From: Microcoleaceae cyanobacterium MO_207.B10
Lineage (GTDB): Bacteria > Cyanobacteriota > Cyanobacteriia > Cyanobacteriales > Microcoleaceae
Direction of reading: 5' to 3'
DNA length: 39,837 nt
NCBI GenBank assembly: GCA_030064835.1
Contig: JASJEE010000005.1
Coordinates: forward strand, 1-39,837
In this document: positions 1-39,837 of the stretch, one piece after another
How positions within the stretch are numbered: position 1 is the stretch's first letter
Layout: every line of letters starts with the position of its first letter
Translations under genes and position numbers: made by a program
Notes under the pieces: generated by a model
Database searches by the model: none
What the model saw: only the letters and a program-made list of their open reading frames with translations
What the model was told of the DNA's origin: nothing

Positions 1-190
1 ATACCAAATTGATAAATGTTTGCTACAAATATTATCAATCTTGGGTGTAGGGTGTAGGGTTTTTGGTGTGCTTAAATAATATAAAAAACAAAAAAAAGCC
101 TGATTATCAAAGGGATAAAGTCAAAAAACTTGATTAATTAGTTAATAATTGAAGTTTCCTCAAGCATAACATTATTTTTTTAATTGCTAT
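1..190. repeat. ~190-bp dispersed repeat, copy 1
   Basis: This segment matches bases 2473-2671 almost throughout. The first ~50 bases are identical, and after a variable GTAGGGT-type heptamer stretch the match resumes from about 108 (GATTATCA, GGGATAAAG, ACTTGATTAATTAGTTAATA). It begins ATACCAAATT and ends near TAATTGCTAT, so the ends are imperfect inverted repeats. The copy starts at the first base of the window and may extend beyond it. No ORF lies inside. It looks like a non-coding MITE-type or intergenic repeat. Confidence 0.75.
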
Positions 191-257
191 AACTGATAAC
201 TGTTAACTGATAACCGAAATAGGAATGCTATATTTCCCAGAAAATCTAAATATATCT

Positions 258-1937
258 TCACCTTTCTGCCATTTTATCTAACTTTTCTCTAACAGATAGT
301 TGAAATCCTGACTGTAGCACCAATAAAAATCCTAATCCTGACAAAATAAAAGCTAAAATTGCTGCTTTCATATAACCTCCAGTTAGTAATACTGAAGCTG
401 AGAGAAAAGTAAATCCACTCATACAAGTAAAAATCAAAATTCTGAGTGCTAAATTAATCCGTTTTAATAATCTATCATTTTCAATAGAACGGACTCGAAA
501 TTGAATTTCACCATCTTCAATTTTGTCTTCAATTTGGCGAATTAAAATCTCACTTTTACTTGGTTGTTGTAACTTATACTTAATAAAATTCTTAGTTTGT
601 CTAGCTAATTCACCTACAACTCTACCTCTACCTTGAACAACAGTTAAACTCTTAACAAAAGGTTGAGCGCAAGTAACTAAACTGTACTCAGGGTCCAGTT
701 CCCTAGCGATACCATCCAGAGTAGTTAACGACTTTAAAATAAAAGTCATTTGAGCAGGCAAACGAAATGGTTGCTGTTCAAATAACACATAAATTTCCTC
801 TTTAATTTCATCAAAATTATAAAAATCAACAGGTTTATCTGTAAAATTTTCCAATAAAAAATTCACCAATCTTTTCACAGGCGTCATATCCACCATCGGT
901 TCAATTAAACCGATAGTAATCAAAGTATTAGTAACCTCTTCAACATCCTTTTTTAAAATTGCGAAAAACGTTTTAATCATCTCGTCCTTCGTCAATGACT
1001 TTACCTCAGCCATCATGCCAAAATCATAAAAAATCACCCCTCCATTCGAACTAACTGCTAAATTTCCTGGATGAGGATCTGCTTGAAAAAATCCATCTAA
1101 TAATAATTGCTTCAAATAACAACAAACTCCGATTTCATTAATATGTTCAGGTTTAATATTAGAAGCTTCTAAACGCATCCGGTCATTAATTTTTATTCCC
1201 GGTAAATACTCAAGAGTTAATACTTTTGTCGTGGTATGAGTCCAATAAACACGAGGCACAATTATCTCAGAATAATTTTTAAAATTTTCCCGAAACCGAT
1301 CAGCATTTTTACCTTCTTGTATATAATCAATTTCTTGATAGAGAATCTTAAAAAACTCATAATAAATAGCATCTAACTCATACTTTTTTGCCCAAGCAAA
1401 ATATCTTTGACAAAAACGGATAACATTTTTGACAACTTTCACATCTAAATCAAATAAAGCTTTTAACCCTGGACGTTGTACCTTAATTACAACTTCCTCA
1501 CCTGTTTGTAACTGGGCTTTATGCACCTGGCCCAGACTGGCGGCAGCTATGGGGCGTTCTTGAAAATCTCGATACAGAGAATAAAGAGGATTACCAAGTT
1601 CAGACTCAATAATGGCGATCGCTTCGGTAGTATCAAAAGGAGGGACTTTATCTTGTAACTCTCCCAACTCTTCAATATATTCACTAGGTAATAAATCGGC
1701 CCTAGTTGATAGAGATTGCCCAATTTTAATAAAAGTCGGGCCCAAATCTAACATGGTTTTCACCAACCAGCGAGCCCGATGTTTTCTGACAGACGTAGAC
1801 TTATTTTCAAACAGATTATCCCACCATAAAAAGAAAAAAAATTTCCCGGCAGCACTAAAAACATCTATTTGTCTTCTCAGAGGAGAATATTGAGTGCGTT
1901 GCCAACGAAGAGGCTTAGAAGTATTTTTAGCGACCAT
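258..1937 (-). CDS. ABC1/AarF/UbiB family atypical protein kinase
   Basis: This 559-residue protein belongs to the ABC1 (ADCK/UbiB) family of atypical kinase-like ATPases, which in bacteria and plastids is linked to quinone and prenyl-lipid metabolism. Visible motifs are the family-specific KxGQ region (FIKIGQSLSTRADLLP, about residues 70-85), the Ala-rich nucleotide loop AAASLGQVHKA followed by VVIKVQRPG (the lysine position), the catalytic-loop-like ADPHPGNL and the metal-binding YDFGMM (about 287-308). The C-terminus (about 500-550) has two hydrophobic segments, consistent with membrane attachment. Length is typical for cyanobacterial members, which usually occur as several paralogues per genome, so the exact substrate cannot be assigned. 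The gene stands alone between two copies of a ~190-bp repeat. Family assignment is firm; function is inferred from the family. Confidence 0.93.
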   Translation of the reverse strand: MVAKNTSKPLRWQRTQYSPLRRQIDVFSAAGKFFFFLWWDNLFENKSTSVRKHRARWLVKTMLDLGPTFIKIGQSLSTRADLLPSEYIEELGELQDKVPPFDTTEAIAIIESELGNPLYSLYRDFQERPIAAASLGQVHKAQLQTGEEVVIKVQRPGLKALFDLDVKVVKNVIRFCQRYFAWAKKYELDAIYYEFFKILYQEIDYIQEGKNADRFRENFKNYSEIIVPRVYWTHTTTKVLTLEYLPGIKINDRMRLEASNIKPEHINEIGVCCYLKQLLLDGFFQADPHPGNLAVSSNGGVIFYDFGMMAEVKSLTKDEMIKTFFAILKKDVEEVTNTLITIGLIEPMVDMTPVKRLVNFLLENFTDKPVDFYNFDEIKEEIYVLFEQQPFRLPAQMTFILKSLTTLDGIARELDPEYSLVTCAQPFVKSLTVVQGRGRVVGELARQTKNFIKYKLQQPSKSEILIRQIEDKIEDGEIQFRVRSIENDRLLKRINLALRILIFTCMSGFTFLSASVLLTGGYMKAAILAFILSGLGFLLVLQSGFQLSVREKLDKMAER

Positions 1938-2019
1938 ACTATAGGTTATGTAAATCTATCCACCGCCCATTGATTGTAACTGGGAAACTGACATTCGGAA
2001 AGATGGGTCAATTTATAGA

Positions 2020-2072
2020 GTGGGGGAGGTGTGGGAAGTAGGGAAGGTGTGGGGAGAGGGGGAAGTGTGGGC
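2020..2072. repeat. GT/GGGA-rich low-complexity tract
   Basis: This is a purine-rich stretch of degenerate GTGGG(A/G)AG-type repeats immediately upstream of the ABC1 kinase gene. It resembles the short tandemly repeated sequences common in filamentous cyanobacteria. It has no coding potential that I trust. Confidence 0.5.
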
Positions 2073-2126
2073 AAAAATAGACATTCTCACAATTATTATG
2101 CAGGACAACCCAAAAACAATAATACC

Positions 2127-2277
2127 TTACAGCGCTTTTGAAATTGATGAACCAGATCGTCACAACCAAAACCCTGCTGTAGGGGCGTTTTGCTCCGCAA
2201 CATATAAAGCGGCAGCTTGGCGTGAGCCAATGGCCATTCGCCCCTACTGTGGTCTACCGAAATGAAAACTGCTGTAA
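2127..2277. repeat. MITE-like element, TTACAGCGCTTTT family, copy A
   Basis: The element starts TTACAGCGCTTTT and ends AAAACTGCTGTAA, whose reverse complement is TTACAGCAGTTTT, giving ~13-bp terminal inverted repeats with two mismatches. Inside are phrases shared with related copies at 21424-21532 and 34196-34302: TTGATGAACCA, AAAACCCTG, CTACTGTGGTCTACCGA. The interior also carries GTAGGGGCG and CGCCCCTAC as an inverted pair. There is no transposase; it is non-autonomous. Confidence 0.7.
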
Positions 2278-2344
2278 TCTCAAAGTTAAGGTTAAAGTGG
2301 AAAACTGTGCCGACATATATATAAGGAAAAAAAAGCAATAATGA

Positions 2345-2472
2345 AAGCGCTTTTCACCCTAGTAGACCACAACTTCAGCCTTCTTGGGATTCGCACCCCT
2401 TGTTTCACCGCTCCACCGCTCCACCTACCACCTAGATTTTTAACTGTGGTTTACTCATATAAAAACTGCTGT
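2345..2472. repeat. MITE-like element, second family, copy A
   Basis: This segment is strongly similar to 37035-37172. Both begin AGCGCTTTTCACCC(A/T)AGTAGAC, contain AGCCTTCTTGGGATT or a close variant, and end CACCTAGATTTTTAACTGTGG through ACTCATATAAAAACTGCTGTA. The ends are related to the TTACAGC termini of the neighbouring family. It abuts the next repeat at 2473 with no spacer. Confidence 0.72.
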
Positions 2473-2671
2473 ATACCAAATTGATAAATGTTTGCTACAA
2501 ATATTATCAATCTTGGGTGTAGGTTGTAGGGTGTGGGGTGTAGGGTGTGGTTAAATCAGAGGAAAAACAAAGAAAAAGGCCGATTATCACAGGGATAAAG
2601 TCGAAAAACTTGATTAATTAGTTAATAGTTGAAGTTTTCTCAACCATCACATTCTTTTTTTTAATTGGTAT
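2473..2671. repeat. ~190-bp dispersed repeat, copy 2
   Basis: This is the second copy of the element at 1-190, in the same orientation, so the pair brackets the ABC1 kinase gene as direct repeats. Its termini ATACCAAATT and AATTGGTAT form a short imperfect inverted repeat. It differs from copy 1 mainly by extra GTAGGGTGTGGG heptamer-like repeats after base ~50. Confidence 0.75.
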
Positions 2672-2733
2672 TAGACATTTCCAATAATCAAAAATCAAGT
2701 CAATTATCATATAAAAAACATCAATTATTTCTG

Positions 2734-2754
2734 CCTGCTCCCTGCTCCCTGCTC
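2734..2754. repeat. Heptamer tandem repeat (CCTGCTC x3)
   Basis: Three perfect copies of a 7-bp unit lie just downstream of the 290-residue hypothetical gene. They are typical of cyanobacterial short tandemly repeated repetitive (STRR) heptamers. Confidence 0.7.
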
Positions 2755-2798
2755 ACTCTTTTCCGGAGAGGTCTTTTGTAGCTTCATGTCCAGAAGAA

Positions 2799-3671
2799 TC
2801 AACTTTTCTCTGCTTGCTTTTTGGCAATATCGCTGTTTTTCTGATAAAGTTCAGCTCTGTTCACTGCCACATCATAGCGTGAATAATCAGGTGAAACACT
2901 GGCCATTAATTCTGCTGCCTGCTGCCATTTTCCGGCGATCGCCAACCACTCCTGACTAGATTTGGCATTTTTCCCATTAGCAACAGCTTCTTGAGCGAGT
3001 CGCACAGCTTGATAAAAAGCCTCTTTTGAGCTAACCTCAGTATTTTGTGAATTATTAATAGGAGTAGATGGAGACTGAGAAACAATATTTTCTGATACCG
3101 ACCTTTGAGTCAAGTTAGAGAAATTTATCCATTTATTAACTTGCACACCTAAAGTTAACATTAGCAGGCTCATAAAAAAACCACCCATAATACCCATTTG
3201 AAACTGATTTTGCTTTTGCACTTCAGTAGGATAAACAGTCTGAGACAAAGGTAGTTGAATTGGTTGAGATTTTTGAGATTTTTTAGTCTGGAAATAATCT
3301 GCTAGTTGTTTAAAGATATTAGGTCTAGCTAAAGTAATTTGTTGAGACCAAAGTAATTGATTCTCTGAATCTCTACTAATTTCCTCAAGCCACAATAATT
3401 GTTGTTCTTGAACAATCCTACTATTAATTTTTACCCTCCGAATATTATGGGGTGAAATAGCTTCCAGAATTTGCTTAATTTGCTCTACGAGGTGAGACTG
3501 TTCTAAGTGTTCAAAATCGGCAGCTTCACATAAAAGTTGCAAGACACCATCAGAAAAAACAGCTCTAATTCTGACACCCACTGTAGCAAGTTCTTCATTA
3601 AGAACTTGGATAATTGCTGCTACACTACCCTGACGAGCTTGCATAGTTATATCATTAATCTGATCTGCCAT
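2799..3671 (-). CDS. Conserved cyanobacterial hypothetical protein with one central TM segment
   Basis: I do not recognise a named family for this 290-residue protein. The N-terminal ~100 residues look globular and mixed alpha/beta; this half starts with a helix (MADQINDITMQARQGSVAAI) and includes VGVRIRAVFSDGVLQLLCEA. A linker rich in Gln, Ser and Lys follows. One hydrophobic segment at about 158-182 (MGIMGGFFMSLLMLTLGVQV) is a likely membrane anchor. The C-terminal part after about residue 215 is helical, with an EAxxxAxxAxxxGK pattern reminiscent of a helical hairpin (EAFYQAVRLAQEAVANGKNA). I infer a single-pass membrane protein with domains on either side. The gene is monocistronic, and the start is preceded only by a weak Shine-Dalgarno-like sequence. 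Confidence 0.75.
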   Translation of the reverse strand: MADQINDITMQARQGSVAAIIQVLNEELATVGVRIRAVFSDGVLQLLCEAADFEHLEQSHLVEQIKQILEAISPHNIRRVKINSRIVQEQQLLWLEEISRDSENQLLWSQQITLARPNIFKQLADYFQTKKSQKSQPIQLPLSQTVYPTEVQKQNQFQMGIMGGFFMSLLMLTLGVQVNKWINFSNLTQRSVSENIVSQSPSTPINNSQNTEVSSKEAFYQAVRLAQEAVANGKNAKSSQEWLAIAGKWQQAAELMASVSPDYSRYDVAVNRAELYQKNSDIAKKQAEKS

Positions 3672-3941
3672 TGGCGGTTACTGAAATTAATTTAATAGTT
3701 AACCCAGATGGTTGAATATTACTCTTAATTTATCTGAATTTATCTGACTTCTGTTCTCCGACTCCACACTTAATTTATACTTTATAGAACCCCTAAGTGT
3801 ATCTTTGACTGAGACTAAATTTTTGAGGCACGGAGTAGTCTGTAGAGATAGGAAATACAACCAAAAGATGGAAAAATATTCCCATACAGCCCATCTCCCC
3901 ATCACCCTAGCACCCCCTGCACCCCATCACACCATCTATTT

Positions 3942-3971
3942 TTCTATAGACCCCAAATGGGGTCTATAGAA
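3942..3971. promoter_or_regulatory. Perfect 13-bp hairpin upstream of leuD
   Basis: TTCTATAGACCCC and GGGGTCTATAGAA are perfect complements around the 4-base loop AAAT. The hairpin ends 59 bases before the leuD start codon. There is no T-run on the plus strand, so it is not a classical terminator. It could be a leader-RNA hairpin of leuD or an inserted palindromic repeat. Confidence 0.6.
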
Positions 3972-4030
3972 GTTAAGAGTCTTGTGTTAAAATTTGCGAC
4001 AGCATTAGAGGGAAAACAGGAAACTGAATT

Positions 4031-4585
4031 ATGGCCAAATCGCTAAGTGGCAAAGTCTTTGTAGTAGATGACAATATTGATACCGATCAAATTATTCCCG
4101 CCGAGTATCTGACTTTGGTTCCCTCCAAGCCAGATGAATATGAAAAGTTAGGTAGTTATGCTCTGTGTGGGTTGCCTGATCGCTACGGTAAGTTTATCGA
4201 GTCTGGAGAAATGAAGACCAACTATCCCATTATCGTGGCGGGAGAAAATTTTGGTTGTGGTTCTTCGCGGGAACACGCACCCATCGCTCTAGGTGCTTCT
4301 GGTGTTCAAGCAGTGCTGGCCCAGTCTTATGCTCGTATATTTTTCCGCAACTGTTCAGCGACTGGAGAATTATACCCATGGGAGTCTGTTGATCGCCTCT
4401 GTGAGTTATTTGAAACTGGCCAAGAAGTTACTATTGATTTTGAACAAAACCAAGTAATTAATCATACTTTGGGTAAAACTTATCAGTTGAAGGATTTGGG
4501 AGAAGTCAGACCAGTAATTGATGCGGGTGGTCTTTTTGCCTATGCTCGTCAAACGGGTATGATTCCTCAAACACAAAATTCTTAA
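4031..4585 (+). CDS. leuD: 3-isopropylmalate dehydratase small subunit
   Basis: LeuD pairs with LeuC to isomerise 2-isopropylmalate to 3-isopropylmalate in leucine biosynthesis. This 184-residue protein shows the swivel-domain hallmarks DNIDTDQIIPAEY near residue 14 and NFGCGSSREHAPIAL near residue 75, plus a DAGGLFAYARQTG C-terminus. The length fits the short LeuD form rather than the ~200-residue proteobacterial form. An AGGA lies about 10 bases before the ATG. leuC is not in the window, so the gene is separated from its partner subunit here, which is common in cyanobacteria. A perfect hairpin lies in its upstream region and a weaker stem-loop just downstream. Confidence 0.96.
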   Translation: MAKSLSGKVFVVDDNIDTDQIIPAEYLTLVPSKPDEYEKLGSYALCGLPDRYGKFIESGEMKTNYPIIVAGENFGCGSSREHAPIALGASGVQAVLAQSYARIFFRNCSATGELYPWESVDRLCELFETGQEVTIDFEQNQVINHTLGKTYQLKDLGEVRPVIDAGGLFAYARQTGMIPQTQNS

Positions 4586-4601
4586 ACTTTTTTTGTCAAT
4601 G

Positions 4602-4621
4602 GGAGAGACAAGTTTCTCTCC
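4602..4621 (+). terminator. leuD: Possible leuD terminator stem-loop
   Basis: GGAGAGA and TCTCTCC form a 7-bp stem with a 6-base loop 16 bases after the leuD stop codon. The downstream sequence is only TTAATTAAT, not a strong T-run. The call is therefore tentative. Confidence 0.45.
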
Positions 4622-4661
4622 TTAATTAATGTTCAAATTTTCGATAATTTTCAACTGTTTT

Positions 4662-4767
4662 ATACCAAATCCGCCAAGCGTGAGATGGGATTTTGTAAAG
4701 TTACAGTCGTTGCTAAATCAGGGATTGGGTGATAGGACAAGCCTGGTTTTATATCCGGATTTGGTAT
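4662..4767. repeat. 106-bp MITE-like element with perfect 12-bp terminal inverted repeats
   Basis: It begins ATACCAAATCCG and ends CGGATTTGGTAT, a perfect 12-bp inverted pair enclosing ~80 bases with no ORF. The terminal ATACCAA resembles the ends of the repeats at 1-190 and 2473-2671, which suggests related mobilisation machinery elsewhere in the genome. A clear target duplication could not be fixed. Confidence 0.7.
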
Positions 4768-4783
4768 TATTTGATATTTCATG

Positions 4784-4811
4784 GTAGGGGCGATTGGCTA
4801 ATCGCCCCTAC
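4784..4811. repeat. Palindromic GTAGGGGCGATT repeat, copy 1
   Basis: GTAGGGGCGATT and AATCGCCCCTAC are perfect complements around the loop GGCT. A near copy with one base missing occurs at 19771-19796. The same motif is split across the interior of the element at 2127-2277. Confidence 0.7.
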
Positions 4812-4998
4812 AGTCAGGAGGTAAAGTGAGTAGCGTTACTTGAATGTTCTATTTATTAAATAACTAAAAAATATCCCCTCATTTGTTACCTTAAACAGTA
4901 AATTTTGTATAATTTTTACACAAAATATTTACCATAATTTCAGAAAACAAAAGAGGGAAATAAAGACAACAATCAAACAGTCACTTTATTTGTTGTCA

Positions 4999-5481
4999 TT
5001 AATTTTGCATAAATTGCTGTAGACCACGAGTCATCATATCAACTATTCCCTCTCGCTGATTAATTTCAGTATTTGCCTCAGCTTCTATACGTTCTACTAT
5101 ATCCGGTGAAAGATTAAGCAACTGCTTTAACTTTTGATAAGCAACTTCTTCCTCTTCATTAATATTTGGCTCATCAGGAGTACGAGCACTACAAGCAATT
5201 ACTTCATAACCTAATTTTAATACAAGTTCCCTTTCTTGTTGACTTTCTAATTTGGGAATTGATTCCTCCAATGGTATATTTTGCATGAGATAATCCCGTA
5301 ATTCCTCTTGAAGTTGTTTTTGGGAATCTCCTGTAGCAAATAAACTACTGAAACTATTCAACATTAGATCAACTTCCTCTTGTGCCAGTTGTCCGTCAGA
5401 CCATGCCATATAAGCAACAATTCGCAACAAATTCATCTGGTGTGGAGTAATAGATGGGGGTGGAGGTGGTTGTACTGCCAT
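4999..5481 (-). CDS. TerB-like (tellurite resistance/DjlA N-terminal type) helical protein
   Basis: This 160-residue soluble protein has the all-helical TerB-like fold signature. HQMNLLRIVAYMAWSDGQLA followed by QEEVDLMLNSFSSLF (about residues 13-48) matches the metal-binding first helices, with the conserved D-G-x-L-x-x-x-E. A second acidic repeat, EEEEVAYQKLKQLL, sits near residue 115. TerB-like domains occur in many cyanobacterial proteins of unknown role and do not imply tellurite resistance. A good ribosome site (GAGG, 8 bases before ATG) supports the start. The gene is isolated. Family call is likely; function is unknown. Confidence 0.8.
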   Translation of the reverse strand: MAVQPPPPPSITPHQMNLLRIVAYMAWSDGQLAQEEVDLMLNSFSSLFATGDSQKQLQEELRDYLMQNIPLEESIPKLESQQERELVLKLGYEVIACSARTPDEPNINEEEEVAYQKLKQLLNLSPDIVERIEAEANTEINQREGIVDMMTRGLQQFMQN

Positions 5482-6331
5482 AAATTTTTCCTCAATTATT
5501 GGCTATTCATAGCTCAAGTTTTAACCTAGCATCAAGCTAATAGTTATTATCCAATTGTTGACAATTTTTAAATATTTCCTTTGATATAGCCTTATGCAGG
5601 CTGTAAAATTCTAATCAACCTTTTCATTCTATGAAGCTCTCCATAAAAACGCCGATTCTCAAAGGTAGAAAGAAAGTAGTGATCGCCTCTTCCCTCAAAA
5701 CTCCTTTAACTACTCAACTTTTTCATTGTACGAAGCACTGAAGAAGAAAATCGCGCCGAGAAAATTAGGCTTGCATCCTCAAACCAACTGTGGTTTAATT
5801 AGATTAAATTTTACATCCCAAACTTCAAATTGTAACATTAAAAGTAGTATTAAAATCGGTAGCTTGGTAGGTATTTATACTTTATAAATCATCTTCATTG
5901 ACCTTTCTCATTTGTCAAATTCTTAGAAAATATTCAGCATAAACACTTACTTAATTGTTTACTCATAAGTTACCACTATGATTTCCTCCTGAATTCTGAC
6001 TCCTGACTCATAGTTTAATACTACATTCTGAAGTGCGGAATGTAGGTTAAATGGTTCGATAATTTCGATTCTGTCTATTCTAGAAAACCCTTGACGAGTT
6101 TTTCCCTGATCCTCTGGTTACCTTCCTGGTAGTCTCTTTTTTTCTCAGAGCTTGGACTACCTTCAGAGTTTGGATTGATAATAAAGATGTCAAGCGCAAC
6201 GACTAACAAATTGGTTAGAGTATTATGCTAAGTGGTATGGAATTGTTTGTGTATCAGTTCCCCCACATTTCACAAGTCAAGAATAGACTTGTCATGAATC
6301 TGGTTTGAACAACATGAAGGAGAAACTTTCA
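5482..6331. other. Intergenic region, 850 bp, divergent promoters
   Basis: This stretch separates the TerB-like gene (leftward) from the methyltransferase gene (rightward), so both promoters should lie here. I see no credible ORF. One clear structure is the stem CTACATTCTG/CGGAATGTAG (one G-T pair) around AAGTG at 6021-6045. No tRNA fold was found. Confidence 0.5.
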
Positions 6332-7210
6332 ATGCAAAAAGTAGATATGTTAAAGGAAATAAACCAAAGTTTTACTGATGAGTTTATTGATTTGGTTCAA
6401 AGTTATCAAAATACTGTTGAATATAATCAATATGTATGGATTGATTTTTATAAAAAAACTGACACAATAGACTATTTAAAAAATCACAGAGATTATATAG
6501 TAAATAATTCCTATGGTTGGGGTAATAGACCTTTTCATTATATGTGGAAAATTTTAGTTGAGCAAATGCCAGAAAATTTTAGTTTTTTAGAAATAGGCGT
6601 ACATAAGGCTCAGATACTTTCCCTGATCGGGATATTGTGTAATAGGTTAGGGAAACAAGCAAAAATCATTGGAGTAACTCCTTTTGAACTTTTTCAAGAA
6701 ACAAGAAAAGTCGGATTTATTCCGTTTATAAAGCAAAAAGTTAGCCGCAAAGTATTGATAGAAGAATTATACAATTATTTGGGGTTAACTTATGATAATA
6801 CTATAATATTTGATGGCTATTCCGAAGACAAGCTAGTTCAAAATCAAGTAGAAACTCATGGTACATTCGATTTAGTTTTTATTGATGGAGATCATAAATA
6901 TGAAGTTGTAGCTAATGATATAAAATGCTACAGTAAAATGTTAAGAAAAGGAGGCTTTATAATTATGGATGACTCTTCTAACTTTTTGGAATTTCCAGAT
7001 TACTATGAAATGGAAGATAAAGATGTAAATCCAGTAGATAAAAAATTTGATAACAAAAAATTTAAGTTTAGTAATGGTAAAGCTTATAGAAAAGTATTCA
7101 AAGGATGTATGGGAGTATCTGAAGCTGTAAGAGATCTAATTGAATCTAATGATGAATTTCTTTATCTATTTGCCTGTGGACATAATCGTGTTTGGATGAA
7201 ATTGAATTAG
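6332..7210 (+). CDS. Class I SAM-dependent methyltransferase (Methyltransf_24-like)
   Basis: A 292-residue putative methyltransferase. The SAM-binding motif I appears as FSFLEIGVHKAQ (about residue 83) and the acidic motif as DLVFIDGDHKYE (about 179-190), followed by LRKGGFIIMDD, the pattern of Methyltransf_24/CmcI-like enzymes that act on sugars or natural products. The substrate cannot be inferred. I chose ATG 6332 over the in-frame TTG at 6305 because AAGGAG ends 9 bases before it. The gene is AT-rich, Lys/Asn-rich and monocistronic, and its base composition looks lower in G+C than its neighbours, which may mean horizontal acquisition. Confidence 0.78.
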   Translation: MQKVDMLKEINQSFTDEFIDLVQSYQNTVEYNQYVWIDFYKKTDTIDYLKNHRDYIVNNSYGWGNRPFHYMWKILVEQMPENFSFLEIGVHKAQILSLIGILCNRLGKQAKIIGVTPFELFQETRKVGFIPFIKQKVSRKVLIEELYNYLGLTYDNTIIFDGYSEDKLVQNQVETHGTFDLVFIDGDHKYEVVANDIKCYSKMLRKGGFIIMDDSSNFLEFPDYYEMEDKDVNPVDKKFDNKKFKFSNGKAYRKVFKGCMGVSEAVRDLIESNDEFLYLFACGHNRVWMKLN

Positions 7211-7587
7211 CAACTTGGAGAGCGAAAAATTTCGGGGGAGATAAGCTGCTGTATATTTAATATGATGATATCGGAAATAAACCTTTCTGCGTCCGCGTTG
7301 AAAAAAACTACCAGATTTTCACCATTTATACTGAAAATCTTCTAGTGCGGGCAAAATGCCCGCGAGGGTGTACCTCAAAACAACGGGAAGCGCTGTAAGT
7401 ATAATATATCATCTCTATAGAAAATCAGGACAAACAACACACATAATGCCCGGCTTTCTCATCCCTCCGCTCCCCTAATAGCTGTCGCACTTGCTCCGCC
7501 TTTTCCTATGGGATGCTCTGCAAACATATCGGCGACAGCCGAAACGGGAGAACCCTGGACTTCCCGCTGGAGGAGTTAAGCTTTTTA
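7211..7587. other. Intergenic region between convergent genes
   Basis: This 377-base gap lies between converging genes. It contains the stem GCGGGC/GCCCGC (7347-7363, loop AAAAT), which could act as a bidirectional terminator although no long T-run follows. Around 7385 and 7495 there are phrases resembling dispersed cyanobacterial repeats (AGCGCTGTAA, CGGCGACAGCCG). No ORF is supported. Confidence 0.45.
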
Positions 7588-9390
7588 TTAGCATACAGAC
7601 TCTAACGAAACTCCTAACCACCCAACAAAATTTTTCTCTTGTTTTGCTGTAGGATCTTTCACTGGTACAACTTGGTAACGACTGGGACTAGGGTGAGCTA
7701 AAATTACCTGATGAGTAATAAGTTCATCTTGATGAAAAACTGTAACTTCAATAGAGTCACCAGGTTGATAATCTTTGAGGCGATCGCTCAACTTATCTGC
7801 ACTAACCCGAAAACCATCTATTGCCAATAACTCATCTCCCGCATCCAATCCCGCCAACTGAGCTGGCCCTTTTGCTTCCACAAATTTAATAATTTCGTGG
7901 CCATTCTCTGTCACCACATTCATACCCAAATGAGGCCATCTATTATCTTCCCTCTTGAGTCGTAATCCAAAAGGTCTCAAATACTCATCAAAAGGCAATT
8001 CATCCACACCATTAATATATTTATCAAAGAAGTCATCTAAATCTAATTCTGCTACATTTTCAATCACGTTTTGTACTTGTTCGGGAGTAAAGCCGATTTC
8101 TGATTTACCAAACTTATCCCACATTTGACGCATTACATCATCTAGAGAAAGTTTGTTTTCATGTTTTTCCCGGATTAACAAATCCAGCAATAAAGATATT
8201 AATTCTCCTTTTAAGTAATAAGAAATCTGACAGTTATTGCTATTCGCATCCCGACGATAAAGTTTAATCCAAGCATCCCAACTAGACTCACTAACTGGTT
8301 GTACTTTTCGTCCTATTGTTGTTAGTAAAAGCGTAATTTCTTTTCCTAATCCCTGCAAGAAAGTTTTAGCATCATATATACCTGCTCTTAACGGAATTAA
8401 CAAATCATAATAGCTAGTTGTTCCTTCACAAAACCACAGAGAAGGCGTGTAATTTTCCTGTTCATAATTAAATACTTCTAATGCTTTAGGGCGGATACGT
8501 TTAACATTCCAAAGATGAAAAAATTCATGGGCAACTAACTGCATAAAGCGATCGCGCTTCTCCTTATTTTTAAATCCAAATCTCGGATAATTTAAGGTAC
8601 AACTAAATTTATGTTCCAAACCACCAAAACCTTGCCCTGAAATATGTAATATAAACAAATAATTTTCGTATGGTAAACCATCAAAAAGTTCTGCTTCAAC
8701 CTCAATAATTTTCTTGATATCTGGAATCAACTTTTCTGGTTCAACATTACCCTTACCCCAAATAACTAATTGATGCGGTTTTTCCTGTACTTCAAATTGA
8801 TATATTTGATGATTTCCTATTTCAAAAGGGCTATCTACTAAAGTATCAAAATCTTTTGCCTCAAATGTATTTTCTGTACTAGGAATTTTTGGTAGAGGTA
8901 CAGTAACTTGCCAATCAGATTTTGGTGGGATAATCTTGATGTGAATTGGGTATTTCTCACATTCTGGAATATAAAAACACAAAGCTGCCGGATTAAAATA
9001 CCCATGTGTACTGTCTAAATGATTTGTGCGTACTGTTAATTCATTGCCAAATATTCTATATTGAACTGTGACTTCCGAAACTCCTGATGTTTGAATTTGC
9101 CAATGATTTTTACTAAGTTTCTGCCAAGGTAAAAGTCGTTCATTTTCACTATAGGCACAGAAATCTTGCAAATGTTTAGCATATTCTCGGATTAAGTAGG
9201 AACCTGGTGTCCATACAGGCATTTTTAAATCTAGTTTTTCAGACTTTTGTAATGAAGAAGGTAGTTGCTCAAGTCTGATACGCAAACTAACCTCAAACAG
9301 ATGTGATTCTGGATGAGGGATAGATACTTTATATTGAATTGCCGATGTGATAATTGTGGGACTGAGAGAGGCTATTTTAGCTTCAGTCAT
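7588..9390 (-). CDS. M61 family metallopeptidase with PDZ domain
   Basis: This 600-residue protein matches M61 (glycyl aminopeptidase-like) zinc peptidases. The N-terminal ~190 residues form the beta-rich domain. The catalytic domain carries HEFFHLWNVKRIRP (HExxH at about residues 288-292) and the third ligand in WFCEGTTSYYDLL (about 318-330). A C-terminal PDZ domain (about 475-590) includes GPAQLAGLDAGDELLAIDG. Length and domain order are typical of cytosolic bacterial M61 enzymes, and I see no signal peptide. The PDZ domain probably presents substrate C-termini. The gene precedes nothing co-directional within an operon distance; the upstream Crp-family gene is 136 bases away. Confidence 0.93.
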   Translation of the reverse strand: MTEAKIASLSPTIITSAIQYKVSIPHPESHLFEVSLRIRLEQLPSSLQKSEKLDLKMPVWTPGSYLIREYAKHLQDFCAYSENERLLPWQKLSKNHWQIQTSGVSEVTVQYRIFGNELTVRTNHLDSTHGYFNPAALCFYIPECEKYPIHIKIIPPKSDWQVTVPLPKIPSTENTFEAKDFDTLVDSPFEIGNHQIYQFEVQEKPHQLVIWGKGNVEPEKLIPDIKKIIEVEAELFDGLPYENYLFILHISGQGFGGLEHKFSCTLNYPRFGFKNKEKRDRFMQLVAHEFFHLWNVKRIRPKALEVFNYEQENYTPSLWFCEGTTSYYDLLIPLRAGIYDAKTFLQGLGKEITLLLTTIGRKVQPVSESSWDAWIKLYRRDANSNNCQISYYLKGELISLLLDLLIREKHENKLSLDDVMRQMWDKFGKSEIGFTPEQVQNVIENVAELDLDDFFDKYINGVDELPFDEYLRPFGLRLKREDNRWPHLGMNVVTENGHEIIKFVEAKGPAQLAGLDAGDELLAIDGFRVSADKLSDRLKDYQPGDSIEVTVFHQDELITHQVILAHPSPSRYQVVPVKDPTAKQEKNFVGWLGVSLESVC

Positions 9391-9526
9391 AGTAACTTAT
9401 TTTTTACTAATATAACTACTATAGTTAGTGTGACTTAAATATCTAATTTTTGGTTTTTTAAGTTTTAGATTTACACTAATAGTTTTTTGTATCAATATCC
9501 TATAATTTTTATCAAATATTTACTTT

Positions 9527-10210
9527 TCACTGGCTAGCTAAGTGTATTAAATGTTTCTGATTAAGTAAGTGGATAAGTTGATGCTCTAAGTCTCTGTCAA
9601 TCCAACCTTTAGCCTGTAATTTTTCCATAATTTTGGTAGTTTCGTCTCTGGTTATATCTGTAACATCAGCCAGGTCTTGGTCAGGAATGTTGAATATTTC
9701 AGAGGTTTTTTCTGTGTTTTGGCCATAATTTTCTGCTAATTCAACCAGTGTATTAGCAAGTTTTACGGCTGGGGGTCGATGACGCAGTTGATAACGCAGG
9801 TTAGTTTGCCGTAAACGTTTGACCATTAATTGCAACATTCGATGATGTAGTTGGGGGTCTTTGAAGAGAGTTTGAATAAATCTTTGGGCCGAAATACTAA
9901 TTAAACGAACTGGTGATAAGGCGACAACATCGTTTGAGCGGGGTGACTCATCTAGAATTGCCATTTCACCAAAAAAATCTCCTCTACCCAGAACAGCTAG
10001 AGTTACTGACTGATCCGTGGATAACCTGCGTCTGACTTTGACCCAGCCTGATACCACGAAGTAAACAGCATTACCCCAAGCATCCTCCATTAATACTACT
10101 CTGTCTGCAGGATACTCGTGCTTGACTGCAACGGAAATTAGCCATTCCATGGTTTCTGGGTTGGCTCCCTTGAATAAAGGAAAAAGCTCACTAAAGGCTT
10201 CTGTCTGCAT
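9527..10210 (-). CDS. Crp/Fnr family transcriptional regulator
   Basis: A 227-residue regulator with an N-terminal cyclic-nucleotide-binding fold (about 10-130; YFVVSGWVKVRR, GDFFGEMAILDESPRS) and a C-terminal winged helix-turn-helix (about 150-220; IPDQDLADVTDITRDETTKI). The phosphate-binding-cassette-like stretch GEMAILDESPRSNDV resembles the cAMP-binding signature (GE-x-x-L-x-x-x-P-R-x-A), but the final Ala is Asn/Asp-like, so ligand binding is uncertain. No Fnr-type N-terminal cysteines are present. It is not NtcA by its helix sequence. It may autoregulate or act on the nearby M61 gene, but that is inference. Confidence 0.9.
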   Translation of the reverse strand: MQTEAFSELFPLFKGANPETMEWLISVAVKHEYPADRVVLMEDAWGNAVYFVVSGWVKVRRRLSTDQSVTLAVLGRGDFFGEMAILDESPRSNDVVALSPVRLISISAQRFIQTLFKDPQLHHRMLQLMVKRLRQTNLRYQLRHRPPAVKLANTLVELAENYGQNTEKTSEIFNIPDQDLADVTDITRDETTKIMEKLQAKGWIDRDLEHQLIHLLNQKHLIHLASQ

Positions 10211-10356
10211 GAAAATTAGCGCTCTGTGTGGTATCTTGTCTAAAATTTTTTCAACTCAATAGTTATCATACTGGAGTTTCTTGAGTTAAGCAAAATTATA
10301 TTTTAATTCCTAACTATTTATGAGGGGCAAAAATAATTCATAATCAACAAATTACT

Positions 10357-10390
10357 AAAAAAACGGGCTAACCCGATTTTGGTTAACCCG
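10357..10390 (-). terminator. Rho-independent terminator of ycf35
   Basis: On the minus strand CGGGTTAACC pairs with GGTTAGCCCG (one G-T pair) and is followed directly by seven T residues. It sits 24 bases past the ycf35 stop codon and is the clearest intrinsic terminator in the window. Confidence 0.85.
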
Positions 10391-10414
10391 CCTATTTGGG
10401 AACGCGCAAATGAA

Positions 10415-10768
10415 TTACTTCTGCACTACCAATTTGACATTAGCGTTTTGTAGACCACGTTGCTTGACAGAAGCTAAGGTCTTATTAACGGCATACTTCT
10501 GATTAATAGAGTTGATCAACTCAGTTTGATTGTGCTTTTTAGCAACACCCCACAAGTCAGCGATTAGATCAAAAGAACCATCGCTATTGCGAGACCAACC
10601 TAAGTCATATTCGCCTTCAAGAACAGCAACGATATCAGAGCGTACACGTTGGCCATTGTAGCCACGAACATCAGCCTCAGACTTAACTGTTATTCCCAAG
10701 TCGCGAAGGGAAGATTTTAAAATTTCAGCGTCGGTGATTTTAGTACGCAGTGTGCTGAAGTGAGACAT
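10415..10768 (-). CDS. ycf35: Ycf35 (DUF1257) protein
   Basis: A 117-residue homologue of the plastid/cyanobacterial Ycf35 family. The start MSHFSTLRTKITD, the middle DVRGYNGQRVRSDIVA and the WSRNSDGSFDLIADLWGV stretch are characteristic. The biochemical function is unknown. A strong ribosome site (AGGAGG 7-8 bases before ATG) fixes the start, and a strong terminator follows. It lies directly downstream of ycf46 on the same strand with a 175-base gap containing a hairpin, so it may be transcribed both from its own promoter and by read-through. Confidence 0.95.
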   Translation of the reverse strand: MSHFSTLRTKITDAEILKSSLRDLGITVKSEADVRGYNGQRVRSDIVAVLEGEYDLGWSRNSDGSFDLIADLWGVAKKHNQTELINSINQKYAVNKTLASVKQRGLQNANVKLVVQK

Positions 10769-10888
10769 TTGGATTTCCTCCTAGATTTTTAAACTGACAA
10801 CAGAAACAACAACGGTTTTTATCGAACACTACCACTGCTCAGAAGAGTTGAGTTTAACCTTAAGCATATGTGGTTTTTTTGAGAAACT

Positions 10889-10911
10889 GCTAGCAACCTC
10901 AATTTGCTAGC
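10889..10911 (-). promoter_or_regulatory. Hairpin between ycf46 and ycf35
   Basis: GCTAGCAA and TTGCTAGC form a perfect 8-bp stem with a 7-base loop, 33 bases past the ycf46 stop. No T-run follows it directly. It could be a weak terminator or an RNA-stability element between the two genes. Confidence 0.5.
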
Positions 10912-10943
10912 CTTTACTCCTGTTTGGACCAGGAGAAAGCTTT

Positions 10944-12464
10944 TTAAAACTCCAGTCTTTGGTACTCCGCGACTGAAGATGCAGCAGGCCGCGCACGTTG
11001 TCTAGCCCAATCTCGTAGAGCTGTTACTTGTTCTGTCATGGTCTTCGACAACGGTAGTGTAGATTTAATAGCGGCAATGATATCTAGCTGCGTAAATTCT
11101 CTATCTTGAGCAAATGCTTCGTACATAGAAGCGATGATACCTTGCTCAATTTCTGCACCAGAAAATCCTTCAGAGACATTAGATAATTGATCTAAATCGA
11201 AGCGTTCAATATCTCGTCCCCTCTTTACCAGATGAATCTTGAAAATATCTCGGCGTTCTTCTTTTGTTGGTAAATCTACAAAGAAAATTTCGTCAAATCT
11301 ACCTTTTCTTAAGAACTCCCCAGGTAAACGTTCTACCCGGTTGGCGGTTGCCATTACAAATACTGGGGAGGTTTTTTCCTGCATCCAAGTCAGGAAAGAA
11401 CCAAATATGCGACTTGAAGTACCTCCGTCAGAGTCAGCCGATCCCGTACTACCTGCAAATGCTTTATCCAGCTCGTCTATAAATAGAATAGTAGGTGAAA
11501 TTGATTCGGCTGTTTTGAGAGCATTTCGCAAGTTAGCCTCAGAGCGTCCTACCATTGAGCCATCATAGACTCTACCCATATCCAGCCTTAGCAATGGTAG
11601 ACCCCATAGACGAGAAGTAGTCTTGGCAATTAGAGATTTGCCACATCCAGGGATTCCGAGAATTAACATTCCTTTGGGTTGAGGTAGCCCATATTCTCGG
11701 GCACGCTCTGTGAATGCATCGGAACGTTGTCTTAACCAACGCTTCAATTCTTCTAGGCCACCAACAGCGTCAATGGTTTCATCCTCTTCTATAAATTCGA
11801 GAATTCCATTGCGCCTTATGAGCTGCTTTTTCTCAGACAGAACGATATCTACTTCTTGTTCAGTTAAACGTCCTGCTGTGACATTAGCTTTGCGATATAC
11901 TTTCTCTGCTTCGTCTTTTGTCAGACCTAAAGCTGCTTTCAGGAGCTTTTCCCTTGTCTCTGTAGAAATGCGACGATTTTTTGTTTGTTCTAACTGTTGG
12001 GACAAAACTTGATTTAATTCTTTCATGTCCGGAAGTGGAAAGTCTAAGACGACTACTTCCTTTTCCAATTCAATTGGAACATTTTGCAATGGAGACATGA
12101 GAATGATCGTCTTGTTTGTACCTTTAAAGTTAGCGATCGCATCTCTTAACCACCTAGTTACTGGTGGTGAGTCTATAAATGGGTGTAAGTCCTTGAATAT
12201 ATAGATACTAGCATTACTGTTAGGATCTCGCTGTCTAATTACCCACTCTATAGCTGCTTCCGGCGAAACTGTATTATGCTGAGTCGTATTACTTCTGTGA
12301 CCGTATTCTACAATACCATGAGTTACTGTCCAAACAAATACTTTCCGCTGGGGTTTAGCCTGAGCTATTACTGCAATTGCCTGCTCTGACCGCTCTTCCT
12401 CGGAAGTCACAAGGTAGATCAGAGGATATTGAGCTTGGATTAGAATGTTAAGTTCTTCTTTCAT
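10944..12464 (-). CDS. ycf46: Ycf46 AAA+ ATPase
   Basis: A 506-residue AAA+ protein of the Ycf46 family. The N-terminal ~200 residues are the non-catalytic family domain starting KEELNILIQAQYPLIYLVTS. The AAA module has Walker A GIPGCGKS (about 269-276), Walker B ILFIDELDKA (about 324-333), a second region of homology ATANRVERLPGEFLRKGRFD, and a C-terminal helical lid (GFSGAEIEQGI). In Synechocystis the homologous gene (slr0374) belongs to a stress-responsive cluster and has been linked to inorganic-carbon use; that is literature knowledge, not visible here. The gene follows the RHH-like gene on the same strand, 141 bases away. Confidence 0.95.
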   Translation of the reverse strand: MKEELNILIQAQYPLIYLVTSEEERSEQAIAVIAQAKPQRKVFVWTVTHGIVEYGHRSNTTQHNTVSPEAAIEWVIRQRDPNSNASIYIFKDLHPFIDSPPVTRWLRDAIANFKGTNKTIILMSPLQNVPIELEKEVVVLDFPLPDMKELNQVLSQQLEQTKNRRISTETREKLLKAALGLTKDEAEKVYRKANVTAGRLTEQEVDIVLSEKKQLIRRNGILEFIEEDETIDAVGGLEELKRWLRQRSDAFTERAREYGLPQPKGMLILGIPGCGKSLIAKTTSRLWGLPLLRLDMGRVYDGSMVGRSEANLRNALKTAESISPTILFIDELDKAFAGSTGSADSDGGTSSRIFGSFLTWMQEKTSPVFVMATANRVERLPGEFLRKGRFDEIFFVDLPTKEERRDIFKIHLVKRGRDIERFDLDQLSNVSEGFSGAEIEQGIIASMYEAFAQDREFTQLDIIAAIKSTLPLSKTMTEQVTALRDWARQRARPAASSVAEYQRLEF

Positions 12465-12605
12465 AGTCCTCGATCTTTATAGAGACGGTGCAATTTAACT
12501 ATGGCTTGGTTCAATTTATGTATTTTTCCCCTAATATCACATTGATTAATCTATAACACTTTCTGCAATAGCTTTATCAATTGATTCAGATGCAGCAAGG
12601 GTAAA

Positions 12606-12956
12606 TTAGCAGGGTACTAACTCTTGCTCTCCCGGTTGAGCTTTCGATCTATCTGATTCCGGGGTTTGGTTCACTGGTGATATACTTTTATCTGCCAATA
12701 CGTTTGGCTGATTTTTTAAGGAAGCCAGTTCTCCCTCTCGCATCACTACTGAACTCGTACACTCTGGACAAGTATATACCCGGTGGGTCTGCCCATATGT
12801 TCCCGCTTCATCAACTACCTCTGGGTTCTCAAGATAGAATGAGATTGCCCTTTCTGCAATTGATGACATTGGTTCCGAGTCAACTGCTGCTCTGATTTTG
12901 AGCTGGCGATGCAGTTCTGGTTGAATATATAACGTAACTTTTTGCTTGTCTTGCAT
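12606..12956 (-). CDS. Ribbon-helix-helix-like protein with CxxC motif
   Basis: A 116-residue protein. Residues 5-45 (KVTLYIQPELHRQLKIRAAV, then MSSIAERAISFYLENP) fit an Arc/CopG-type ribbon-helix-helix DNA-binding domain. The next segment has HRVYTCPECTSSVVMREGEL with one CPEC pair, so at most half of a zinc site per chain. The C-terminal 45 residues are polar and probably disordered. I infer a small DNA-binding regulator, possibly of the ycf46-ycf35 genes that follow on the same strand; no target is known. Confidence is good for the gene and moderate for the fold. Confidence 0.75.
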   Translation of the reverse strand: MQDKQKVTLYIQPELHRQLKIRAAVDSEPMSSIAERAISFYLENPEVVDEAGTYGQTHRVYTCPECTSSVVMREGELASLKNQPNVLADKSISPVNQTPESDRSKAQPGEQELVPC

Positions 12957-13268
12957 ATGACAGTCAACTTGTTTACCCGGGTATGTATCTTACTTTAACT
13001 ACTGTTTCTAGGAATGTCAAGCTGTTAAACCGCTTTAACTCTATTATTGTAATATTTTGTTACATTTTTCCAGTTTTTTCAGAAACATAAAAAGCTGTAT
13101 TATTTACCAGATAATAGTTACAAGTATTTTAATCAATTATATTTTTAGTGCCTTATCCTTAATCTTTAACAAAAATAGAAATCTGAATTATATTTTTTCC
13201 AGAAAATGGACTAAGTAAATAAAGTATATGTACTTAGAAAGCTAAATGTCATACCGAATGTATAGGTT

Positions 13269-13385
13269 ATGAGTATAGATAAAATTACTACTTATGAATT
13301 TTCAGACATCAATAAACACATACCAGGTTCAGAAGGTAAAACAAAATATATTGGCAAGCTTTGGCAAGTTATAGACTACAAATAG
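13269..13385 (+). CDS. Possible 38-residue small protein
   Basis: The ORF runs from ATG 13269 to TAG 13385 and encodes a charged peptide beginning MSIDKITTYEFSDINKHIPG and ending KLWQVIDYK. The ATG is preceded by TATAGGTT, a weak ribosome site. It lies in the 610-base gap upstream of the COP23-protease cluster. I recognise no family. It could be a real small protein, a leader peptide, or chance. Confidence 0.3.
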   Translation: MSIDKITTYEFSDINKHIPGSEGKTKYIGKLWQVIDYK

Positions 13386-13567
13386 TTTTAACAGCAAATT
13401 AAAACTAGGTTAAAGAAAAGAGTTTGTTATTATTTATTTAGTAAGTTAGTTAAGTTAGTAAGTACCTCAGCAACATTAATTACAAAGCTGATAGAAGATA
13501 ATGAGTAAGTAGATAATGTTGCAGCCCTTACTTAACTTAAGCAATATATTAGAACTAATAGTTAGGA

Positions 13568-14296
13568 ATGAACATATACCTATCATTTATAGTTTGTGCA
13601 GGTTTACTCACCTGTCAACTGCCAACATTAACAGCCCAAGCTCTAGTAGCAACTGTACCTAAACCTGAGATTTTAGTAGCTCAAGAAAATGCCCCCGAAA
13701 ATACCAAAAGAAAAACTTCACCTCAGCCCGTAAATAATAGGAATACAGGCTATAGTCGTCGTCAGGCAATCAAATATCGATTTGAATGTAACTCAAACAA
13801 CCAAACAGTTTTAGCTATCTATCAAGCACGACGTAACCGTAGAGGAAACATAGTATCTTCCTGGGAAAAAATTACCGAGCGACCACTAATTCAATGGACA
13901 AAAGAAGGCTCTGCCGAATTTGGGGAGGAATTAACCCCAGAAGACCGTTGTCAGGGTGTCACAGCTAACTTTAACTATCACTTCCTTCGTACCGAAAGTA
14001 GACCCAGACTACCGCCATTAAGTGAGGGAACTGTCAATGGAAGAGCCGTCGTCTGTGCAGCACCAGAAGAAACCTGCAACCAAAATAATGTTCTCTGGAC
14101 TCTGAGAAGCAACAACAAAGATACCAACGGTAAAATTATTAAGCAACTACTGAGCGCACTGCGAGGAGAAGCTAGCAGTCAGTTAATCATGGAAAGTCAA
14201 GATGAAGCGGAAATAGAAATCTCTTCAATTAATATGGAAAATCTGATTGATGCCATTATTGACCAAGAAAGTACCAAGATAGATGCAGAAAACTAA
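13568..14296 (+). CDS. COP23-domain exported protein, paralogue 1
   Basis: A 242-residue protein with an N-terminal signal peptide (hydrophobic 1-25, ending near TLTAQA) and a COP23 domain (about 58-200). COP23 was first described as a circadian-oscillating membrane-associated polypeptide in a unicellular cyanobacterium; its biochemical role is unknown. Hallmarks are YRFECNSNNQTVLAIYQARR, a Trp-rich middle, RPLIQWT, DRCQGVTANFNYHF and VVCAAPEETCNQNN. Four cysteines (in FEC, DRC, VVC and ETC) are conserved with the next gene and could form two disulfides. The acidic C-terminus ends in a NMENLIDAII motif, repeated in the paralogue. It is the first of five co-oriented genes. Confidence 0.85.
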   Translation: MNIYLSFIVCAGLLTCQLPTLTAQALVATVPKPEILVAQENAPENTKRKTSPQPVNNRNTGYSRRQAIKYRFECNSNNQTVLAIYQARRNRRGNIVSSWEKITERPLIQWTKEGSAEFGEELTPEDRCQGVTANFNYHFLRTESRPRLPPLSEGTVNGRAVVCAAPEETCNQNNVLWTLRSNNKDTNGKIIKQLLSALRGEASSQLIMESQDEAEIEISSINMENLIDAIIDQESTKIDAEN

Positions 14297-14388
14297 GTTC
14301 CTGAAAAACACTATAGATGACAGAATATTTGATTCAGAAATTAAGGTTGGTGCCTATTAGATCGAGTAAAAAATTATAGATAAAAACA

Positions 14389-15195
14389 ATGAAAAACCAA
14401 AATATATTGCCAATAACTTGTGTGGCGGCGATGGCTGCTCAAATGCTAATAATTAATACAGAGTTTAGTTTAGCAAAAAGCATTACATCGTCAACTGTAT
14501 TAGCTCAAAATAGTATATCTAATCAGAACAAAAGTAAAAATTCGACTCCTTCGGTCAACCCTAAAAATATACATTACAGTCGCCGTTACGCATATAGATA
14601 TCAATTTGAATGCACGCCAGAAAATCAAACAGTGCTAGTCATATACCAAGCACGACGTAACCGTCAGGGTGAAATTGTAACATCGTGGCAAGAAACAACC
14701 AAGCGACCTCTTGTTCAATGGACAGAAACCGGTTCGTTAGAGTTTGGCGAACGTTACACTCCGGAAGTCCGTTGTCAAGCAGTTACAGATAGATTTAATC
14801 ACCATTTTCTTAGGGGAGGAGGAAGTGCATATCTCCCACCTATGAGTGAAGGAATTTTTAATGGGATGGCTGTAGTTTGTGCTGCCAAAGCTGGAAATTG
14901 TAATTCAGATAATTTGTTGTGGACTCTGAGAAATCAAAATAGAGGCACTAACGGTAAAATTATTATGAATTTGGTAAGTTCTCTCAAAGGTAATGCTAGT
15001 GTGCCGCTAATAATTGAAAGCAATGATTCTGAAAATATAGAAAGTCAAGGGAATGAATGGGTAGAAAAATTGGCAGTTATTGATGGGTTAAAAGCAGCAT
15101 CAGTAAATCAGGAAAAAATGTTGGAAGTGGATATGGAAAACTTAATTGAACAAGTAATAGAAGAGCAAAAAGAATTGGAAAATGTTAAAGAGTAA
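14389..15195 (+). CDS. COP23-domain exported protein, paralogue 2
   Basis: A 268-residue paralogue of the preceding gene, 92 bases downstream. It has a signal peptide (about 1-30), then YSRRYAYRYQFECTPENQTV, QARRNRQGEIVTSWQ, RPLVQWTETGSLEFGE, VRCQAVTDRFNHHFLRG and VVCAAKAGNCNSDNLLWTLR, with the same four cysteines. The C-terminal tail is longer and acidic and contains DMENLIEQVIEEQK, matching the NMENLIDAII tail of paralogue 1. Tandem duplication is the simplest origin. It is followed 38 bases later by the first protease gene, so co-transcription is likely. Confidence 0.85.
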   Translation: MKNQNILPITCVAAMAAQMLIINTEFSLAKSITSSTVLAQNSISNQNKSKNSTPSVNPKNIHYSRRYAYRYQFECTPENQTVLVIYQARRNRQGEIVTSWQETTKRPLVQWTETGSLEFGERYTPEVRCQAVTDRFNHHFLRGGGSAYLPPMSEGIFNGMAVVCAAKAGNCNSDNLLWTLRNQNRGTNGKIIMNLVSSLKGNASVPLIIESNDSENIESQGNEWVEKLAVIDGLKAASVNQEKMLEVDMENLIEQVIEEQKELENVKE

Positions 15196-15233
15196 GATTC
15201 AAAATTCTAACTGTTAAGCCCAATAAAAATGAA

Positions 15234-16085
15234 ATGAAAAATTTGATAACTCTGATGGCAATGAGTCCGATTTTTTGGGGGCTTTACTGTTGCCAGGTAG
15301 CATCAACCACCAACCAAATAAATAATTCTCAGATTCAAACAATTACTAGTTTTAAATCAAACTCTGCTGTAGAAGCGATCGCCAGACCTTTAACCGTGAG
15401 ATTATTAGGAGAAAATATAGCTGGTTCCGGGGTAATTATTTCTAGGGAAGGAAATGATTATTTTGTGGTGACTTGCGCTCATGTAATTGATTCAAATCAA
15501 GATGCAGAATTGACAGTTTTAACTGCAGATGGAGAAGAATATATTGCTAAGACAGATACTCGATTTAATTTTACAGATATAGATTTAGCAGTAGTGAAGT
15601 TTCACAGCAATAATGAATATCCTATAGCGGTGGTTAATTCTAATTTAAACTTAAGTTTAGGAGAACAAGTTTATGTAGCTGGATTTCCTAATTATGATCG
15701 TGAGACTACAAATAGAGGTTCTACTATGGATTTAGGAATTCAACCATATAATTTGACTCAGGGAAAAGTTAGTCATGTACTTAATTTACCTTTAGAAAGA
15801 GGTTATAAAATTGGTATGAGTAATGAAATTGAAATTGGTATGAGTGGCGGACCAGTGTTGAATAAAAAGGGTGAGTTAGTGGGGATTATCGGTAGGGCAA
15901 AATATGCTTTTGGCGGTTTTGATGCTTATCGATTTTCTGATGGTAGTACACCTTCAGAAGAACTTTTAGAAGAATTGATATCTGCTAGTTGGGCAATTCC
16001 TATTTATAAGTTAGATAGACAGGATAAACATTTTAATATCATCAATAAATCAGAAAATAGGAATCTTGGTAAAATTAAATATTAA
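15234..16085 (+). CDS. Exported trypsin-like serine protease 1
   Basis: A 283-residue S1-type (chymotrypsin-fold) protease with an N-terminal export signal (about 1-25). The triad is visible: His83 in VVTCAHV, Asp117 in TDIDLAVV and Ser204 in IGMSGGPV. The oxyanion region GMSGGP is intact, so activity is expected. There is no PDZ domain, unlike DegP/HtrA. It is the shortest of three tandem proteases and lacks the long C-terminal tail of the other two. ATG 15234 is used; the ATG at 15229 is out of frame and stops at once. The gene follows two COP23 genes with a 38-base gap and precedes protease 2 by 21 bases. Confidence 0.88.
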   Translation: MKNLITLMAMSPIFWGLYCCQVASTTNQINNSQIQTITSFKSNSAVEAIARPLTVRLLGENIAGSGVIISREGNDYFVVTCAHVIDSNQDAELTVLTADGEEYIAKTDTRFNFTDIDLAVVKFHSNNEYPIAVVNSNLNLSLGEQVYVAGFPNYDRETTNRGSTMDLGIQPYNLTQGKVSHVLNLPLERGYKIGMSNEIEIGMSGGPVLNKKGELVGIIGRAKYAFGGFDAYRFSDGSTPSEELLEELISASWAIPIYKLDRQDKHFNIINKSENRNLGKIKY

Positions 16086-16106
16086 TCGGAAGTAAGGTAC
16101 AGAATT

Positions 16107-17726
16107 ATGCTAAAAAACAAAAAAATATTAAAGACATTTATTGCGGGAATTGTTATTAGTATGACTAGCAGTGCAACTGCTGAAATTGGAAAATTAACAG
16201 TAGAGGAAATTAACTCTATTGCCAAACAAACAACCGTGTTAATTGCTCCAAGATTAGATGAAGACGAATTAGCCGATCTGTTAGATAGAAAACCAGTAAA
16301 AAGATGGACGGTAGGTTCTGGGGTAATTATTGCTAAAGAAGGTAAAAAATATTATGTTTTGACAGTAACTCATAACTTTAGTCAAGAACAAGTAATAGAT
16401 AATGCACCTTATGGTATTGTCACTAGCGATCGCCAAGTTCATCAAGTTACTGAAATTAAAGATAATCAAGAATGTACAAAGAGTTTTTTAGATGCAATAA
16501 AAAATCAAAAGTTAGAAACACCATTGATAAGATTTGGTTGTTTTGAAAGCCAAGCAATTAATGGATATGACTTAGCAGTAGTTAGTTTTGAAAGTAAAAA
16601 AGACTATCCTATCGCCTCATTAGGAGATACTAGTAAATTACAAGAGGGAGAGCAAGTTTATATTTCTGGCTGGCCAAAGATTGAAGCTGAACCAAAACTC
16701 AAATCTGATGGTACCCCACTATTAGATTCAGAAGGCAAAATAGTGTGTAAAGATCCCGCACCTCAAAGGCAAAGACGTTTGGCATGGGGACCATTAAAAG
16801 CTGCTATTCCTGTCACGGAAAAAGAGAATGGTTATAGTTTATATTATACAGATTATACTCGTCCTGGTATGAGTGGCGGTCCTGTATTTAATAGTAATGG
16901 TGAAGTAGTAGGAATTCACGGTCGAGGTTCTACAAATAAACTTATTTGCGGACAGATGTATCAACCAAAAGAAAATCAATCAAAAGCTAGAAATAACTTG
17001 CCAATAAATTCTAGTAAAACCTCAGAATCTGATAATAACTGGCAACGTTTTGATGGATTTGAATCTCAAGAAAATTTACCTGGGAACCAAGATAAAACCT
17101 TAGAATCTGATAGTAACTGGCAACCTTTTCCAGGATTTGAACCTCAAGAAAAGTCACCTCAAGACCAAAATAAAACCTTGAATGCCGAGAATGAATGGCA
17201 ACCTTTTCCAGGATTTGAAACTGAAGATAATTTACCGAATACTCCAGCTAATACTTTAGAAACTGACAGTAATTATAATAATTATAATGATTCTGATTCT
17301 AAAAAATTGAATTCTAATGAGATATCAACATCAATTTATGAATTAAAGAAAATGTATAGTAGTGCCCAAAATATTGATTACTCTCAACAGTTAATCAAAC
17401 AGATTGGAGTGAATTTATCTTTTAAATTAGAACCTCCTAAACGAAATTTAATTCAGTCAGAAATAACAACAGTTCCTAAAATTAAAACTCCTGGTATAGG
17501 TGGGAAAATAGAAGATGATGGGTTTGATCGAAACAAAAGAAAAGAGGCAGAAGTTGCAGCCAGGGATAATGATGGATTTATCGATCCAAATCAAACAAAA
17601 GAGGGAGGATTTGAAGACCCCAACGATACCATAGACAATATCTATAAACTTTTTAGTTTTGATGTCGAAAACCTGGGTAGGGATCAACCATCTGGTGGAG
17701 ATGGCAGTATCTTGCTAGGAAATTAA
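16107..17726 (+). CDS. Exported trypsin-like serine protease 2 with internal repeats and conserved tail
   Basis: A 539-residue protein. A short signal peptide ends near residue 26 (SSATAEIG). The protease domain (about 35-285) has His89 in VLTVTHNF, Asp155 in NGYDLAVVS and Ser256 in PGMSGGPV, so all three triad residues are present. Residues about 296-388 hold 3-4 copies of a ~26-residue acidic, Trp/Phe-bearing repeat (ESDSNWQPFPGFEPQE). A C-terminal region then matches protease 3: a YxSxQNxDYxQ stretch and a final segment with PNDTIDNIYKLFSFD and RDQPSGGDGSILL. Without the repeat block it would align closely with protease 3. The substrate is unknown. It lies 21 bases after protease 1. Confidence 0.87.
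   Translation: MLKNKKILKTFIAGIVISMTSSATAEIGKLTVEEINSIAKQTTVLIAPRLDEDELADLLDRKPVKRWTVGSGVIIAKEGKKYYVLTVTHNFSQEQVIDNAPYGIVTSDRQVHQVTEIKDNQECTKSFLDAIKNQKLETPLIRFGCFESQAINGYDLAVVSFESKKDYPIASLGDTSKLQEGEQVYISGWPKIEAEPKLKSDGTPLLDSEGKIVCKDPAPQRQRRLAWGPLKAAIPVTEKENGYSLYYTDYTRPGMSGGPVFNSNGEVVGIHGRGSTNKLICGQMYQPKENQSKARNNLPINSSKTSESDNNWQRFDGFESQENLPGNQDKTLESDSNWQPFPGFEPQEKSPQDQNKTLNAENEWQPFPGFETEDNLPNTPANTLETDSNYNNYNDSDSKKLNSNEISTSIYELKKMYSSAQNIDYSQQLIKQIGVNLSFKLEPPKRNLIQSEITTVPKIKTPGIGGKIEDDGFDRNKRKEAEVAARDNDGFIDPNQTKEGGFEDPNDTIDNIYKLFSFDVENLGRDQPSGGDGSILLGN
16992..17271 (+). repeat. In-gene tandem repeat encoding ~26-residue units
   Basis: Three to four degenerate copies of a ~78-base unit sit inside protease 2. 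Each encodes an N-L-P / K-T-L-E-S-D / NWQPFPGFE pattern. The last copy is decayed (NTLETDSNYNNY). The block is absent from protease 3, which marks it as an insertion or expansion. Confidence 0.75.
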
Positions 17727-17786
17727 CACATCAGAAAATACAGAGTGCATTAAAGGAGAAATATCTAGTAGAGACAATCGATAAAA

Positions 17787-19061
17787 ATGCTATATGCTTT
17801 TCTAAAAAAAATTTCCAAATATTCTATTTTTCTTGGTGGAATTTTCCTCAGCTTTCTACCAATAAATCCCGTTTTGGCTAAACTATCACCAGAAGAAATT
17901 AATTCTATAGCCAGACAAACAACAGTTTTAATTGCTCCAGCTTTAACTCCTGAATTACGAGAAGATTTAGAAGAAAATCGCAAAAACCCGCTAATAAAAT
18001 CAGGTATTTGGAATCCAGGTTCAGGAGTAATTATTGCTAAAAATGGAAACAAATATTATGTGCTAACTGTAGCCCATAATTTTCTGCAAAGACACCTTGA
18101 TAATAAAAAATATTGGCAACAGTTAGGAGGCATTCCCTACTATGGAATTAGAACTTATGATGGCAAAGTTCATATCGTAAAAGATGTCAATGATGGCAGA
18201 GGATGCCCCCTAAAAGGCAACCCAAAACTAGCAGTTTTAGTAAGATTTGGCTGTCGCGATCGCTTTATTATGAACACAGATATAGTAGATTATACCATCG
18301 GTACAGACCAAATTAGAGGCATAGATTTAGCGATCGTCACATTTGAAAGCAAAAAAAATTATACAGTTGCTCCCCTTGGAGACGCTAGTCAGGTTAAACC
18401 TGGGGAGAGAGTATATATTTCCGGATGGCCTGACCCAGAAAGAGAAAAAGACCCGCAAACAGGTAGATGTCGCGAAAAAGTAGCTCGCAGACAAAGGCGT
18501 TTAGCGTGGGGTCCGGTAATAGAAAAAATGAATCCCGACCCGCAACATCAAGGCTATAGTATTTTTTACACTGATGAAACTGCTGCCGGGATGAGTGGGG
18601 GGCCGGTATTTGATAGCAATGGTCGTGTAGTTGGCAGTCATGGGTTAGGCAGTCAGAATAAACCTCAGTGTGGCGGTAATATTGAGGCCGGTAGTGGATC
18701 TGAGTCTGCTGCTAATACTAATGTTTCTAGTGGGAATAATCTTGATTTTAATAAGTTGCAAAAACAATATAGTAGCGGTCAAAATGTCGATTATTTTCAG
18801 AAGTTAATGGCAGAATTGAACTTCAGTTTGGCTTTTAGACGGGAGTTGCCACCACCGGAAGTTATTAAAGCTGGTATCAGTCAAATGAACAAGCAGAAAA
18901 TTGCTAGCACTAGTGGCAAAGTTGAATTTGATGCTAGGGAAGATGTGTTTAACGACCCCAATGATGTTGTGGATGATATCTATAAATTGTATACGTTTGA
19001 GTTAGAAAATCTAATCAGAGATGAACCTTCTGGGGGTACAGGGAGTTTATTATTGGATTAA
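17787..19061 (+). CDS. Exported trypsin-like serine protease 3 with conserved tail
   Basis: A 424-residue paralogue of protease 2. It has a signal peptide (about 1-31, ending NPVLA), His97 in VLTVAHNF, Asp180 in RGIDLAIVT and Ser270 in AAGMSGGPV. After a Ser/Gly linker, the C-terminal part repeats the protease 2 pattern: KQYSSGQNVDYFQKL, then NDPNDVVDDIYKLYTFELEN and RDEPSGGTGSLLLD at the very end. The strong tail conservation suggests a functional element such as a localisation or partner-binding motif; that is inference. AAGGAG lies ~30 bases before the ATG, too far for a normal ribosome site. It is the last gene of the five-gene cluster. Confidence 0.87.
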   Translation: MLYAFLKKISKYSIFLGGIFLSFLPINPVLAKLSPEEINSIARQTTVLIAPALTPELREDLEENRKNPLIKSGIWNPGSGVIIAKNGNKYYVLTVAHNFLQRHLDNKKYWQQLGGIPYYGIRTYDGKVHIVKDVNDGRGCPLKGNPKLAVLVRFGCRDRFIMNTDIVDYTIGTDQIRGIDLAIVTFESKKNYTVAPLGDASQVKPGERVYISGWPDPEREKDPQTGRCREKVARRQRRLAWGPVIEKMNPDPQHQGYSIFYTDETAAGMSGGPVFDSNGRVVGSHGLGSQNKPQCGGNIEAGSGSESAANTNVSSGNNLDFNKLQKQYSSGQNVDYFQKLMAELNFSLAFRRELPPPEVIKAGISQMNKQKIASTSGKVEFDAREDVFNDPNDVVDDIYKLYTFELENLIRDEPSGGTGSLLLD

Positions 19062-19104
19062 AAAGAGTATTTGTAAAGCTTTGTAGTGTCAAGCGATCGC
19101 TTTA

Positions 19105-19155
19105 GGCAACTTCCCCAAAAATATCCACCAGGGAGGTACTGCACCTCCTGTTGCC
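19105..19155. other. Nested inverted repeats after the protease cluster
   Basis: GGCAAC (19105-19110) and GTTGCC (19150-19155) enclose GGAGGT and ACCTCC (19132-19148, loop ACTGC). The structure lies 44 bases past the last protease stop, between convergent genes. It may slow transcription from both sides but has no T-run. Confidence 0.4.
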
Positions 19156-19251
19156 AGGTTATCAGCACGGTGTCTCACTTTTCTGCCTCTGGTGGAAAAA
19201 GGAAGATAGAGGAATCTTTCCGTTTTGTTACAGTCAAAAGTGATGAAGTTG

Positions 19252-19707
19252 TTAATTTAAGTTGCGATCGCTTAATTTTTCACGAACGTCCATTAAAATT
19301 AATCCTAATTTATTTTTACCTGTGCCATCTTTGCCACAACCCCAGTAATAGTCACTTGGTGAATTCTCGACAATTAACTCATCACCTGTTGACAGCAAAA
19401 TTTCCCGAATATCGGCATGAGTTTCAAATTTCTTGAAAACACCCCTTTCCATAATTTCATCTTTGACTTTTTCCCAATCTCGTCGCAGTGGATATTTTCG
19501 ACTGCGCCCCATTTTAGCTGCTTCCTTTGGAGTTTTTACTTCCCGAATTTTCTCAAACCAATAGGGTTCTGTGGTAACAAACTTTTGAGCTTGAAAATAA
19601 TGTTCGTTCGTCACCCACCAAAATTCATCAAGTTCAAAACCATATCGGGAAAAGTTGGAGAAGCAACCATAAGTTTTTGTACGAACACCGTAAAAATAAA
19701 TAGGCAT
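19252..19707 (-). CDS. NADAR/YbiA-family protein (N-glycosidase fold)
   Basis: A 151-residue protein of the NADAR (YbiA, DUF1768) family. E. coli YbiA removes reactive early riboflavin-pathway intermediates as an N-glycosidase, and other NADAR proteins act on ADP-ribosylated targets. Motifs are YGCFSNFSRYGFELD (about 13-27), WVTNEHYFQAQKF (about 31-43) and, near the C-terminus, YYWGCGKDGTGKNKLGLILM. Length (~150) is normal and the fold looks complete. It converges on the protease cluster, and nothing suggests an operon. The specific substrate cannot be told from sequence. Confidence 0.88.
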   Translation of the reverse strand: MPIYFYGVRTKTYGCFSNFSRYGFELDEFWWVTNEHYFQAQKFVTTEPYWFEKIREVKTPKEAAKMGRSRKYPLRRDWEKVKDEIMERGVFKKFETHADIREILLSTGDELIVENSPSDYYWGCGKDGTGKNKLGLILMDVREKLSDRNLN

Positions 19708-19770
19708 AATAGAAAAATATTTTATTTTATTATTCAGGACTTACGAAAAATATCCAATCACACACAATTT

Positions 19771-19796
19771 GTAGGGGCGATTGGCCAATCGCCCTA
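19771..19796. repeat. Palindromic GTAGGGGCGATT repeat, copy 2
   Basis: GTAGGGGCGATTGGCCAATC followed by GCCCTAG is the same palindrome as at 4784-4811, with one C lost on the right arm. It sits just beyond the rRNA-like segment. Confidence 0.6.
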
Positions 19797-19860
19797 GATT
19801 ATGATTATTATATTGTTGCAAATTGCCTAGCGTGCAAGTTATGAGAGCATTGTCTGCGCT

Positions 19861-20072
19861 TTCTCAGTTACTAAGGGAACTCCGCCGATGAGTTTTCTGA
19901 ACACACTCTTTAAAGGATTGCTACTTCTAAAGCCCACCTATCGGGTTCTTCGCCCTCCCCGTTCTCACACGCCCATTGTTTTTTACAATGTTACTCTTCC
20001 TCTCGTACTAAGTATGTAGGCTCTAAATGTTAGGTCACGCTAGGTTTAATCGCACAGATTGGTTTTAAATAA
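19861..20072 (-). ncRNA. Rearranged 23S rRNA-like RNA segment (A-loop, sarcin-ricin loop, GTPase centre)
   Basis: Read on the minus strand this segment contains three pieces of 23S rRNA in a non-rRNA order. First, AATC-TGTGC-GATT (20048-20060) resembles the A-loop hairpin (GGC-TGTTC-GCC) and is followed by a TTAAA...GCGTGA...TTTAGAG pattern like the adjacent helices. Second, AGTACGAGAGGA, exact for the universal sarcin-ricin loop, lies in a TACT/AGTA stem (19992-20014). Third, GGCTTTAGAAGTAGC and ATCCTTTAAAGAGTG (19888-19938) match the GTPase-associated centre. In real 23S rRNA the GTPase centre precedes the other two by more than 1 kb. A CATTGT/ACAATG hairpin separates pieces two and three. 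The boundaries are mine. It could be a functional RNA, a decoy, or rRNA debris. Confidence 0.6.
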
Positions 20073-20143
20073 TATCTTTTAAATAATATCAATGAAAGCA
20101 ACCTCCTTTTGTAGTTGTAAATTTTGAACATTGATTTTTGCAA

Positions 20144-20216
20144 CGCTTCCACCAAGATTTGAACCTGGAACCTTCACTTTAGAAGAGTGTTGCTCTATCC
20201 ATTGAACTATGGAAGT
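20144..20216 (-). tRNA. tRNA-Arg (TCT)
   Basis: A cloverleaf fits on the minus strand: D-stem GTTC/GAGC, anticodon loop CTTCTAA (anticodon TCT) and T-arm CCAGG-TTCAAAT-CTTGG. Acceptor pairs CTTCCA/TGGAAG are intact, but the first pair is A-C, and position 27-43 is A-A. No CCA is encoded. It matches the neighbouring tRNA-Thr at about 60 of 73 positions, far more than normal tRNAs of different identity. Confidence 0.8.
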
Positions 20217-20251
20217 ATTTTGCTGCAAGAATTGAACATAAATTTGTCCCA

Positions 20252-20324
20252 AGCCTCCACCAGGAATTGAACCCGGAACCTTCACTTTACAAAAGTGTTG
20301 CTCTACCTATTGAGCTATAGAGGC
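20252..20324 (-). tRNA. tRNA-Thr (TGT)
   Basis: A full cloverleaf on the minus strand: acceptor GCCTCTA/TGGAGGC, D-stem GCTC/GAGC, anticodon loop TTTGTAA (anticodon TGT) and T-arm CCGGG-TTCAATT-CCTGG. Only the 27-43 pair (A-A) fails. CCA is not encoded. It lies 35 bases upstream of tRNA-Arg on the same strand, so the two are probably one transcript. Confidence 0.85.
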
Positions 20325-20521
20325 GATCGTATAGAATCTGAATAATTAATTATCGTATGATCGGCGAAGTCAGAACTCAGAAGTTTGAAGTCAGAAGTTA
20401 GGAGAAAGCAAGGATTTTAATATAGGAAGAGAGTAAGGGTTTAAAATATCGAAAGTCTGTTACGATAATATTTATTTTTCAAGGTTTCTCAAATTTTACC
20501 TAGTTAGCTTTTGATGTGGTA

Positions 20522-20592
20522 GCGGAGGTGAGAGTTGCACTCACTGATTTTTAGGGTATGAACCTAATAAGCCACTCTTGCTTCATCTCCGC
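20522..20592 (-). tRNA. Divergent tRNA-Met-like gene (CAT)
   Basis: On the minus strand the acceptor pairs GCGGAG/CTCCGC, the D-arm is AAGC/GCTT, the anticodon stem TTAGG/CCTAA holds loop TTCATAC (anticodon CAT), and the T-arm is GTGAG-TGCAACT-CTCAC. The T-loop lacks the usual TTC (G replaces the second T) and the acceptor has only six pairs. It does not resemble a standard cyanobacterial elongator Met, initiator Met or Ile2 tRNA closely. It may be an array or element-borne tRNA, or decaying. Confidence 0.65.
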
Positions 20593-20679
20593 ATGGTCTA
20601 TCCTTGACTGGAATCGAATTGAAAAATACAAATATCAGTTATTTAACTGAATTTTCTTGATAGCTAAAAATAAACATAA

Positions 20680-20958
20680 CTATTTTTTTCGGTGTACCTG
20701 TACTTTTCTATCTGGGTTTTGCTTTCTCACCCACAATAAAAATTTTTGCATTTGCGCTTCATTTTTTAGCCTATCAGTTGTATTTAATTCCTGAGCTAAA
20801 CGCTTGTTATCAAAGAAGGCATGAATTTGTTTATGACAGGCTGAACAAATATTAATAGTCGGCCCTGGAGCAGCTTTTTTGCGTTTGGTGTTTTGTCTGG
20901 GGATTAGGTGATGAACTGTTAATCGTTCCATCTCCCTTTCACAGAGTTCGCATTGCAT
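20680..20958 (-). CDS. Small HNH-family nuclease-like protein
   Basis: A 92-residue protein with an HNH core. CELCEREMERLTVHHLIPR gives the first Cys pair and the H-H motif, and NICSACHKQIHAFF gives the second Cys pair and final His. Such short stand-alone HNH proteins are common in cyanobacteria; some are homing-type or phage-related nucleases, and others have unknown roles. Codon 1 is ATG at 20958. It lies on the same strand and just upstream of the tRNA/rRNA-like array, so it may be part of the same element. The zinc and catalytic motifs look intact. Confidence 0.85.
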   Translation of the reverse strand: MQCELCEREMERLTVHHLIPRQNTKRKKAAPGPTINICSACHKQIHAFFDNKRLAQELNTTDRLKNEAQMQKFLLWVRKQNPDRKVQVHRKK

Positions 20959-21423
20959 AGAAGTGGTTTTTAATGTTTTAAGTTGTGTTCTATTTTATCT
21001 AACATTTGTTTCTCCTTGATTTACAGAAAGTTGGAAATTTGCGATTTTGTAGTATGTTTAATTGGCGATCGCCAACCTTTCAAAAACCATCTTTAGCTTA
21101 TACTACAATATTATATTAAGTTTTCCAGGTTAATATGGGCATTACTACTATGGAAGCATTCAGCTTTCCCTTTCCTTGGCTTATTTTTATAATACATAAA
21201 ATACTACAAAACTGTCAAGGGGGTAAAAAAATTTTTTCTAGAGTCCATATTTGTGATCTAAAAAATAAAGATAAATTAGAAGTGTAAATATTTGTAGCAC
21301 ACCCTAATTAGAAAAGTCTACAAAAGCATCTCAATATATTCCAGCAAACCCAGGAAACAATATTCATGGTTTCATAAACTGGATAATAAGAAAGGTGAGC
21401 AATTAACGCCCACCTATTTAACT
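20959..21423. other. Intergenic region without recognised features
   Basis: This AT-rich stretch lies between dapL and the HNH gene. It holds one HIP1-like GGCGATCGCC at about 21063 and an imperfect GGTGAGC/GCCCACC stem near 21394. I see no ORF or RNA that I can support. Confidence 0.4.
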
Positions 21424-21532
21424 TGACAGCGCTTTTCGCTCTTGATGAACCACATCGCCATTAACAAAACCCTGTAGGGATGCCCTTATGCAACGTCCCT
21501 ACAGTGGTCTACCGACATCAAAACCGCTGTAA
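21424..21532. repeat. MITE-like element, TTACAGCGCTTTT family, copy B
   Basis: It runs from TGACAGCGCTTTT to AAAACCGCTGTAA, a near-perfect terminal inverted repeat. The interior shares TTGATGAACCA, ACAAAACCCTG and ACAGTGGTCTACCGA with copy A at 2127-2277. It lies 23 bases downstream of the dapL stop codon and may supply a hairpin at the 3' end of that transcript. Confidence 0.75.
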
Positions 21533-21555
21533 ATGATTTTAGCGATCGCTCCTAC

Positions 21556-22791
21556 TTAAACCTTAAACTTCTCAGTTATTCGCTTCATCGCCTCCTCAAC
21601 ATTCTCCCGACTATTAAAAGCAGAAATACGGAAGTAACCCTCACCTGCAGCACCAAACCCAGAACCAGGAGTACCAACAACATTACAAGTTTGCAACAAC
21701 TTATCGAAAAAATCCCAACTCGATAAACCCGCGGGAGTCTGAACCCAAACATAAGGCGCATTCACCCCACCGTAAACTTGTAACCCTGCAGCTTGCAACT
21801 GGGAGCAAATAATCTGAGCATTTTCCAGATAAAATCCTACTAAAGCCTTCACCTGTGCTTTTCCTTCTTCAGAATAAACTGCCTCAGCACCACGCTGCAC
21901 GATATAAGAAACCCCATTAAACTTAGTAGACTGACGACGGTTCCAAAGTTTCCATAATTCCACATCCGAACCATCAGCAGCTTTCGCCTTCAGACTTTTG
22001 GGTACAACTGTCAATGCACAACGGGTGCCAGTAAAACCAGCATTTTTAGAAAACGAACGAAACTCGATCGCACATTCTCGCGCTCCCTCTATCTCATAAA
22101 TAGAATGGGGAAGACTCGCGTCAGTGATAAAAGCTTCGTAAGCAGCATCAAACAAAATAATTGCATCATTTGCCTTCGCATAATCCACCCAATTCTTGAG
22201 ATACTCCTTCGTTGCAGTAGCACCAGTAGGGTTGTTCGGAAAACATAGATAAATCAAATCTACCTTTTGAGAAGGAATTTCGGCAGTAAAATTATTTTCT
22301 GCAGTAATTGGCAAATAAACCAACCCTTCATACTCGCCCTTATCATTAACATGGCCAGTATGACCCGCCATCACATTAGTATCCACATAAACAGGGTACA
22401 CAGGGTCAGTCACGGCAATTTTGTTATTTTTGCCAAAAATATCGAGAATGTTCCCAGTATCGCACTTAGACCCGTCAGAAATGAATATTTCCGAGGCATC
22501 TACATCACATCCCCTAGCCTGAAAATCTTCAGTTGCGATTTTTTCCCGCAACCAACCATAACCCTGTTCCGGGCCATAACCTTTAAAAGTCGAGCGATCG
22601 CCCATTTCTGCCACCGCCTCAATCATGGCCTTCCGACAAGCTTCTGGCAGAGGTTCGGTAACATCTCCAATGCCCAATTTAATAATTTGGGCCTCTAGAT
22701 GAGCTTCAGCAAAGGCATTGACCCGTCGAGCAATTTCAGGGAATAGGTATCCTGCTTTAAGTTTGAGGTAGTTATCGTTAATTGTTGCCAT
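21556..22791 (-). CDS. dapL: LL-diaminopimelate aminotransferase
   Basis: DapL converts tetrahydrodipicolinate directly to LL-diaminopimelate using glutamate, a PLP-dependent shortcut in lysine and peptidoglycan biosynthesis used by cyanobacteria and plants. The protein begins [20 protein letters not shown] after Met, the family's usual start. It contains [13 protein letters not shown], the CFPNNPTGA motif and the PLP lysine in [15 protein letters not shown] (about residue 247). I chose ATG 22791 (411 residues) instead of the TTG four codons upstream because 411 residues and MATIND are standard. GGA lies about 9 bases before it. It is monocistronic, followed by a MITE. Confidence 0.96.
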
Positions 22792-22901
22792 AGTAAATTC
22801 CAAGAAACATCTAAATCAGCTTACTCCAAATCAAAAAAGTAGGGCACTGTATTAGCACCCTACATTTTAATCTCAGAAATATTTAGCTTTAGACTAAACT
22901 A

Positions 22902-25900
22902 TTAAATTAATTCTAGAACCAGTACATCAGAGTTGAGACTAACCTTTCCATTTGAGTCTTTCTGAACTGCCACAATGTAGTTGAGGCCAGTCTGAGACTC
23001 AACACCTGCTTCCACAGTGGTATTAGTCTTAGTCAAAGTTACAGGAATATCAACAGTACCATCTGCACCAATAGTACCAGTCAGTTCATTAACTCCGATG
23101 GCCGTATTAGCTTCAAATGGGTCGATATCAAAGCCACCATCCTCAGTGTACAATGCCGACTCTAGTACCAGTAGGGAAATTTCCTCACCAGGATTACCAG
23201 TAACTCGTATGGTCTGAGAAGCATCAGAAACCTGAGCTTTCAGATCAGCTATACCCACCGCTGCAATTTCAGGTGCACTAGGTAAGTCAGCTTCCACTAT
23301 TGCTTGAGAACCAGTATCACTGTTTGGTATCCGATAAGTTTCAGCTCCATAAACACTACCATCACTAAATTCAGCAATTATTTGAGTTCCAGTTAACTCT
23401 AGACCAGAGACACTAGCCGAATCAGCAGGTCCAGGTCCTGCCGTACCACGGGTGCTACCAGGATCATTATCCACGGAGAATGAGAAGGTCTCACCAGGGT
23501 CAAAGTCGTTGAGGATAATCTCAATAGCATCAAAACCACCATCCCTTGGTTTTAGGAACTGATGAGATACAACTTGCAGTCCTGTATCAGCATCAACAGT
23601 AAAGTTTTTACTTTGTATATCACCAGCAGTTCCATCGGGGTCAAAGAACATATCTGGGAACATACCTGTACGCAAGTCAATGACTACGCGATTGAGTTCT
23701 TGACCAAAAAGGGAGTTGTTTGTAATCTCGAATGAACCCGCTTTGGCAGTGCTACTGCTATTAGGCTCAATCTTAAACAGCGCCTGAGCTTCTGTATTGT
23801 GCGTAGAAGCTAATGCCACGGTAAATGGAGCTTCTGTCGAGAACCCAGCAGTGTCAGTAGCTTTAACTATGACATCAGCAATACCAGACACACCGTCAGC
23901 ATAATCTAGAGTTAGCTCACCTGTAGTTTGATTAATAGTTGGAGTTGTAGCAAACAAGCTGGAATTGGTAGTAGAAACCTCATAAGTCATCTGCTGATCA
24001 GTATCTTCGACATCATCAAATACCTCAAATACATTTATGACAGTATTGGGAGCACTTTCTGGCAGAACCATGTTCTCAATTCCACTGGTTGTTGGTACAT
24101 TGTTCGGTACAAAACCACTTGCTGTCAGTGGTAAGAAAGCATCTGTAATTGTAGAACTTTCACCACCACTAGTAATTACTACATCCAGTAGCTCACCTGT
24201 TGGAGAAGTAAACTCAGGGAAGAAACCTTCAATCCGGTTACCTGATACCCGTGTAATCTGTGCTTCTTGTCCACCAATAGTCACAGTTGTGTCATTAATA
24301 TTGCCAGAGAAGTTAGCACCACCAATAGTAAACGGATTACCACCTATTGCAGGAGCTCGCCATGGGAAAATATCGTAAGCAAGCACCTCACCAATATCAG
24401 CACCATCTATTGGTGTTGAAACTGTGAGATAGTCATTACCAAAATCAATACCTAAGATTGTGCCACCAGGTCCTTGAGTCACATCTAGACTCGAAGATAA
24501 GTTAGTAAACTCTTCTAACTCCTCAACAGCAGTTCCATCCGGGGATAGAGAAATATTATAGAGCTGATCATTCCATTTTTGTGCGAGTAAGTTACCACGC
24601 ATTCCACTATTGAAAGTCGTTGCCCGATATTCAACAATTCCATTAGTAGAAGAATCTAAATGAGTTAATGGAGCAGTATATACTCCTGGGATTGATGCTT
24701 CACCCACACCCCCATAGTAAACATTTTGGCGAGTGTCAGTTAATCCTCGATTACGATTAGGACTACCATAATATTCTCCCTCAACAATCAAATTCAGCTC
24801 ATCAGGAGCAGTTACTCCATCTGCTTGAGTATCAGGTCCTGTTGATTCTACTCCAAAAGCACCATTAGGACCATTGTCAGTCGCGTATATATTTCCTTGT
24901 GTCGTGTATACCAAATCTAATCCATTGCGGATTCCAGAAGCAAAGACGGAGACATCTACTGGTTGTTTAACCTCTACGATATCCCCAAATACCTGGTCGT
25001 TATTGATTTCACCTGTGGCAATTTCTTGATAGTCAATTACCCCTTGGAAACCAGGTTTCAAGTCAGCTTTCAAAATAGCAGCCGAGAAAGGAGATTCTGG
25101 TAAGTCCCCGATTGGATCAGCAATAACACCTGCATTTGTGTTGGAACCAGTTAAAATTAACAAATCACCATTTTCATCGAACTCTAGACCGTTAACAGCG
25201 TGGTCATGGTTGGAGACTGGTAAACCTGTAACTACTGGCTTAACTTCTGTAAAATCTGGTCCTTCGAGTACCACTACCTCTCCGGAGTAAGCAGAAGCTT
25301 CACCTTCAGGGATAGCTCCACCACCGTTACCATATATTTCACTAATGGATAAGTAGACTCTGACTGGATCATCTTCAGAGTTATATTCATCGAATGGGTT
25401 AAATCCGATTCCTAGAATAGATTTAGTAAATGCTGTCGGACCAACTACGGGTAGTTTGCCTATAGTTTTGACTACTTCCGAATCAACTACATTGTAATTA
25501 TCGTCGAATGTTAAGATTTGCAGTTGACCAAACATAGTACCTACATATAGTCGCCCATCAGGTCCCCACTCAGCAACTGTGAGGTTGTTAATATCATAAT
25601 TTGTTTGCGTTGCTTGATCCTGAATAATAGAGGTGTCAAATTCAGGGGGTATAGTGGCATCATAGATGAAGTATTCTGTTTGGCTTCCATTGGGAGTTTC
25701 AATGGTTAACGGTACAATATTACCTTCTGGTCCTGCAGGAACATCAACCATAATTTTGTTCCCAAGGATGCTAACATCCACACTACTCTCTGGTAGAGCT
25801 ACGCCATCCCAGGTAACTGTAACTGGTTGGTTAGCATCTGTAGAGAAGAATCCTACCCCTTCTAAAGTAATTGTTTCACCAACAAATGATGCGGGTTGTG

Positions 25901-28900
25901 GATTAGCTTGAGTATTCGCATTGTTAATGAACGGTGCTAAATTAGTTTGATCGTTGGTGACATTCTCTAAGGATACATAAGCTCCATCATCGATAGAGTA
26001 TTTAACTGTTCCTGGTAGGTCAGCTAATGTATCGATGGCGAAGCGGGTTTCTATCTGGTAGGTTACTCCTTCTATCAAGTCAATATTTTCTTGGACTGAC
26101 TCGAAGATACCATCTGCATCGGTATCAATAGAGAATTGATTAGCAAATCCCCCTTGTGCCAAGAAATCATAACTACCAGTAGTAGGTGCGGTGAAATTAT
26201 TAGTCATCTTCACCACAGTGTCACCACTGAAAGGTGAACCACCTATGGTACTTCCACTATTGCCAGCATTAATTTCTAGTGGTGTTACCATGTAGTCAAG
26301 ATCATTTCGCTCTGTAATCACTTCCATATACTCTGGAGAAGCTGGCAAATTAGCCATGAGGGTAGATAAGTCAGCACCGTTAGTAGGATAGTATTCTGTC
26401 AGTATTCCTGAAGCATTATCAATGGATTCAATGTAAACATACGCATAACCAGGCAAAGTTACATCTGGTCTAATAGGAGAAGTAGCATCTTGTATTGTTA
26501 ATTCAACTTTATTTTCCCCTAGAGATAGGTCAGTCTGAATATTTGGCAGATTAGCAATATACTGACCATCAACTGTCCATACCCAGTCTGTTAAAGAACG
26601 ACCCGGTTCGTGAGTGTGAGACTCATCACCTCCCAGGTTTACCGAGACAGAACCATCGCCATCATAGTCAATCAGGTAACCTCCCTGATCATCCATTACC
26701 ACATGCAAGTATATATCGGCAGGTCCCCATTGTCGACCGCCTTTTCCAGGTGGAGTTACCTCGATCGCATTAACGATAGCAGCACCAGAACTGCTAGTAA
26801 ACTCTAGATTCAAAAAGCCATCGAATACAAGAGCTGCTTCTGCATCCTTAAATGTCTTACTTAAGGCTGTATCTGCTCCCACCTCAGCTGTAATGTCAAG
26901 GTCTGTAAATAGTGATTGCCCTTCAGCAGTAGCGCTAAATTGTCGCTGCAAAATAGTATCATAGAAGGTTTCGGCAAAGTGTAAAGTCACCTCATACAGA
27001 CCATCCTCTGGTACAGGAATAGCGTAACTAAAGGTATCTCCTACACGATGGCTGTTGTAGATTTCAGCATCGACGATAGGATTAGTGATGGTGGCAGTAT
27101 AAGTGTCAGCAACTCCTGTATCATTGAAGTCTCGGTCTGCTTCCCAAGGGAACTCTCCATTAACAGCAACTCCACCAGTATTGATATAGATTGTATCTGG
27201 GTTGTACTTAGGGCTAACTGTGACTGTAAAGGTTTCCTCTGTAGTCAGATTTGTCGTGTCTGTGGCACTAAGTGTCAGCTCTACAGCTTCAAAATTACTA
27301 ATGTCTGCGTAACTTAAAGTTAGGTCTCCAGTAGCAGTATCAATATTTGGAGTAACTACAGCAGAATTACTGTTAGAGACAATCTCATATGTTAGTTCAT
27401 TTTCATTATCAGTATCTTCAAATGTTTCGATCAGACTGATAGTTGTTGCTTCTTCACCGTTAACATAAAAATCGTCTATTGGGGTTGCTACAGTAGGTGG
27501 ATTGTAAATACTGGGGTTAACAACGACTTTAAATGTGGTCTCTACAGATAAACCATTCGGGTCTGTAGCAGTTACCTTAATATCTGAACCACCTACATTA
27601 ACTGCATTGTTATAGTCAATAATCAGTTCGCCTGTAGTTTGATTGATTTCTACTGAAGTGAAGAGATTATTAGGATTAGGTTCTACTGCTTCCACAGAGT
27701 AAGTTAATTCATCACCATCTGCATCAGCAAAAACATTTGCTAGAGAAATAATTGTGTTAGCAGCATCAGATGTTTCTACCGTAACGTCCGTAATAACTGT
27801 CTCAACTGTTGGTCTTTGTCCCAACGGTAAAATCTCAATGGCAGAAATCATCGCATTATTTTTCTGAGCAGCGAAATTGAGGGTTAAATTGCCATCGGTG
27901 ACATCAACTTCCGCCGTCTTACTCAGTGCAGTATTCTTACCAACCTCAGCAAAAACATCTAGGTCATCTATTATTAGTTTGTCTTCAGCGCTGACATCAA
28001 ATACCCGTACATCAACATCATTCGCGAAATTCTCAGAAAACTCTAAATTGACTTGGTAAACTCCATTTTCAAGATCAGGTGCTGTGAAATCGAAGTTTTG
28101 ATCATAACGATAACTCTGATACAACTTATCATTTTCTGTTCCAGCGATCGCTATGGAGGAATTACTAGTTAGAGAAGGACTAAAGTATTTATCTGCTTCC
28201 CATGGTTTATTTAATGTATCGGTGTAGGTGTTACCTGCTGCATTAACTAGAATTGTACCTGGGGGAGTATATTGGTTGACTATAACCTCGAATTCATCTT
28301 CTACAAACAGATTATCTGTGTCTGTAGCTGTCACCGTAACGTTAGCAGTTCCTTCAAGTTCTGGCCCGTATACTAGGTTGAGTTCTCCTGCAGTTATAGT
28401 AGGAGTAACGAGATTAGGACTGTCAGTGGTGACATCGTATGTGAAGTTGTCTCCATTTTGAGTGTCTTCAAATACAGGTTGCAGGTTGAAGACTGTATCT
28501 TGTTTACCGTCAGTGAGGACATCTTCAATAGGTTGTACAACTTTAGGTATATCGTTATCTGTCAGGTTGACACTAACATTAAATGTCGTTGATACTTCTA
28601 ACCCATCAGTATCTGTGGCAGTGACTTTAATATCTGAAGTTCCCTTTGCAACTGCATCGTTATAGTCAATAATTAACTGCCCTTGCGCGTCTACAGTGAC
28701 TGAGGTAAATAGATTTGCCGGATTAGGATTTAGCTGTTCAACTACATAAGTTAAATTGTCACCATCTTGTACATCATCAAAAACAGGGGCCAGGTCAATA
28801 ACTTCGTTAGGTGCAGTGGAACTATTTACAACAACGTCTGGAATGGATGTTACTGTCGGTATGTTGCCTTTGGGTACTATAGATATTGCCGATATCATTG

Positions 28901-31900
28901 CGTTGTTAACGCTAGCGGAGAAGTCTATATCTAAATCTTCATCTCCATCCTTAATATCAACAATAAATTTCTCATCTAGGGCAATATGCTTACCACCAGC
29001 TTGAGTGAATACATCCAAGTCGTCGAGAACTACCTCTCCTTCTAAAGCTACATCAAATACCCGACTATCTGGTGTGTCAAAGAAGTTTTCTGAAAACCTT
29101 AATGTGACTTCGTAAGCACCATTATCTAGAGGGACATCAGCAGAAAACGTTTGGCCCCATCGATACTGTTGATATATAAGATCTTCTTCGGTGCCATCAA
29201 TTGGGAAGCTAGTTTTAGCTGTATTCGTATCTTCTGTGATGGGGAAGTTAATGTCAGCTTGCCATAGTTGACTAGCACTGTCACGATAGCTAGAGCCTCC
29301 ACTATTAATTAGAGTTGCTCCTTCTATAATCCCTGGATTTACTGTAACGATGAATGGGATCTCAACTGACAATCCATCAATGTCTGTTGCTGTTACTAAT
29401 ATTTCGGCTTCACCCTGAGTCTCTGGCCCATTATAAGCTAAGGTTAATATTCCGTTGGCATCAATGGCAGGAGATACTAGATTAGTATTACTACTGGTGA
29501 CATCGTATGTGAGAACTGTTCCGTCTGGGTCTTGAACTGCTGCTGACACATCTATGGTTGTAACAGTGCTGCCGTTGGCGAACACATCCTCAATTGGTTC
29601 TATTACTTCAGGTGCTTGCGGATTCCCTACAGTTACTGTGAATGTATCCTCGACAAAAAGTTCGTCCGCATCTGTTGCCCGAACTGTAATGTCTGAAAGT
29701 CCAATATTAACGTTGGGATTATAGTCTATACTTAAAATTCCGTTGGTATCTATATCTACTGAGTTCAGCAGCTCTGAGGGGTTGGGATTGTTATCTACTA
29801 TGGTATAGATTAATCCCGTATCTGGTGTTTCGGTATCTTCAAACACTAGGTTCAGGTCAATTTCTGTATTCCCGGCTGCACCATCAGCAACTTCTACATC
29901 TGCAATAGCCGTGGTAACAGTTGGCTTGTCGCCTACATTCTTGAACTTGATACCGGAAACCATGGCATTATTAGCAATGGCATCAAAGTCTATATCTAGA
30001 TTGCCATCACTAACATTGACGAAAAACTTCTCATTTAAGGCAGCATTCTTAGCACCTGTTTCCGCAAATACATCCAGGTTTTCAATGACTGTATCTCCCT
30101 CTGCGACTACATCAAATATGCGTTTGTTAGTTTCAGTAAAGAATGTTTCGGCAAACAGTAACTCTACTTCGTAGTTACCGTTTTCTACATCGAAATCATA
30201 CTCCATGAGGCTGCCCCATCGGTAATTTTGATATAAGCCATCTTCTTCAGTACCACTGATAGCTTGACTTGTACTTCCAGTGTTAGTGTTACCTCCGATG
30301 GTTAAGTTACTGTCGGTTTGCCACAATTGATTAACACTGTCTAAGTAGTCGGGGCCTCCTGCATTATAAAAAGTTGCGTTTTCTTCGATGGCAGCATTAA
30401 CTGTGACGTTGAATGTTGTCTCAACCGAGAGTCCATCTGTATCTGTAGCTGTAACTGTAACTTCTGCTGTACCTTCAACATCTGGGTTGTATGCTAGGGT
30501 TAATTCTCTTTGGTTAATGCTTGGTGTGAGTAGAGTGGAGTTGCTGGTAGTCACCTGGTATGTCAGGTCATCTAGGTCTTGAGCATCTTCAAATACTGCT
30601 AACAGATCGATAACTGTATCGGTGCTACCATTGGCAAATACATCATTGATAGCATTTGTCACTTCTGGTGCTTCGGGAGTACCGACTGTGACTGTGAAAG
30701 TATCTGTCACAGATAATCCGGCTTCATCCATTGCCTCTACTGTAATTTCTGCACTTCCGACATTGACGGCTGAGTTATAGTTAATGACTAACTCACCTTC
30801 GGGATTTATGCTAACAGAGCTTAATAGGTCACTGGGGTTGGAGTTGTTATCGACTATCTCGTAGCTTAAGTCTGCATCTGGAGTTTCTTGGTCTTGGAAA
30901 GTATTGTAGAGGTTGATTACTGTATTCTCTGCTGCACCATCAGTTACTGCCACATCCTCAATGGGATTAGCCACTGTTGGTTTATTTCCTAGAGGCACTA
31001 ATTTAATCCCTGAAACCATAGCGTTGTTGTTACTAGCAACAAAGTCTAGGTTGAGTATGTCATCACTAACTTCAGTTACAACTGTCTCATTCCAGGCAAC
31101 ATTTTTACCAGCTTTGGCAAATACATCTAGATTGTCTATTGCTAGCTCACCTTCTGCGGAAATATCAAATACCCGTTGACCTTCACTGTTAGCCCAGGTT
31201 TCGGCAAATAGTAACTGTACTTCATAAGCTCCATTGGCTACAGGAATTTCATAGGAGAACTGAGAACCCCATCTATATTTCTGATAGAGTTGGTCGTTGG
31301 TGGTGCCACTGATTGCTGATGAAGTTGACCCTTGGTTTGTAGTTCCTACGGAAAACTGATCTGCTTGCCATACTTCATTATTGCTAATGTCGGTATACTC
31401 GCTACCACCTGAGTTAATTCTGACTTCGGCAGCTATTTCATCGTCTAAGACATTGAAAATGACATCATCTACTACCAAACCATCATAGGTAGTGTCATTG
31501 CTGATAACTGTATGGCTAATGTTGCTAGTATGATTTCCTTCTGCTACTGTATCATCTGTGGCTGTGACTGTTACTGTCTGTGGTGTATCCCAGTTGCTAG
31601 TGGTGAAGGTTACAGTTTGTTGATCTAGGGTTGTTTCTCCATCGGTAGTCAGGTCTATTGTTACATTGGCTGTCGGCTTACTATTGAGGACTATTTCATA
31701 GGTATCGGTAAGTCCGGCTTCTGTAACGTTATTGTTACCCTCAGTTTTGGTGAATGTGACTCCGGCTGAGTCATTGTCTGTAATATTCACATTCACATCA
31801 GGGAAACTTAATATTTGATAATCAGGATCAAATGTCTGCCCAATACTATGGCTAATAGTGCCACTATGGTTTCCTTCTGCTTCGCTGTCATCTACGGCAT

Positions 31901-33176
31901 TTACTACTACTTCTTGTGGTTCGTCCCAGTTATCTTGTGTGAAGGTTAGGGTGGTTTTGTCTGTCTCTAAATCAGGGCCTGTGCTGAGGTTGATATTGAC
32001 ATCATCACCGGGCTGAGTATCGAGAACTACTGTATAGGTGTCTATATCTCCTGCTTCGGTAACATCTGTGCTGCTATCTGTTTCAGCTATTGTAATTCCT
32101 GGTGTGGGTGAGGCTGCTACTACAATGTCGTCAATATTTAGCTCTTGAGTTAGGACGTAGTTACCATCCTCTCCGACCCCTGTGCTAACACTTTCTCCCT
32201 CAAATCTGACAAGTGTTACTCTATCCCAATCTGTACCTAAAGTTTCTGTCTGATATGTAACGAGTGCATCAGCCGGGCCAAAAGTTTTCTGTACTGTCCC
32301 TCCACCTGCTTTTGTTCCTGTGATGGTAAATCCTTGATTCACAGCATCTTGTTCAAACCACTCCCCTGCACTACGGTCAAAGCCTTCAAAGTCGAATGCT
32401 TCTCCATCTTCTCTAGCAATAGTAAAGTTGATAGTTTCACCATTCAGGTTGCCATTATGTTGAGTCAAGAATGGAGCAGGATCCATTGATGGCATTGCCA
32501 TCATCATGTGGAAGTGGGGTGCAGAACCTCCAGCGTCTGTGGCATCAAATACAAATGTTGTGCCCGCAAGCTCTCCACTTGTGGGTTCTGCAAATACTTT
32601 TATGGGCCTGTCATTCTGTATCTGACTGGTATAAGTGCCACTGCTAAAGTCAATGGTGCTGGCGAAAACTCCTTGATGAGTTTCCATTGCCTTATTACTC
32701 AGCAGGGAACTGGCTTCTATTTTTCCTGTACTATACTCTAGAACCCAATCTCCTCCCTGGGTACTGTTACCTGTTAAGTCATCTGAAGCGGCTATATCTG
32801 CACCTGTTAGTTGACTTAGTTGTTGAACAAATGCTTCTCCTGTAGGACTTTGAGCTACATTACATGAATATAAAAGAATATCTGCATCTGGTGTGAGGTA
32901 ATTAGCCCACTGTTGTATTTGGAATTCATAGGTGTCTAGATTGCCCTGATTTAATTGGGTTGTACCTAATTGCAGACTACCTTCTGCACCGTGGGATAGT
33001 ATTTGAATACTGGAAATCTCACTGTAGTTGGCTAGTGTTTGGTTGATTTGTTGGATGCCATCTTGTTGGGAGTCTAATACGACTACTTCTGTTCCTGGTT
33101 GAACGTCTGTGACTAGATCCTTGTACCCGATGATGTCATCTGTGATAAATACTATTCCGATTCCGCTATTATCCAT
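22902..33176 (-). CDS. Giant 3424-residue DUF4347/malectin/propeller extracellular-type protein
   Basis: Domains in order: DUF4347 (about 1-165; QILSHGAEGSLQLG, DILLYSCNVA); a beta-rich unit (about 172-355); two ~110-residue Calx-beta-like repeats (about 356-579; EGNHSGTISH, EGNHTSNISH); and five malectin-type carbohydrate-binding domains starting near 583, 932, 1286, 1638 and 1995. Each of the first four malectins is followed by two cadherin/Ig-like domains (DVFANGSTDTVIDL, TVTATDTDGLSVE). A PA14-like segment (about 2255-2415), an IPT/TIG domain, a glucose/sorbosone-dehydrogenase-like propeller (about 2510-2925; VSNHDHAVNGLEFDENGDLL), a second IPT/TIG, another cadherin-like domain and a ~300-residue C-terminus follow. 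No classical signal peptide and no RTX repeats are seen. I infer a secreted or surface glycan-binding protein. The ORF is uninterrupted for 10.3 kb. Confidence 0.9.
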   Translation of the reverse strand: MDNSGIGIVFITDDIIGYKDLVTDVQPGTEVVVLDSQQDGIQQINQTLANYSEISSIQILSHGAEGSLQLGTTQLNQGNLDTYEFQIQQWANYLTPDADILLYSCNVAQSPTGEAFVQQLSQLTGADIAASDDLTGNSTQGGDWVLEYSTGKIEASSLLSNKAMETHQGVFASTIDFSSGTYTSQIQNDRPIKVFAEPTSGELAGTTFVFDATDAGGSAPHFHMMMAMPSMDPAPFLTQHNGNLNGETINFTIAREDGEAFDFEGFDRSAGEWFEQDAVNQGFTITGTKAGGGTVQKTFGPADALVTYQTETLGTDWDRVTLVRFEGESVSTGVGEDGNYVLTQELNIDDIVVAASPTPGITIAETDSSTDVTEAGDIDTYTVVLDTQPGDDVNINLSTGPDLETDKTTLTFTQDNWDEPQEVVVNAVDDSEAEGNHSGTISHSIGQTFDPDYQILSFPDVNVNITDNDSAGVTFTKTEGNNNVTEAGLTDTYEIVLNSKPTANVTIDLTTDGETTLDQQTVTFTTSNWDTPQTVTVTATDDTVAEGNHTSNISHTVISNDTTYDGLVVDDVIFNVLDDEIAAEVRINSGGSEYTDISNNEVWQADQFSVGTTNQGSTSSAISGTTNDQLYQKYRWGSQFSYEIPVANGAYEVQLLFAETWANSEGQRVFDISAEGELAIDNLDVFAKAGKNVAWNETVVTEVSDDILNLDFVASNNNAMVSGIKLVPLGNKPTVANPIEDVAVTDGAAENTVINLYNTFQDQETPDADLSYEIVDNNSNPSDLLSSVSINPEGELVINYNSAVNVGSAEITVEAMDEAGLSVTDTFTVTVGTPEAPEVTNAINDVFANGSTDTVIDLLAVFEDAQDLDDLTYQVTTSNSTLLTPSINQRELTLAYNPDVEGTAEVTVTATDTDGLSVETTFNVTVNAAIEENATFYNAGGPDYLDSVNQLWQTDSNLTIGGNTNTGSTSQAISGTEEDGLYQNYRWGSLMEYDFDVENGNYEVELLFAETFFTETNKRIFDVVAEGDTVIENLDVFAETGAKNAALNEKFFVNVSDGNLDIDFDAIANNAMVSGIKFKNVGDKPTVTTAIADVEVADGAAGNTEIDLNLVFEDTETPDTGLIYTIVDNNPNPSELLNSVDIDTNGILSIDYNPNVNIGLSDITVRATDADELFVEDTFTVTVGNPQAPEVIEPIEDVFANGSTVTTIDVSAAVQDPDGTVLTYDVTSSNTNLVSPAIDANGILTLAYNGPETQGEAEILVTATDIDGLSVEIPFIVTVNPGIIEGATLINSGGSSYRDSASQLWQADINFPITEDTNTAKTSFPIDGTEEDLIYQQYRWGQTFSADVPLDNGAYEVTLRFSENFFDTPDSRVFDVALEGEVVLDDLDVFTQAGGKHIALDEKFIVDIKDGDEDLDIDFSASVNNAMISAISIVPKGNIPTVTSIPDVVVNSSTAPNEVIDLAPVFDDVQDGDNLTYVVEQLNPNPANLFTSVTVDAQGQLIIDYNDAVAKGTSDIKVTATDTDGLEVSTTFNVSVNLTDNDIPKVVQPIEDVLTDGKQDTVFNLQPVFEDTQNGDNFTYDVTTDSPNLVTPTITAGELNLVYGPELEGTANVTVTATDTDNLFVEDEFEVIVNQYTPPGTILVNAAGNTYTDTLNKPWEADKYFSPSLTSNSSIAIAGTENDKLYQSYRYDQNFDFTAPDLENGVYQVNLEFSENFANDVDVRVFDVSAEDKLIIDDLDVFAEVGKNTALSKTAEVDVTDGNLTLNFAAQKNNAMISAIEILPLGQRPTVETVITDVTVETSDAANTIISLANVFADADGDELTYSVEAVEPNPNNLFTSVEINQTTGELIIDYNNAVNVGGSDIKVTATDPNGLSVETTFKVVVNPSIYNPPTVATPIDDFYVNGEEATTISLIETFEDTDNENELTYEIVSNSNSAVVTPNIDTATGDLTLSYADISNFEAVELTLSATDTTNLTTEETFTVTVSPKYNPDTIYINTGGVAVNGEFPWEADRDFNDTGVADTYTATITNPIVDAEIYNSHRVGDTFSYAIPVPEDGLYEVTLHFAETFYDTILQRQFSATAEGQSLFTDLDITAEVGADTALSKTFKDAEAALVFDGFLNLEFTSSSGAAIVNAIEVTPPGKGGRQWGPADIYLHVVMDDQGGYLIDYDGDGSVSVNLGGDESHTHEPGRSLTDWVWTVDGQYIANLPNIQTDLSLGENKVELTIQDATSPIRPDVTLPGYAYVYIESIDNASGILTEYYPTNGADLSTLMANLPASPEYMEVITERNDLDYMVTPLEINAGNSGSTIGGSPFSGDTVVKMTNNFTAPTTGSYDFLAQGGFANQFSIDTDADGIFESVQENIDLIEGVTYQIETRFAIDTLADLPGTVKYSIDDGAYVSLENVTNDQTNLAPFINNANTQANPQPASFVGETITLEGVGFFSTDANQPVTVTWDGVALPESSVDVSILGNKIMVDVPAGPEGNIVPLTIETPNGSQTEYFIYDATIPPEFDTSIIQDQATQTNYDINNLTVAEWGPDGRLYVGTMFGQLQILTFDDNYNVVDSEVVKTIGKLPVVGPTAFTKSILGIGFNPFDEYNSEDDPVRVYLSISEIYGNGGGAIPEGEASAYSGEVVVLEGPDFTEVKPVVTGLPVSNHDHAVNGLEFDENGDLLILTGSNTNAGVIADPIGDLPESPFSAAILKADLKPGFQGVIDYQEIATGEINNDQVFGDIVEVKQPVDVSVFASGIRNGLDLVYTTQGNIYATDNGPNGAFGVESTGPDTQADGVTAPDELNLIVEGEYYGSPNRNRGLTDTRQNVYYGGVGEASIPGVYTAPLTHLDSSTNGIVEYRATTFNSGMRGNLLAQKWNDQLYNISLSPDGTAVEELEEFTNLSSSLDVTQGPGGTILGIDFGNDYLTVSTPIDGADIGEVLAYDIFPWRAPAIGGNPFTIGGANFSGNINDTTVTIGGQEAQITRVSGNRIEGFFPEFTSPTGELLDVVITSGGESSTITDAFLPLTASGFVPNNVPTTSGIENMVLPESAPNTVINVFEVFDDVEDTDQQMTYEVSTTNSSLFATTPTINQTTGELTLDYADGVSGIADVIVKATDTAGFSTEAPFTVALASTHNTEAQALFKIEPNSSSTAKAGSFEITNNSLFGQELNRVVIDLRTGMFPDMFFDPDGTAGDIQSKNFTVDADTGLQVVSHQFLKPRDGGFDAIEIILNDFDPGETFSFSVDNDPGSTRGTAGPGPADSASVSGLELTGTQIIAEFSDGSVYGAETYRIPNSDTGSQAIVEADLPSAPEIAAVGIADLKAQVSDASQTIRVTGNPGEEISLLVLESALYTEDGGFDIDPFEANTAIGVNELTGTIGADGTVDIPVTLTKTNTTVEAGVESQTGLNYIVAVQKDSNGKVSLNSDVLVLELI
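26740..31430 (-). repeat. Five-fold ~1.06-kb supra-repeat (malectin plus two cadherin-like domains)
   Basis: Malectin domain starts recur every 349-357 residues. Each carries an N(S/A)(G/A)G opening, a Y..YRWG or Y..YR.D/G core, LFAE/FSE(N/T)F, RVFDV, LDVFA and a NAM(V/I)S block. Two cadherin/Ig-like domains follow each of the first four. The fifth unit keeps only the malectin domain. The copies have diverged, so the duplication is old. Confidence 0.8.
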
Positions 33177-34195
33177 GCTTACACCTTATCTGTATATTTT
33201 TATTTATATGTGAACTTTTATAGCACTTTAGATACCTATCAAATGCTTAAGTTATCCACACTCAACCCTTGAGTAATTTTCTCTACTGATCATAATTTCA
33301 TCTCAGTAAAATATCAACTAGAATTAGACAACTTTACATAATCTTTAACAATTTTTGCCGAATATTTAAAGGTTATATAAAGTTACTGAGGAAATACTGT
33401 TACTTAACTTAGTTAAACTAGTTAAAATTTAGGCTTTAAAACTATAATATGTAGTATAATTTTATATATTGACACTACAGTTAGTCCGATTGCCTAAGTC
33501 CCCATTAGTTTTTAGAGGCTACCCAAATTCAAACCAAATTCAAACTAAAGGGACAAACTAAGTTGTTGTAGATTTAATCAATATGGAATAGAGAAACTTT
33601 TCGATGGACTTAAAAGGTGGACTTAAAAGTCTTTGTCTGTTACCTGTGCTAGTTATTTTGGGAATAGTCAAAATAAATATACATCTGGAAAAATAAGGTA
33701 TAGACCTTTTCCACATAGCCGGGAACAGGTTCCCCCGATATCAAATCCTGATAATTACTGTACCCAAGTGCGCAGCGACTGGAACGGAGCGACTGGAATG
33801 GAGTAGAAGGTTTGCGGAGGATTCAGTTAAAGCAATCTCGCTCCTCCCTGAAATCGCTTTATATAGTTGCAATGACGACTGTTTAGCAGGATTATATATG
33901 ACTCTTATACTAGTAATTCATAACCATCTAATCATACCAATGCTACCGGGTTTGATATTATTTGATGCGATCAAAAGGCGATATTTAGCGATACATCCAT
34001 TATCGTCTATGACTCTATTTTTCTGACATTCTCCCGACGCGGACTTTGGGAATACGGCGCGGGGTTCCTTCTTCAACGAGAACGGTTGTCTGCCAAATTC
34101 TGATTTTAGAGATAGAGGATCAACTCTTCAAAGGCTTTTCTTTTGTTCTAGCTCAAGACTAGTAATTTGGAATTTTCCAGCCGTACTGATTTCTC

Positions 34196-34302
34196 TTACA
34201 GCGGTTTTCATTTCGGTAGATCATTCCAGGGATTTTACATCGAACGTTCCTACAGGGTTTTATTTATGGCGATTTGGTTCATAAATTGGAAAAGCGTTGT
34301 AA
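34196..34302. repeat. MITE-like element, TTACAGCGCTTTT family, copy C (inverted)
   Basis: It runs from TTACAGCGGTTTT to AAAAGCGTTGTAA and, read on the other strand, matches copies A and B (CGGTAGA, CCTACAGGGTTTT, TGGTTCAT in reverse orientation). Its length, 107 bp, is close to copy B. Confidence 0.7.
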
Positions 34303-34764
34303 TTTCTTAGTCAAAATATTTATGGAAAGGGTTGGAAGGAATCAAGTTTTCGATCGCTCATTATCCTGACATGATATAAGTTGCGGTTTTTGAAGATAAT
34401 TACGCAGTCTAAAATTATCGAACACCACGACATTGTTTGGTGGTGGTGCATAGTAATGGTAAACGAAGCACCGGGAGTGTGGGGAGATAGGGAGTGTCGA
34501 AGAAATTAAAAAATATATATCCTCACCATTACCATAGAGGACTAACCATCGTTTCAAGGTTACAGATTATTCGATAAACAACAGTAACTAATCAAGGTTG
34601 AAACAAATCGGATCAGAAAAGTTTTTTTTACATAATACATAATTGAAAGAATTTGAGATTCGCCTCTTGGTTTTTATTAACCTTCTGACTGTAGAATTTT
34701 GCCGTGTCTATCCTCCTGACTAATAAATCACTTTTGCTTCATAGAAAACAATCAGTTAAGTAGG

Positions 34765-34950
34765 TATAGCGTTTCCTAAACTAATGAGGTACACCTATCT
34801 TTAATTTCTATTCTATTTCCAGTCAACTTTTCCTAAAACCAAGGAATGGGCGTAGCGAACCCAGTATCAGAATTCCTATAGAAACAAATAATGTTCAGCT
34901 ACTACTAAAACCTATGATTTTTTTACTTCATTAGAATTGGAATTGCTATA
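34765..34950. repeat. MITE-like element, TATAGCGTTTCC family, copy A
   Basis: This segment starts TATAGCGTTTCC and ends GGAATTGCTATA, whose reverse complement is TATAGCAATTCC. It shares long blocks with 37555-37748: CTAATGAGGTACACCTATCT, AAACAAATAATGTTCA and CTACTA/CCTAAAACCTA. It contains no ORF. Confidence 0.72.
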
Positions 34951-35323
34951 GGCATAAATAAACGTAAAAAACAAAAATCTCAAAATCAAACTAGACGACT
35001 AGATTAAATCATATTTTCACAGCTTTTAATCTCCATCGCTATTTTACCCAGAATTACATTCACCTAGTTATTTGAAACTTGGTCAACTTTGACAGTGCCT
35101 CAAAATCATCTACAAAGCTGATAATTTATAAAGAATATTAACAGAGAGGTTAACTATATATTCTGATGTTATATATAATAATTTAAAGAACCCAAACTGT
35201 ACAAAATAGTGAAGTTTATTGAGCTAATATATTAAATGACTATTAAAATCAAATAGTTGAATTGCTGGCTTGGCCAACAAATACTCCCTATAGCATTCAT
35301 ACCCACTTTAACTCAGCCAAATT

Positions 35324-36832
35324 ATGAATCAAGAAAAAAACTCGATCTTGAGAGAAACTATATTAATTATCAATCATAATCCCAATAGTTTAAAGCGGTT
35401 AACTCATTTGTTGACTCTACAGGGATATAAGGTAAAAATTGCCATTAGTGGTAAAGAGGTTATTGAAACTATTCATCTTGATTTACCAGACCTAATTTTA
35501 CTAGAAATTAAAATGCCAGAAATGGATGGTTATCAAATCTGTGAATGTTTGAAAAAGAATCAACTTACTAGCAATATTCCTGTAATTTTTATCTCTGCTT
35601 TAGATGGGGTAATGGATAAAATTAAGGCTTTTTCTGTAGGTGGTGTAGATTATATCAGTAAACCATTTGAATTAATAGAGATTTTAGCTCGGATTGAAAA
35701 TCAATTACGTCTGCGATCGCTACAACAGCAACTACAACAACAAAATTCTAGATTACAACTATTATTAAATGCTACTCATGCTATTAGTGAAGCGTCTGAT
35801 TTTGAGTCAGCTTTAGAAGTGATTCTAGCAGAAATTTGCCAAACTATGAGTTGGGATTTTGGAGAAGCATGGGTTCCTAATCTAGAGGGTACAATGCTAA
35901 AATTTACTAGAGGTTGGTATGCTAGTAATAGTAAAAATGGTAAATTACCACCTACTTTAAAGTTTCGACAACTGCATCAAGTTATTACTTTTAGGGAGCA
36001 ATCAGGTTTGCTAGAAAGATTATGGAATTCTCAGCAAGCAGAATGGGTGGAAGATATTTCTCAGGAAAAAGATTCTATTTGTATATCTTCTCAAATGGCT
36101 AAAGAATTTGGTATTAAAGGTGCTTTAGGAATTCCTATTATTGAAGAAAACCAAGTTTTAACTATTTTAGTATTTGCCGACCGTGATTCTAGAAAACCAG
36201 GCAAAAATTCAATGGAGTTGGTTAATGCAGTGGCTACTCAGTTAGGTGGTTTTATTCAGCGCAAAAAAGCCGAGCTGGCTCTGAAAAAAGCACACCAAGA
36301 TTTAAAGATTATGGCTAGTTTAGATAGCTTAACTTTAGTTGCTAATCGAGGTAAATTTGATGAATATTTTCAACAACAGTGGGAGCAACTTAGACTAAAA
36401 AAACAGCATTTATCTTTGATTCTTGGTGATGTGGATTATTTCAAAAATTATAATGATTATTATGGGCATCCAGAAGGAGATAGTTGTCTCAAAAAAGTGG
36501 CGCAGGCTATTAGTAAATTTGCTTCATTACCTACCGATTTAGTAGCTCGTTATGGAGGGGAAGAGTTTGCAATTTTATTGCCAAATACAACTCTAGAAGA
36601 AGCTTTAAAAAAGGCAGAGTTAATTAGAAGGGAAGTCAAAAATCTGAAAATACCTCACCCCTGCTCGCAAGTTAGCTCTTATATAACTCTAAGTTTAGGG
36701 GTAGGGAATGTAATTCCTAGTTTAGATTTGTCTCCTGAGATATTCTTAATAAGCACTGATAAAGCACTTTATCAAGCCAAAAAACAGGGGCGTGATTGTA
36801 TTGTTGCCCAAGTCAAAAAATCTATTTGTTAA
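35324..36832 (+). CDS. Diguanylate cyclase with degenerate receiver and GAF domains
   Basis: A 502-residue REC-GAF-GGDEF protein. The GGDEF domain (about 330-500) has DSLTLVANRGKFDEYF, LGDVDYFKNYNDYYGH and the active-site GGEEF (411-415), so c-di-GMP synthesis from GTP is expected. The inhibitory I-site RxxD is LPTD (402-405), so product feedback should be lost. In the receiver (about 10-125) the phospho-acceptor Asp is Glu61 (DLILLEIKMPEMDGY) and the usual acidic pair is Asn17-His18 (IINHNPNS), while Ser91 and Lys113 remain. It cannot be phosphorylated normally and may be locked in an active-like state. The GAF domain (about 145-315) may bind a small ligand. The gene stands alone. Confidence 0.92.
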   Translation: MNQEKNSILRETILIINHNPNSLKRLTHLLTLQGYKVKIAISGKEVIETIHLDLPDLILLEIKMPEMDGYQICECLKKNQLTSNIPVIFISALDGVMDKIKAFSVGGVDYISKPFELIEILARIENQLRLRSLQQQLQQQNSRLQLLLNATHAISEASDFESALEVILAEICQTMSWDFGEAWVPNLEGTMLKFTRGWYASNSKNGKLPPTLKFRQLHQVITFREQSGLLERLWNSQQAEWVEDISQEKDSICISSQMAKEFGIKGALGIPIIEENQVLTILVFADRDSRKPGKNSMELVNAVATQLGGFIQRKKAELALKKAHQDLKIMASLDSLTLVANRGKFDEYFQQQWEQLRLKKQHLSLILGDVDYFKNYNDYYGHPEGDSCLKKVAQAISKFASLPTDLVARYGGEEFAILLPNTTLEEALKKAELIRREVKNLKIPHPCSQVSSYITLSLGVGNVIPSLDLSPEIFLISTDKALYQAKKQGRDCIVAQVKKSIC

Positions 36833-36852
36833 TTCTATTTTTAGATTACATT

Positions 36853-37023
36853 TATAGCAATCACCGAATCAGATGTGAGAATTGAGCTGTTGTTTAAAAA
36901 TGTAGAATATAGCAGTTATCATATTCATTTTTAGAAATTTTTTGCTGATTCTCTATTCCCTATTCCCTATTCCCTATTCCCTAAAAGTGTCTGATATCTC
37001 ACAACTTAAATCATATTGCTATA
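36853..37023. repeat. Inverted-end repeat TATAGCAAT with ATTCCCT heptamers
   Basis: TATAGCAATCA at the left and TCATATTGCTATA at the right form imperfect inverted ends. The interior contains four to five tandem ATTCCCT heptamers (36949-36982). It lies just downstream of the cyclase gene and abuts the element at 37035. It could be another member of the TATAGC-ended family. Confidence 0.5.
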
Positions 37024-37034
37024 GATGATATTTA

Positions 37035-37172
37035 TTACAGCGCTTTTCACCCAAGTAGACTACAAGTTCAACCTTCTTGGGATTTGCTCTCCTCATTTCA
37101 CCTAACACCTAATACCTACCACCTACCACCTAGATTTTTAACTGTGGTTTACTCATATAAAAACTGCTGTAA
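37035..37172. repeat. MITE-like element, second family, copy B
   Basis: It runs from TTACAGCGCTTTTCACCC to AAAACTGCTGTAA, ending three bases before the stop codon of the small membrane-protein gene. It is strongly similar to 2345-2472 and includes tandem CACCTA(C/A) heptamers. Confidence 0.75.
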
Positions 37173-37175
37173 ACT

Positions 37176-37535
37176 TTAACGACTTGACCTGGTGTATATT
37201 TCTACTACAACTCCAATAAATGAACCAAATATACCACCGATAATTGCACCCCAAAAAGGAATCAGTAAGGGGCTAAAACAAATATAAAGCCCTTCTATAC
37301 CATCAGCACAGTTTAGAGGTTGAATTTTTTGATTAAAAATAATTATAAAAAGGACTGTACTTACTAAAGAAATCAACATTGCCACGTTGAAGATTCTCAT
37401 TGTACATTTATATTGGGTAATTAAGTTAGTAATAGCACCAACAATTGCACCAATAGTTCCGGCAATTACAATTCCTATACAAGCACTAAATAACGTCACA
37501 AACCAGACAAAAATTATGGGAACTATACTGCTCAT
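37176..37535 (-). CDS. Small multi-pass membrane protein, unknown function
   Basis: A 119-residue hydrophobic protein with about four membrane segments (roughly 5-20, 22-40, 48-70, 88-112). It has glycine-zipper-like runs in GTIGAIVGAI (about 28) and WGAIIGGIFGSFIG (about 94), which favour helix packing or oligomerisation. Two cysteines (ADGIEG flanked by NC and IC) lie in a probable loop. I recognise no family. A strong ribosome site (AAGGAGG, 5 bases before ATG) supports expression. It is flanked on both sides by MITE-like elements, which almost touch the stop and start. Confidence 0.65.
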   Translation of the reverse strand: MSSIVPIIFVWFVTLFSACIGIVIAGTIGAIVGAITNLITQYKCTMRIFNVAMLISLVSTVLFIIIFNQKIQPLNCADGIEGLYICFSPLLIPFWGAIIGGIFGSFIGVVVEIYTRSSR

Positions 37536-37554
37536 AAATCCTCCTTAAATTATT

Positions 37555-37748
37555 TATAGTGTTTCCCAGACTAATGAGGTACACCTATCTTTAAATTTAT
37601 ATTCTATTATATGTTAAGTATTCCTTAACACCAACGAATGAGCATACCTTACAAGTATAGGAATTGTTATAAACAAATAATGTTCACCTACTACCTACCA
37701 CCTAAAACCTACCCATGAGAATACTTAGTCAGTATGGGAATTGCTATA
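37555..37748. repeat. MITE-like element, TATAGCGTTTCC family, copy B
   Basis: It runs from TATAGTGTTTCCCAGACTAA to GGGAATTGCTATA and matches 34765-34950 over most of its length. It lies about 20 bases upstream of the small membrane-protein gene start, in what would be that gene's promoter region. Confidence 0.72.
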
Positions 37749-37881
37749 TATATATCGGCAAGTTAATCTGATATAGCTTAATCTTCATTTCAGTGAAAGT
37801 GCTATTATCTCTGATATTGCCTGTTCCTTAAAAATTTATACATAATACATAAACTTACAGAATACTATAAATCCCAAGTTT

Positions 37882-39318
37882 TCAAGTCCTCCAAAAAAGT
37901 TTTAATTTGCTAAAAATAGTTACAATTAACGCTACCAACAACGTATAAATAACTGCAACCAAAAATTTTTCCCATGATGTCTGACTTAGCTCGGTAATTT
38001 TTTCATGCAATCCAGTTAACTTTAATATAGGTAAGAGTAAATTAGCAAAACATACATAAGCGAGCATGGGATTTTGCCCATTATATATCAATACTTCTAA
38101 AACTTTTTTCTGTTGGAAATAATCCCTAACAATAGTTAGAAAAATCAACAAAAAAATTGACATTCCTGTGGTAATGAAAAAGTAACTTAGAGTAGCACTA
38201 TCTTTTTTTATACCACCTTGAAAAGGTTCAAATGCTAATCCTAATGCTAGCCAATAAACACCCCAACTATAAAACTTATTGAGCAGGTTTTCCATTTGAT
38301 TTGCTGGTTGCTGAAATATTAACCAACCAAAACTACATAAAACTGCACTCATTAAAGTTGTTTGTAAAATTAGTCTAGATTGTAACCCTGTTAGTAACAC
38401 TAAGTCAATACTAAGCATTAATACCACAATAATTAAAAAACGACTAGCTGGCCAAATTTTTGCTGTATAATTATCATTATTAGTTTCATAATTTTGCAAC
38501 CATTTTAAAATCAAATCCCCGATAAGAGTACCTGGAATTACAATAAATAAATACTTCAAATAATCAAAACTAAAAATCCAGGGTAAAGGGGATGTAAACC
38601 AAAAGTCTCTTACCCATCCCTGATCGGAAGCGGAAAATCTTAGCCCTAATAAAATAACTAATAACCCTAAACGCAACCACCAATTAGATTTGCTAAATAA
38701 CCAAATTATTGAGCCAAAAATAGCCATGTTGGTTAATATTATGAGGATAATATCACTCCGTTCTAAGGAAAATTTACTACCATCAGGGTATTTTAATCGA
38801 CTCAAAACTACAATACATAAACTCCAACCAGTTATAGTAATAAATTGATTCAAAAATTTTGGTACAAATTTTGGTAAACGGCTGTACATTAAAAATAATA
38901 TTACAAATCCCAATAAAGCTATCCACCACTTTTCAGAATTTTCCTCAATATTATTAATAATATGGGGTCGGAAATGTTGCAAAACAATAGCAAATGTGGC
39001 TAATAAAAATCCTCTTTTGAGGATGAATAAAAATATCTGAATTTCTCTCCACCCTTTACTAAAAAGTTGAGACAAAGCTAGGGGGATAGATACGCCTAAT
39101 GAAAATAAGAAAATAGGGAAAACAATATCGACCCAAGTTAATCCTGGAAGATTAGGATTAAAAACATAAGTTGGTGGTGCAATTTGGGCATGATACATCC
39201 AAGGGGGAAATGTACCATCACGAGGAATTAAACCTGATAATACCATCATTAAAATGGCAAAACCACGCAAAGCATCTAAAGCATCGGCACGTTTTATAGC
39301 GGTGGGTTGTATAGTCAT
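37882..39318 (-). CDS. DUF5009/HGSNAT-like multi-pass membrane protein
   Basis: A 478-residue polytopic membrane protein (10-12 segments) of the COG4299/DUF5009 family, related to eukaryotic heparan-alpha-glucosaminide N-acetyltransferase. Diagnostic parts are the N-terminal RADALDALRGFAILMMVLSG and LTWVDIVFPIFLFSLGVSIP. Family members are thought to transfer acetyl groups across the membrane to sugars; the substrate here is unknown. I chose ATG 39318, which starts MTIQPTAIKRADALDALRG as homologues do, over an upstream in-frame TTG at 39462 that would add 48 atypical residues. Neither start has a strong ribosome site. The gene is monocistronic. Confidence 0.85.
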   Translation of the reverse strand: MTIQPTAIKRADALDALRGFAILMMVLSGLIPRDGTFPPWMYHAQIAPPTYVFNPNLPGLTWVDIVFPIFLFSLGVSIPLALSQLFSKGWREIQIFLFILKRGFLLATFAIVLQHFRPHIINNIEENSEKWWIALLGFVILFLMYSRLPKFVPKFLNQFITITGWSLCIVVLSRLKYPDGSKFSLERSDIILIILTNMAIFGSIIWLFSKSNWWLRLGLLVILLGLRFSASDQGWVRDFWFTSPLPWIFSFDYLKYLFIVIPGTLIGDLILKWLQNYETNNDNYTAKIWPASRFLIIVVLMLSIDLVLLTGLQSRLILQTTLMSAVLCSFGWLIFQQPANQMENLLNKFYSWGVYWLALGLAFEPFQGGIKKDSATLSYFFITTGMSIFLLIFLTIVRDYFQQKKVLEVLIYNGQNPMLAYVCFANLLLPILKLTGLHEKITELSQTSWEKFLVAVIYTLLVALIVTIFSKLKLFWRT

Positions 39319-39507
39319 AATTAGGGTTTGCTGAAAAAATTGGTTGGTAGGGGTAGGACGCGGAGATGGGGGAAACAGGAGACGGTTTCTGTCATTGTAT
39401 GTGAAGAAATTTTCTGGAATTTCAGCAGCAAATTTTCCTATTTTGATGCCAATAAAAGCCAATAACTAGGAGATAAATTGAAGATAATCAGTTATCAGTT
39501 ATCAGTT

Positions 39508-39666
39508 AGAGACTGTTTGTAAAAGGAATATTAAATCCAGGCGTAGGCGTAGGGTGGGTTAAGCGCCAATAATTATGAATCCTAGTCAAAATTTAAGTTT
39601 CCGCACCCCACCCACCGAACATTAAGCACTCTGACCGCCTTAATCTTTGGTTTACAAACACTCTCT
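39508..39666. repeat. MITE-like element with 16-bp terminal inverted repeats
   Basis: AGAGACTGTTTGTAAA at the left and TTTACAAACACTCTCT at the right match in 15 of 16 positions as inverted repeats, enclosing ~125 bases. The interior holds GGCGTAGGCGTAGGGTGGG and, in opposite sense, CCGCACCCCACCCACC, which could pair as an inner stem. There is no ORF. Confidence 0.7.
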
Positions 39667-39837
39667 TAATAGTTAATGGTTAAGAGTTAAGAGTTAATAG
39701 TTAATAGTTAAGAGTTAATGGTTAAGAGTTAATGGTTAGGAGTTAATGGTTAGGAGTTAATGGTTAAGAGTTAATGGTTAAGAGTTAATGGTTAAGAGTT
39801 AATGGTTAAGAGTTAATGGTTAAGAGTTAATGGTTAA
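39667..39837. repeat. Heptamer-based tandem repeat (TTAATGG/TTAAGAG)
   Basis: This is a run of 7-base units, mostly alternating TTAATGG and TTAAGAG, giving a 14-bp higher period. Sporadic TTAGGAG and TTAATAG variants occur. It continues to the end of the window, so its true length is unknown. It is a classic cyanobacterial short tandem repeat locus. Confidence 0.85.

Follow-up and report, generated by a model that had tools for sequence, protein, structure and literature searches.

Background

COP23 owes its name to the daily rhythm that it shows in Synechococcus RF-1 (Planta 199:520-527, as cited in PMC6315102), and a daily oscillation of its transcript, synthesis and abundance is described in PMC11131595, where its function is stated to be unknown. 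The protein has also been called a membrane protein and considered to be restricted to nitrogen fixers (PMC6315102). In Arthrospira platensis in contact with polyethylene particles 21 genes were reported as changed, and two serine protease genes (GDL46_RS07455 and RS07460) and a COP23 gene (RS07465), whose adjacency we read from the consecutive locus tags, were all down by about 2 units (PMC13114239). In the literature on COP23 and cyanobacteria covered by our search, which lies mostly outside subscription journals, we found no discussion of a protease partner in the accessible texts, and the linkage of COP23 with proteases is likely to be new to the literature.

The two COP23 proteins described here (C1 and C2) belong to the same Pfam family as the COP23 already described and have the four cysteines and the exported type of N-terminus, but differ in being linked to proteases. 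These proteases (S1, S2 and S3) are in turn similar to those of the HtrA/Deg group (DegP, DegQ, HhoA) in having a trypsin-like domain, the motifs of the catalytic triad and a predicted export.

Organisation of the gene cluster

The window, that is, the whole stretch of 39,837 nucleotides of DNA from Microcoleaceae cyanobacterium MO_207.B10 that was analysed, contains two COP23 paralogues followed by three genes for trypsin-like proteases (Table 1). Successive genes are separated by 92, 38, 21 and 60 bp, and no terminator-like sites were found on the + strand between them. The preliminary description had reported five co-oriented genes, 21-92 bases apart, all with export signals and with intact serine proteases among them. 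The open reading frames and the Pfam matches bear out the arrangement, all five matches exceeding the gathering scores (the curated cut-off of PF14218 is 27 bits). The export of all five proteins is predicted from the N-terminal hydrophobic stretch that a plain hydropathy scan gave for each of them, and the catalytic His, Asp and Ser motifs are intact in S1 (H83, D117, S204), S2 (H89, D155, S256) and S3 (H97, D180, S270).

Table 1. Coordinates, in the window, of the genes and COP23 domains of the cluster
Feature	Position	Strand	Pfam match
C1, COP23 paralogue, 242 aa	13568..14296	+	PF14218, E 2.9e-20, 72.9 bits
C1 COP23 domain	about 13835-14248	+	
C2, COP23 paralogue, 268 aa	14389..15195	+	PF14218, E 4.3e-17, 62.6 bits
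C2 COP23 domain	about 14659-15033	+	
S1, trypsin-like protease, 283 aa	15234..16085	+	PF13365 Trypsin_2, E 1.2e-23
S2, trypsin-like protease, 539 aa	16107..17726	+	PF13365 Trypsin_2, E 3.7e-17
S3, trypsin-like protease, 424 aa	17787..19061	+	PF13365 Trypsin_2, E 3.6e-17

S2 has a long repetitive tail that ends in a conserved C-terminal segment, common to S3. A C-terminal motif common to COP23 and S2/S3 was considered and rejected, since a profile of the S2/S3 tail retrieves no COP23.

Three genes on the - strand of the window lie around the cluster. A NADAR-domain gene is placed immediately past it (19252-19707), an M61 glycyl aminopeptidase with a PDZ domain is encoded about 4 kb away (7588-9390), and a protein of 3424 aa (22902-33176) contains DUF4347, repeated malectin domains, TIG and a GSDH-like stretch.

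Conservation of the cluster in relatives

The gene order C2-S1-S2-S3 is kept in Okeania-type relatives (L176-L179). L182 also has this order, with a single COP23. C2 adjoins S1 in L176-L181, the arrangement of L181 being C2-S1-S2. In one genome (G392) C1-C2 are on one contig and relatives of S1-S3 on another. The products of C2, S1, S2 and S3 share 63-79% identity with their closer relatives, with a dN/dS of about 0.17-0.35; for S3, the identity to the L176 orthologue is 79% and the dN/dS about 0.17. For C1 the value is about 0.28 against its one close intact homologue. These low values indicate that the genes of the cluster are under purifying selection and are maintained.

Relatives of C1 are present at L175 and L182, and in the four Okeania-type loci (L176-L179) C2 and the proteases are complete but only fragments of C1 are left. 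This decay suggests that the COP23 duplication is local and dispensable, so that the duplicated COP23, which had been put forward as part of the arrangement, is not essential to it.

Linkage of COP23 and proteases in cyanobacteria

COP23 is present in 121 of the 386 genomes sampled across the phylum. Regions around the best COP23 match of about 80 genomes, and then around further paralogues and relatives, were scanned with one profile for the COP23 domain and one for the trypsin domain alone. In this sample, which favours high-scoring matches and includes related genomes and whose percentages are biased as estimates, a co-oriented trypsin ORF starts at most 500 bp downstream of 87 of the 156 COP23 ORFs of cyanobacterial regions. 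The background, taken from stretches with no COP23 within 4 kb, amounts to 11 protease starts in 898 kb (about 0.01 per kb), which gives a same-strand expectation for such a stretch of about 0.004 per gene. For another 12 of the 156 the co-oriented trypsin ORF begins farther off but still within 1.5 kb downstream, and seven are fusions with a trypsin domain; only one has a protease less than 500 bp away on the other strand. The effect far exceeds what the sampling bias could explain.

The association is reciprocal, S1 being of the protease type that is usually found after COP23. COP23 was found in 28 of the 30 best S1-type protease loci in the phylum, and in 68 of the 80 named S1-type protease loci of a second collection, which was gathered with the protease alignment. 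When whole genomes were counted by hand (protease E < 1e-30), 89 had both genes, 32 only COP23, five only the S1-type protease and 260 neither, the 386 genomes being phylogenetically non-independent. Across 97 loci the distances among COP23 domains and among proteases are also correlated (Mantel r 0.63, against at most 0.10 in 999 shuffles), with COP23 subclades matching particular protease architectures; linkage alone can produce such a correlation, and both it and the co-occurrence are due in part to linkage and common ancestry. The preliminary description had taken the pairing as a guilt-by-association lead to the function of COP23 and had proposed a neighbourhood survey as one test of it. 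The survey clearly refutes the alternative that the pairing does not recur, and the lead is strengthened by natural fusions.

A linked pair also exists in Planktothrix rubescens (L259), which to our knowledge does not fix nitrogen, and this argues against a restriction of COP23 to nitrogen fixers.

Tandems of two or three protease genes are common at COP23 loci, a trypsin-TPR protein being a frequent second protease downstream of COP23, and would be expected if S1, S2 and S3 formed a proteolytic cascade to which COP23 is incidental. However, at many loci COP23 is accompanied by just one protease, and the constant partner is COP23 and not a second protease. Moreover, an unsystematic look at the proteases identified no zymogen-like propeptide or activation site. 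We consider such a cascade very improbable.

Other arrangements were observed as well. Protease and COP23 genes are convergent and about 1 kb apart at L246, L248, L249, L250, L251, L255 and L036, an arrangement shared by Okeania, Trichodesmium, Lyngbya and the genome from which the window comes. At L039 (6640-8622) a protein with trypsin, TPR and type IV pilin-like G/H (Pilin_GH) parts is encoded between COP23 genes.

The COP23 domain

The four cysteines of COP23, noted as conserved from the window alone, are 99-100% conserved in an alignment of 157 domains, which also revealed an invariant tryptophan and an R-C pair; in C2 the conserved positions (97-100% over the same domains) are C75, W111, R128, C129, C164 and C171. 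We infer that the cysteines form disulfides, and the contexts in which COP23 was examined fit a predicted extracytoplasmic location.

The AF2 model of C2 has a core with pLDDT over 90 and predicts three strands, a helix, three strands and a helix (bbb-a-bbb-a). In the model of a trypsin-COP23 fusion from a relative both domains were modelled (mean pLDDT 80.8, pTM 0.60), and the COP23 part has the same predicted order of secondary structure. No solved structure related to COP23 by sequence was found, and a search of the PDB by fold gave at best a Foldseek E of 0.29 and a VIA Z of 2.7, which is not proof of a new fold.

In the tree of the 157 domains, which is built on few columns and leaves many forks unresolved, 22 long COP23 proteins without a nearby protease form one clade (SH-aLRT 100). 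Members of this stand-alone clade include those of L088, L093, L100-L102, L105, L106, L108-L110, L112-L114 and others. Another 12 protease-free COP23 proteins, mostly of one family, group together (94), and the genes in the rest of the tree are mostly linked to proteases. The long class is also found in genomes without an S1-type protease. These protease-free groups indicate that COP23 has a role independent of the linkage.

Fusion proteins

COP23 is joined to trypsin domains in several ways. There are trypsin-COP23 fusions at L186, L187 and L189, a second fusion at L187 with the order trypsin-COP23-COP23, a trypsin-beta-helix-COP23 fusion (L188) and a trypsin-TPR-COP23 fusion (L233), and at L236 the order is reversed (COP23-trypsin). 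This variable domain order argues for repeated fusion over a single event. An ORF at L058 (6027-7103) first taken for a trypsin-COP23 fusion was rejected, as it consists of TPR and COP23 without trypsin.

Two further proteins (L115:5183-8149 and L190:7396-10362) are composed of an AAA_35 ATPase part, one transmembrane segment, a long coiled region, a trypsin domain and COP23. Their trypsin domain has LTAYDV in place of the LTxxHV found elsewhere and VNLAV in place of DLA, and with its His and Asp motifs lost it is probably inactive. The AAA_35-trypsin-COP23 protein looks like a pseudoprotease receptor.

COP23 is also joined to right-handed beta-helix domains of the DUF1565/NosD-like type (L183, L184, L185 and L188, of which L183, L184 and L188 were checked with Pfam), among them cases with no protease, and double COP23 proteins occur. 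These, together with the fusions to TPR and trypsin, could be explained if COP23 anchored various enzymes, proteases included, to the envelope or sheath by a general affinity for surfaces or glycans. Such an anchor seems improbable to us, because COP23 is overwhelmingly associated with proteases of the trypsin type. The fold search of the PDB returned no carbohydrate-binding fold, although COP23 matched nothing there significantly.

The fusions also bear on the proposal, made in the preliminary description, that the genes form a cascade or protease-inhibitor or protease-substrate pairs, for which we found no support. COP23 could serve as a dedicated inhibitor or as an intramolecular chaperone, holding the exported protease in an inactive state up to its arrival at the place of action: COP23 is small, has four conserved cysteines and a predicted export, its gene is mostly directly upstream of that of the protease, and the fusions could represent inhibitor-protease precursors. 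However, COP23 persists in the two AAA_35 proteins on trypsin domains without the His and Asp motifs, on beta-helices without a protease and in genomes without an S1-type protease, all of which disfavour an inhibitor, and in the fusions it stands on either side of the protease, unlike a propeptide. No inhibitor-like match was obtained with Foldseek in the PDB, but neither was a significant match of any other kind. An inhibitor is therefore, in our opinion, unlikely.

If COP23 were instead a substrate which the proteases mature or turn over, this might set its reported daily oscillation (PMC11131595; Planta 199:520, cited in PMC6315102), and the co-expression with proteases in Arthrospira (PMC13114239) would be in agreement. 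The fusions found in several lineages disfavour this role, since they would put the enzyme and its substrate in one chain, and the clade of lone COP23 proteins, some of them in genomes without an S1-type protease, is without such a partner. We regard a substrate role as rather improbable. Cascade, inhibitor and substrate are all a poor fit to a domain that is found in protease-free clades and is fused to beta-helices and to catalytically dead trypsin domains.

Relation to HtrA/Deg and other proteases

The best solved relative of S1 by sequence is HhoA (5b6l, E 5e-8), and other HtrA-type proteases were also matched. The protease part of the model of the relative's trypsin-COP23 fusion is likewise predicted to be most similar to DegQ/DegP (Foldseek E 3e-13), with matches to HtrA too. 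However, no PDZ domain was found in S1-S3 with Pfam at E 0.1, and their scores against the NCBIfam Do/HhoA models are 17-50 bits, the cut-offs being above 400. Unlike in HtrA/Deg proteases, the place of PDZ is occupied by COP23 in most of the fusions. S2 and S3 also differ from the cyanobacterial trypsin-TPR proteins, having no TPR match and, at the C terminus, their own conserved segment.

A distant likeness to trypsin-like defence effectors (LmuA, RT-Protease XI) comes through the protease domain only. A defence system was considered and rejected, as the similarity found by PADLOC is limited to that domain, the proteins are predicted to be exported and there are no defence partner genes.

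Possible function of COP23

COP23 and PDZ-free HtrA-like proteases constitute a conserved genetic, sometimes fused, unit. Given their adjacency or fusion in dozens of cyanobacterial genomes, COP23 is probably not an orphan clock protein but a partner domain of trypsin-like proteases. We would give an even chance to COP23 being an extracytoplasmic recognition or regulatory partner of HtrA-like proteases, acting in trans or fused to them, and prefer such a partner to a dedicated inhibitor or a cascade. The cluster would be one member of a widespread exported module of cyanobacteria in which COP23 is made together with at least one PDZ-free HtrA-like protease. Outside the cytoplasm COP23 would be stabilised by disulfides and serve its protease as a recognition or regulatory domain, which may bind the protease, a substrate or a ligand at the surface. 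It would thereby play the part that PDZ has in HtrA/Deg, in trans when encoded in the operon and in cis in the fusions; this comparison with PDZ comes from domain position only. We infer both the physical contact between COP23 and the protease and the recognition or regulatory role.

More tentatively, COP23 could be a so far unrecognised extracytoplasmic sensor or recognition domain that replaces PDZ in a large group of cyanobacterial HtrA-like proteases, whether encoded in their operon or fused to them. In the extreme case it would cap the membrane-spanning AAA_35 protein with its motif-less trypsin domain and so make it a pseudoprotease receptor.

The tie of COP23 to exported proteases, together with the natural fusions, provides a concrete and testable function for a family known for its daily rhythm. 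It also suggests that cyanobacteria carry many PDZ-free HtrA-like proteases with an accessory domain of their own, and perhaps also a pseudoprotease receptor of a new kind.
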